IMG/VR virus record: IMGVR_UViG_3300017500_000008
Span: 1-39,903 of that record
Source: a virus
DNA length: 39,903 nucleotides
Reading direction: 5' to 3' (one strand)
The notes below the pieces were generated by a model that saw nothing but the letters and a program-made list of their open reading frames with translations, ran no database searches and had not been told where the DNA came from. Position 1 is the first letter of the stretch. The number at the start of each line of letters is the position of its first letter. The translations under genes and the position numbers were made by a program. Positions 1 through 39,903 of the stretch are shown here, in pieces.

Positions 1-99
1 CACGCAAATCCGGGGCAAGAATCCGAACGTTGTACTCGTGGACGAAGCCGCGTATATCAAAGATAGCATTTTCACCGAGGTAATTGAACCGTTTTTCAG
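1..99. repeat. Terminal direct repeat, left copy (circularisation overlap)
   Basis: Bases 1-99 are identical to 39805-39903. The repeat lies wholly inside terL, and collapsing it restores that gene in frame. It is therefore best read as an assembler overlap on a circular or circularly permuted genome, not as a biological terminal repeat. Confidence 0.97.
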
Positions 100-964
100 C
101 ACCCACGACTCCTATCAGTTCTACCTCTTTAGCACACCAGCGGGCAAGAGCGGGTACTTTTACGACGCCGTGGAAGGCTCACAAGCCGATGAATGGTATA
201 GCCCGCATTGGCCGAGTCGGATTAGCCCGCTGATTAGTGAAGAGTTTTTAGACCGGAAGCGCGACCAGTTGGATAGTTTCACGTTCGCACAGGAATACCT
301 CGGTGAGTTCATTGAGAGTGCGAACAGCTACCTCCCGCATGATGTTGTAGACCCATGTATTGACCCTGACGCTAAGTTTTCACGCACTGAACCGCGTTGG
401 CTTGGTGTTGATCCGGCAGAAAAGGGCAAAGACGAAATGGTGATATACGACATTGGAGAGTCGGGATACACACACAACATTTGGAGTAAGCAAACGGTGA
501 GTGGCCCTGACTTTGTGGGGATGTTGACGGACTTGCATACATCCGATACACTACCAGAACCGAACGTTGGGCATGGCGGCCCACCGAAACGCGGCTATCA
601 GGAAATCATTGTTGAGTCAAACATGGCTGGCTTGGCAACCGATATTCTTGAAGCCGGGATCGGTAACGTTGTGACGCCGGTAAAGAGCACAACAAAGAGC
701 AAAGGGCCGATGTACAAGCGGCTCAAGCGTGACCTCGAAGCCGAGGAATTGATGCTGCCCAATTACCGGAAGTTGATTAGTCAACTCACATCGTTGCAAT
801 ACTCATACACGGCGAACAAACACCTGAAGTTGTCGCACCCGGACGGTGGCCATGACGACTACCCAGACGCCTTGATGCTCGCCAATGCAGGGCGGACGGG
901 CGTGGCACAAGAGTACAGCACAGATATTGAAGGCGGACAAGCGGACGTACCCCTGAGTTGGTAA
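1..964 (+). CDS. terL: Terminase large subunit, C-terminal two thirds (gene wraps the window ends)
   Basis: This is the downstream part of the DNA-packaging motor ATPase/nuclease; the reading frame enters at position 1 and continues from 39383-39804 once the 99-bp overlap is removed, giving 461 residues in all. Visible here are Walker B (VVLVDEAA, D155/E156 of the joined protein) and the coupling segment FSTPAGKSG. An RNase H-like nuclease domain follows, with acidic residues in GVDPAEKG (D278), IVESN (E346) and HDDYPDAL (D426-D430). It cuts concatemeric DNA and drives it through the portal, which is the next gene 21 bp downstream. An apparent start at position 38 is only the internal GTG of Walker B. 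Family assignment is firm; the joined length is direct arithmetic from the overlap. Confidence 0.96.
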   Translation, partial: TQIRGKNPNVVLVDEAAYIKDSIFTEVIEPFFSTHDSYQFYLFSTPAGKSGYFYDAVEGSQADEWYSPHWPSRISPLISEEFLDRKRDQLDSFTFAQEYLGEFIESANSYLPHDVVDPCIDPDAKFSRTEPRWLGVDPAEKGKDEMVIYDIGESGYTHNIWSKQTVSGPDFVGMLTDLHTSDTLPEPNVGHGGPPKRGYQEIIVESNMAGLATDILEAGIGNVVTPVKSTTKSKGPMYKRLKRDLEAEELMLPNYRKLISQLTSLQYSYTANKHLKLSHPDGGHDDYPDALMLANAGRTGVAQEYSTDIEGGQADVPLSW

Positions 965-985
965 TGACATGAACTTTGGTAAACA

Positions 986-2860
986 ATGAGTGACAGTATA
1001 TCCCTTAACGGCAACGAATACGACCCCGACGTTGTGCAAGCAGGCGTGTCATTGTTCCGCGAATCAATGAGCCACAACGCCCGTGGCATCCAGCCCACAA
1101 GTGGCGGCGGGCTTGGCGGGGCTGACGTAAGCAGTGACGCAACCATTACGCGGTGGCTTGGGCAACAGTACGACGGCGACCGGGATATACAGAACGTCCT
1201 TGGCTACCCTGACCTTGACGACGACCAAGCCTTAGAGCGATACCGTGCCAAATACGAGTATCAAGATATTGCCAGTCGGATTATTGACTCCTTCCCCGAA
1301 GAGACATGGCGCAACCCGCCTGAACTCGTTGACGGCGAAGATACCGACGAAACGGATTTTGAGCGCGTCACGAACAACCTGATTGATTCGCGGTTGAATG
1401 GCTATTGGCGACGGCTTGACCGGGCACAGCGACTCGGTGAGTACGGCTTGATGGTCATTGGGCTTGCTGACGGCCAAGACCTTTCGGAACCCGTCCAAGA
1501 GTCGGCTATCAGTAGCGTTGACGACGTGACGCACTTTAATATCTTCCCACAAGAACAAGTCGAACACTGGGAACTTGGGAAAGACAAGGACAAAGACCCG
1601 ACTGACGAGCGGTATAACAAACCCGTTGAATACCGCATTGACTTCGGTGACATTGACGCTGATAGCACCGAAGAGGACTTCGAGAACGTCCACTGGAGCC
1701 GTGTGATTCATGTAGCCGAAGGTGCGCTTGAAACCGACTTGAAGGGCGAACCCGCACTCAAGAGTGTGTTTTATCGGCTTGAGGATCGGATGAAGGTTAT
1801 CGGCGCGTCAGCAGAGATGTTTTGGGCTGGAGCCGACGAAAAGATTATCGCCAACGTATCGGAGGACTTCGCCTTACAGCAATACGGCGACGACGGCGAA
1901 CGCGAAGACTTCAAGCAGCAGTTAGAAGCCTTGCTACACGATATGCAAAAGTACATCGTGAGCAGTGGCATGGACTACGAGGTTATCGGCGGGCAAGAGG
2001 TTGACCCCAGCGGGGTGATTGACACGATTGACACGGCGATTGCGTCGGCCATCGGGATGCCCAAAAACAAGCTCCGTGGCAACGAAACGGGCGAACGGGC
2101 AACCACGCAAGACCGAAACAATTGGTTCGATACGATTACGTCACGGCAGGTGAACCTTGGCGAACCGCAGTTTGTCCGGCAAACGATTGACCGCTTGCTT
2201 TCGTTCGACGTTCTACCCGAACCACAAGACGCCGACTATGCGGTAGAGTTCCCAACGCTATACGAGGAATCCGACGCCGCCGAAGCCGAGACGCAAAACC
2301 AGCGCGCGTCAATGCTCCAAGCGTCGGGGCTTGCCATGTCACTTTCAGCCGAGCAAAAGTTAGACTTTCTCCAAGACGGCCCGAGCGCGGTGGACATGGA
2401 CAATCAACCCGAGGAATTGCCGGTTGATGAGTCCGTTCCCGAGGTGCAAGCAGGCTTCAATAGCCTCTTTGAGCAACAGGACACCACGCCGCCCAAACAG
2501 GCACAGACAAACGCCGAAGCCGTGTTAGCAATCCGTGACAAGACGGACGCCATGACAGACACGGGGTGGCGACGTGCCGAGCAGTTGACTTCGGGTGAGA
2601 GCCTTGATGAATCGGTCATCGAAAAGATGGCACAGTTCAAGCGACACCAGAGTAACACGGAATACGAAAACTTTGCCGACGTGCCGGAATCCAAAAAGGG
2701 CGACGACGCCGAAACCCCGTGGTGGGAAGATAACGGCACGGTTGCATGGTTCGGCTGGGGTGGCACGGCAGGCGTAGAATGGGCGGTTGAACAGTCCGAA
2801 GAGATTGATGAGGAAACCAGCGAAAACAGTGAGACAACGTGGTGGCGAATATGGGAATGA
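986..2860 (+). CDS. Portal protein (DUF1073-like) with a C-terminal extra domain
   Basis: Likely the dodecameric portal at the packaging vertex, 624 residues, immediately after terL. The core (about 80-430) has typical portal features: EYQDIASRIIDSFPEETWR, then YGLMVIGLADG, and the diagnostic segment around 354-381 (AIGMPKNKLRGNETGE, then QDRNNWFD) that matches the DUF1073/portal signature. Residues 515-605 form a separate block, DTGWRRAEQLTSGE followed by AWFGWGGTAGVEWA. From memory, similar blocks occur at the ends of phage capsid-maturation or ParB-like proteins, so this looks like a domain fusion. The C-terminal tail is very acidic with Trp pairs. The stop overlaps the next start (ATGA). 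Portal role is strong; the function of the extra domain is unknown. Confidence 0.9.
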   Translation: MSDSISLNGNEYDPDVVQAGVSLFRESMSHNARGIQPTSGGGLGGADVSSDATITRWLGQQYDGDRDIQNVLGYPDLDDDQALERYRAKYEYQDIASRIIDSFPEETWRNPPELVDGEDTDETDFERVTNNLIDSRLNGYWRRLDRAQRLGEYGLMVIGLADGQDLSEPVQESAISSVDDVTHFNIFPQEQVEHWELGKDKDKDPTDERYNKPVEYRIDFGDIDADSTEEDFENVHWSRVIHVAEGALETDLKGEPALKSVFYRLEDRMKVIGASAEMFWAGADEKIIANVSEDFALQQYGDDGEREDFKQQLEALLHDMQKYIVSSGMDYEVIGGQEVDPSGVIDTIDTAIASAIGMPKNKLRGNETGERATTQDRNNWFDTITSRQVNLGEPQFVRQTIDRLLSFDVLPEPQDADYAVEFPTLYEESDAAEAETQNQRASMLQASGLAMSLSAEQKLDFLQDGPSAVDMDNQPEELPVDESVPEVQAGFNSLFEQQDTTPPKQAQTNAEAVLAIRDKTDAMTDTGWRRAEQLTSGESLDESVIEKMAQFKRHQSNTEYENFADVPESKKGDDAETPWWEDNGTVAWFGWGGTAGVEWAVEQSEEIDEETSENSETTWWRIWE

Positions 2861-3339
2861 AATACCGACTCATTGATAGCCGGACGCTTCGCGTTGCCTC
2901 TAATCAAGACTTTGGCGAAGGTGATATTGTTGAACTCCCCAACGGTGACACGGGCGGCATTATTATGGAAGGCGGCGAAGACGTGCAGATTGACGACAAT
3001 CCCGTGGAAGCGGGCGAAGTGGTTGTTGCCTACGGCGACCGGCAAGGCTACGAGATTGTAGATGTTGACGACCTAAGCGATGGTGAGATTGACACGCCGG
3101 ACAAGGCCGACCCCGAAGACCTTACCGAAGTGGCGGCGAACGCATTAGCCGCAAACGACATTGGGTTTGATAGCTGGCCCGACAGTTGGGAAGAGTCAGA
3201 CATACCGGCACGTATCATAGCCTTAGATGCTTGGAGTTCGATGGGGGGTACATGGCGCGGGTGTTTCAGTGAAATCGGTGACGCTGAAATATGCTCCGCG
3301 TTCAAAGATGAGATGTTAGGTACGACTGAATGGAGGTAA
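2857..3339 (+). CDS. Small head-module protein, function unknown
   Basis: A 160-residue acidic protein translationally coupled to the portal gene (ATGA overlap at 2857; an in-frame ATG at 2851 and GTGs from 2839 are alternatives). The N-terminal half looks like a small beta-barrel/KOW or SH3-like fold (GEGDIVELPNGDTGG, then VEAGEVVVAYGD). A DE-rich linker leads to a C-terminal region with WPDSW and SSMGGTWRGCF. Position between portal and MuF-like genes suggests a virion or head-assembly role. I do not recognise the family. Confidence 0.8.
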   Translation: MKYRLIDSRTLRVASNQDFGEGDIVELPNGDTGGIIMEGGEDVQIDDNPVEAGEVVVAYGDRQGYEIVDVDDLSDGEIDTPDKADPEDLTEVAANALAANDIGFDSWPDSWEESDIPARIIALDAWSSMGGTWRGCFSEIGDAEICSAFKDEMLGTTEWR

Positions 3340-3342
3340 AGC

Positions 3343-4281
3343 GTGAGCCACGCTTGCGTCACGAACGTCACACAGCGCACTGACCCCACAAAGACGCTTG
3401 AGGTTCGGCAAAACTTCTTGCAGGACATACGCGGACGATTCCGGCGTGTCAGTGGCGTCATCCGGCGCACAGTCGGCTACGAAAACGACGCCTTCGACCT
3501 TGCTGGTAACAAGATTGACGCCCCTGAAGCGTATGACTTTCCGACCGACCGGCAAAAGATTCAGGCGTTCATTGACGACCTCAAGGAGTGGATTAACAGC
3601 GAGATACTTGAGCCGGCGAACATGGCCGAACTCCGAGAGGGCCGCCATTGGACAAGCGAATACGTGCGTAATGCCTACGTGATGAGTGCGAAGGCTACCA
3701 AGGGCCGACTCATGCAAGAGGGCTTGAGCGTTGATAACCCACCGGCAAGCGAACTCCTAACGATCCGCACGTCAGTCAAAACGCTCCGTGACTTATACAC
3801 ACGGACATACGAAAACCTGAAAGATATTACCGACGACATGGCGGGGACAATCCGCCAAGAGTTGACCCGTGGGTTTGCCGAAGGGGAGAACCCCAAGAAG
3901 ATAGCCCGGCGATTGACTGACGAACTCAAGGACTTACAGCGCACCCGCGCCGAAACGTTGGCACGGACAGAGACAATCAATGCTGCCACGCAAGCCACGT
4001 TGGACGAATACGAAAAAGTTGACGTTGATGTGGTGAGTCATGGCGAGTGGCAGACGGCGGCTGACAGCCGCGTGTGTCCGTTTTGCCGGCGTGTTGGTGG
4101 CGAAGTGTTCACGCTATCAGAGTTCCGTGCAAACCACGCTATCGAGTTCAGAGGGCAAGTGTACCGGCTTGCGCCGCCGAGTCACGTCAACGGTCGCTGC
4201 GCCGTGCTACCGAGCATTGGCACTGATAGCGACGACTTGGCACCGCTTGAAGAGCGTGTTCCCGGTGAGTTGATAACATGA
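3343..4281 (+). CDS. MuF-like minor head protein
   Basis: 312 residues from a GTG start preceded by a clear ribosome site (ggaggt at 3331-3336, 6 nt spacing). The C-terminal half carries the Mu gpF-like signature: helical RAETLARTETINAATQATL (202-220), then EWQTAADSRVCPFC with the CxxC at 245-248, and PPSHVNGRCAV near 278-288 supplying His/Cys. The family contributes a few copies to the head interior and is often injected or needed for head morphogenesis. Gene order portal then MuF is typical. The final ATGA overlaps the metallopeptidase-like gene that follows, as in MuF-associated effector loci. Confidence 0.9.
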   Translation: MSHACVTNVTQRTDPTKTLEVRQNFLQDIRGRFRRVSGVIRRTVGYENDAFDLAGNKIDAPEAYDFPTDRQKIQAFIDDLKEWINSEILEPANMAELREGRHWTSEYVRNAYVMSAKATKGRLMQEGLSVDNPPASELLTIRTSVKTLRDLYTRTYENLKDITDDMAGTIRQELTRGFAEGENPKKIARRLTDELKDLQRTRAETLARTETINAATQATLDEYEKVDVDVVSHGEWQTAADSRVCPFCRRVGGEVFTLSEFRANHAIEFRGQVYRLAPPSHVNGRCAVLPSIGTDSDDLAPLEERVPGELIT

Positions 4282-5369
4282 AGTTTAGGATACGCGAACA
4301 GAAAGACACCACATACCGTGTTGTTAATCTCGGTGAGAAACCCACTGACGACATTCCGGTGTTGCCTGACGGGTTAGGAACGATTACGAAACCGTGGCTC
4401 ATCCGGTGGGCCGAATGGGTTGCCGCCGGACGCCCGGAAATAGACCGGCAGGCGACGAACTCAACAGTCTACCGGCTTACCAGCGCGGTTCGTAATGAGT
4501 TCAACCCAGCTTTACACCCACGCGATCCAGAAACGGGCAAGTTCGTTGAACGCTCGTTTGACTTACCCGACGACGCTCCTAACTTTGCCGACATGGGAAC
4601 GGGTGAAGTGCTATCATTCCTTGACGAAAACGGTGAAGACATTGACGCCGTATTAGCCAGCGATAACGTAAGCATTGACGGCGTGCCTACAGACGCAACG
4701 AGTCTTGCCGACTTAGACGGTGGGGGTGGATTGAGTGAATCAATTAGTGGCATTGTTGAAGAAAGTGATTCAATTTCTGAGGCTATCGGCCGCGTTGAGT
4801 CTGAAATAGAATCGAATAGTGGCGTGGGTAGTGTGAACTACGAACCCATGCAAAGTGAGTCAGAAAGCGAAACTGCACAACGCCTACAAAGGTTAGCCGA
4901 TGGTGTGTCACTGATTGAAGAGTTGGGTTGGAGTGGGTCAGTTGATAGTCTCACAACGAGGGCGCAAGACCTTGATGACCCCGACCAAGCCGCAGTTTCA
5001 GCGGGATACTATGAGCATGATAGCGACACCGTGTATATCACACCCAGCAAATTAAACCCAGATAATTCCTTGTATGATGACAGCGGTAGTGGGAAAACAG
5101 AGGCGTTTGACACACCTGAAGGCTTGATTGCTCACGAAACGGGACACGCAAGAGACTTCAAATCCGAGCGTGACAGGTGGAATCCAGATAATTTCTTTGG
5201 CGACGATGTTTATAATCAGTTGGATGAATATGAGAGTGCTGTAAGTGAGTATGGTATGACAGATGAAGCGGAGTTCATCGCTGAGGTTCAAGCCATGCGT
5301 GCCGGTGAAAAGGAAATCCCCGAGTTCGTTATGGAAACTTATGAATCAATAGGAGGCCCCGAGTTATGA
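4278..5369 (+). CDS. MuF-associated protein with HExxH metallopeptidase domain
   Basis: 363 residues, start coupled to the MuF-like gene (ATGA). The N-terminus (1-90) contains LHPRDPETGKFV, a short tag I associate with phage proteins. The middle (100-240) is acidic, Ser-rich and probably helical. Residues 282-294 read LIAHETGHARDF, an HExxH zinc-peptidase motif (H286, E287, H290). The likely third ligand lies in MTDEAEFIAEV about 40 residues later (E329, E332 or E336), as in gluzincin-like enzymes. From about 4730 the DNA becomes clearly richer in A and T than the flanking head genes, suggesting an imported C-terminal module. It could be an injected effector/toxin or a head-processing protease. 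Motif strong, role inferred. Confidence 0.8.
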   Translation: MKFRIREQKDTTYRVVNLGEKPTDDIPVLPDGLGTITKPWLIRWAEWVAAGRPEIDRQATNSTVYRLTSAVRNEFNPALHPRDPETGKFVERSFDLPDDAPNFADMGTGEVLSFLDENGEDIDAVLASDNVSIDGVPTDATSLADLDGGGGLSESISGIVEESDSISEAIGRVESEIESNSGVGSVNYEPMQSESESETAQRLQRLADGVSLIEELGWSGSVDSLTTRAQDLDDPDQAAVSAGYYEHDSDTVYITPSKLNPDNSLYDDSGSGKTEAFDTPEGLIAHETGHARDFKSERDRWNPDNFFGDDVYNQLDEYESAVSEYGMTDEAEFIAEVQAMRAGEKEIPEFVMETYESIGGPEL

Positions 5370-5515
5370 GCGATAAAGAATTGATTGAACAACGCAAAAA
5401 GCTAACAAACCCGAACGATTTGCCTAATGAGTTAGCAACGGAAGCGGTGGATCATCTAAAAGAAGACGCGCCCGAAGACGTGCAAAAATTCTACCCAAAC
5501 CTCATTGATTCATGA
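5366..5515 (+). CDS. Small partner of the HExxH protein (candidate immunity/inhibitor)
   Basis: 49 residues, acidic and helical (ELIEQRKKLTNPNDLPNEL, then HLKEDAPEDVQKFYPNLI). The start overlaps the preceding stop (ATGA), with aggagg at 5351-5356 as ribosome site. It shares the A+T-rich composition of the upstream metallopeptidase domain. Small acidic genes in this position commonly neutralise a toxin-like domain; that role is inference from position only. Its end overlaps the convergent minus-strand gene by 6 bp. Confidence 0.72.
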   Translation: MSDKELIEQRKKLTNPNDLPNELATEAVDHLKEDAPEDVQKFYPNLIDS

Positions 5516-5650
5516 ACAATTTTCACAGTATATTTCACCGACACCTTTAGTTACTATTTCTTTGCGTTTTATTGAGGCTTCGCAGTTCGGGCAGTTGCAC
5601 TTCTGCTCTGGTGTGAGCATATTGTATGGTGTAGGCATACACTGGCTCAT
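5510..5650 (-). CDS. Zinc-ribbon microprotein
   Basis: 46 residues on the minus strand with CNCPNC near the middle and CENC at the C-terminus, a compact four-Cys zinc ribbon; I do not know its target. Start is ambiguous: ATG 5650 or the in-frame ATG 5638 (42 residues). It lies 35 nt below the 100-residue minus-strand gene and probably shares its transcript. Both sit in the A+T-rich insert between head genes. Confidence 0.7.
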   Translation of the reverse strand: MSQCMPTPYNMLTPEQKCNCPNCEASIKRKEIVTKGVGEIYCENCS

Positions 5651-5685
5651 CAACGCCGATTAACTTAGTTCCACCGGCAAGGTAT

Positions 5686-5988
5686 CTATAGAGGTTCGGG
5701 CGAATTAGAAACTTGCAACTCAGTCAACAACAACTTAATCGCTATGGTGCTTGAATTGATACCACGAACATCAATAACACGTATAGGACAACCTGTATGG
5801 CGTTGGATTATATCACGCCCGTAATGCGTGCTTTCCTTATCGCTAACACACAACCAAGCAATATCATTTTTTGAATATGTGAATTCAATCTCATCATACA
5901 CGGATTCTTTCATTTCACACCATTCATAAAACTTTTCACGGGCTGCTTTTCTGCTGTCTTTGTTGGCTATTGATTCCATCCAAGACAT
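5686..5988 (-). CDS. Minus-strand accessory protein, unknown function
   Basis: 100 residues beginning MSWMESIANKDSRKAAREKF. It continues with WCEMKESVYDEIEFTYSKND and IAWLCVSDKESTHYG, and ends in a mixed alpha/beta region (GCPIRVIDVRGINSS, IAIKLLLTEL). I do not recognise it. The start at 5988 is chosen because a TATA-like TTTTATT (minus strand, about 6012-6018) lies about 27 nt upstream, as expected for a leaderless archaeal transcript; longer in-frame starts reach 6081. Low GC and reversed orientation mark it as a late-acquired gene inside the head operon. Confidence 0.72.
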   Translation of the reverse strand: MSWMESIANKDSRKAAREKFYEWCEMKESVYDEIEFTYSKNDIAWLCVSDKESTHYGRDIIQRHTGCPIRVIDVRGINSSTIAIKLLLTELQVSNSPEPL

Positions 5989-6010
5989 ACCTTCACAATG
6001 AATTGAATAC

Positions 6011-6027
6011 ACAATAAAACCACCGAT
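6011..6027 (-). promoter_or_regulatory. TATA-type promoter element, copy 1 of a 17-bp repeat
   Basis: The 17-mer ACAATAAAACCACCGAT (plus strand) is identical at 6011-6027 and 11616-11632. Read on the minus strand it contains TTTTATT, centred about 27-30 nt before the minus-strand starts at 5988 and 11590. In both places it also separates divergently oriented genes. Confidence 0.6.
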
Positions 6028-6079
6028 GACGCCGTAAGTCCCCGTAGGGCTGGCCGAGGGTGGTCTTTCCGTGCATAGC

Positions 6080-8074
6080 ATGAATCAAGTTCTCAATAGT
6101 TCCAACGTCCGGCGCGAGACGTTAGACGGCACTGAGTACGTCGTGGCACCGACCACGCTACTCAAGCCGATGTATCTCAACGTCCCCGGCAGTTGGACAG
6201 CAAACGAAGCGTACCTTCCCGAGCGCGAAGCCAAGGAGTCCATTCCGTCGTGGAACGGTACACCGCTGACGCTCAATCACCCGTCACACAACGGCGCGGG
6301 AACCACAGCCAACAGTCCCGAGATGCACGCAAAGACTGCCATCGGCAAGGTCTTCAATGCACAGTGGGACGGCGGCGAAGTTGTTGGCGAAGCGTGGTTC
6401 AACGTCGAAAAAATCCGTGACATGGGTGGCATGGCTGAGCAAGTCTTAGATGACGTGCTGGCCGGCAACGCGGTGGACGTATCCACGGGCTATCGGGCTT
6501 CAAAACTTCCTTCTGGAGAGTACGACGGCGAAACCCACAACGCAGTGCAAGGCAATTTGAAGCCGGATCATTTAGCCGTGCTGCCGAATCAGCGCGGTAA
6601 GTGTTCGGTTGACGCCGGCTGTGGCGTGGGCGAACCCGTAGCGAACAGTATGATTTTCACGAACGCACAAATCACGAATCAAGAGTTTGAAGTTGGTGAC
6701 TTGGTTCGGTGGCAGACGCAAGCCTCCCCCGGCACTGGGCGCGTGGCCGAAGTGGTCACTGAATCCGGCGAAACGGTAACGAGTGAGGCCGACGTTGATA
6801 ACCCACCAACCCGAGAGGCGACTGAAGACGAACCAGCGTACAAACTTGATGACTGGAACGGCGAAGAGTATGTAGAAGGGCAAGTCGTCAAATCCGAATC
6901 AGAAATGGTTGGGATGTGGGATGACGCGCCCGAAGAGGCAACGAACACGGCTGAAAACCAAGAAGTGCCGGACGAGTTCGTGTTTGACAACCCCGGCGAA
7001 GCGATGGCAAAGGCGCAAGACATGGGCCTTGAGGCCATCCATACGCATGGTGACGGTGACGACACCACATTCATGCCGGCAGAGTCACACGAAGCGTTGC
7101 TTGAAGAAATTGAAATGTCGGAAAACGTGCTTTCCGAAGCGCGTACACCGACGTATGACGGCACCGAAACCAGTAGTTGGGGTGACGTAAGCAAAGACCT
7201 CACAGACTGGGCCGACGCCCTTGGCGTTGATGCCGATACCGTGGCCGACATGACCGCCGAGCAAAAGCAGACGGTCGCCGAGCACACGCTGCTTGGCGAT
7301 CCCGACGCTGACAGTTGGCAAGAACTCTCATTCTTCCCGGTTGTTAATCCCAACACGGGCAACCTGAACCGTGGGGCGTTGGTGGCCGTGCTTGGCGGGC
7401 GTGGCGCACAGGCTGACATATCCGAAAGTAGCCTTGAAAGCGCACGGGGCGTTGCCGACCGGCTACTTGATGAAGAATTTGAGTCAGATAACGCCAAACA
7501 CGGCGAAGAAATGTCTGACAACGCGCTGTATGCGGCCTACAAGCGCGTGAAAGGCATGATCGAAACGACAGGGGCGGAATCCCTTGGCGACGCGGCAACC
7601 AACACAATGGACAGAGACAGCCTTATTGACGATATTGTGGACAACAGCAAGCTCACCCGTGAGGCACTTGCCGAGCGGTGCGATGACGGGCTTGAGGCAA
7701 TCCATAATGACGTGATGGACACCGACAGCGACGACGACACTACCGAATCTATGAGCGAAAACGAAAACGTGAAAGAGATTACCGAAGCCGAGCTTGAAGA
7801 GCTTATCAGCAACCGTGTTGATGAGCGTCTTGAAGAGCGGCAGGCACAGAGCGAGAAAGAAGAGATTGCAAGCACGATTGCGGCCAACTCTAGCGAGTAT
7901 GATGACGCCGAAGGCGTGCTTGAGGACTTCCCCACCGTGCCGGCACTCAACACCAAGCGTGATGACGTGCTTGGCGGCCAGCCCGACTTTTCGGCGGCGC
8001 GTGGGGCTGACGCACAGCCGGCGACCAACGCCGAAGATGCTGACGACCTGACCATGTTCGGGAGTGATGCCTAA
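6080..8074 (+). CDS. DUF2213-type prohead protease with scaffold-like C-terminus
   Basis: 664 residues from ATG 6080 (an in-frame GTG lies at 6071). The N-terminal 180 residues match the DUF2213/XkdF-like capsid protease pattern: LTLNHPSH (His67), IGKVFNAQWDGGEVVGEAWF, NAVDVSTGYRA (Ser135) and KPDHLAVLPN (His164). Next come a KOW-like segment (EFEVGDLVRW), a region with FFPVVNPNTGNLNRGAL (about 417-433) and GGRGAQADISES, then an acidic coiled-coil C-terminus (ENENVKEITEAELEELISN). This arrangement suggests a protease and internal scaffold in one chain, removed when the head matures. It directly precedes the decoration and capsid genes, to which it is coupled by TAATG at 8072-8076. Catalytic residues are inferred from conserved motifs. 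Confidence 0.87.
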   Translation: MNQVLNSSNVRRETLDGTEYVVAPTTLLKPMYLNVPGSWTANEAYLPEREAKESIPSWNGTPLTLNHPSHNGAGTTANSPEMHAKTAIGKVFNAQWDGGEVVGEAWFNVEKIRDMGGMAEQVLDDVLAGNAVDVSTGYRASKLPSGEYDGETHNAVQGNLKPDHLAVLPNQRGKCSVDAGCGVGEPVANSMIFTNAQITNQEFEVGDLVRWQTQASPGTGRVAEVVTESGETVTSEADVDNPPTREATEDEPAYKLDDWNGEEYVEGQVVKSESEMVGMWDDAPEEATNTAENQEVPDEFVFDNPGEAMAKAQDMGLEAIHTHGDGDDTTFMPAESHEALLEEIEMSENVLSEARTPTYDGTETSSWGDVSKDLTDWADALGVDADTVADMTAEQKQTVAEHTLLGDPDADSWQELSFFPVVNPNTGNLNRGALVAVLGGRGAQADISESSLESARGVADRLLDEEFESDNAKHGEEMSDNALYAAYKRVKGMIETTGAESLGDAATNTMDRDSLIDDIVDNSKLTREALAERCDDGLEAIHNDVMDTDSDDDTTESMSENENVKEITEAELEELISNRVDERLEERQAQSEKEEIASTIAANSSEYDDAEGVLEDFPTVPALNTKRDDVLGGQPDFSAARGADAQPATNAEDADDLTMFGSDA

Positions 8075-8604
8075 TGGTGAAAACTGACCCTGACACGATC
8101 CTACTTGAAGGCGAAGATAACAGTTACCAGCGAAGCCGGTTTGAGGCTGACGGGACGATTACCCCCGGCCAAGTTGTTGAGATTACTGGTGAAGATACCT
8201 CAAGTGCCGACGACATTTATCTCGGCCAGCGGTATTCTACCAGTGCCGAAAAGACGGCGGTTCGGATTGCCCTCGAACTAGCCAAGACCGGTAAGACCAT
8301 TAGCGACGACTACGCTGATGGTGATTACGGCGAGTTCCGGGTCTTTGACTCCGGTGAGCAGTTCTACGGGCAGGTGTTCGGTGGGTCTAACGCCGCCGGC
8401 ACTGGTGCGGACACGTCCGATAACGCCAACATTAGCCTTGGCGACCGGCTCGTAGTCTACGCCGGTAGTGGCGAGAACGGCACCTTCCGCGCCCTTGATA
8501 CGGGTGACGGTGACGCTGAGGGTGCCGCGCTGGTTGAAGCGAAAGAAGCGGTTGACAATTCCGGTGGTTCTTCGCCGGCCCGTATCCGACTGGAGGTGCT
8601 CTAA
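8074..8604 (+). CDS. Capsid decoration/head-stabilising protein
   Basis: 176 residues, acidic, Gly/Ser/Ala-rich and predicted mostly beta (TPGQVVEITGEDT, RVFDSGEQFYGQVFGG). The size, composition and place directly before the major capsid gene fit a small outer-capsid decoration protein. Family unknown to me, so the assignment is chiefly positional. The terminal bases include the ribosome site (ggaggt at 8592-8597) for the capsid gene. Confidence 0.75.
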   Translation: MVKTDPDTILLEGEDNSYQRSRFEADGTITPGQVVEITGEDTSSADDIYLGQRYSTSAEKTAVRIALELAKTGKTISDDYADGDYGEFRVFDSGEQFYGQVFGGSNAAGTGADTSDNANISLGDRLVVYAGSGENGTFRALDTGDGDAEGAALVEAKEAVDNSGGSSPARIRLEVL

Positions 8605-8607
8605 ATT

Positions 8608-9657
8608 ATGAGTGAAAGTGCAAATCTGACGACGAACAACAACCTTGATTACGGCGGTGCTGCGTGGGGTGCCGGTTCCGACTGGTTCTTCAACATGGAC
8701 GAATCGGAGCGGAAAGCCTACGCCGCCAATGCAATGGCGTCTAATGCGTCTACGCTTGAGCGTGACGAATATGAGACGCTTTCCGACCGTATTATCTCGA
8801 CGTACAAGCGCAACCTTGTCGGCCTTGCCGACCTACAGGATCAGGGACTTGTCCGCAATGTGAGCCTTGCCACGCAGGTTGACCTGTGGCAGACTGTCAC
8901 CGAAGTCACCGAGGCTGACATTACGATGGATGGCGAAGATCAGGCCGCCAACGATAACATCGAATACGATACGCAGGGCGTGCCCATTCCGATTATTCAC
9001 AAGGACTTCCGCATTCCTGAGCGAGAGCTTCAGACTTCGCGGAATCAGGGCAACGACCTTCGGACGGACACGGCTGCCGAAGTTTCCCGTGCCGTCACCG
9101 AGAAGGCCGAACAAATGCTCTTTCAGGGATGGAACCCGAGCGTTGACACCGCCCGTGGTGACTCCTATCAGGTCTACGGCTACACCGACAGCACGGTGAG
9201 TGCGTCTGTTAGTGGTTCGGACTTCGGCACGCCCGCTAACATCCGTGACACGTTCACCGGAACCATTGACACGCTCATGGACGACAACAACCAGACGCCG
9301 GCTGGTGACGGGTTCTTGACGTACATCAGTCAGACGCAGTACCGCGAATACCGCAATGCCATTGACCCGGACGGAGACGGAAACCTCACCGTTCGTGAGC
9401 GGATTGAAGATGAGTTCGATATGGAACTTGGCCCCATCAAGTCCGTGCCGGATTACGTCTTGCCTGACGGCGAGATGGTCATGGTCAATCCCGCACCTGA
9501 CGTGATTGAACTGGCCCTTGCCGAGGATATGCAGACGCTTGAATGGAGTTCGGGCAGCGGCATGACGAACTTCTACAAGACGCTGTGGGCCGGTGCGCCG
9601 GAAATCAAGACCGACGCGAACAACAACTTCGGTGTGGCGCACGTCACCGGAATCTAA
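8608..9657 (+). CDS. Major capsid protein (HK97 fold)
   Basis: 349 residues, the main shell subunit. The length and segment order fit HK97-like capsid proteins: a helical N-arm (ASTLERDEYETLSDRIISTY), an E-loop-like region (VTEADITMDGEDQAANDNIEY), the characteristic VPIPIIHKDFRIPERELQ, a spine helix (TDTAAEVSRAVTEKAEQMLF), and late beta strands ending VAHVTGI. It has its own strong ribosome site and follows the protease and decoration genes. Its codon use is the most GC-biased in the head module, as expected for the most abundant product. No cleavage site is asserted. Confidence 0.9.
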   Translation: MSESANLTTNNNLDYGGAAWGAGSDWFFNMDESERKAYAANAMASNASTLERDEYETLSDRIISTYKRNLVGLADLQDQGLVRNVSLATQVDLWQTVTEVTEADITMDGEDQAANDNIEYDTQGVPIPIIHKDFRIPERELQTSRNQGNDLRTDTAAEVSRAVTEKAEQMLFQGWNPSVDTARGDSYQVYGYTDSTVSASVSGSDFGTPANIRDTFTGTIDTLMDDNNQTPAGDGFLTYISQTQYREYRNAIDPDGDGNLTVRERIEDEFDMELGPIKSVPDYVLPDGEMVMVNPAPDVIELALAEDMQTLEWSSGSGMTNFYKTLWAGAPEIKTDANNNFGVAHVTGI

Positions 9658-9659
9658 GC

Positions 9660-9926
9660 ATGACTCATATTTGGCGTGGCACCGGCACGCTCACCCGTGT
9701 TGGTGATGACGACGTTGCACCGGGCGAAACGTTCGATGCAACCGACGCCGAACTACGCTCGTTTGGCGACCAAATTGAAGAGGAAACCATTGACGTAGAT
9801 GGCGGTGTTGTAGACCCTGACCCCGAGGGTGAAAGTGGGGAGATCACCTGTGCAGACGGCGACTGTAGCCGCACAGTTGACGAAGCCGGTGACTACTGCT
9901 GGCAACACCCGACTGACGACGAATAG
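9660..9926 (+). CDS. Small head protein with zinc-binding C-terminus
   Basis: 88 residues, starting just after the capsid stop. The N-terminal part resembles a small beta-rich head protein (GTGTLTRVGDDDVAPGETF). The C-terminus is a zinc knuckle, CADGDCSRTVDEAGDYCWQH, of the same C-x4-C-x10-C-x2-H style seen at the N-terminus of the small terminase subunit. Position between capsid and connector genes suggests a head role; not recognised further. Confidence 0.75.
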   Translation: MTHIWRGTGTLTRVGDDDVAPGETFDATDAELRSFGDQIEEETIDVDGGVVDPDPEGESGEITCADGDCSRTVDEAGDYCWQHPTDDE

Positions 9927-9944
9927 GCGTTTCAATCCACGCAT

Positions 9945-9950
9945 TTTATA
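9945..9950 (+). promoter_or_regulatory. TATA-like element before connector gene
   Basis: TTTATA in the 34-bp gap before the connector gene. It centres only about 13 nt before the ATG, closer than usual for a leaderless promoter, so it may be incidental. Confidence 0.3.
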
Positions 9951-9960
9951 TTCATAATAC

Positions 9961-10329
9961 ATGACCCGCATTACCGAATCAGACTTACAAGACGTGTTTG
10001 ATACCGACTTGGATAGCGCGGCCCTAAGCGCGTGGATTGAAATTGCACATGAAATCACCGACGACGTTGCCGGGGTTGACCCGTCATTGAGTGCTACACG
10101 CTTGAGTCAAATTGAAAAGATGTTGGCCGCACACTACGCGGCAACACAAGACCCCCGACTGAGTAGCACGTCCCGAGAGACGGCCAGCGCGGATTACCAG
10201 CGCAATGAAGATTGGCCGACCGACTACATGGCGGCTGCCGTGAGCCTTGACCCAACGGGGGTTGTGGCTGACTTGGACAAGCGCACGGCTACGCTTGACG
10301 TGCCGGACGCCCGGAATATCCATGACTGA
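9961..10329 (+). CDS. Head-tail connector (adaptor) protein
   Basis: 122 residues, mostly helical: ITESDLQDVFDTDLDSAALSAW, SLSATRLSQIEKMLAAHYAA, then DYQRNEDWPTDYMAAAVSLD. The helical pattern, size and place between capsid and gp10-like genes match the head-tail adaptor (HK97 gp6/SPP1 gp15-like) group that binds below the portal. Its stop overlaps the next start by 8 bp. Assignment is by pattern and order. Confidence 0.8.
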   Translation: MTRITESDLQDVFDTDLDSAALSAWIEIAHEITDDVAGVDPSLSATRLSQIEKMLAAHYAATQDPRLSSTSRETASADYQRNEDWPTDYMAAAVSLDPTGVVADLDKRTATLDVPDARNIHD

Positions 10330-10501
10330 TATTAGCATTGACGTGAGTGGCATCCCCGGACTCAAAGAGGAATTGAACGACCTGAAAGACAAGTACGCCG
10401 AAGAGCCGGTGTATGCGGTCGGTACAAATGTAGAGTACGCAGTTTTTTGGAGATGGGTACGCGGAATATGCCGCCGTACCCGTTTTTTCGCCCAGCGGTG
10501 A
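10322..10501 (+). CDS. HK97-gp10-like neck/tail protein, N-terminal part (frame 0)
   Basis: First part of a gene that the sequence splits. Frame 0 gives 59 residues, MTDISIDVSGIPGLKEELND through TNVEYAVFW, then runs into a basic non-homologous tail and TGA. The real continuation is in the -1 frame from position 10447. Reading TTT at 10445-10447 and stepping back one base gives NVEYAVF-LEMGTRNMPPYPFF, the unmistakable HK97 gp10 family core, and a full product of 138 residues. The shift falls on a run of six T (10443-10448). Either one T is missing (natural mutation or assembly error) or slippage is used. Confidence 0.85.
   Translation: MTDISIDVSGIPGLKEELNDLKDKYAEEPVYAVGTNVEYAVFWRWVRGICRRTRFFAQR
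10443..10448 (+). other. T6 run at the frame break of the gp10-like gene
   Basis: Frame 0 (GTT TTT TGG) must become TTG GAG ATG for the conserved protein, a one-base backward step, or one extra T. The frame-0 phase does not form a canonical X XXY YYZ heptamer, which argues for indel or homopolymer error over classical programmed slippage. Confidence 0.75.
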
Positions 10502-10737
10502 GAGAGTTCCAAGCCAACCCCGAGTCGTTCATCCTCGACAAGACCGACTTCGGTAGCATAGATGAAATTCAAGGCACGAAACAGATGGTTGAAGCCGTGG
10601 CGACCGCGCTTCAGCGGCAAATCCAAATCAATGCTACGGCCCAAGCGTCGGGCCGCTCGCCCGGCACGGCACCTGACCACCCACAAGTGCAAACAGGCAA
10701 CTTACGGAGCAGCATCAAGGTTCAACGGGTGAAATAA
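10447..10737 (+). CDS. HK97-gp10-like neck/tail protein, C-terminal part (-1 frame)
   Basis: Ninety-six codons in the -1 frame relative to 10322; independent starts would be TTG 10447 or ATG 10453. It contains EMGTRNMPPYPFFRPAVREF, the conserved core of gp10-like proteins that complete the head-tail interface or tail. A helical region and SIKVQRVK follow. Without the upstream part the family core would lack its first strands, so I treat 10322-10737 as one gene of 138 residues. The stop overlaps the next start (TAATG). Confidence 0.85.
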   Translation: MEMGTRNMPPYPFFRPAVREFQANPESFILDKTDFGSIDEIQGTKQMVEAVATALQRQIQINATAQASGRSPGTAPDHPQVQTGNLRSSIKVQRVK

Positions 10738-11153
10738 TGGCTGACAAGTTCGACAGAGTGCGTGGGTCGTTTGAACGCGGGCATGACGACTTGTTCAACG
10801 ACGAACACCAAGCCGAGTTTATCAACACGTCCGTAGGCACACGTAGCAACGTCAACGACACCTTCACGGGCGAAACCGAAACCTCACTCGGTACAATCAG
10901 TGTTGAGATAGTCCCACCGGCAATGGACACCACTGTTCGGGAAACCGGAACCTCGTTTTCGTGGGATACCAGTATTCGCTTCCCGACTGACGACAAGCCG
11001 GGCGAACTTGTGCCGTTAGGCGACGACAATCAACAGCCGACAGAGGTGATTATTCAAGACCCCGAAGATGACGGCCCCGATGAGTTTGAATTGCATGGCT
11101 ACTCCTACGAGAAAGGCAGCGGGATGCTCATGTGCCGGCTGGTAGAAAAATAA
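10737..11153 (+). CDS. Head-tail joining/neck protein, family uncertain
   Basis: 138 residues, acidic and beta-rich: VNDTFTGETETSLGTISVEI, FSWDTSIRFPTDDKP, FELHGYSYEKGSGMLMC. The place between the gp10-like gene and the tail module suggests a head-closure or neck component. No diagnostic motif seen. It is the last gene of the head cluster before a hairpin and two minus-strand genes. Confidence 0.72.
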   Translation: MADKFDRVRGSFERGHDDLFNDEHQAEFINTSVGTRSNVNDTFTGETETSLGTISVEIVPPAMDTTVRETGTSFSWDTSIRFPTDDKPGELVPLGDDNQQPTEVIIQDPEDDGPDEFELHGYSYEKGSGMLMCRLVEK

Positions 11154-11172
11154 TTTTTTGGCGACTCCAAAA

Positions 11173-11195
11173 CCACTTATGTAGGGTTTAAGTGG
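11173..11195. terminator. Hairpin followed by T-rich tract
   Basis: Inverted repeat CCACTTA (11173-11179)/TAAGTGG (11189-11195) with a 9-nt loop, followed by tgtttattatag. It lies between the converging ends of the head genes (11153) and the minus-strand pair (11211), so it could stop transcription from either side. Confidence 0.5.
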
Positions 11196-11210
11196 TGTTT
11201 ATTATAGCCT

Positions 11211-11324
11211 TTATCCGTCTACGCCGGTCGGTGTTTTGCGTTGGCAACTCGGGCACGTCGTGTTGGGGAGTGAGCCGCCATACTCCCACTCGTAGCCGCA
11301 GTTGTCGCATTCTACTTCAATCAT
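11211..11324 (-). CDS. Zinc-ribbon microprotein
   Basis: 37 residues, MIEVECDNCGYEWEYGGSL then TTCPSCQRKTP: a minimal rubredoxin-like zinc ribbon with two CxxC knuckles. Its ATG overlaps the stop of the upstream membrane gene (ATGA on the minus strand), so the two are cotranscribed. A longer in-frame start at 11441 would lie inside that membrane gene and is rejected. Confidence 0.72.
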   Translation of the reverse strand: MIEVECDNCGYEWEYGGSLPNTTCPSCQRKTPTGVDG

Positions 11325-11590
11325 GTTGCCAACGCTATCACGCCCATAATCAGCGAAAAGGCGAGATACGCAATCAACGCAAACACCTTCGCGCCGATTA
11401 TGGCACCGATAATAGACCCTACAACGCGGATATAGGGCCAAAATTCACCGCCAACAACGGGCGCGTTTGTCCATACAAACCATGCTCCAACGGCAAGCCC
11501 TGATACGGCTGCGATAACCGCAAAGGCTTGCATGATTAGCATTCCTCCGAAGAATGCGTTGTCTGTGGTGTCGTGAATACTGCTTTGCAT
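11321..11590 (-). CDS. Small membrane protein
   Basis: 89 residues from ATG 11590 (ATG 11614 would add MVVVVVVA). Two to three hydrophobic segments are evident: MLIMQAFAVIAAVSGLAVGA, VVGSIIGAIIGAKVFAL and IAYLAFSLIMGVIALAT. It would sit in the cell membrane. The 11590 start lies about 30 nt from TTTTATT in the shared 17-bp element, supporting a leaderless transcript. It could be an exclusion or envelope-acting accessory protein, or a holin-like one; nothing decides this. Reversed orientation between head and tail modules marks a separately regulated insertion. Confidence 0.75.
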   Translation of the reverse strand: MQSSIHDTTDNAFFGGMLIMQAFAVIAAVSGLAVGAWFVWTNAPVVGGEFWPYIRVVGSIIGAIIGAKVFALIAYLAFSLIMGVIALAT

Positions 11591-11615
11591 TGCAACCACC
11601 ACTACCACCACCATG

Positions 11616-11632
11616 ACAATAAAACCACCGAT
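11616..11632 (-). promoter_or_regulatory. TATA-type promoter element, copy 2 of a 17-bp repeat
   Basis: Exact second copy of the 17-mer at 6011-6027, again just upstream of a minus-strand accessory gene and between divergent genes (tail gene start at 11639 on the other side). Confidence 0.6.
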
Positions 11633-11638
11633 TAGACA

Positions 11639-12175
11639 ATGCCACCGAAACTTAGCGCACCGATAGAAGACCAGTTACGTGAATACATTGTTAATAACAT
11701 CCGCCCGAGTGAGATAGAAGGCTATGACCCCACACAATCGGATACCACCGCCAGCGACTTCATCTTAGTCACGTCAGACAACGATAACTACGGCGATTAC
11801 TACCCGCTGATATACATTAGTAACAACGCGGGTACAAGCGTTCCCGGCGGTGGGGATACCAATATTACCAGCATCCAAGGCGACGGTTCAGGTAATAATC
11901 AGCGAGCGCAGTACACGCCGACAATCCAATGCCAAGCGGTCGAAAACGGGCCATACCGTAATGACACGGCCTATAACCAACTTGCATTTGAGTTATATCA
12001 AGAGGTGAAATTCCAACTCAAAGAGGCCAGCGCGTCAGACTTTACCGACTTTAGTTCAGTTGGCGAGTTGGAACCGGCTGACATAGACCGTAGCAGTGAC
12101 GAACAGGATAGTTCAACCGAGACGTGGGCGCAGTACGCGGGTACTGTTCCGATAGAAGTTCAATTCACACCATGA
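11639..12175 (+). CDS. Tail terminator/tail completion candidate
   Basis: 178 residues. The N-terminus has IEDQLREYIVNNIRPSEIEG, and the middle is beta-rich with ITSIQGDGSGNNQRAQYTPT. It then has YNQLAFELYQEVKFQLKE, a long helix typical of tail-terminator proteins, and ends in PIEVQF. It immediately precedes and overlaps (ATGA) the tail tube gene, the usual place for the protein that caps the tube. Assignment is positional plus fold pattern. Confidence 0.72.
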   Translation: MPPKLSAPIEDQLREYIVNNIRPSEIEGYDPTQSDTTASDFILVTSDNDNYGDYYPLIYISNNAGTSVPGGGDTNITSIQGDGSGNNQRAQYTPTIQCQAVENGPYRNDTAYNQLAFELYQEVKFQLKEASASDFTDFSSVGELEPADIDRSSDEQDSSTETWAQYAGTVPIEVQFTP

Positions 12176-13413
12176 CAACTGTAGAAAGCGCACTTCAAGA
12201 CCACCGTATCGAATATGCACAAGAACCCTCCGAAGGCGAATTTCCCACAGACCCGGACTGGGAAGTGTTGACGGACTACCTTGATGAACTTACCTTTACG
12301 CCCGGCGCTGGGCGTGAAGCGATTAGCGTGGTCGGGCAAGGCGACGTGAAGGATATGTTCCGTGGCGCGGAGGAACCCGAGGTTTCCACGAACTATTACA
12401 AGCAGCAGGGGTTTGTTGACTCAGGCGGCAGTGTGAACTATCCGGGTGGGCGACCGCTCACCTACGATTATAGTTGTGACCTACAGAGCTTCAATATCGT
12501 AGTGCGGCGTGAGACTGATTGCAACGGTAACTTTGACAATGGCTTTCGAGAGTACATCGTTATCCGTGGTGCCAAGCCAACCGAGGTAACGAATCCCGGC
12601 GACCCGTCCGAAGCAAATCCGATTATTGAAGAACTCACATGGACGGTTCAGAAAGGCCGCTCCTATGTGATTCACCAACCCGATTCAAGCACCACGCTTG
12701 ATATTACGAACGACGGTGACGCTGACGTTGACGTGACTATCGAAGACGAAGGCGCGGCTACCAGTGAGACTATCACCGTTGCGGCAAACTCAACTGTCAC
12801 CACGGTCGAATCCTACAGTGACGTTGACGTTATCTTTGCTGAATCCGACCATGACGGCGACATTACGGTGACGAACGGAAGTGGGACGAACGTGCTTGAT
12901 GAGGCTACGCAGTTGGCCGGAAGCGACACAGACGGTGTAGAATCCGACCGAGGCATCACACCACTCGGCTCCGGTTCACATGGTTCTGCTATTGGCACCG
13001 ACCCGTCAGATTATCAGTTCATCGGTGTTGACCAAATCAATTGGCAGGGGAGTAGCCTCTCCGACCGTATTCACGCCCTTGACCTTACCGTGTCACTTGA
13101 AACCTCACGCGAACCGACGAACGGAACCCGTCGCTCACCGATTGACATTGGTACGCGAACGGTTGAAATTGAAGCCGACACTGCCGGGCCGTATGAATCG
13201 GCTAGTCGCATTGCCGAACAGTTCCACAACGAGAGTGGTGACTTTGTGTATAGTTACCCCGACAATGACGTGACGGTGAACAACGCCGAAATCACCGACG
13301 CGCCGGATTACACACGCACTGCCGGCGACACCAATTACATCCCAAGCACAACGTGGCAAGGGAAGACGGACAGTGACGCAAGCGCGGTATCAGTCACCTA
13401 TACGGGAGCCTAA
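12172..13413 (+). CDS. Major tail (tube) protein with Ig-like insertion
   Basis: 413 residues from ATG 12172, coupled to the upstream gene. It begins with a tube-like beta region (FTPGAGREAISVVGQGDVKD, then NYYKQQGFVDSGGSVNYPGG). Residues about 185-255 form a Val/Thr/Asp-rich beta sandwich insert (TTLDITNDGDADVDVTIEDE, SETITVAANSTVTTVESYSD), as in surface Ig-like domains of tail tubes. The tube fold then resumes (IHALDLTVSLETSREPTNGT). It is followed by the G/GT chaperone and tape measure, the canonical order. Confidence 0.82.
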   Translation: MTTVESALQDHRIEYAQEPSEGEFPTDPDWEVLTDYLDELTFTPGAGREAISVVGQGDVKDMFRGAEEPEVSTNYYKQQGFVDSGGSVNYPGGRPLTYDYSCDLQSFNIVVRRETDCNGNFDNGFREYIVIRGAKPTEVTNPGDPSEANPIIEELTWTVQKGRSYVIHQPDSSTTLDITNDGDADVDVTIEDEGAATSETITVAANSTVTTVESYSDVDVIFAESDHDGDITVTNGSGTNVLDEATQLAGSDTDGVESDRGITPLGSGSHGSAIGTDPSDYQFIGVDQINWQGSSLSDRIHALDLTVSLETSREPTNGTRRSPIDIGTRTVEIEADTAGPYESASRIAEQFHNESGDFVYSYPDNDVTVNNAEITDAPDYTRTAGDTNYIPSTTWQGKTDSDASAVSVTYTGA

Positions 13414-13416
13414 CAC

Positions 13417-13851
13417 ATGAGTGACTACGGGCAAGACCTTATCGACCGTGGCGTAAAGCCCATTGAAGGCACATGGGAATTTGACGAGCAAGAAAACGCC
13501 TTAGACGTTGAACCGATTAGTTACCCAGATTGGAAACTCATTCAACAGTACGCCGCTTTATCAGCACGCATTGATTCATTGGACGGTGATGACGTAGATG
13601 AATCTGATATTGAAGACGTACAAGAGGCAGCCGAACGACTCGGTGACTTTAGTTGGGAAAGCGATGGTGAAGAGGTTGACTGGATTGTAACGGCGATTGA
13701 AAACAATCTAGTAAAGCCGGATGTTGACCCGCGTTCTGACCCGTTACCGATTACTACCGCAATTATCCAAGGCATGATTGAGGCGTGGCAAGAGTCGCCA
13801 CGGGTAGCCGAAGCCAAGGATGAAATGCCGATTGATAAGGGAAACGGGTAG
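13417..13851 (+). CDS. Tail assembly chaperone, short form (gpG-like)
   Basis: 144 residues, acidic, no signal: WKLIQQYAALSARIDSLDGD, ERLGDFSWESDGEEVDW, ITTAIIQGMIEAWQESPR. Position between tail tube and tape measure is that of lambda gpG, which coats the tape measure during tail assembly. The gene ends GATAAGGGAAACGGGTAG. The heptamer GGGAAAC in the correct phase two codons before the stop allows a minority of ribosomes to slip -1 and make the longer GT form listed separately. Confidence 0.88.
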   Translation: MSDYGQDLIDRGVKPIEGTWEFDEQENALDVEPISYPDWKLIQQYAALSARIDSLDGDDVDESDIEDVQEAAERLGDFSWESDGEEVDWIVTAIENNLVKPDVDPRSDPLPITTAIIQGMIEAWQESPRVAEAKDEMPIDKGNG

Positions 13852-14090
13852 ACCTACCCGACAGAGCACAGCAAGCACTCAGCAAGAAAACCGTTGTCAA
13901 AGAATGGGGTATCAATCCGTGGGAGATGCACAAACTCACAGTGCGTGACCTTCAAGACATACGGTTAGCTGAACACGCAGAAGCGTATATCAAACAAGAG
14001 CAACGTGAACGACAGGGCGGTGCCCAAAGCGGTAGCATAACCAGAAAAAACTATGACACAAACAAAAGCCGACAAGAGGCGTTTCAATAA
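13417..14090 (+). CDS. Tail assembly chaperone, frameshifted long form (gpGT-like, 224 aa)
   Basis: Predicted product of a -1 shift at 13839-13845. 143 frame-0 codons are followed by 81 codons in the -1 frame (from CGG at 13845) with no stop until TAA at 14088-14090, which overlaps the tape-measure ATG (TAATG). The added T region reads RVDLPDRAQQALSKK then WGINPWEMHKLTVRDLQDI and EHAEAYIKQEQRERQ, a basic/helical segment expected to bind the tape measure. No independent start codon with a plausible ribosome site was seen for this stretch, and it is otherwise unexplained. Mechanism inferred from lambda G/GT; sequence evidence is direct. Confidence 0.85.
13839..13845 (+). promoter_or_regulatory. 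Programmed -1 ribosomal frameshift site (GGGAAAC)
   Basis: G GGA AAC in frame with the short chaperone (codons GGA 13840-13842, AAC 13843-13845) fits X XXY YYZ exactly. Slipping back gives GGG AAA with acceptable pairing. The frame-0 stop TAG follows at 13849-13851. Confidence 0.87.
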
Positions 14091-15829
14091 TGGCTACATT
14101 TGATGAATTGAGCATCAATATCGGCGCAGATGTGGCCGATGCTATGGTCGGACTCACAAGCGTTGAAAGTGAGTTAGATAATGTAGGTGGTGAGGCTCTT
14201 ACCACCGCTCAAGCTATGGGCCGTTTAGCAAGCCAAACCGAACAACTCGGCGATCAAATGACGCGAACCACTGTTAAAGTGGGCGCGGCTAGTGCGGCAA
14301 TTGCTGGTGCAGGAGCAGCCGCCTCAAGCACAGCCATTGGCTTTCAAAGTCTTGGAGCTGCTAGTAGCACTGTTTTACTCCCCGCGCTTGCCGCACTGTC
14401 AACAACACTTGCCCCACTCGCGGCGACACTCACAGGCTTAGCGTCGGCAGCCGGAGCCGTGGCCGGTGCGTTCGGGCTTGTCGTTGGTAGTGGTTTGATT
14501 GCGTTTGGAGAAGAGCGTGGGAAGCAAAACGAAGAACGCTTGGCACAAGTTAAAGCCCGCATTGAGGGGTTAGAACAGTTACGCGATGAGCAAGGCAAAT
14601 TGACTGAGGAACAAGAAAAAAGCCTTGAAAACTTAAAAGAGCAAAAAGACGAATTAGAGGAGGTAACCGGTGTTGCGGGTGGGTTAAAAGATGCCTTTGC
14701 CGACCTTCGAGCTGAACTTACGCCGATTATTGTTAGCTTCGGTCAAGAGTTTACCCCGCTAATTGAAGATGCACTTGACGCACTCCCAGACTTAGCCGAG
14801 AATGTCTTATCGGCTACGGGCGATCTAACAACATTCCGTGAGTCGCTTCGTAACTTTGGGCAAGCCGCATTTAACGTTATTCCAGAGATCACGGAAGGGA
14901 TGTTTGACCTCGCTCGAAACGCGCTTCCCGTCGTGATTAATACGTTCCAGTGGCTTGAACGGAACGCGGGCGGTATCTTTGATGCAATCCTACGTACAAC
15001 GCGAGCTATCGCGCCTGTGCTCTTGGATTTTGGCCGTGCAATCGCTAATATTGCACCAACACTCAACAGTATCGGGGTAACTGTCCTCAAAACCGTTGTA
15101 CCGGCTCTTAGTGATTTTCTTGGGACTGTTAACAAGTTACTCCAAGGCGATATTCAAGGTGGCTTGGTTGAACCAATTAAAGGGGTTATCAATGATGTAG
15201 TGACGTTCTTGGATAGCGAAGCCGCACAAACGCAAATTGATAAAGCCTCAAGTGCTTTGTTTGGTGCGCTTGCAACAGCATTAAATAACACGTCGGAAAG
15301 TGATATTGCAGGCGTTAGTGGTGGTTTAGGTAGTGCTCTCACAAAAGCAGTGTCAAACTTGAGTGAGAATTTTGCCGAATCGGGGCTTGCAACAGAACTT
15401 GGGATACTCGTTGGTGATATTATTAACGTCGTTGGCAAGCAACTCCGAAAGGCGTCAAATGATGAAGAGTTCCAAAAGGAAATAGCCGCTATCGGTGGTA
15501 ATATTGGCGGTGCTCTTGCCGATGGTATTATAGCCGCAACAAAACAATCGCTCACCGACTTTGAAGTGACTGATTTATTCGGTGGTGTTGGTTTCGCTCT
15601 TGAAGGGGTTGAAACATCGGACGACTCAACGCAACAGACAGTGCAAACAATCCCGCAAAATCCTAAAAGCTCAGTTGGTGTTGGACAAAGCCAAAACGTC
15701 ACCGTCGTCAACCGCTTTGAAGGCGACTCGGGGATGCTTGAAGAGTTTATCAAACAAAAATCCGGTGAGGCAATCACCGAGCAAGAGCTAGCCGCAATCC
15801 GAGGCACTGGAGGGACGCAAAGACCGTGA
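14090..15829 (+). CDS. Tail tape measure protein
   Basis: 579 residues. The N-terminus starts ATFDELSINIGADVADAMVG. A long Ala/Gly-rich hydrophobic region runs about 65-140, then a charged coiled coil at about 140-193 (EERLAQVKARIEGLEQLRDE), then further helical repeats with membrane-like stretches to the C-terminus. The composition and its place after G/GT identify the ruler that sets tail length and reaches the host membrane. At roughly 1.5 Angstrom per residue it predicts a tail of about 85-90 nm, short to medium for a siphovirus. The stop overlaps the next start (GTGA). Confidence 0.9.
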   Translation: MATFDELSINIGADVADAMVGLTSVESELDNVGGEALTTAQAMGRLASQTEQLGDQMTRTTVKVGAASAAIAGAGAAASSTAIGFQSLGAASSTVLLPALAALSTTLAPLAATLTGLASAAGAVAGAFGLVVGSGLIAFGEERGKQNEERLAQVKARIEGLEQLRDEQGKLTEEQEKSLENLKEQKDELEEVTGVAGGLKDAFADLRAELTPIIVSFGQEFTPLIEDALDALPDLAENVLSATGDLTTFRESLRNFGQAAFNVIPEITEGMFDLARNALPVVINTFQWLERNAGGIFDAILRTTRAIAPVLLDFGRAIANIAPTLNSIGVTVLKTVVPALSDFLGTVNKLLQGDIQGGLVEPIKGVINDVVTFLDSEAAQTQIDKASSALFGALATALNNTSESDIAGVSGGLGSALTKAVSNLSENFAESGLATELGILVGDIINVVGKQLRKASNDEEFQKEIAAIGGNIGGALADGIIAATKQSLTDFEVTDLFGGVGFALEGVETSDDSTQQTVQTIPQNPKSSVGVGQSQNVTVVNRFEGDSGMLEEFIKQKSGEAITEQELAAIRGTGGTQRP

Positions 15830-16404
15830 CTGTTCACTATACCTTGCAGAACGACAATGACTATATCGTTGTCAATGGCGACCTCAGCGACTATCCCGAT
15901 ATTACGTTGTCCGACACCAACACCTTTGAGTTTTATCTCAAGGAGGACGGCCTATCAGTAGACCTCGAAGGTGGCGGTAGTGCAAGCAGCACCTACGCCG
16001 GCACAAACGCAAGCGGTACCTATGCAGGCACGGCGGCGTCGGGGACGTATGCCGGGCTTGGGAAAACAGTTAGTGACGACGCTACGGCAGCGTATAACAG
16101 GTTGAAAGAGTACCAGAAATATGCCGGATACGCCACCACCGGAGCCACGCAAGGGGCCTCGTATTTTTCGGAAAATCCTGACGTATTTGATAGGGCACCG
16201 ATTGACGGCATCGTTATGGCAGTGGTGCCCGGCAACGACGTGACCGAAGCGCGTGGCGTGTGGGGTGTCATTGAGTCGATTGACGACACCACCGAGATAT
16301 TCGGCGCGGTTGCTCGTATTACGGTTGAACTATTCGTCGTAGCCGAGTTTGATGAATACGGTAGCGAGGAACAAGTGCGCAATGCCTTTGAGTCCGACTT
16401 TTGA
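15826..16404 (+). CDS. Distal-tail protein with TYAGT repeats
   Basis: 192 residues from a GTG overlapping the tape-measure stop. The N-terminal domain is beta-rich (TLQNDNDYIVVNGDLSDYPD, FEFYLKEDG). A short low-complexity stretch, SSTYAGTNASGTYAGT then AASGTYAGLG, has three TYAG repeats whose codons differ, so selection acts on the peptide. The C-terminal domain (PIDGIVMAVVPGNDVTEARG, then ARITVELFVVAEFDE) suggests a ring-forming distal tail component. Position between tape measure and hub supports that; family not recognised. Confidence 0.75.
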   Translation: MTVHYTLQNDNDYIVVNGDLSDYPDITLSDTNTFEFYLKEDGLSVDLEGGGSASSTYAGTNASGTYAGTAASGTYAGLGKTVSDDATAAYNRLKEYQKYAGYATTGATQGASYFSENPDVFDRAPIDGIVMAVVPGNDVTEARGVWGVIESIDDTTEIFGAVARITVELFVVAEFDEYGSEEQVRNAFESDF

Positions 16405-16407
16405 ATC

Positions 16408-18327
16408 ATGGTTGAACTAGAATTTCTCAAGCGTGACGGTAGCGATCCGCTCACGATAAACGACGACGCTATTATCTCACTCAATGCCACGCTGACAAAC
16501 ACAGGCGTAGCCACGTTTTCGGCCACGCTCAAGGGTGACAGACGGCTTGAGAGACGCGCCCAACGGCAAGATAGAGTCAACATCAAAACCAACGACACGA
16601 AGGTTGCAGCATACCTCACAAACGTCTCTCACACGCGGAGCAACGGCGACACGCGAATCCGTGGCAAAGGCATTGCCAAGCAACTACAAGAAGGCCGCCC
16701 CGACAACCGCCCGGTTGTATATGATAATGTGTTTGCCGGCGATGCTATTGAGGACTATTGGAGTCGCACACCATTCGGAAACGTCACCGTCACGAAACAA
16801 ACCGGGGATATTGTTGTATCGGATAGTCTCACACAGAGTGCAGATACGACGACAGAGTGGAACAACGTTGTTAGTATTGCAAGCGATGTGCCGGCTTATA
16901 TTGACAACGGGCGGTTGAAACAAGCTCAAAGTGGGTTTGTTGATGAACGTGATGGTTCTTCACCTGATGTTGACTATTCAAACGGGTCGGCTGAAATATG
17001 TGACACAACTACTCAAAACTTTTTCTACACGTTTGAAAATAATTATGAAATTGAAAACCCCACTTTTTATTTACGCAGAAAACAACGCGCCAGTGGTGAT
17101 TTCACAACACTTGAAGTGTCTGTTGATGGTTCGTTTGAAGGTAATTTAGCTCCAGACGCCAATCCATCATTGCAGTGGGAGTCTGTTAGTTTATCAAATT
17201 TACCCAAGGGACAACACACCGTTAAGGTAAACCCCGCACAAAATATACCGGGATCATACGGTGTTGTTGATTTTGATGTTTTTGCGGTTGTTGATTCGCA
17301 ATTTACATACAATTTTGACAATACCGTTGACGAAGATAATGGCCACTTGGACGGGCCTGCGTTGTACCCCGCGGACGCCAACCCAGTGATAACGACTAAT
17401 CCAACAACAACAACCACGCGAAACATCACCGAAGCGGCAGTTACGACAACATTTGATGATACAAGCAACGATCAACGGTTAGGACTTTCTGACGACGGTG
17501 GCACAAACTTCCAACGCGGTGACAACAGCAATAGTTTCACCGCGTCATTCACCGACGCTGGAAGGGAGTTAGTAACTGAGTTTAGACTGAGTGGCTACGA
17601 CAACGGTGCTCAAAACGCTACGCCACGGTTTAATTATTTAGGTCAAACAGCAGACTCATTCGAGACAACCGTTGACTTGGATGACCGTGTGGTGTTTGTC
17701 GGCCTTGAAGTGAGTAAGAATCACTTTGAAAACCTGCAAAAACTGCATAGCAACAGTAATTATGTGTTCACTATAGACCATGACAGTAGCAGCGTGGCGA
17801 ATATGCCGGTGTTTAGTTTCCCGAGAGGTGAGGAAACACGCAGTTCGAGCGTCATCAATGATAATGAGATAGACGAATCGCCGGCTGTCGAAGGTGAACA
17901 GTTCTATAACGTTATCCCGCTTGAAGGTGGTTTGAACGGTGGCACACGGCCATTTGAGGAAGTAAAAGACCAAGACAGTATTGACGACATTGGCGAAGAA
18001 ATCAGCCCCGGATTATTGCGCGACCCAACGATCAGTAGTGACATTGAAGCGCAATTTATCGCTCAAGCACTGTTGAAAAAAGCCGTGTCGAATGGGGAAC
18101 TCAGAGGCACAAAGACGATCCCCCCAACGTTTGCCCCGACCCCCGGCTTTGCCTATCCCGTTAGTTGGCTTGACGACGACACGCGAGAAGTGACGCTTGA
18201 AGAGGTGAGTGTAACGAAATCAGGCAACTCGGCTGAAACGACGCTTGACTTTACCGGACGCACAGGCTTTGCAAGTCAAATTAACGAATTGCGGCGACAA
18301 GCACGCGAAACACAGGACGAAATCTAA
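16408..18327 (+). CDS. Tail hub/baseplate protein with inserted beta-sandwich domain
   Basis: 639 residues. The N-terminus (LEFLKRDGSDPLTINDDAII then KGDRRLERRAQRQDRVNIKT) resembles the gp27/Tal-type hub first domain. Residues about 175-310 form a separate beta-rich block (NFFYTFENNYEIENPTFYLR, LPKGQHTVKVNP, YGVVDFDVFAVVDS) like a carbohydrate-binding jelly roll, encoded by visibly A+T-richer DNA than its flanks. The hub fold resumes with FYNVIPLEGGLNG and ends with FAYPVSWLDDDTREVTLEEV. It would close the tail tip and expose the inserted domain. Hub assignment is by gene order and pattern. Confidence 0.8.
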   Translation: MVELEFLKRDGSDPLTINDDAIISLNATLTNTGVATFSATLKGDRRLERRAQRQDRVNIKTNDTKVAAYLTNVSHTRSNGDTRIRGKGIAKQLQEGRPDNRPVVYDNVFAGDAIEDYWSRTPFGNVTVTKQTGDIVVSDSLTQSADTTTEWNNVVSIASDVPAYIDNGRLKQAQSGFVDERDGSSPDVDYSNGSAEICDTTTQNFFYTFENNYEIENPTFYLRRKQRASGDFTTLEVSVDGSFEGNLAPDANPSLQWESVSLSNLPKGQHTVKVNPAQNIPGSYGVVDFDVFAVVDSQFTYNFDNTVDEDNGHLDGPALYPADANPVITTNPTTTTTRNITEAAVTTTFDDTSNDQRLGLSDDGGTNFQRGDNSNSFTASFTDAGRELVTEFRLSGYDNGAQNATPRFNYLGQTADSFETTVDLDDRVVFVGLEVSKNHFENLQKLHSNSNYVFTIDHDSSSVANMPVFSFPRGEETRSSSVINDNEIDESPAVEGEQFYNVIPLEGGLNGGTRPFEEVKDQDSIDDIGEEISPGLLRDPTISSDIEAQFIAQALLKKAVSNGELRGTKTIPPTFAPTPGFAYPVSWLDDDTREVTLEEVSVTKSGNSAETTLDFTGRTGFASQINELRRQARETQDEI

Positions 18328-18332
18328 TACCC

Positions 18333-19352
18333 ATGGTATATGAAGGCCCAAACGACGGCGAAGGACAGCATGACGCACTGATTGACGTTGAAGTGCTACA
18401 GTCGCAAGGCTATAGCATCATTAACCCCGGAGACGCGCTTAGTGCTGGGGCGTATAGCGTCAGTATCAATAGCGGCGAGTTAAACGCCACAGACACGCTC
18501 ACAGTCGGCACAGCCGGCGATGAAGCATTGTTTGACGGTTCGACGGTGAGCCTACCGGCTGCGGCGGATATTGGTGTTGGAGGTGTTAACACCGATCCAA
18601 ACGGCAACGAACAGTTCCGGTTTGATATAATTTATATTGACTCAAGCGGTGAGATACAAAAGACGAAAGGGCAAGCTGGGACGTTAGCAGAGTTTGAGAT
18701 AGATAATAACCTTGCACGGTTTGAACGCGCCAGCCAGCCCATCCCCACACCCGGAACATACCCCGCGACAATTATTGCCGCTGTGGTTGTCAATAGTGGC
18801 GATAGTAGCGTTGCATCTGAGCAACTGCGGGATTTGCGTGTGCCCGCCACCGTTGAGGCCGAGCGAGTTAATACCTCAGACGTCTCTGCAGATAATCTTA
18901 GCGGCACATTAACGGGCGGTAGCACGTTGTCAGATATTGCCGGTAGTGGGTTGCAAATTGTATCAAACGCACTTGAATTGGCATCTGATATTACCGCTGA
19001 CTCAATATCTAACACCGATTACAACGAAACAGTCAACTCTATTACTGATGCCTCTGGGGCGACGGATATTGATTTTTCAGTGGCGAATATGCACGAAGTG
19101 GAGTGTGATAGCGACGTGACAATCTCGTTTAGGAATATCACATCAAGTCCAGCCGGGAATAACCTCTTGCTCCGGTTACACGACGCTGACGGAACAGGCC
19201 CGCACACAATCAGTTACCCAACAAGCGTGGAATGGAATAACGGCAACGTTGAGGATACTGTACCGTCAAACGGGGATTTGCTAATTGCATTAACCACGTT
19301 TGACGGTGGCACAACAATTAAAGCTATGCTGGCTGGGGAGGCGTTTTCCTAA
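18333..19352 (+). CDS. Tail fibre/receptor-binding protein
   Basis: 339 residues. The N-terminus is beta-rich (YSVSINSGELNATDTLTVGT, then FDIIYIDSSGEIQKTKGQ). The middle has SDVSADNLSGTLTGGSTLSD, a pattern common in trimeric fibre stalks. The C-terminal region is a beta domain (VECDSDVTISFRNITSS, LLLRLHDADGTGPHTISYP). It follows the hub directly and overlaps the lectin-like gene by one base (TAATG). Probably a baseplate-proximal fibre. Confidence 0.78.
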   Translation: MVYEGPNDGEGQHDALIDVEVLQSQGYSIINPGDALSAGAYSVSINSGELNATDTLTVGTAGDEALFDGSTVSLPAAADIGVGGVNTDPNGNEQFRFDIIYIDSSGEIQKTKGQAGTLAEFEIDNNLARFERASQPIPTPGTYPATIIAAVVVNSGDSSVASEQLRDLRVPATVEAERVNTSDVSADNLSGTLTGGSTLSDIAGSGLQIVSNALELASDITADSISNTDYNETVNSITDASGATDIDFSVANMHEVECDSDVTISFRNITSSPAGNNLLLRLHDADGTGPHTISYPTSVEWNNGNVEDTVPSNGDLLIALTTFDGGTTIKAMLAGEAFS

Positions 19353-19978
19353 TGCCTGTTGGTGGCGCGAGAGTCGGTCTTTTTGGCAGTGGGATTGCTA
19401 TACCCGACAGTGTAGTCTATGGTTTCGAAACTGGCGATGTTTCGCGTTGGGACACGGTAAATGACCTCTCGGCTGTCACGGAACCCTACAACGGTTCGTA
19501 TTCAGGATTATGTGATAATGCACAATCTGGACAGCCACAAGCTCGTGTTGTTCCAAATGGTTATTCTGGTGGCCTAAAACCCGACAAGTTTGAATTTTAC
19601 TACAAAGAACGGTCGGATTCATTTGGAGGAGGTATCAGATTGGTCAACTCTGATGGCAACATAGAATTAGGGATTGCAACTGACAATCCAAATTACCACA
19701 TTGATGATGGTAATGGAGATGAAGGATTGTCAAATGGAGAGGTTGGGGTGTGGCACAGAATGACTGTTGTGTTTGATTGGTCACAAGGTGAGTTCTCTGT
19801 TGATTTTGAGAATTTGAGCAACAATAATACTTACACGGATTCAAACAGGCCGCTTAAAAATGGTGTTGATATTGAAGCAATCCAGATAGATGATTACACA
19901 AACGTATCAACAGGATGGCAAGGGGGAGGGTCAATAGATATGAATTTTGATGATATTGGCCTTTACACGACTGCGTGA
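19352..19978 (+). CDS. Concanavalin A/LamG-like adhesin
   Basis: 208 residues. YGFETGDVSRWDTVNDLSAV, PYNGSYSGLC, FEFYYKERSDSFGGGIRLVN, then YHIDDGNGDEG and WHRMTVVFDWSQGEFSVDFE. This is the strand order of a laminin-G/ConA-like jelly roll, with GFETGD and DFDDIGLY-type edge motifs. Such domains bind surface glycans, so this is the best receptor-binding candidate for an S-layer glycoprotein. The DNA is A+T-richer than the upstream tail genes, consistent with exchange of host-range genes. Confidence 0.82.
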   Translation: MPVGGARVGLFGSGIAIPDSVVYGFETGDVSRWDTVNDLSAVTEPYNGSYSGLCDNAQSGQPQARVVPNGYSGGLKPDKFEFYYKERSDSFGGGIRLVNSDGNIELGIATDNPNYHIDDGNGDEGLSNGEVGVWHRMTVVFDWSQGEFSVDFENLSNNNTYTDSNRPLKNGVDIEAIQIDDYTNVSTGWQGGGSIDMNFDDIGLYTTA

Positions 19979-20029
19979 CACGGTGTTTGGGTATAGCAAC
20001 TAAACAAACTTACATAAGAAAATAAAACA

Positions 20030-20761
20030 ATGGCATACGAACTAACAATCCGAACGGCAGATAACGTCAGTAGCACAGAACTCAACGATAACGTCACCAA
20101 CGACGTTGACGAGTCAAACCTCATCCTATCAGACCGACAATCAGCGTTCACCAAACGCGATGCAACGTTTGATAGACCAGCACATAACTACGCTCGATAC
20201 TACGTCTCTGACCGTGTTGACCCCACGACGGTTCTCTCGTCGTTTGAGTCGGTGGTAACAAACGCTGATTGGGCAGAAATCGAAGGGCGACACGTCTGGT
20301 ATGAGTACGACCAAGACACGTATCTACACGACGAGACGTACTACCCATACGGAATGAAAAACGGGTTTCGTGCGCCACCGAAAATTGAGTACATCAGTGG
20401 GTTTGAAGGCAACATTGCTGAGGCACACTTCCTACTTGCTGGAAGTGAATACTCTGTTACGGACAAGACACTGACACTATCTGAACCAACAGACTACATT
20501 CGGCAAGACGCGGTGGTAGTCGATTCGGATGGGTCGGTTTCGGTCGTTGAAGGAACAGAACGCCCTGAACCGAAAGCAAACAACATTGAGTGGCCGAAAT
20601 GTCCTACCATCCCAACTGGCTCACAAGCGGGTGCATATGTGACAGTCAAATCTTCGCTTGATCGGATTCCTCGGAGCGGTATTGAGATTGAGGACGTTGT
20701 TGGCGACGACGGCCAACGCACTGTTGACTACGAACACGGTACAGTCCCAGACGGTATCTAA
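20030..20761 (+). CDS. Tail-associated structural protein, family unknown
   Basis: 243 residues, acidic, Tyr-rich: LTIRTADNVSSTELNDNVTN, then WYEYDQDTYLHDETYYPYG, FLLAGSEYSVTDKTLTLSEP and YVTVKSSLDRIPRSGIEIED. Mostly beta, no catalytic motif. It follows the adhesin after a 51-bp gap containing cttacataag and aaaataaaac, so it may have its own promoter. A minor tail or fibre component is the simplest reading. Confidence 0.7.
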   Translation: MAYELTIRTADNVSSTELNDNVTNDVDESNLILSDRQSAFTKRDATFDRPAHNYARYYVSDRVDPTTVLSSFESVVTNADWAEIEGRHVWYEYDQDTYLHDETYYPYGMKNGFRAPPKIEYISGFEGNIAEAHFLLAGSEYSVTDKTLTLSEPTDYIRQDAVVVDSDGSVSVVEGTERPEPKANNIEWPKCPTIPTGSQAGAYVTVKSSLDRIPRSGIEIEDVVGDDGQRTVDYEHGTVPDGI

Positions 20762-20771
20762 GCTGTCTTTT

Positions 20772-20838
20772 GTTGTCTTTCAGGGCAACCGAGTAGATAC
20801 ATCTAAACCGTTTCACTTTTACTCAAGGGAAAGACAAC
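20772..20838. repeat. 10-bp inverted repeat between tail genes
   Basis: GTTGTCTTTC (20772-20781) and GAAAGACAAC (20829-20838) are perfect complements across a 47-nt loop, in the gap before the Tat-signal gene. It could be a terminator stem or operator; the long loop makes a simple terminator less certain. Confidence 0.5.
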
Positions 20839-20840
20839 CC

Positions 20841-20848
20841 TCTTTATC
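20841..20848 (+). promoter_or_regulatory. TATA-like element before Tat-signal gene
   Basis: tctttatc lies about 28 nt before ATG 20873, the spacing expected for an archaeal TATA box with a leaderless transcript. Confidence 0.45.
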
Positions 20849-20872
20849 CACGCGCCGTATTGTAGATACGCC

Positions 20873-21424
20873 ATGCAACGGCGAACGTTCATAGCGGCTG
20901 GGAGTGGTATAGCCCTTGGAGTTGCCGGGATGACAACGTTGGGGAGCGAACCCGCACAAGGACAAGTCGAAATCGGCGACTTTGAGGTGCAAGACTTCAA
21001 CAAAGAAGTTCAGAATCCCGTGGCTGGGGCGACGCTTACCGTCAGTGGGTCGTATGCACTACAAAGTGACGTGGTGCCGGATCGGTTGATACTCCGACTT
21101 GAAGCGAAACAAGCCTTGGAGTATTCGCAAATTGCGAGTAAGACCGTTGACACGAACCTATCGAAAGACATGGCCGGTAGCTACGAACTCGGTGGCAACC
21201 TCTTACAGAGCGATGTGACGGCCCCAGACTTGTCGCCTAATAACATCGGCGAAACCAAGACTGTGGGGTTGGATATACGAGTGACGCTTGACGTGCGGTA
21301 TGACGGTCGCACAATCAAGAGCTACGAGGCAAAAGACAGCAATGAAATCACGGTCGAAAAGACAGCCGGTGAAACTACCGTGTCGATGGATGGTAGTGGC
21401 AGTTTGACGCTTACTGAGTCGTGA
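20873..21424 (+). CDS. Tat-exported protein of unknown function
   Basis: 183 residues with a textbook twin-arginine signal: MQRRTFIAAGSGIALGVAGM, then an Ala-rich probable cleavage area near SEPAQGQ. Haloarchaea export most folded proteins by Tat, so the product should act outside the membrane. The mature part is beta-rich: VAGATLTVSGSYALQSDVVP, LILRLEAKQALEYSQI, VGLDIRVTLDVRYDGRTIKS, TTVSMDGSGSLTLTES. It might modify the cell surface or join the virion. It closes the tail region and converges with the minus-strand operon, overlapping it by 14 bp. Confidence 0.82.
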   Translation: MQRRTFIAAGSGIALGVAGMTTLGSEPAQGQVEIGDFEVQDFNKEVQNPVAGATLTVSGSYALQSDVVPDRLILRLEAKQALEYSQIASKTVDTNLSKDMAGSYELGGNLLQSDVTAPDLSPNNIGETKTVGLDIRVTLDVRYDGRTIKSYEAKDSNEITVEKTAGETTVSMDGSGSLTLTES

Positions 21425-21494
21425 AGCCACGGTAGGGCTCACACGCCCATTCAAGTTTATCGTAGTCGTCTGGTTCCTCAGTTAGCATTTTCAT
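21411..21494 (-). CDS. Possible 27-residue microprotein
   Basis: MKMLTEEPDDYDKLEWACEP then YRGFTTQ. It starts within the end of the preceding minus-strand gene and ends inside the convergent Tat-signal gene. Acidic composition fits the genome, but the length allows chance. Last member of the minus-strand operon if real. Confidence 0.35.
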   Translation of the reverse strand: MKMLTEEPDDYDKLEWACEPYRGFTTQ

Positions 21495-21624
21495 ATGCCC
21501 ACACGTATTTATCATCGGTTTTATCTGCATCGGGGCATTCAAGCACTAAGTGTGCGTACACCTCTGTAATTGTTTCATTCAACTCTTCACCACAACCAGC
21601 CGGACAGTCAATACTTTTGCTCAT
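21478..21624 (-). CDS. Small Cys-containing protein
   Basis: 48 residues, MSKSIDCPAGCGEELNETIT then VYAHLVLECPDADKTDDK. CPAGCGE plus a later Cys suggests a partial zinc knuckle. The ATG overlaps the upstream stop (ATGA). Function unknown. Confidence 0.6.
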   Translation of the reverse strand: MSKSIDCPAGCGEELNETITEVYAHLVLECPDADKTDDKYVWAYENAN

Positions 21625-21716
21625 AATTCGGTTCGTTTCCCACAGTGGACACACACTTTGCAGTTGATGTCATCACGGGCGTAGTGGTGGTCACAATGGA
21701 TGTATTTCTGTCGCAT
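21621..21716 (-). CDS. Zinc-ribbon microprotein
   Basis: 31 residues, MRQKYIHCDHHYARDDINCK then VCVHCGKRTEL: CxxH at the start and CxxC near the end, a complete zinc-binding set in a minimal chain. It overlaps both neighbours (TAATG upstream, ATGA downstream), so it lies within a coupled operon. Confidence 0.62.
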   Translation of the reverse strand: MRQKYIHCDHHYARDDINCKVCVHCGKRTEL

Positions 21717-21907
21717 TAGTTAAACACTTCGCCCGTTCGCGTCCATTGGTGGGCTGGTTCTTCTTCGCGGCCACGGATCGTGCCGGTTGCACCACACGGG
21801 CACTCGTAGTGTTCCGTAAAGCGGCCTTTGTCTTTTGGCTCGGTTGATTCAACACACTTTGCGGCAGTGTGATTGCAGTCGGTGTCGGTGAGGGTTGCTT
21901 GGGGCAT
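21716..21907 (-). CDS. Zinc-finger-like small protein
   Basis: 63 residues, MPQATLTDTDCNHTAAKCVE, then FTEHYECPCGATGTIRG. CNH and CxC knuckles with a spaced Cys suggest one zinc site. It follows the 52-residue gene by 3 bp and is coupled to the 31-residue gene. Confidence 0.7.
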   Translation of the reverse strand: MPQATLTDTDCNHTAAKCVESTEPKDKGRFTEHYECPCGATGTIRGREEEPAHQWTRTGEVFN

Positions 21908-21910
21908 GGA

Positions 21911-22069
21911 TTAGCAGGTGTGTTTTATGTCACCGTGGCCAAACTGTTCACGGTCGCCGTCTCGATTCTCAACTATCACGCGGTCGCCAAGCACCTTAAC
22001 GACAGTGCCAGCGAACACGTTACCAGCCTTTACTACGTCGCCTTTCTCGAATTTGGTTGCGTACTTCAT
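21911..22069 (-). CDS. Small SH3/KOW-like protein
   Basis: 52 residues, MKYATKFEKGDVVKAGNVFA, then GTVVKVLGDRVIVENRDGDR. A short all-beta barrel pattern of the KOW/SH3 kind, perhaps nucleic-acid or protein binding. First gene of a five-gene minus-strand operon; a minus-strand TATAAG at 22097-22102 lies about 30 nt upstream, so the transcript is probably leaderless. Confidence 0.7.
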   Translation of the reverse strand: MKYATKFEKGDVVKAGNVFAGTVVKVLGDRVIVENRDGDREQFGHGDIKHTC

Positions 22070-22096
22070 TACATCCCTACCAATGCACCGGGGGTA

Positions 22097-22102
22097 CTTA
22101 TA
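22097..22102 (-). promoter_or_regulatory. TATA box of minus-strand operon
   Basis: TATAAG on the minus strand, centred about 30 nt before the ATG at 22069. Confidence 0.6.
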
Positions 22103-22127
22103 GATTGGGACTAAGAGTTACACCGTA

Positions 22128-22150
22128 AGGTTAACAAGAGGGGCTAACCT
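22128..22150. promoter_or_regulatory. Inverted repeat upstream of RHH-like gene (operator candidate)
   Basis: AGGTTA (22128-22133) and TAACCT (22145-22150) form a 6-bp inverted repeat with an 11-nt spacer, ending 12 nt before the start of the small DNA-binding-like gene at 22163. It also lies in the divergent control region, a plausible site for autoregulation. Confidence 0.45.
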
Positions 22151-22162
22151 ACAATAGCGTGC

Positions 22163-22315
22163 ATGGCAGATAACCGTGTCCGTGTGAGCGACGAAACACA
22201 CGAACGACTGAAGAAGTACAAAGAGAAATACGGCCATACGTCGCTTGATTCGGCGATTCGAGAGGCTATCGGCCACTCCTACGAATGGCAAGAACGGGGT
22301 AGTGACGTGCTATGA
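22163..22315 (+). CDS. Small ribbon-helix-helix-like protein
   Basis: 50 residues: MADNRVRVSDETHERLKKYK, then GHTSLDSAIREAIG. The short strand, two helices and spacing match RHH/CopG-like or haloarchaeal VapB-like DNA-binding domains. It is the first gene of the long rightward accessory operon and faces the minus-strand operon across a 93-bp control region. It may regulate both directions by binding the inverted repeat just upstream. No toxin partner is recognised next to it. Confidence 0.75.
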   Translation: MADNRVRVSDETHERLKKYKEKYGHTSLDSAIREAIGHSYEWQERGSDVL

Positions 22316-22620
22316 GTAAAAGCAAAGACGACCTACGCGAATACGACATTGGCACCGATGACGACCTGAACGCACAAGAGAAAGAGACAACGCTTACCAT
22401 CCCGAACGATAAAGACGGTGTAGTGATTTACAGCGACGTTGCAACCATGATTAAGTGGGTGCTATCGGTATCGGAGTCGGAGGTTATAGACCATCGGCTC
22501 AAGAACGGTGAGATTGTCGGTGTAAGGGCAAGAATCCCGAAAGGGATTATCAAACTCCAAGGAAGCGCACGTAAGAGCAACGCCCACAGTCAAATGGTAA
22601 GCTACGGCGGTGAACTATGA
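22312..22620 (+). CDS. Acidic protein, unknown function
   Basis: 102 residues: DLREYDIGTDDDLNAQEKET, then VVIYSDVATMIKWVLSVSES, a predicted helix and a basic C-terminus (RARIPKGIIKLQGSARKS). The start overlaps the RHH-like stop (ATGA). The C-terminal part might contact nucleic acid. Not recognised. Confidence 0.72.
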   Translation: MSKSKDDLREYDIGTDDDLNAQEKETTLTIPNDKDGVVIYSDVATMIKWVLSVSESEVIDHRLKNGEIVGVRARIPKGIIKLQGSARKSNAHSQMVSYGGEL

Positions 22621-22712
22621 GAACTAAAGCAATCGCCCACTACGAACGCACCGGCATGATACTCCCCAGCCACGCGGCTGAGGTTGCACGCTACCGAGGT
22701 GGTGGCGAATGA
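22617..22712 (+). CDS. Microprotein, 31 residues
   Basis: MRTKAIAHYERTGMILPSHA then AEVARYRGGGE. ATGA-coupled on both sides, which is the main support. Basic-neutral, unlike most neighbours; function unknown. Confidence 0.55.
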   Translation: MRTKAIAHYERTGMILPSHAAEVARYRGGGE

Positions 22713-22858
22713 AAGAGCCATGCCTTGAACCGGGGTGGCACTGTGAGGAATGTGGCGAACCACAACGAGGGACGCCAGCTAGCAAAGAGTCGGCTCCGGG
22801 TGTTGAAGGTGACGTTGAACTGTGGTTCTGTGGGGAATGTACGAGGTATGAACGATGA
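22709..22858 (+). CDS. Zinc-ribbon microprotein
   Basis: 49 residues with CEEC (N-terminal) and CGEC (C-terminal) knuckles separated by an acidic loop: WHCEECGEPQRGTPAS, then VELWFCGECTRYER. A four-Cys ribbon. Coupled by ATGA to both neighbours. Confidence 0.72.
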   Translation: MKEPCLEPGWHCEECGEPQRGTPASKESAPGVEGDVELWFCGECTRYER

Positions 22859-22974
22859 GTGACGACGAGCAACCATACACGGACGAAAAACGTGAAGCCT
22901 TAGAAGCCGTGTTAGACGAGATGAACTTTGACCGTGGAATCCCAAAATCAGCATTGAGCGGCACGGGCAGATAA
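22855..22974 (+). CDS. Acidic microprotein, 39 residues
   Basis: MSDDEQPYTDEKREALEAVL then DEMNFDRGIPKSALSGTG. A single predicted helix with an acidic surface; no motif. Coupled by ATGA to the zinc-ribbon gene. Confidence 0.58.
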   Translation: MSDDEQPYTDEKREALEAVLDEMNFDRGIPKSALSGTGR

Positions 22975-22980
22975 TAAACC

Positions 22981-23139
22981 ATGCCTAAGCAAACTCTCAC
23001 CCACGACTGTCCACAACAAGGCCGGACCGACTTGCAAGCGCGGTGGCTCGAAGACGGGCAAGTACACCGGGCGAAGTGTGACCGTTGTGATACAGTGCTC
23101 TATAAGGGCCGCTCAAGTGAATACAGTGTGACGGTATGA
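22981..23139 (+). CDS. Small Cys/His protein
   Basis: 52 residues: HDCPQQGRTDLQARWLEDGQ, then AKCDRCDTVLYKGRSSEYSV. CDRC plus the earlier HDC could form a zinc site. It overlaps the GIY-YIG-like gene by ATGA. Confidence 0.68.
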   Translation: MPKQTLTHDCPQQGRTDLQARWLEDGQVHRAKCDRCDTVLYKGRSSEYSVTV

Positions 23140-23525
23140 CGTTGACACTACCTGCCGATGCTGAACCGTTTGTGGACGACATTAGCGACCTTCGGCAGCC
23201 CGGCGTGTACGCCCTCAAGTGCATCAAACCTAACGATATGGCCGCACAGTGGGATCGGCACTTTGACCACCGACCCAACTACTGGAACGAGCTTGTCAAT
23301 GCACAACGCGTGGCGTATGTCGGAGCATCCAACGACGTACTGGCCCGCTTAGAAGACCACCGTGACGCAGACGTGCGTAAAGCCGCGTTGTTGGAAGTGT
23401 GTGAGCCGGTCGGCGTGCTCAACATTAAGTTCTTCCCAACGGCTGAACGGGCGTTTGAACGCGAATCAGGGCTTGCACTCAGGTTTGCCCGAGAACATCC
23501 TGAGTTTTACGTGCATCAACGATGA
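23136..23525 (+). CDS. GIY-YIG nuclease-like protein
   Basis: 129 residues. GVYALKC (GVY at 23-25) and RVAYVGASNDVLARLEDHRD (YVG at 61-63, R71, H75) reproduce the two-strand signature and catalytic Arg/His region of the GIY-YIG fold. E110 in AFERESGLALRF fits the metal-binding Glu. GIY-YIG enzymes nick or cut DNA in repair, restriction or homing. With no separate DNA-binding domain, this is a minimal form whose target is unknown. It is translationally coupled to both neighbours. Confidence 0.8.
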   Translation: MTLTLPADAEPFVDDISDLRQPGVYALKCIKPNDMAAQWDRHFDHRPNYWNELVNAQRVAYVGASNDVLARLEDHRDADVRKAALLEVCEPVGVLNIKFFPTAERAFERESGLALRFAREHPEFYVHQR

Positions 23526-24283
23526 GTACATATCAAAAACAATCACACTTCGAATACCCGGACTACCCAGAAACGCCTGTAGACCAACTCCGAACGACAG
23601 GAACCGGCGACCACTCAGTGCCGGTGAGTAACTATTGCGACTACCACAAGTTGCACAGTGGGTTGTTGCCCATGCCGGGACGACTCCATGATCCAATTAC
23701 TTTGCTTCAAGAGATATCCGAAGGGCTTGACCAACTCAATGAGCTTGCCGAAACGTATATGCTCAAAGACATACACGGCGGTAGTGTCCCACCCAAGTAC
23801 GTGAGTGGTATTCACGTTTTGTTTGGCGTGACGAAAATGCATGAAACGTCGAAAGGAATGCGCTACAAGAATCCGAATTATTTGCATTATGATGAGCGCA
23901 TTAATCCTATTACCGATCCCGAAGAACGGTTAGCGTTCTATGAGCGGCACAAAATCAACCCAGCAATCACGGGAGAATGGTTGGCAAAGCACTGGGGCCT
24001 TGAGTATGCAAGCACGGCGCGGAATTGGTTGCTCCGGCGTGATATATCAATCAGTGCGGATCGACACGAAGCACAACAACGGATTGCACGAACACTGTGT
24101 TGCATCCGCGAATGGCAAGATATTGAATTAAAAACACTATATGACTGGCTCCCGTGGAAGTGGACAACAGTGCGGAGTTGGGTGAGCAAACACGTCCACA
24201 AAGCCGACTGGAACGTGCCCCGTGACGTGCGGGAAGCCCCGTGGTTTATGCCAAGCGGGAACGGAAGCCATAAGGCCGACTAA
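23522..24283 (+). CDS. HTH-containing protein, unknown function
   Basis: 253 residues. The N-terminus (NYCDYHKLHSGLLPMPG) has Cys/His residues. A helical middle (ITLLQEISEGLDQLNELAET) is followed by MRYKNPNYLHYDERINPITD. A likely helix-turn-helix lies at TGEWLAKHWGLEYASTARNW, with a second one possible around KTLYDWLPWKWTTVRSWVSK. It may recognise DNA for the adjacent GIY-YIG-like protein, or be an independent regulator. It ends the first rightward accessory operon, and a 438-bp low-coding region follows. Confidence 0.72.
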   Translation: MSTYQKQSHFEYPDYPETPVDQLRTTGTGDHSVPVSNYCDYHKLHSGLLPMPGRLHDPITLLQEISEGLDQLNELAETYMLKDIHGGSVPPKYVSGIHVLFGVTKMHETSKGMRYKNPNYLHYDERINPITDPEERLAFYERHKINPAITGEWLAKHWGLEYASTARNWLLRRDISISADRHEAQQRIARTLCCIREWQDIELKTLYDWLPWKWTTVRSWVSKHVHKADWNVPRDVREAPWFMPSGNGSHKAD

Positions 24284-24292
24284 CTTCTTTTC

Positions 24293-24475
24293 TCACATCC
24301 CGTTGCCCCTGTCCGTGTTTTGGTAGCTCACGACGGGACGTTTACCGAGGGCAACGCTTTCAATAAAGTATAACTGCATAGCAACGCACGGACTACACGC
24401 CGTGGTAACACGGTGAGCGATACCACCTAACCATACCTTTCGCTTCACTCCTTTTCCACCGCTACCCGTTTTCAC
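24293..24475 (-). CDS. Possible small minus-strand protein
   Basis: 60 residues from GTG 24475: VKTGSGGKGVKRKVWLGGIA, then HRVTTACSPCVAMQLYFIES. CSPC with nearby His could bind zinc. A minus-strand GCTAAGTA lies 24 nt upstream of the GTG, resembling the promoters found before other genes here. There is no competing plus-strand gene. Basic composition and lack of ATG keep confidence low. Confidence 0.4.
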   Translation of the reverse strand: MKTGSGGKGVKRKVWLGGIAHRVTTACSPCVAMQLYFIESVALGKRPVVSYQNTDRGNGM

Positions 24476-24596
24476 TAAGTTTGCCAAAGTTTACTTAGCG
24501 GCGCGTGTCCATTTCTTACTTTGATTCAGGGCTGCATATAACATTAAGGCCGTGAGTAGCAGAAACGCTGTGGTTCACCACCCAACCGAAGAAAGT

Positions 24597-24604
24597 GTTA
24601 AGTA
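24597..24604 (+). promoter_or_regulatory. TAAGTA-type promoter candidate
   Basis: gttaagta, followed by agtacatacataaga, in the control region before the zinc-binding/wHTH gene pair at 24722-25326; resembles the ACTAAGTA elements elsewhere. Confidence 0.45.
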
Positions 24605-24721
24605 AGTACATACATAAGACTCACGCACACAGTCTAACGCACCGAAAACAGTGGTGGCTCACTTGTTTTTGGTTCCGGTGGTAGATGAAACCCCGGTTAG
24701 GCGTGGCTGTGAGATACAGCT

Positions 24722-24943
24722 ATGCAATACGTCACAATCGCACACAACGGCAATACGTCGCTACAGTGCTATCATACGAGAGAATGCGCTGCATTAGCGT
24801 GTGCTAAAAACCCGGATCGCATTACCAAAGAACGGGCTGAACAAATGGGATTAGAACTTTGTTCTCAATGCGACGGCCCTACGCACCCTGATAGTCACGA
24901 CACACGACACATTGACGCGCTTCGAGCTGCAGGTGGTGACTAA
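24722..24943 (+). CDS. Small Cys/His zinc-binding protein
   Basis: 73 residues. LQCYHTRECAAL and ITKERAEQMGLELCSQCDG form a C-x4-C ... CxxC pattern with a nearby His. It looks like a common small haloarchaeal virus/plasmid protein type. It is coupled by TAATG to the winged-helix gene downstream, so the two are expressed together. Confidence 0.75.
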   Translation: MQYVTIAHNGNTSLQCYHTRECAALACAKNPDRITKERAEQMGLELCSQCDGPTHPDSHDTRHIDALRAAGGD

Positions 24944-25326
24944 TGCAGGGCGACAACACCGTGACGGAGGGGGCGGAACACTACCGTTCCACTCTAGTAC
25001 ATGGTGAAGGCACCAAACAAGACCTGCTCACAATCCAACGCGGAAACCCCGCTGTCTATCATGCAGCTATGGAAGCCGTAAACCACAACACGCAACGGCG
25101 TTTAGTGTGGGCGTTAGTCCAGAATGACGGGCGCATTTCTTACACGGAGTTAGACGCTAAGATTGATGTATGCGACAGAACCAAACGAAAACACCTGCAA
25201 AAGCTCGAAGAAAAGAGCCTCGTGCAACGTATAGACGCTAATTATACGTTCATAGAGTTCGCTTCAGTTGAAGCAAAGGTGCTCATCCACCACGCACTTA
25301 CAACGTGGTACGATAGCACAGCCTAA
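24943..25326 (+). CDS. Winged-helix transcription regulator candidate
   Basis: 127 residues. Residues about 50-100 read NTQRRLVWALVQNDGRISYT, ELDAKIDVCDRTKRKHLQKL, EEKSLVQRIDANYTFIEF: the helix-turn-helix, recognition helix and wing of archaeal ArsR/MarR-like regulators. An exact 16-bp dyad lies inside its first codons (24975-24990), and an identical copy lies upstream of the next gene (25514-25529). Autoregulation and control of the second accessory operon are therefore plausible. The start at 24943 overlaps the previous stop; GTG 24961 is an alternative. Confidence 0.78.
   Translation: MQGDNTVTEGAEHYRSTLVHGEGTKQDLLTIQRGNPAVYHAAMEAVNHNTQRRLVWALVQNDGRISYTELDAKIDVCDRTKRKHLQKLEEKSLVQRIDANYTFIEFASVEAKVLIHHALTTWYDSTA
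24975..24990. promoter_or_regulatory. Dyad element GGAACACTACCGTTCC, copy 1
   Basis: Five-bp inverted arms GGAAC/GTTCC around ACTACC, within codons 11-16 of the winged-helix gene. Identical to 25514-25529. Flanking bases extend the similarity in inverted sense: GTTCCACTCT right of copy 1 is the complement of AGAGTGGAAC left of copy 2. Confidence 0.65.
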
Positions 25327-25513
25327 ACAGCCACAACTTTTCCGTTAGCTTTATTACCCCTGCTAACATACAGCTTATTGCAAGCCCTTTCCGTGAGAGA
25401 CATCTAAAACATATTCATACATATAACATAACATACACTATGAAAAGGATTGTTAAGGAAAAACATCGGTCGCGCTTTCTGTAGCTCTATTCGTGGGGGA
25501 CACATACCAGAGT

Positions 25514-25529
25514 GGAACACTACCGTTCC
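25514..25529. promoter_or_regulatory. Dyad element GGAACACTACCGTTCC, copy 2
   Basis: Exact copy of 24975-24990, ending 12 bp before the TATA-like attaagta and 43 bp before the RHH-like gene at 25573. This is a typical place for an archaeal activator or repressor site. Confidence 0.7.
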
Positions 25530-25541
25530 GCCTACACAAAC

Positions 25542-25549
25542 ATTAAGTA
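25542..25549 (+). promoter_or_regulatory. TAAGTA-type promoter
   Basis: attaagta begins 31 nt before ATG 25573, matching the spacing of the other ACTAAGTA-type elements. Confidence 0.58.
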
Positions 25550-25572
25550 TTCGTGCGTACTTACTTACTCAC

Positions 25573-25692
25573 ATGGCTGATAAGGCCAACAAAACACTGT
25601 CTCTTAGCCGAGACGTGATTGAGCGACTTGAACAGGAAAGCAACCAGAGTGGCACCGTTGATAAATTGCTTAAGGAGCATTACGGCCTATGA
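25573..25692 (+). CDS. Small ribbon-helix-helix-like protein
   Basis: 39 residues: MADKANKTLSLSRDVIERLE then QESNQSGTVDKLLKEHYGL. A short strand (KTLSLS) and two helices match a minimal RHH domain. Upstream in-frame GTG/TTG-type extensions would cross the dyad and promoter, so ATG 25573 is preferred. First gene of the ParB-Dam operon, coupled to the next by ATGA. Confidence 0.75.
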   Translation: MADKANKTLSLSRDVIERLEQESNQSGTVDKLLKEHYGL

Positions 25693-25910
25693 TCGTGAGC
25701 CACGCCAGCGTAATCAAGCGTGCAATTAGAGACGCCCGCACAGCCGACACACCGGCTTGTGAGCGTGACGTGAAGGCTACGCTACGGGAACAGTGTAAGG
25801 ACTACAAAGCCGCGTGTGAAGCGTTTGAGCGGCTTCGGAAACACGGTGAGATATACAGCTATGAAAAGAACGGCGACCGGATCGTGAAGATTACGGAGGA
25901 TCAACTATGA
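25689..25910 (+). CDS. Small helical, HTH-like protein
   Basis: 73 residues: SHASVIKRAIRDARTADTPA, then YKAACEAFERLRKHGEIYSY and EKNGDRIVKITEDQ. The C-terminal part looks like the end of a winged helix (recognition helix, then GEIYSYEKNGDRIVKI wing). ATGA-coupled to both neighbours. Likely DNA-binding; unverified. Confidence 0.68.
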   Translation: MIVSHASVIKRAIRDARTADTPACERDVKATLREQCKDYKAACEAFERLRKHGEIYSYEKNGDRIVKITEDQL

Positions 25911-27100
25911 GTGACACCGCCGACGTGATTCAAGGCCGTCTCGGTTGGGAAGCTGGCGATGTATCGGAAGCCAGTGTATCGGAACTACAACCCCACCCAA
26001 AGAACCGCGAACTGTACGGCGACACCGACGACCTCGGCGAGTCGTTCATCGAATCTATCCGCGAAAAGGGTGTGCTTGAACCGCTCGTTATTACCAGCGA
26101 CAAACAGGTGGTATCGGGCCACCGCCGCCTAAAAGCCGCAACTGAAGTTGGGATTGAGTCTGTGCCGGTGCGAATCAGCGAGTTTGACACCGACCTCGCC
26201 GAACGGGAAGCGTTGATTGAGTTTAACCGTCAACGGGAAAAGACGCCGGGGCAGATAGTCAACGAGTTCGAGGAGATGTTAGCGATTGAAAAAGAGCGGG
26301 CGAAAGAACGCAAAGAATCAAACCTGAAAGAAGGCGACGAACAACCCCGACGTGGAAATGTTTCCACATCGGGCGATGAGGGCAAAGCCCGAGACAAAGC
26401 TGCCGAAAAAATAGACGCCGATGTATCGGGTCGGACACTCGAAAAGGGGAAGAAAGTCAAAGACAAAGCCGAATGCGACGACGAACCCGACGAGGTCCAA
26501 GAAGCGGCACAAGAGGCATGGGACGGCTTACAGTCGGGCGACGAGTCGTTCAATAGTGCATACAACACAGTCAAAGACGCCGAAGCCGACACCGACACCG
26601 ACGACGAGCACACTGTCGTTGACGCGGCTACGAAACAAGAGACAGATGAATGGTCGTCGCCACGCGAATTAGTCGAACCGTTGAATGACGCTATCGGCGG
26701 CTTCGACCTCGATCCGTGTAGTGGGGCCGAACAGTCGCCGTTCGCGGAGGAAACATTTACCGAATCTGACGACGGGCTATCGCAAGCGTGGTTCGGTGGT
26801 GTGTGGGTGAACCCACCGTATAGTGACATGGCTGCATGGACGGAGAAAGCCGCTGCCGAGGTTGAACGTGGCAATGCTGAAACAGTTGTGTATCTGTGTA
26901 AGGGCGATTCTTCGACGCAGTGGTGGCAAGCTGGGGCTCAACAAAGCACGTTGATTTGTGCTATTGACCATCGCCTACAGTTCGGCGACGGCGATAACAG
27001 CGCACCGTTTGCGTCACATATCATGGTATTCGGCGAAGCTGACGCCGATATTCGGGGAGAACTATCAAATCACGGCCTTATCATGGAGGTGCAACAATGA
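25907..27100 (+). CDS. ParB-like domain fused to DNA N6-adenine methyltransferase (Dam)
   Basis: 397 residues in two parts. Residues 20-115 are ParB/Spo0J-like (VSELQPHPKNRELYGD, then VISGHRRL-type VVSGHRRLKAATEVGIESVP, GHRRL at 71-75). An acidic, repetitive linker spans 115-245. Residues 246-395 match the phage Dam family: DEWSSPRELVEPLNDAIGGF, DLDPCSGAE (267-275) and WVNPPYSDM with NPPY at 302-305, then VYLCKGDSSTQWW. It should methylate adenines in viral or host DNA, which could protect from restriction or mark DNA; the ParB part may guide binding. The target site is not deducible. It is followed by a PD-(D/E)XK protein. Confidence 0.88.
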   Translation: MSDTADVIQGRLGWEAGDVSEASVSELQPHPKNRELYGDTDDLGESFIESIREKGVLEPLVITSDKQVVSGHRRLKAATEVGIESVPVRISEFDTDLAEREALIEFNRQREKTPGQIVNEFEEMLAIEKERAKERKESNLKEGDEQPRRGNVSTSGDEGKARDKAAEKIDADVSGRTLEKGKKVKDKAECDDEPDEVQEAAQEAWDGLQSGDESFNSAYNTVKDAEADTDTDDEHTVVDAATKQETDEWSSPRELVEPLNDAIGGFDLDPCSGAEQSPFAEETFTESDDGLSQAWFGGVWVNPPYSDMAAWTEKAAAEVERGNAETVVYLCKGDSSTQWWQAGAQQSTLICAIDHRLQFGDGDNSAPFASHIMVFGEADADIRGELSNHGLIMEVQQ

Positions 27101-27672
27101 GCACCGAACCCTACGATTTTGGCGAAAAGTTGAGTTTCGGAACTGATTGGGAAGCAACAGCAAAAGAACATTTGCAAGAATTGTTCACATCAATTAGCGT
27201 TTCAAACATATCTTATGATGAAAACCCAGAACTACAGCGTGCTGGCATTGATGTTTTGTTCCAGCAAGAGGACACGAAAATAGATATTAAAACACAGCGG
27301 TTTGAACACACAAAAAGCCCAAATCTACCGATTGAAGTGCTATCTGTCATGGATAGCATGGAGCCGGGTTGGTTCTATGAAGCGGATAGTGACCTCGTTG
27401 TTTGGATATTCCCCAACAAAGCAAAAACCAATTTATACAAAACGGGGTATCTTATGACTCTCACAGACGGTTTGAGAGACTGGTTTGATAAAAACGCCGA
27501 AGACTACCGTTTTGTTAGAATACCCAACAAAGGTATGTACGGTAAATATGAAACTGGCTGTCGATTAGTTCCGATTGAAGATTTCCCCAGCGAGTATCTT
27601 GTTGAGTTTGATCCACGCTTACCAACTGAACGCGAAACACCGCAGTCGGATATTATGGGGTGGGTAGAATGA
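27097..27672 (+). CDS. PD-(D/E)XK-type nuclease
   Basis: 191 residues. LQRAGIDVLFQQEDTKIDIK (D52 ... D63-x-K65) is the core of a PD-(D/E)XK fold, with an N-terminal helix containing WEATAKEHLQELF and possible E20. Later segments (GWFYEADSDLVVWIFPN, RFVRIPNKGMYGKYE) are compatible with restriction-like or resolvase-like enzymes. ATGA coupling to the ParB-Dam methylase suggests a restriction-modification-like pair, but resolvase activity is equally possible. The DNA is A+T-richer than the methylase gene, implying separate origin. Confidence 0.78.
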   Translation: MSTEPYDFGEKLSFGTDWEATAKEHLQELFTSISVSNISYDENPELQRAGIDVLFQQEDTKIDIKTQRFEHTKSPNLPIEVLSVMDSMEPGWFYEADSDLVVWIFPNKAKTNLYKTGYLMTLTDGLRDWFDKNAEDYRFVRIPNKGMYGKYETGCRLVPIEDFPSEYLVEFDPRLPTERETPQSDIMGWVE

Positions 27673-27881
27673 CGGTGGATGAATATCGGCCACGCCACAA
27701 GCATCCAAAAGGTGCGTGCTGGAATGCATACCGTCACAGCCCCGACTTTGAACAGAGCGTGCAACGCATTGAGACGGCGACTAATGCGCGGCTGTGGTTA
27801 ATGAAACTGAACGAAATTGACGCCGATGAACAGGCTAAAGAACTTGTAAGCGAACGGTGGCAAGAACTCAATGAGCATTAG
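27669..27881 (+). CDS. Small protein, unknown function
   Basis: 70 residues: MTVDEYRPRHKHPKGACWNA, then SVQRIETATNARLWLMKLNE and a C-terminal helix EQAKELVSERWQELNEH. His/Lys-rich start, no clear motif. Coupled to the nuclease gene (ATGA) and overlaps the next gene by 11 bp. Confidence 0.7.
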   Translation: MTVDEYRPRHKHPKGACWNAYRHSPDFEQSVQRIETATNARLWLMKLNEIDADEQAKELVSERWQELNEH

Positions 27882-28203
27882 CGATGAACAACAAGCACAA
27901 CGTGACGCCTACAAGCGCGTGGTGCGGATTGTCTACCACAACACCACCCCCAAGCAACCGCCGATGTGCGACCAGACAGCCGTGACACAGATAGCGGGCT
28001 ACGCCGGGCTTGAGGCGTCGACAGTGGCCGAAAAGCTCCGGTTGGCCGTCACGCATGGCGACCTGATAACGGACGGCTACGGGCGATATTGCGTGACTGA
28101 CGACGAATCACGCTTGCGCCGTGCGGCTAAAGCGGTTGGGTCGCAAGTACCGGTAGATAAACAAACCCTCGGCGAGATAAATCAGGCGTTGATGGAACTA
28201 TGA
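27871..28203 (+). CDS. Winged-helix-like DNA-binding protein
   Basis: 110 residues: DQTAVTQIAGYAGLEASTVA, EKLRLAVTHGDLITDGYGRY, CVTDDESRLRRAAKAVG. This reads as HTH, recognition helix and wing. Likely a small viral regulator. Base composition returns to the genome average here. Confidence 0.72.
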   Translation: MSISDEQQAQRDAYKRVVRIVYHNTTPKQPPMCDQTAVTQIAGYAGLEASTVAEKLRLAVTHGDLITDGYGRYCVTDDESRLRRAAKAVGSQVPVDKQTLGEINQALMEL

Positions 28204-28418
28204 CCGACTGGAAAGAGCATTACAGAGCCAAAAAAGAAGAATCGGGCAAAACGTGGGATGAGTTCGTGCAAGAGGACTTGTACCACCAAGACGAAATAGA
28301 CGGGCTTGAGCAACAAGTCGGGCAACTTGAGAATCAGGTGGTGACGTTGACGACGGTTATCAAGCGGTTGCAACGAGAGTTGCATGAAGCGAACGTGCTT
28401 GACGACCGCGACCCGTAA
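28200..28418 (+). CDS. Small coiled-coil protein
   Basis: 72 residues. EIDGLEQQVGQLENQVVTLT followed by VIKRLQRELHEANVL has a leucine/valine heptad pattern over about 35 residues, so it probably dimerises. The N-terminus is mixed charge (DWKEHYRAKKEESGKTWDEF). No enzyme motif. End of the ParB-Dam transcription unit; a promoter follows at 28421. Confidence 0.7.
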   Translation: MTDWKEHYRAKKEESGKTWDEFVQEDLYHQDEIDGLEQQVGQLENQVVTLTTVIKRLQRELHEANVLDDRDP

Positions 28419-28420
28419 AG

Positions 28421-28428
28421 ACTAAGTA
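28421..28428 (+). promoter_or_regulatory. ACTAAGTA promoter element
   Basis: actaagta begins 29 nt before GTG 28450; the same octamer stands 29 nt before the methyltransferase start at 37652. Confidence 0.6.
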
Positions 28429-28449
28429 AGCAACTATCTAAGTGCGTGT

Positions 28450-28563
28450 GTGAAGCGCATAAACGAAACCTTCACCGACGACGAACACGAGGCGTTGAGT
28501 GAAATCAAAGGCGATAGAACGTGGCATGAAGCCATTATCGAGGAGTTTGGAATTCATGAGTGA
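28450..28563 (+). CDS. Small RHH-like protein
   Basis: 37 residues from GTG: VKRINETFTDDEHEALSEIK then GDRTWHEAIIEEFGIHE. This resembles the haloarchaeal VapB/RHH type (strand, helix, GDRTW turn, helix). It lacks an upstream ATG; the GTG sits at the leaderless position for ACTAAGTA. It overlaps the HNH gene start by 8 bp. Confidence 0.65.
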   Translation: MKRINETFTDDEHEALSEIKGDRTWHEAIIEEFGIHE

Positions 28564-29401
28564 ATGTCCCACGTGCAGTGATGAATTCAAAAACGTGAAC
28601 GGAATGAAAGTGCATCATGTAGCTGCACATGACGAAAGCATTTCTGGCGTTGAAATAGAATGCCACTATTGCGGAAAAACAGCCGAAAAGAGACAAAAGA
28701 AAAAACGCAACGACCATGAGTTTTGTAGCCGTAAGTGTTTTAATAACTACCAATCCGAAGAATTATCTGGCGAAAACTCGGTTCATTGGGAAGGTAAACA
28801 GGTGACCGTATCTTGTGATTGGTGTGGTGAAGAAACAACCAAAAAACAGTGCAATTACGAAGACACAGAAAACTCATTTTGCAGTATGGGTTGTCACGGC
28901 AAATGGATAAGTGAACACAACCAAGGAGAAAATAACCCTGCCTTTAAACCTGAAAATACTGTTGAATGTGATTGGTGCGGCCAAAGTCACCAAAAAAGTA
29001 CAATGAAATTGGAACGCAATGAAAACCACTTTTGCAGCAATGACTGTCGTGGGGAGTGGCAATCCGAAGCCAGACGTGGTGAAAATCACCCAAGATGGTT
29101 TGATGAGACTGACAGAGTTTCATACGGTGGTAGCTGGCCGCAAAAACGGCAAGAACGGTTGGAAAAAGACGGCCATCAGTGCGTCGTTTGTGGAAAATCA
29201 AACGCTCAAGAAAAGGTAGATCATGATAGGGGTCTAAGCGTCCATCATATCACCAAAGCCAAGAATTACTTACAAAATGATGGGAGTTTGAATGAAGAAA
29301 AGGCGCATAGGCTTGAGAATCTTATCACACTATGCACGGAATGTCATAATCGCTGGGAAGGTATCCCACTACGCCCGGAGGTGGATCATGAGCGAACGTG
29401 A
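28556..29401 (+). CDS. HNH endonuclease with array of zinc modules
   Basis: 281 residues. The N-terminal C2H2 finger is CPTCSDEFKNVNGMKVHH (C4, C7, H20, H25). Three similar zinc units follow at about 36-61, 87-113 and 138-164, each CxxCG ... FCSxxC, as in CDWCGEETTKKQ then FCSMGCHGKW. The C-terminal HNH domain has CVVCGKS (209-212), LSVHHITKAK (H230/H231), LENLITLCTECHNRW (N255, C260, C263, H264). Tandem FCS units before HNH are typical of mobile or homing endonucleases, the fingers giving DNA specificity. Lys/Asn-rich and A+T-rich relative to the genome, so recently acquired. Confidence 0.88.
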   Translation: MSECPTCSDEFKNVNGMKVHHVAAHDESISGVEIECHYCGKTAEKRQKKKRNDHEFCSRKCFNNYQSEELSGENSVHWEGKQVTVSCDWCGEETTKKQCNYEDTENSFCSMGCHGKWISEHNQGENNPAFKPENTVECDWCGQSHQKSTMKLERNENHFCSNDCRGEWQSEARRGENHPRWFDETDRVSYGGSWPQKRQERLEKDGHQCVVCGKSNAQEKVDHDRGLSVHHITKAKNYLQNDGSLNEEKAHRLENLITLCTECHNRWEGIPLRPEVDHERT

Positions 29402-29711
29402 AGTGTACTTTGCGCGGACAAAAAGCAGCGGTGCGGTGAAGATAGGCGTTTCAAAAGAGCCTGAGCAAAGAGTGAAGGAATTGCAAACGGGGAATCCCAT
29501 GGAAATAGAAGTTATACTAACAACAACACCGCCGGAAGGACATACAGCATTAGAATGGGAACAAGGATTGCAAAAACTTTGCCAAAGTTACAAAATGAAT
29601 GGTGAATGGTTTGAAGAAAAGGTCATTCACTACCTAAACGGGTTACTCCACGGTTTAGGTTCAGAAAAGAAAGAAACATTCGATCCGGAAGAAATCGGTG
29701 ATGGATTATGA
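29388..29711 (+). CDS. T5orf172/GIY-YIG-superfamily protein
   Basis: 107 residues. VYFARTKSSGAVKIGVSKEP then EQRVKELQTGNPMEIEVILT is the T5orf172 core (YxI ... VKIGxSxxPxxRxxxLQTGNP), a GIY-YIG relative. A helical part follows (EWEQGLQKLCQSYKMNGEWF). It overlaps the HNH gene by 14 bp and is A+T-rich in the same way, so the pair was likely gained together. DNA cleavage or modification is plausible. Confidence 0.82.
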   Translation: MSEREVYFARTKSSGAVKIGVSKEPEQRVKELQTGNPMEIEVILTTTPPEGHTALEWEQGLQKLCQSYKMNGEWFEEKVIHYLNGLLHGLGSEKKETFDPEEIGDGL

Positions 29712-30559
29712 ACGAGAGTACCAATACAACGCCAGAAATTAGCGAAGAAAAAACAATTAGAAAGTTCATCAATGCAATTGATTTATACCCCTTTGCAACT
29801 CATATAGAACGTGAGGTGGTGGTGGGTTCAGGCCGTGCCGACATCCGATTGCCAGATTATGATGTGGTCATTGAGGCAAAAGGAAGCAACGGTGATTTGA
29901 AAAGTGCAATAGGGCAAGTGATATGGTATAGCCGACATTTAGATGATGAACCTTACATTCTCGCTCCACCGTCTGAATTAACAAACGAGTTAGTGTCGGT
30001 GTGTGAAGATGAGTGTATTGGTTTGATAACTGTTTCAAAAATGTGTGCCAGACTTGTGAATGACATAGGTGGTTTCAACGCCTTTCAGCTGTATGATTTC
30101 AATGGCCCGAAAATGTCTGATTCCCAGTATATTGGAAAACCCCAAAGAACTGATGTTGTTGGTGGAGAACAGCCTATGATAGCCGAAGAGGACAACCTCA
30201 CCCGTGAAATGATGAATGACGGCAAGCTCGTACTGGAACCGGGATATGCGGGCTACCTTCGCTCACAGGGCCATATCATCGAAGACATACACAGCGTTGA
30301 CGTGGTGGCAAGCGACAGTGAGCCGGATAAGAAGTACCTCGTAGCGAAGATTGACACCTACGACCTGCCGATGAGCCACAGTGACCTTGACGTGGCCGCT
30401 AACGGTATCACACTCGCCGTCTGTACGTGTTGGTCATGGCGTAGCAACTCGGCAGACTTAGATGAGCAACAACCGTCAGAGTGTCGTGGGTGCAAGCACA
30501 CGCGAAAGGCGTACCGTGAGGCAAGAGCGGAAGCCGACGACTCACAAGCCACGCTATGA
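29708..30559 (+). CDS. PD-(D/E)XK nuclease fused to SWIM-like zinc domain
   Basis: 283 residues in two parts. Residues 15-150 are nuclease-like: REVVVGSGRADIRLPDYDVV then IEAKGSNGDLKSAIGQVIWY, with D45, E56-x-K58 and Q70 in the PD-(D/E)XK order. Residues 157-283 are acidic and end in CTCWSW (C239, C241) and ECRGCKH (C259, C262, H264), a SWIM-type zinc motif. A+T-rich codons stop near 30176, exactly at an internal ATG (M157), where haloarchaeal codon use resumes. I infer that an imported nuclease was joined to a resident SWIM gene. ATGA-coupled on both sides. Confidence 0.82.
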   Translation: MNESTNTTPEISEEKTIRKFINAIDLYPFATHIEREVVVGSGRADIRLPDYDVVIEAKGSNGDLKSAIGQVIWYSRHLDDEPYILAPPSELTNELVSVCEDECIGLITVSKMCARLVNDIGGFNAFQLYDFNGPKMSDSQYIGKPQRTDVVGGEQPMIAEEDNLTREMMNDGKLVLEPGYAGYLRSQGHIIEDIHSVDVVASDSEPDKKYLVAKIDTYDLPMSHSDLDVAANGITLAVCTCWSWRSNSADLDEQQPSECRGCKHTRKAYREARAEADDSQATL

Positions 30560-30705
30560 CCCTACGCAAGCCCTACAAAGCCGAGTGCGATGGGTGCGAC
30601 CGTGTTGTGGTGCGACGACTCCCCACGCAGCAAGCTGCAAGTATGCAAAACGTGTGGGTGAGGTGCAAGGAGTGCGAGACGCCGCTACCAGCCGATCCAA
30701 GATAA
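30556..30705 (+). CDS. Zinc-ribbon microprotein
   Basis: 49 residues: YKAECDGCDRVVVRR and VWVRCKECETPLPADP, a regular four-Cys ribbon. ATGA overlap upstream, TAATG overlap downstream. Accessory function unknown. Confidence 0.72.
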   Translation: MTLRKPYKAECDGCDRVVVRRLPTQQAASMQNVWVRCKECETPLPADPR

Positions 30706-30932
30706 TGACCGACAACAACCCTATCAGAACGTTCGCCGAAGCCGCAGAACAGTTCGACCGAAACACGCCGATAGAATACGCTGATGCCAACAACGAGCGG
30801 GATTACCCCGCGCCTGCCGGTCATGCACCCCGGTTGACGTTTCGCAGTGAGGGCGACCGGCTATCGCTTGCGGAACACAACACGACGACGGCATGGATTG
30901 AAGCCGAGAATGCATGGAGTGTTGAGCGATGA
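30705..30932 (+). CDS. Small acidic protein, unknown
   Basis: 75 residues: MTDNNPIRTFAEAAEQFDRN, then RDYPAPAGHAPRLTFRSEGD, RLSLAEHNTTTAWIEAENAW. Mixed helix/strand, no catalytic motif. The start overlaps the zinc-ribbon stop; a longer frame reaching into the preceding genes is rejected. Confidence 0.72.
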   Translation: MTDNNPIRTFAEAAEQFDRNTPIEYADANNERDYPAPAGHAPRLTFRSEGDRLSLAEHNTTTAWIEAENAWSVER

Positions 30933-31123
30933 ATGATAGTGCTACAGACAGCGGGGAGATAAAACATGGAAACAAAGCGATTTACTGTGAGAGTGAGAAT
31001 GCATACGTTCTCGGACGAACTGATGACGGACGATGCCCATACTGCGGTGAAGATTTGACTGGAGCGAGATATGATGCATTAAAAACACGAGTTGAAGAAA
31101 ACGGAGGTCGGATGTATGACTAG
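30929..31123 (+). CDS. Zinc-binding small protein
   Basis: 64 residues: KAIYCESENAYVLGRTDDGR, then CPYCGEDLTGARYD. CPYC plus the earlier Cys gives a probable knuckle. ATGA-coupled to the 75-residue gene; overlaps the next start by 8 bp. Confidence 0.7.
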   Translation: MNDSATDSGEIKHGNKAIYCESENAYVLGRTDDGRCPYCGEDLTGARYDALKTRVEENGGRMYD

Positions 31124-31280
31124 TGAACAACCCAAAGAGTGTGAAGAGTGTGGGTTAAGTTATAGGACGCTTACGGATAGTGATGTCAAAATGCACGAAA
31201 AATATTGCCCATACAAAGATGGGAACGGGATGGAACCATATCATGCGGCTTCAGCGCGAGACGGGTTATGGCAACCATGA
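31116..31280 (+). CDS. C2H2-type zinc-finger microprotein
   Basis: 54 residues: CEECGLSYRTLTDSDVKMHE then KYCPYKDGNGMEP. CxxC followed by HxxxxC fits a C2HC/C2H2 finger. ATG 31116 is preferred over an upstream in-frame start inside the previous gene. Coupled to the next gene by ATGA. Confidence 0.7.
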   Translation: MTSEQPKECEECGLSYRTLTDSDVKMHEKYCPYKDGNGMEPYHAASARDGLWQP

Positions 31281-31396
31281 CCACCACGCAAATATGGCCG
31301 TGCGAAGAATGCGGGCTTATCCGACCCGTTGACAACCAAGGGCGTTGCACCGAGTGCCAACCGACCGAAAAACCTACGGAGCAGGAGGCTAATTGA
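31277..31396 (+). CDS. Zinc-ribbon microprotein
   Basis: 39 residues: IWPCEECGLIRPVDNQGRCT then ECQPTEKPTEQEAN. Two CxxC pairs (CEEC, CTEC) within 20 residues form a classic small ribbon. ATGA-coupled upstream; its TGA touches the metallophosphoesterase gene. Confidence 0.7.
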   Translation: MTTTQIWPCEECGLIRPVDNQGRCTECQPTEKPTEQEAN

Positions 31397-31401
31397 TACC
31401 C

Positions 31402-32841
31402 ATGCCCACAGACAGAGAGGCGGCATACCTTGAGGCACTACCCGCAACCGATGCAGAACTGGCCGAACAGTGGGCTATCGCCGAGGGTGGCGTGCGTGGG
31501 TGTCGAAGCCGCCTTACGAGCAAGGGCTATCAGTTTGATAAAGACGGTGATGAGTGGTATGTCACGGCAGAACCGACCCACTTAGGCGGTGAAAGCGAAG
31601 ATAGCAGTGATTCACCCGATGACCTTGGCTTGTCCGACGTTGAACCCGAGGGTGAGCCGGACGAAAGCAACCTTTCGGATCGCCAGCGCGTGATTGCGAC
31701 GGAGCTACAGACGGGTGCCACGGTTGATGAACTTGTTGACGAACTCGGCGAACGCCGCCCGGTTATCACCGAGCATATCCGTGACCTCAAGCGGCAGGGT
31801 TGGAACGTCTATATCGATGAGACGGCAGAACACGTTGCCATTGAGGGCGACCAACCGCTACGCTCAAGCGAACACAAAGGCACCAGAACGCGGAAGGCCA
31901 ACCGATGGTGGGAAACACGGCACAATGCAGTTGAACGCCGTTCCGACGCCATTGACACGCCTACAGTCGATGTTGAGGCCACGGCAGGCAACGAGGATTG
32001 GGTCACTCACATGACCGACCTTCACGCGGGCGATAAAGTGCGTGGCTACGACAATCAGGTTGTCCATCGAACCGAACACCTGCCGGGGATAATTGATTAC
32101 ATCACCGACCAAAGTGTGTACCTTGCCGAAAAGCACAACAGCACTTACGATACGGCACAACTGTTGTGGGGTGGTGATTTTGTCACCAATGAGGCGATAT
32201 ATGAAGGGCAGTTTGAAGACCTTGACGCATGGCTTGACGAACAGGTTGACATCCTGCACGACCCTCTCCTACGGCAGATAAAGGCGTTTTCTGAGCGGTT
32301 CGATGCCGTCAATATCGTATGCACGCCGGGGAATCACGGCGATATTCGGGCGTCGGGGAGTTCCAAACAAGCCAATGCCGACCTGATTCTCTATAAGAGC
32401 CTACGCAACACTGTGGGTGCCTTACAAGAAATGGGCCAACTTGAAAACGTTGGTTTTGAGATCGGCAAGGCCGGCAGACCGTACGTGTTCACGCTACGCG
32501 GTGGGGAGATACACGGCCAGCTACGGCACGGACAAGACCGGAAGCCGCAAGCCGAAACCGGCGCACGTCTCAAGGAGTGGTTCAGTACCGTGCTGGACTC
32601 ACTCAACTTCGGTTCAATGGTCGATATTGTTTGGATGGGCCACCACCACGTCAGCGGCAGAATCCCGTGGAACGGCCCGCCAATATTCGTCACTGGAACG
32701 CCGAAACCGTCCGGCGACTACCCGCGAAAACTCGGCATGGTAGGCGCACCGCACGAACCCGATATAGCGACCTGCCACGGCGTGAGCGATGACGGTGTGA
32801 CAGGTGTGTTCCCGATTGATACGAGGAATTACGAACCATGA
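31402..32841 (+). CDS. Calcineurin-like metallophosphoesterase with N-terminal HTH region
   Basis: 479 residues from ATG 31402 (TTG 31393 is a coupled alternative). Residues 15-135 contain two helix-turn-helix-like segments (ELAEQWAIAEGGVRGCRSRL; VDELVDELGERRPVITEHIR). The catalytic part carries the full set of dimetal motifs: MTDLHAG (D206, H208), WGGDFV (D259), TPGNHGD (N311, H312), HGQ (371 or 376) and MGHHHVSG (413-418). The family includes Mre11/SbcD nucleases and phosphodiesterases, and the HTH regions suggest DNA targeting. A role in processing viral DNA ends or host nucleic acid is inference. Nearest neighbours are zinc microproteins. Confidence 0.87.
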   Translation: MPTDREAAYLEALPATDAELAEQWAIAEGGVRGCRSRLTSKGYQFDKDGDEWYVTAEPTHLGGESEDSSDSPDDLGLSDVEPEGEPDESNLSDRQRVIATELQTGATVDELVDELGERRPVITEHIRDLKRQGWNVYIDETAEHVAIEGDQPLRSSEHKGTRTRKANRWWETRHNAVERRSDAIDTPTVDVEATAGNEDWVTHMTDLHAGDKVRGYDNQVVHRTEHLPGIIDYITDQSVYLAEKHNSTYDTAQLLWGGDFVTNEAIYEGQFEDLDAWLDEQVDILHDPLLRQIKAFSERFDAVNIVCTPGNHGDIRASGSSKQANADLILYKSLRNTVGALQEMGQLENVGFEIGKAGRPYVFTLRGGEIHGQLRHGQDRKPQAETGARLKEWFSTVLDSLNFGSMVDIVWMGHHHVSGRIPWNGPPIFVTGTPKPSGDYPRKLGMVGAPHEPDIATCHGVSDDGVTGVFPIDTRNYEP

Positions 32842-33038
32842 GACACGACTACGACCTACCGCCCGACTGGGCGGGCATGACAAGCGACGAAAAGAACCAG
32901 TGGCTCACTCAAGAGCGGTGCCGGCGGCAAGCAATGCAACAGGCCACGGCACTAGAAGAACACAAAGAGAAGCGACGTGAGCGGCTTGAACGCCGGCTTG
33001 AGGTAAACGGCTATGAACCCTTAGACCGCAACCGATGA
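32838..33038 (+). CDS. Charged helical small protein
   Basis: 66 residues: LPPDWAGMTSDEKNQWLTQE then TALEEHKEKRRERLERRLEV. A long basic-acidic helix; no motif. ATGA-coupled to the metallophosphoesterase gene, possibly an accessory to it. Confidence 0.68.
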   Translation: MRHDYDLPPDWAGMTSDEKNQWLTQERCRRQAMQQATALEEHKEKRRERLERRLEVNGYEPLDRNR

Positions 33039-33268
33039 AAAAACCATACACATACTGTAGTCGATGTGGTGACGAATTGCCCGAGTGGTTACAAGAAAAA
33101 TATGAGGAAGAGCACCAAAGCGGCCCTATCCTATGCATTGACTGTGTAGGTGAGGTGATTAGTGGGATCGGTGACGCCTTGAAACCAGTCATGGACGCTT
33201 ACAAAACTATGATGAGGAACGCGCTTGAATCCCTCAGTGAAAGCTTCAACTCGGAGGAAAGCGAATGA
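33035..33268 (+). CDS. Zinc-ribbon protein with C-terminal helix
   Basis: 77 residues: YCSRCGDELPEWLQEKYEEE, then GPILCIDCVGEVISGIGDAL. CxxC pairs about 26 residues apart, then an amphipathic helix (VMDAYKTMMRNALESLSESF). ATGA-coupled on both sides. Confidence 0.72.
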   Translation: MKKPYTYCSRCGDELPEWLQEKYEEEHQSGPILCIDCVGEVISGIGDALKPVMDAYKTMMRNALESLSESFNSEESE

Positions 33269-33795
33269 CACCATCACTACAAACCCGACTGAAAGCACTG
33301 GTTGACAAGTACACGCCGAGCGGGTGGTATAGCGCGTATGCACTTGACGCCGAGGAACTAATCCGCACGTTTGATCTGCCGTTAGACCGAGCGCAAGTCA
33401 AGTTGCATAAAGTTGGATATGGTTTATTGCCCACCATATTTGGCGTGCGACTCTCGGCAGCGAAGCGACACCCAGAAACGGGCAAATTGCATGATGCTAC
33501 ACGACGGAAGGTGCCACGTTCAGCTGCCGAAAAAGCGCGCACGGATGAACTTGTGCGTGACACCGACCTGAGCGACTACGAACACGAACGGCTACAATAC
33601 CACGTTCACCTGTTCCAACGTGACGACGGCACAACGGACGTGTTTAGCCACCTTGAGCTTCGGAGTGACCTGCACCCGGTGGGAACCGAGGACTGGAGCG
33701 GAGCCATCGGACGGCTTATGATCCACTATTCACCACGATACGATAGTACACTCTTGGAAGGTGCGTCTGAACCGAAATTGGAGCAACTACTATGA
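33265..33795 (+). CDS. Unknown protein, 176 residues
   Basis: Segments include LKALVDKYTPSGWYSAYALD, AQVKLHKVGYGLLPTIFGVR, then a Lys/Arg-rich stretch (RRKVPRSAAEKARTDELVRD) and a beta region with YHVHLFQRDDGTTDVFSHLE. Alpha/beta, more basic than neighbours, so nucleic-acid contact is possible. I do not recognise it. Coupled by ATGA at both ends. Confidence 0.7.
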   Translation: MTPSLQTRLKALVDKYTPSGWYSAYALDAEELIRTFDLPLDRAQVKLHKVGYGLLPTIFGVRLSAAKRHPETGKLHDATRRKVPRSAAEKARTDELVRDTDLSDYEHERLQYHVHLFQRDDGTTDVFSHLELRSDLHPVGTEDWSGAIGRLMIHYSPRYDSTLLEGASEPKLEQLL

Positions 33796-34124
33796 GTGAA
33801 AAAGTGAACGGCGAGATGTTGGTTCAGGAGATTGAACACCACTTAGAAGCGTTAGACTTTGTAACGTGGGACAGATTCACCGCCGGCAGTTGGTCGGAAG
33901 AACTTGACTACATTACCGTTTACGGTTGGATAGACCGTCCTGATAGCCACGAGGATTACGTCGAGATTGTTTACTGGGATAACGGCCACCGGATGTTTAC
34001 CACGTCGTCAGAGAAACACACCGAAGATATATTTGAAGAACTGTTTGACGAGCCGCTTGAAAACCACAATGACTGTAAGCGCGTTGAGAACGCCGTTAAC
34101 ATAGATAACGTGGTGGAACTATGA
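33792..34124 (+). CDS. Acidic protein, unknown function
   Basis: 110 residues: VQEIEHHLEALDFVTWDRFT, YITVYGWIDRPDSHEDYVEI and a C-terminal helix EDIFEELFDEPLENH. Strongly acidic alpha/beta fold, which could mimic nucleic acid or bind a host protein; neither is demonstrated. ATGA-coupled. Confidence 0.7.
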   Translation: MSEKVNGEMLVQEIEHHLEALDFVTWDRFTAGSWSEELDYITVYGWIDRPDSHEDYVEIVYWDNGHRMFTTSSEKHTEDIFEELFDEPLENHNDCKRVENAVNIDNVVEL

Positions 34125-34303
34125 GCATGGAAATTGAAGTCCAAAAGGCACGCTTAGAGTCGCACCACTACGTCGAACACGTCGAAGTCACGGGCACGAA
34201 CGGGAACCCAAAACTCACGGTCACATCCACGGATGCCTTTGCCCGCAAGAAGTTAGAACAGAAAGATTGGAGTGACTACACCGTGTTTGTTGAGGTAGTA
34301 TGA
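34121..34303 (+). CDS. Small alpha/beta protein, unknown
   Basis: 60 residues: MSMEIEVQKARLESHHYVEH, VEVTGTNGNPKLTVTSTDAF, then KKLEQKDWSDYTVFVEVV. Two strands and a helix; no active-site motif. ATGA-coupled. Confidence 0.66.
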   Translation: MSMEIEVQKARLESHHYVEHVEVTGTNGNPKLTVTSTDAFARKKLEQKDWSDYTVFVEVV

Positions 34304-34479
34304 ACAGGAACTATCCGGGATGGAACGCCACGGAACAGGCCACGTGCCCTAAATGTGGTTCCTTTGTCGATGAGTCGAAACGCCACCAAGCCTGCCCGCA
34401 TCCCGACTGTGGGACAGCCGTGTTTATCATGAACGGCGAAGTGGTGGACAGGGAGCCACGCCCCGGCACGCAAGTATAG
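34300..34479 (+). CDS. Zinc-ribbon protein
   Basis: 59 residues: TCPKCGSFVDESKRHQACPH then PDCGTAVFIMNGEVVDREPR. Cys at CPKC and CPHPDC form a treble-clef or ribbon-like site. Last gene of this coupled run; a promoter-like tract follows at 34487. Confidence 0.72.
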   Translation: MNRNYPGWNATEQATCPKCGSFVDESKRHQACPHPDCGTAVFIMNGEVVDREPRPGTQV

Positions 34480-34486
34480 TCACAAG

Positions 34487-34492
34487 TTTTTA
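34487..34492 (+). promoter_or_regulatory. T-rich TATA-like element
   Basis: ttttta in cacaagtttttagttcc, centred about 33 nt before ATG 34523, in the only gap (43 bp) in this part of the operon. Confidence 0.45.
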
Positions 34493-34522
34493 GTTCCCCG
34501 GTGGGTGTTACCCATTGTAGGC

Positions 34523-34807
34523 ATGAACTACGAACACGCCGACTATCTCGACACCGATGACAGAGGCAGAGTCACGCTTGGCAAAGAGTTCGCAAACAGT
34601 AACGTCGCCGTGGCATGGGCTGAAATGCCAAACCCAGAGCCGGAAGAACTATCAGAACCAAGTGACGCCGAAAAAGAAGTGCTTGGCGACTTGTACCAGT
34701 GGGGCCGTGACAACGGGTATAGCCCGATAGACTTTGATCCGCATAATGGGCGTATTTACACAAAAGACGCCGAGTGGGTTGACACCGACGTGGAAGGCCT
34801 AGAATAA
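34523..34807 (+). CDS. AbrB-like small protein
   Basis: 94 residues. LDTDDRGRVTLGKEFANSNV resembles the swapped-hairpin AbrB/SpoVT pattern (DDRGRVTLPKE). The rest is acidic (EELSEPSDAEKEVLGDLYQW). It could regulate the downstream run of small genes that begins with it. Start chosen at ATG 34523, below the T-rich element; TTG 34505 is less likely. Confidence 0.62.
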   Translation: MNYEHADYLDTDDRGRVTLGKEFANSNVAVAWAEMPNPEPEELSEPSDAEKEVLGDLYQWGRDNGYSPIDFDPHNGRIYTKDAEWVDTDVEGLE

Positions 34808-35022
34808 TGAGCACGCCAAAAGACAACTTTCGGAGTGCCATAGAGCGGATTATATGGGCGCATAGCAATTTAGAAACAAGTGAGCGTGCAGAAGTGTTGC
34901 GACAGTTTGCCGATGGCTTAGACTCTGAGAACAGCCGATTTGAAGACATGGATGAACACGTCAGAGTCATGCTAAAACAGATGGGCTACACACTTCCCAA
35001 GGAGGCACAGGCCGATGAGTGA
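34807..35022 (+). CDS. Helical small protein
   Basis: 71 residues: MSTPKDNFRSAIERIIWAHS, SERAEVLRQFADGLDSENSR, then EHVRVMLKQMGYTLPKE. All helix, acidic. TAATG-coupled to the AbrB-like gene, overlaps the next by 8 bp. Unknown role. Confidence 0.68.
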   Translation: MSTPKDNFRSAIERIIWAHSNLETSERAEVLRQFADGLDSENSRFEDMDEHVRVMLKQMGYTLPKEAQADE

Positions 35023-35257
35023 CCAACTACGCCACGACTACGCACATTGCACAGCGTGTTCCGCAAGTAATGCAATCACTGTCATGGAACTATTCGGGCA
35101 AGAAATAGCGTTCAGACGGTTCAGTGGCGACCATACCGATATGTGGGCCAAAAATGAAGACGGTTGGTATTGCCCGAACCACGCCCACATAGGCATGGAT
35201 ATGGAACGTGAGGAATTTAAAAAGATGCGAGATGAAAAAGCGGGTGCGATTCAATGA
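35015..35257 (+). CDS. Zinc-binding small protein
   Basis: 80 residues: HDYAHCTACSASNAITVMEL, then DGWYCPNHAHIGMDMEREEF. CxxC with CPNH as the second half of the site gives C3H zinc binding. ATGA-coupled downstream. Confidence 0.72.
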   Translation: MSDQLRHDYAHCTACSASNAITVMELFGQEIAFRRFSGDHTDMWAKNEDGWYCPNHAHIGMDMEREEFKKMRDEKAGAIQ

Positions 35258-35481
35258 CCGACCCCAACGACACACGCAGTTTTGACGACGTGCGGGACGA
35301 GGTGACGGGTGACGGTGGCATAGAACCACGCTTCAAAAACTCAAGAGGTGAGATTGACGGCTATACGTTCATGTTACAGATTGACAGTGACGCGCCCGAT
35401 GCACTGGTGGCCGAGATTGAAGCCGCGTTAGCCAGCGTCAAGGCCGACTACGACGACACACAGGCAGGTGACGGGGAATGA
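35254..35481 (+). CDS. Acidic small protein, unknown
   Basis: 75 residues: TRSFDDVRDEVTGDGGIEPR, KNSRGEIDGYTFMLQIDSDA, then PDALVAEIEAALASVKADYD. Beta hairpin then helix, no motif. ATGA-coupled on both sides. Confidence 0.68.
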   Translation: MTDPNDTRSFDDVRDEVTGDGGIEPRFKNSRGEIDGYTFMLQIDSDAPDALVAEIEAALASVKADYDDTQAGDGE

Positions 35482-35870
35482 GTGACACAACAACAGCAGA
35501 ATCAGCCATTGATGAAATGGCATATGAGACTGTTGAAGGTCAGTTTGGCAATAACCAATGTGTTGCTATCCCGTGTCAATTGCAATTCACGGACACGCCA
35601 AGTAAGGATATTGAGCGGTTCCACGCAGCACTTGATGAACGTGACTTTTCGCCGTTGGATAAACACCGCCAAGATGAAAATGGGGTACACTATGAGGGGG
35701 AAGTTTGTTCTACAGAAAACTACAAACGTATTCGGGTGCTTGTATTCCGTGACAATATGATCCGTATATATCCCCGCGAAGATGAACCCACAACTGATGA
35801 ATTGAAGAAATTACTTAAAGCAATTACTATTGGGTGGAACGCTAGTGTTGAACACAATCCGATTGACTAG
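35478..35870 (+). CDS. Unknown protein, 130 residues
   Basis: YETVEGQFGNNQCVAIPCQL, KDIERFHAALDERDFSPLDK, HYEGEVCSTENYKRIRVLVF and EPTTDELKKLLKAITIGW. Alpha/beta with several Cys but no paired zinc motif. Somewhat A+T-richer than neighbours. Ends the run that began at 34523. Confidence 0.7.
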   Translation: MSDTTTAESAIDEMAYETVEGQFGNNQCVAIPCQLQFTDTPSKDIERFHAALDERDFSPLDKHRQDENGVHYEGEVCSTENYKRIRVLVFRDNMIRIYPREDEPTTDELKKLLKAITIGWNASVEHNPID

Positions 35871-35899
35871 CCCAACCGACAGATATTAGTCCCCCGACG

Positions 35900-35908
35900 T
35901 ATATTATA
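35900..35908 (+). promoter_or_regulatory. TATA-like tract tatattata
   Basis: In the 111-bp gap 35871-35981. It would start transcripts near 35930-35935, ahead of the gene at 35982. Confidence 0.45.
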
Positions 35909-35981
35909 GGACAAGACGCACAACTACGGTGGGCATACTACCGGTGTGTCCGCTGTCACGCAGTCACGACTTTGTGATTCA

Positions 35982-36596
35982 ATGCCAACGTGCCACCACT
36001 GCGGCGATGAATACGAATCCGGGTTTGATGGACAGTATTGCTCGCATGAGTGTTTTTACTCATTACGCGGCGAGAAAGCACTGAACCTCTTACGGAACAC
36101 GCACACGCACTGTGCGACGTGTGGGAAGACGCTCAAGGTTATCGAAGAGCCGCCGGACGGATGGGAAGAGCAACGCCGATCATGGCGTGAGCATATCCTT
36201 GATAACGGCGGTGAGATCATTAGCGTTGACGGCGAACTCGTCGTTGACATTACGAACCTTACAAGCCGACGCACCAGCGCGGATAACGTCGTTGGCTTTC
36301 AGTACCGGACAGAAGACGCTGAGATAGTCGAGAAAGACTTTGACGGCGGCAAACGTGTCAACCCTATCGTTCGCACCGGAACAGGCTGTACGTGTGGACA
36401 GACGGATCACACCGTCGTTGACAAGGACTTACGAGACATTGAGTTGAAAGAGGCTCTGACGAATTACGTGCAAGCCTTGTGGCAGTTTTACGAGCAGGGA
36501 CAGTTAGACCAACGACTTGATTATCAGCTCTTCTTTGAGACGTACAAGGAGAGTCGTGACATTGAGTATGCGTTAGGAGTTGGATTACATCAATGA
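35982..36596 (+). CDS. Zinc-finger protein, unknown function
   Basis: 204 residues from ATG 35982 (in-frame GTG 35946 possible). It opens with PTCHHCGDEYESGFDGQYCS then HECFYSLRG, a treble-clef-like double CxxC unit, and has a second site at HCATCGKTL. A third Cys pair lies in GTGCTCGQTDHTVVD. The C-terminus is helical (LTNYVQALWQFYEQGQLDQR). Multi-site zinc proteins of this kind often bind nucleic acid. ATGA-coupled to the next gene. Confidence 0.75.
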   Translation: MPTCHHCGDEYESGFDGQYCSHECFYSLRGEKALNLLRNTHTHCATCGKTLKVIEEPPDGWEEQRRSWREHILDNGGEIISVDGELVVDITNLTSRRTSADNVVGFQYRTEDAEIVEKDFDGGKRVNPIVRTGTGCTCGQTDHTVVDKDLRDIELKEALTNYVQALWQFYEQGQLDQRLDYQLFFETYKESRDIEYALGVGLHQ

Positions 36597-36787
36597 GCGT
36601 TGCCAGCAAACTCAAGACGGGATACGTATTTTTCCGGTTGGTGTTGAATCTCATCCCACAGTTGATTAACGTCTACAGGAACCGCGAAGAGTTAGAAGCG
36701 ATAGGCGACGACATGAAGGTGTGTCCTGATTGTGAGCCATTGATACCGTGCGACGAACACAGTGACGAAATGGATCAGCACCTATGA
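36593..36787 (+). CDS. Small protein with hydrophobic helix and Cys cluster
   Basis: 64 residues. LKTGYVFFRLVLNLIPQLIN is a hydrophobic/amphipathic helix that may touch the membrane; VCPDCEPLIPCDEHSDEMDQ supplies a zinc-type C3H cluster. ATGA-coupled on both sides. Confidence 0.68.
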   Translation: MSVASKLKTGYVFFRLVLNLIPQLINVYRNREELEAIGDDMKVCPDCEPLIPCDEHSDEMDQHL

Positions 36788-36870
36788 ACCTCAAAGCATA
36801 CGCTGAAGCCATTGACGACGAACTGAACTGTTGGCGAATGGCCTACGAAGCGATGCAAGACGGCAGTTAA
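36784..36870 (+). CDS. Microprotein, 28 residues
   Basis: MNLKAYAEAIDDELNCWRMA then YEAMQDGS: one acidic helix. ATGA coupling to the preceding gene and an immediate following promoter-like element (36872) are the main support. Confidence 0.5.
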   Translation: MNLKAYAEAIDDELNCWRMAYEAMQDGS

Positions 36871-37118
36871 GACTAAGTACCCCCACGCCAATATCCCACT
36901 GTATCGCCCCGGACGTGGTTCACCGTTCGACTACCACCCTAGAACGTTCGCTTGGTTACGTGACTTCCACCGGCACGTCCGACCCACAGGGGGATACGGC
37001 CAAGAGCCTCGCATTGCGACCCTCTGTTTTCAGAACAATGCACTACAAACAACCATTCTACTGTTACTTCCATCGGCAAGTCGCGGTTTGGAGTCACATA
37101 TTACACGGAAATAGCATC
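36871..37118. other. 248-bp region without convincing gene; 8-bp stem
   Basis: Begins with ACTAAGTA (36872-36879) but no ATG or GTG stands at the leaderless distance. CGGACGTG (36910-36917) and CACGTCCG (36974-36981) are exact complements, 72 nt end to end. A frame without a start codon runs to TAG near 37113 and is Arg-rich, unlike the acidic proteins here. A small RNA or a long leader for the membrane genes is possible. Confidence 0.5.
36872..36879 (+). promoter_or_regulatory. ACTAAGTA promoter element
   Basis: Same octamer as 28421-28428 and 37623-37630, but not followed by a start codon at 28-31 nt; would make a transcript with a leader of roughly 220 nt before the membrane gene at 37119. 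Confidence 0.5.
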
Positions 37119-37313
37119 ATGGATACGGACACCTTTCGACTCGGCGGGCGATTCATACTTTCACTATTCATGCTCGGCTTAGTCCTTACAGGTGACGTAT
37201 CCGGTTCGATAGGTGTGACGGCAGCAACGATTACGAGTGGCATTGACGTAGCGGCCTTTGTCGAAGCGTTGAAAGAGACACAGACGGACACCCAGACTAC
37301 CTTTGAAAAATGA
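37119..37313 (+). CDS. Small membrane protein 1
   Basis: 64 residues. The hydrophobic segment FILSLFMLGLVLTG is followed by an Ala/Thr/Ile region (SIGVTAATITSGIDVAAFV), then a charged C-terminus (EALKETQTDTQTTFEK). One or two membrane spans with a charged tail is the size class of holin-like proteins. ATG 37119 is preferred; the same frame is open back to 36831 but that extension looks non-coding. Confidence 0.68.
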   Translation: MDTDTFRLGGRFILSLFMLGLVLTGDVSGSIGVTAATITSGIDVAAFVEALKETQTDTQTTFEK

Positions 37314-37459
37314 TACAACACGTTGCATGGCTCACCCAAGACGTGACGCTTCCGTTATGGGCGTTTACGTGCATTCTACTGTTACCGGCGGCATACTTTG
37401 CAAATCTGGGTAAGACCATGATCGGCAAGAAGATGAACGGTGTGGAAAAGGATAAGTGA
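37310..37459 (+). CDS. Small membrane protein 2
   Basis: 49 residues: TLPLWAFTCILLLPAAYFAN is a single membrane span with a Lys-rich tail (KTMIGKKMNGVEKDK). ATGA-coupled to membrane protein 1, so the two are made together. Paired small membrane proteins could form a lysis or membrane-modifying unit. Confidence 0.68.
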   Translation: MIQHVAWLTQDVTLPLWAFTCILLLPAAYFANLGKTMIGKKMNGVEKDK

Positions 37460-37614
37460 CTACAGGCGACACTACTGGTATGGCACGAATGACTGATTTC
37501 ACACCCCAGTTTCGAGAGAAAGCAAGGCAGCATGACGACTTTATCGTAACTGACGACGGTGCAATTCAATTGAAACCCGGTGTTGAAGAGGCTTCGTTGA
37601 CGGTTGAAGAGTAG
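37456..37614 (+). CDS. Small acidic protein
   Basis: 52 residues from GTG 37456 (GTGA overlap with the previous stop) or 44 from ATG 37480: TDFTPQFREKARQHDDFIVT, then DDGAIQLKPGVEEASLTV. Coupled to the membrane pair; unknown. Confidence 0.58.
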   Translation: MTTGDTTGMARMTDFTPQFREKARQHDDFIVTDDGAIQLKPGVEEASLTVEE

Positions 37615-37622
37615 CCCGAACC

Positions 37623-37630
37623 ACTAAGTA
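37623..37630 (+). promoter_or_regulatory. ACTAAGTA promoter element
   Basis: Exact octamer 29 nt before ATG 37652 in a 37-bp gap; the best example of the leaderless spacing. Confidence 0.65.
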
Positions 37631-37651
37631 GGAGTGCGATAATACACGGGT

Positions 37652-38110
37652 ATGGCAGATTTGGGTTATGAAACCTTTGAGAGTGAATGGATAGATCACC
37701 CCGACATTAAAGAATTAGTCCGTTCCAAACTAACCGGCAATGTATTGAACCTACCGTGTGGTTTGTCTGAAATAGGTGATGTACGTGCAGATGTTGATAA
37801 AAGCGTTTCGCCAGATATTGTATGCGACCTCACAGAACCACCTTTTGAAAAACAATCGTTTGATACTGTTTATTGCGACCCCCCATATTCTATGTTCGCC
37901 CCCGGACAGCGAATGTCATGGGCTAAAGAATTGTATTCCATTGCACGAAAGAGATTAATCGTTCAGGGCATGAACACGGCCCTCCATGTAGGCGCACCGT
38001 CAGACCAAGAGTTGTATTGTCTAAAACCTAAACCGGGTAGTTCAAAACGCGGCATCCGAGTGTTACAGGTTTTTACACGGCCTGATTCAACGTTGGATAA
38101 ATACGCCTAA
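37652..38110 (+). CDS. Class I methyltransferase-like protein (DPPY)
   Basis: 152 residues. GNVLNLPCGLSEIGDVRADV supplies the SAM-binding start (LNLPCG in place of the usual DxGxG). DIVCDLTEPP and FDTVYCDPPYSMFAPGQ carry the acidic turn and the DPPY catalytic motif of amino-methyltransferases. Then comes ELYSIARKRLIVQGMN. The chain is short for a sequence-specific DNA methylase (no target-recognition domain), so it may act on a simple site or on another substrate. It is the second methylase here and has its own promoter. Confidence 0.78.
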   Translation: MADLGYETFESEWIDHPDIKELVRSKLTGNVLNLPCGLSEIGDVRADVDKSVSPDIVCDLTEPPFEKQSFDTVYCDPPYSMFAPGQRMSWAKELYSIARKRLIVQGMNTALHVGAPSDQELYCLKPKPGSSKRGIRVLQVFTRPDSTLDKYA

Positions 38111-38155
38111 CCCGCTGCTGTGCTGTTTCAGACAAAACAAAGGCCATGAGTGTTT

Positions 38156-38767
38156 ATGACTGTAGAATCTGATGAGCGCGACCCTGAGCGTGTTTGTAAC
38201 GTCTCTGAGTGCAATGCGTGGCGTAAAGGCGAGAGTGTGTACTGTCGTCACCACGTTGGATTAGCCGAGACAGACGGTGCGCCGGAAGGCAATCAGAACG
38301 CCATGAAGACGGGGATTCATAGCGACCCCGTGAACCTCTTTGATTGGCTTGCAGAGAACGATGAGAGTGCGTTAGCATACATCTTAGGTAAGCTGCACGA
38401 CTACGCTAAGCGCGCCCCTGAGACGGTTTTCACGGCCGATGTAGAGAACGCGGAGTGTTTTGATGACGTAGAAGCGAAGTTAACGGCCTATGGTGACGAC
38501 CTCCTATTCATGTGCATTCGAGACTATGCACGCTGGAGAGGGCAAAAACAACAGCTGAAACAGGGTCTAATCACTAAGCAGAACCGATCCGGCGAACACG
38601 GCACCTACGTCGTAGAGGATTCTAACCCGGTGAATCTCGACTTAGACCGGATGGATAAGACTTCAATGCGTCAGAAAGACAAACTCGGGTTGATGCCTTC
38701 TGACGACACCGAGAACCAAGCGGCGAAAGAGTTGGGCGAGATAGCGCGGCAGGCCTTAGAGGATTAA
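38156..38767 (+). CDS. terS: Terminase small subunit
   Basis: 203 residues from ATG 38156 (GTG 38150 adds two). The N-terminus is a zinc knuckle, VCNVSECNAWRKGESVYCRH. Next comes TDGAPEGNQNAMKTGIHSDP, close to the GAPxGNxNAxKHG signature of many small terminases, and then helical DNA-recognition and oligomer regions (SALAYILGKLHDYAKRAPET, CIRDYARWRGQKQQLKQG). It would recognise the packaging site and hand DNA to TerL, whose gene starts 615 bp downstream. Unusually, a two-gene minus-strand unit separates the two. Confidence 0.85.
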   Translation: MTVESDERDPERVCNVSECNAWRKGESVYCRHHVGLAETDGAPEGNQNAMKTGIHSDPVNLFDWLAENDESALAYILGKLHDYAKRAPETVFTADVENAECFDDVEAKLTAYGDDLLFMCIRDYARWRGQKQQLKQGLITKQNRSGEHGTYVVEDSNPVNLDLDRMDKTSMRQKDKLGLMPSDDTENQAAKELGEIARQALED

Positions 38768-39030
38768 TCCTCAATAATCTTATCAAGCGCGTCTCGAAGT
38801 TTCACACTGTCGCTTTCGGTTAGGTTCAGAGATGCTGAGCCGGTTGAATCACCGTCTTGCACAACCATTTGTATGGTGGTGCGTGAATCTTCCCTACCAT
38901 CCGTTTCTTTCCATTCATTACGCACCAGTTGTAGTTTCCCTTCGCGGGTATCGTAAGCTCGCATTTCAATATCTTCTGTTCTCACGCTACAACGATACTT
39001 TTCACCTTCAAATTCCCACATTTCATTCAT
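38764..39030 (-). CDS. Minus-strand accessory protein, unknown
   Basis: 88 residues: MNEMWEFEGEKYRCSVRTED, LQLVRNEWKETDGREDSRTT, then LNLTESDSVKLRDALDKIIE. Beta-rich with a C-terminal helix. The start overlaps the RHH-like stop (ATGA). Its end meets terS in the palindrome gaggattaatcctc (38759-38772), so both genes end Glu-Asp-stop on opposite strands and overlap by 4 bp. Confidence 0.74.
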   Translation of the reverse strand: MNEMWEFEGEKYRCSVRTEDIEMRAYDTREGKLQLVRNEWKETDGREDSRTTIQMVVQDGDSTGSASLNLTESDSVKLRDALDKIIED

Positions 39031-39326
39031 CGGCGTAGTTCCTCCTTGAGTGCGTCAATTTCGGTTTGAATCATGGTGCGTACATCCTCTTCGTTCATGT
39101 CGCTCTCACCGTCAATTGTGACGTTGATTGAGGCTTCGGACATGGCATCAAGCAGTTCTTCGCGGATAACCGGGCGCATATCCTCGGCTTCAACGGTGAC
39201 AGTAGCGGCACTGTCTTGCCCGTGCATACGCTTGAGGTAGTCATTCCACGATTCATCTTCACCACGCCGTTCGTCCATATCACGCTTCAAGTTCTTTGAA
39301 ACGCTGATTGTTGTGTGCTCTGCCAT
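39027..39326 (-). CDS. RHH/VapB-like protein with coiled-coil C-terminus
   Basis: 99 residues. MAEHTTISVSKNLKRDMDER then GEDESWNDYLKRMHG is the haloarchaeal RHH-like pattern (strand, helix, SWNDYL helix). The C-terminal half is acidic and helical (EEDVRTMIQTEIDALKEELR). It may regulate its own promoter and that of terL, which diverge from the 56-bp gap at 39327-39382. Partner for the 88-residue protein, possibly as a two-gene regulatory or antitoxin-like unit; no toxin fold is evident. Confidence 0.76.
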   Translation of the reverse strand: MAEHTTISVSKNLKRDMDERRGEDESWNDYLKRMHGQDSAATVTVEAEDMRPVIREELLDAMSEASINVTIDGESDMNEEDVRTMIQTEIDALKEELRR

Positions 39327-39354
39327 ACGGCATGACCCAATTGGAAACCCATTA

Positions 39355-39362
39355 ACTTAGTA
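39355..39362. promoter_or_regulatory. Divergent promoter element acttagta
   Basis: acttagta starts 28 nt before terL ATG 39383; on the minus strand it reads tactaagt, about 30-35 nt before ATG 39326. One A+T core may serve both directions. Confidence 0.6.
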
Positions 39363-39382
39363 ATTACGAACCCGTTACAACC

Positions 39383-39903
39383 ATGAGCACAGCCGAATCC
39401 GACGCCGAAGCCACAATCAAGCAGTTATTCCGTGGCCCGCGTAGTGAACGCGTCAAGCCGCTGTATGGCTACGAGCCATTCGACTACCAATGTGACTTGT
39501 TGGACTACAACGCCGGTCAGAACGTCACACAGACGGCTGTCAAGCCCGGCAGACAAGTCGGCAAGACCACGGTGGGGGGAACGATAGCCGCCGATGAGTT
39601 CCTAACCAATTCCGATGTAATGATCCTCGGGCCATTTGAAGACACCGTGAGCGAAATGATGGAAGCGTTCAAGAATCAGATTGCTCACGCCCGCCAAACA
39701 GTCGCCGGCAGTGACGTATCACTCACGCTTGAGACAGATAACGAAATGGAATACGAAAGCGTCAGTGGTGGGCGCGTTCGGGCAAAGACAGTCGGTACGA
39801 AAGGCACGCAAATCCGGGGCAAGAATCCGAACGTTGTACTCGTGGACGAAGCCGCGTATATCAAAGATAGCATTTTCACCGAGGTAATTGAACCGTTTTT
39901 CAG
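39383..39903 (+). CDS. terL: Terminase large subunit, N-terminal part (gene continues at position 1)
   Basis: The first 140 codons plus the repeated 99 bp. MSTAESDAEATIKQLFRG leads to YEPFDYQCDLLDYNAGQNV and then the Walker A variant KPGRQVGKTT (residues 54-63), typical of terminase ATPases. VMILGPFEDTVSEMMEAF follows, and Walker B appears in the repeated end. The gene is truncated only by the window edge. Position 39803 starts codon 141, which takes its third base from position 1, so the frames join exactly with the 1-964 segment. Likely leaderless, from the acttagta element. Confidence 0.96.
   Translation, partial: MSTAESDAEATIKQLFRGPRSERVKPLYGYEPFDYQCDLLDYNAGQNVTQTAVKPGRQVGKTTVGGTIAADEFLTNSDVMILGPFEDTVSEMMEAFKNQIAHARQTVAGSDVSLTLETDNEMEYESVSGGRVRAKTVGTKGTQIRGKNPNVVLVDEAAYIKDSIFTEVIEPFF
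39805..39903. repeat. Terminal direct repeat, right copy (circularisation overlap)
   Basis: Identical to bases 1-99; see the left copy. The non-redundant circle is 39,804 bp. Confidence 0.97.

Follow-up and report, generated by a model that had tools for sequence, protein, structure and literature searches.

The virus record IMGVR_UViG_3300017500_000008 contains two overlapping open reading frames between a presumed tail gene and a tape-measure gene, the layout of a G/GT pair. We analyzed positions 1–39,903 of this record as one stretch of 39,903 nucleotides, hereafter the window, which has a GC content of 51% and looks complete. Positions 1–99 are repeated at 39805–39903 as a direct terminal repeat of 99 bases, indicating that the contig closed as a circle and that the genome is probably complete. 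The proteins encoded in the window are very acidic (pI about 4.1) and in this respect resemble those of haloarchaea. Together with relatives that infect Halorubrum, this very acidic proteome supports an archaeal host and backs the original prediction that the DNA comes from an archaeal virus.

Gene layout and slippery site

All features of the locus lie on the plus strand. The presumed major tail (tube) protein gene spans 12172..13413, with its ATG at 12172, and is followed by G (13417..13851), an open reading frame whose 144-residue frame-0 product is the presumed tail assembly chaperone and which has homologues at the same position in related genomes. The frame-0 codons at the end of G read AAG GGA AAC GGG TAG and place the slippery heptamer G GGA AAC (13839..13845) in exact X XXY YYZ phase, with one sense codon (GGG) separating it from the frame-0 stop TAG (13849..13851). 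Past a −1 slip at this site, the T part (13845..14090) is open for 81 codons and ends with a TAA at 14088-14090 that overlaps the ATG of the tape-measure gene at 14090 (TAATG); the predicted G–T fusion has 224 residues, with its junction at N143–R144. Our reanalysis confirmed the position and phase of the heptamer as originally predicted, as well as the 81-codon −1 frame and its TAATG overlap with the tape-measure start.

The tape-measure gene (14090..15829) was named by profile match: its 579-residue product matches PHROG 167 (tail length tape measure) with an E value of 4.6e-8 and is 38% identical to the HHTV-1 tape measure over about 217 residues. The tube, by comparison, was named by position alone, and that name is presumptive; the protein matches PHROG 34360, a family of unknown function, and profile comparison with annotated haloviral tail tubes detected no similarity. 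G and T matched no Pfam family, gave no convincing PHROG match, and matched no known phage tail chaperone family in the libraries searched, and AlphaFold gave no reliable model of G (pLDDT of 49 with 7 sequences and 42 with 4 sequences). We infer the chaperone role from gene order and architecture rather than from sequence homology. Thus, the proposed lambda-like order of tube, G/GT, and tape measure stands with respect to the tape measure, whereas the names of the tube and chaperone derive from position.

We also estimated how often such a site would be expected by chance. Across 9,785 in-phase positions in 39 forward open reading frames, strict sites of the form X XXA AAN or X XXT TTN occurred five times, the site in G was the sole in-phase GGGAAAC, and the probability of any strict site within the last 10 codons of one open reading frame was about 0.5%. 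A −1 frame open for at least 80 codons past the stop was found for 14 of these 39 open reading frames, the G frame included. As long open −1 frames are common in this genome, the length of T carries little weight alone, and it is the combination of features and their conservation that is informative.

Conservation of the heptamer in related genomes

Relatives were recruited via the presumed tail-tube protein from a phage collection, which yielded HATV-3 (L003) and Hardycor1 (L004), and from six viral contigs (L005, L006, L007, L008, L015, and L016), giving a homologue set of nine genomes including the window. The identity of the presumed tail protein to that of the window was 33% for HATV-3, 32% for Hardycor1, 74% for L005, 61% for L006, 38% for L007, 33% for L008, 30% for L015, and 31% for L016. 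Because HATV-3 and L008 are closely related, the set represents about eight independent lineages. A nucleotide search of the phage collection detected no relatives of the window, a search of phages and viral contigs with G alone detected none, and two scans of genome contigs detected no proviral relatives.

All nine genomes keep the heptamer in phase near the G stop, as GGGAAAC in the window, HATV-3, L006, L007, and L008 and as GGGAAAT in Hardycor1, L005, L015, and L016. The other G proteins are 17–52% identical to that of the window, and the alignment is invariant at the start Met, at one other Gly, and at the Gly-Asn encoded by the heptamer; besides this Gly-Asn, no feature of the C-terminus is constant. 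Given x-Gly-Asn, a chance choice of codons would yield a heptamer site in about 3% of cases per genome. No member of the set lacks the slippery site, as a homologue with an independent T start might, and this outcome favors frameshifting within the homologue family. The distance from the heptamer to the G stop is 0, 1, or 5 sense codons: the stop follows AAC immediately in HATV-3, L006, and L008, comes one codon later in the window, L005, and L007, and lies five codons past the heptamer in the Hardycor1 group. In L015 and L016, the −1 frame terminates a few bases upstream of the tape-measure start; in the window and the six other genomes, it overlaps that start in a TAATG.

Two further observations concern individual members of the set. 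In the HATV-3 record (L003, 6206-6774), gp30 and gp31 are annotated as separate hypothetical proteins, with the fusion missed and T truncated at its 5′ end. The G homologue of L016 (7233-7778) carries an inserted CxxCxGxG zinc-finger-like pair that is absent from the other G proteins and that weakly matches the DnaJ central domain (E value of 4e-4, below the cut-off).

Entry into T and selection on its frame

In the window and in L005, a −1-frame stop lies directly 5′ of the heptamer, and T can therefore be entered only at or just past the heptamer. With one sense codon between the heptamer and the G stop, the change of frame is confined to about ten bases, at the heptamer. The T frames of L005 and L007 contain no ATG, GTG, or TTG anywhere.

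The selection analysis covered the window, L005, and L006, together with the HATV-3/L008 pair. In the −1 frame, pN/pS for T was 0.25 between the window and L005, 0.31 between the window and L006, and 0.42 between L005 and L006, compared to 1.0–2.0 for control frames of the same DNA; pS values of 0.75–0.84 place synonymous sites near saturation and make these ratios approximate, although the frames differ clearly. Between the window and L005, 49 of the 81 differences in T fall at codon position 3. Only in the −1 frame does T show purifying selection; its alignment across the relatives is highly variable.

Frameshifting compared to other explanations

At the level of sequence, the joining of G and T by −1 frameshifting is strongly supported by an in-phase slippery site conserved in nine genomes, by selection on T in the −1 frame, and by the lack of an alternative start in two relatives. 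We assign a probability of roughly 0.93 to the reading that a −1 slip at GGGAAAC yields a tail chaperone pair of the lambda type from this locus. Most ribosomes would translate G and stop at TAG, whereas a minority, with tRNA-Gly on GGA and tRNA-Asn on AAC, would slip back by one base, from G GGA AAC to GGG AAA, and read the T part to produce the GT fusion. The slipping ribosome would be that of the haloarchaeal host. If the proteins behave as in lambda, the tape-measure protein would be coated by G, and T would bring in the subunits of the tail tube. Points against this reading are that the usual stimulators were not found (see below) and that HHTV-1, which has a related tape measure, lacks a −1 site and appears to use a +1 shift.

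A variant compatible with tandem slippage is that mainly the P-site tRNA-Asn slips, with the stop codon in the A site. The stops found directly after AAC or one codon later in six genomes (HATV-3, L006, and L008; the window, L005, and L007) fit this variant, and no other stimulator is visible. GGG would then be dispensable, however, and yet it is kept in 9/9 genomes, and the stop of the Hardycor1 group is five codons away; we therefore regard this variant as rather unlikely.

It is very improbable that T is a separate gene with its own start, reached by reinitiation or coupling past the G stop. Although codon 28 of T in the window is an ATG and the HATV-3 and Hardycor1 records annotate a separate small open reading frame at T, start codons are missing from T in L005 and L007, the conservation of T begins close behind the heptamer, and the first T ATG of the window sits within a conserved core (WGINPWE-M) that is preceded by conserved residues. 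Transcriptional slippage, in which the polymerase rather than the ribosome joins the frames, would yield an identical fusion, but the conserved phase and the two-codon pattern fit tandem tRNA slippage, and polymerase slippage usually calls for longer runs than the three G and three A found here, making this explanation a very poor candidate as well. An assembly or sequencing error that split one gene by an indel, such that a single-base change in length would fuse both frames, is refuted because all nine genomes, which come from isolates and separate metagenomes, are split in the same way at this heptamer. Thus, as far as sequence comparison can decide, independent initiation of T and sequencing error are effectively excluded.

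Candidate stimulators

To look for elements that might promote the −1 slip, we folded the 50 and 80 bases downstream of the heptamer in the nine sequences (pseudoknot-free folds) and obtained z scores of −1.7 to +1.3 relative to dinucleotide shuffles. Shine–Dalgarno-like elements were irregular in presence and spacing in these sequences, with no consistent example. Neither of the elements that mark a stimulated −1 frameshift, a 3′ structure 5–9 nt downstream or a 5′ Shine–Dalgarno-like element, was thus a feature of the nine sequences. The window has a non-conserved hairpin of 5 bp (GGGTA-GACC-TACCC) immediately adjacent to the heptamer, leaving no spacer, and a stop at 0–1 codons past the heptamer is common but not universal. 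With an invariant heptamer, two members without an alternative start, and no obvious stimulator, the nine-genome set provides a clean comparative case.

Relation to known frameshift sites

Two papers (PMC5009743, PMC8211752) describe tail chaperone frameshifting as widely conserved in long-tailed phages and infer −1 G/GT shifting for HVTV-1, HCTV-1, HCTV-2, and HCTV-5 and +1 shifting for HSTV-2. A likely frameshift at G_GGA_AAT has been reported for Hardycor1 (PMC7911831), and public database entries for other haloviruses carry annotations of putative −1 and −2 frameshifts. We re-found the HCTV-1 and HCTV-2 sites in sequence. Both the frameshift and the heptamer are therefore already published for haloarchaeal viruses, and the window adds another case rather than the first. 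As to proof of frameshifting in haloarchaea, our literature search returned only predictions for haloviruses; the demonstrated archaeal case that we found is a Sulfolobus fucosidase (PMC8211752).

Among the closest parallels, the HCTV-1 chaperone genes DNAM5_122/123, also from a virus of a haloarchaeal host, carry a G_GGA_AAC identical to that of the window (Sencilo 2013, as cited in PMC5009743), but HCTV-1 belongs to the Druskaviridae, places its stop nine sense codons past the site, and has extra genes between T and the tape measure. Hardycor1 (HrrHc1_110/115), a Halorubrum virus of the Graaviviridae, shares with the window the upstream tail gene, an in-phase G GGA AAT, and a −1 T placed before the tape measure; it differs in having AAT rather than AAC, in having five sense codons rather than one before the stop, and in a G protein of about 24% identity. 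HATV-3 (Pyrstoviridae), with gp30 and a partly annotated T, has GGGAAAC in phase and TAATG on the tape measure like the window, but its stop lies directly behind the heptamer and its record splits G from a partial T with no frameshift annotated.

The slippery site of lambda is G GGA AAG, with a Lys codon in place of the window's Asn codon. Like the window, the lambda G/GT system has an X XXY YYZ site near the 3′ end of G, and its genes run from the tube through G and a −1-frame T to the tape measure (Xu, Hendrix and Duda 2004). Decoding at the site had been described as bacterial-type, a label that did not hold up: the second codon is Asn (AAC or AAT) in 9/9 genomes, which is mammalian-like and not AAG. 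In PMC5009743, sites with Asn as the second codon are grouped with mammalian sites; AAG is favored in E. coli. The GGGAAAY set contrasts with bacterial AAG sites and lends itself readily to reporter or proteomic testing. A possible, though doubtful, generalization is that viruses of this lineage rely solely on G_GGA_AAY, with Asn as the A-site codon and with no downstream structure or Shine–Dalgarno-like element, which would suggest that haloarchaeal ribosomes or tRNAs slip efficiently and unstimulated on a eukaryote-like heptamer. Asn tRNA without queuosine at position 34 is expected in archaea and is a possible contributor.

Probable shift modes in other haloviruses

A survey of haloviruses revealed two modes at the same place, a −1 heptamer or a +1 arrangement. 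The latter, with TTT-CGC or TTT-CGT near the end of G, was found in HSTV-2 (L018, 15475-15515), HSTV-4 (L029, 11145-11162), HRTV-13 (L033, 11343-11360), HRTV-28 (L026, 13080-13101), HFTV1 (L024, 15150-15188), and HRTV-29 (L035, 5850-5877). These sequences fit a +1 shift at a motif of the influenza PA-X type. TTT-CGC has been published for the HF1 group (PMC7230728), and the extension past that group to other families is new as far as we found in the literature. In BJ1, we looked for a G/T pair and did not identify one.

For HRTV-29 gp63 (L035, 5392-6071), the record specifies a −1 shift. Its +1 product is homologous to the HFTV1 +1 product (63% over 38 residues, E value of 4e-16), whereas the −1 products do not match, and the −1 annotation is therefore probably wrong. 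A −1 site is missing from HHTV-1 genes 33/34 (L002, 4583-5498), where gene 34 occupies the +1 frame and TTT-CCA precedes the stop; an ATG soon past the stop makes an independent start possible for gene 34. Given the related tape measure of HHTV-1, the direction of the shift may have switched among relatives of the window. In phiCh1 (L032, 5214-5786), an unannotated in-phase G GGA AAT lies 15 codons before the ORF20 stop, and the −1 frame is open to 5786, just upstream of ORF21.
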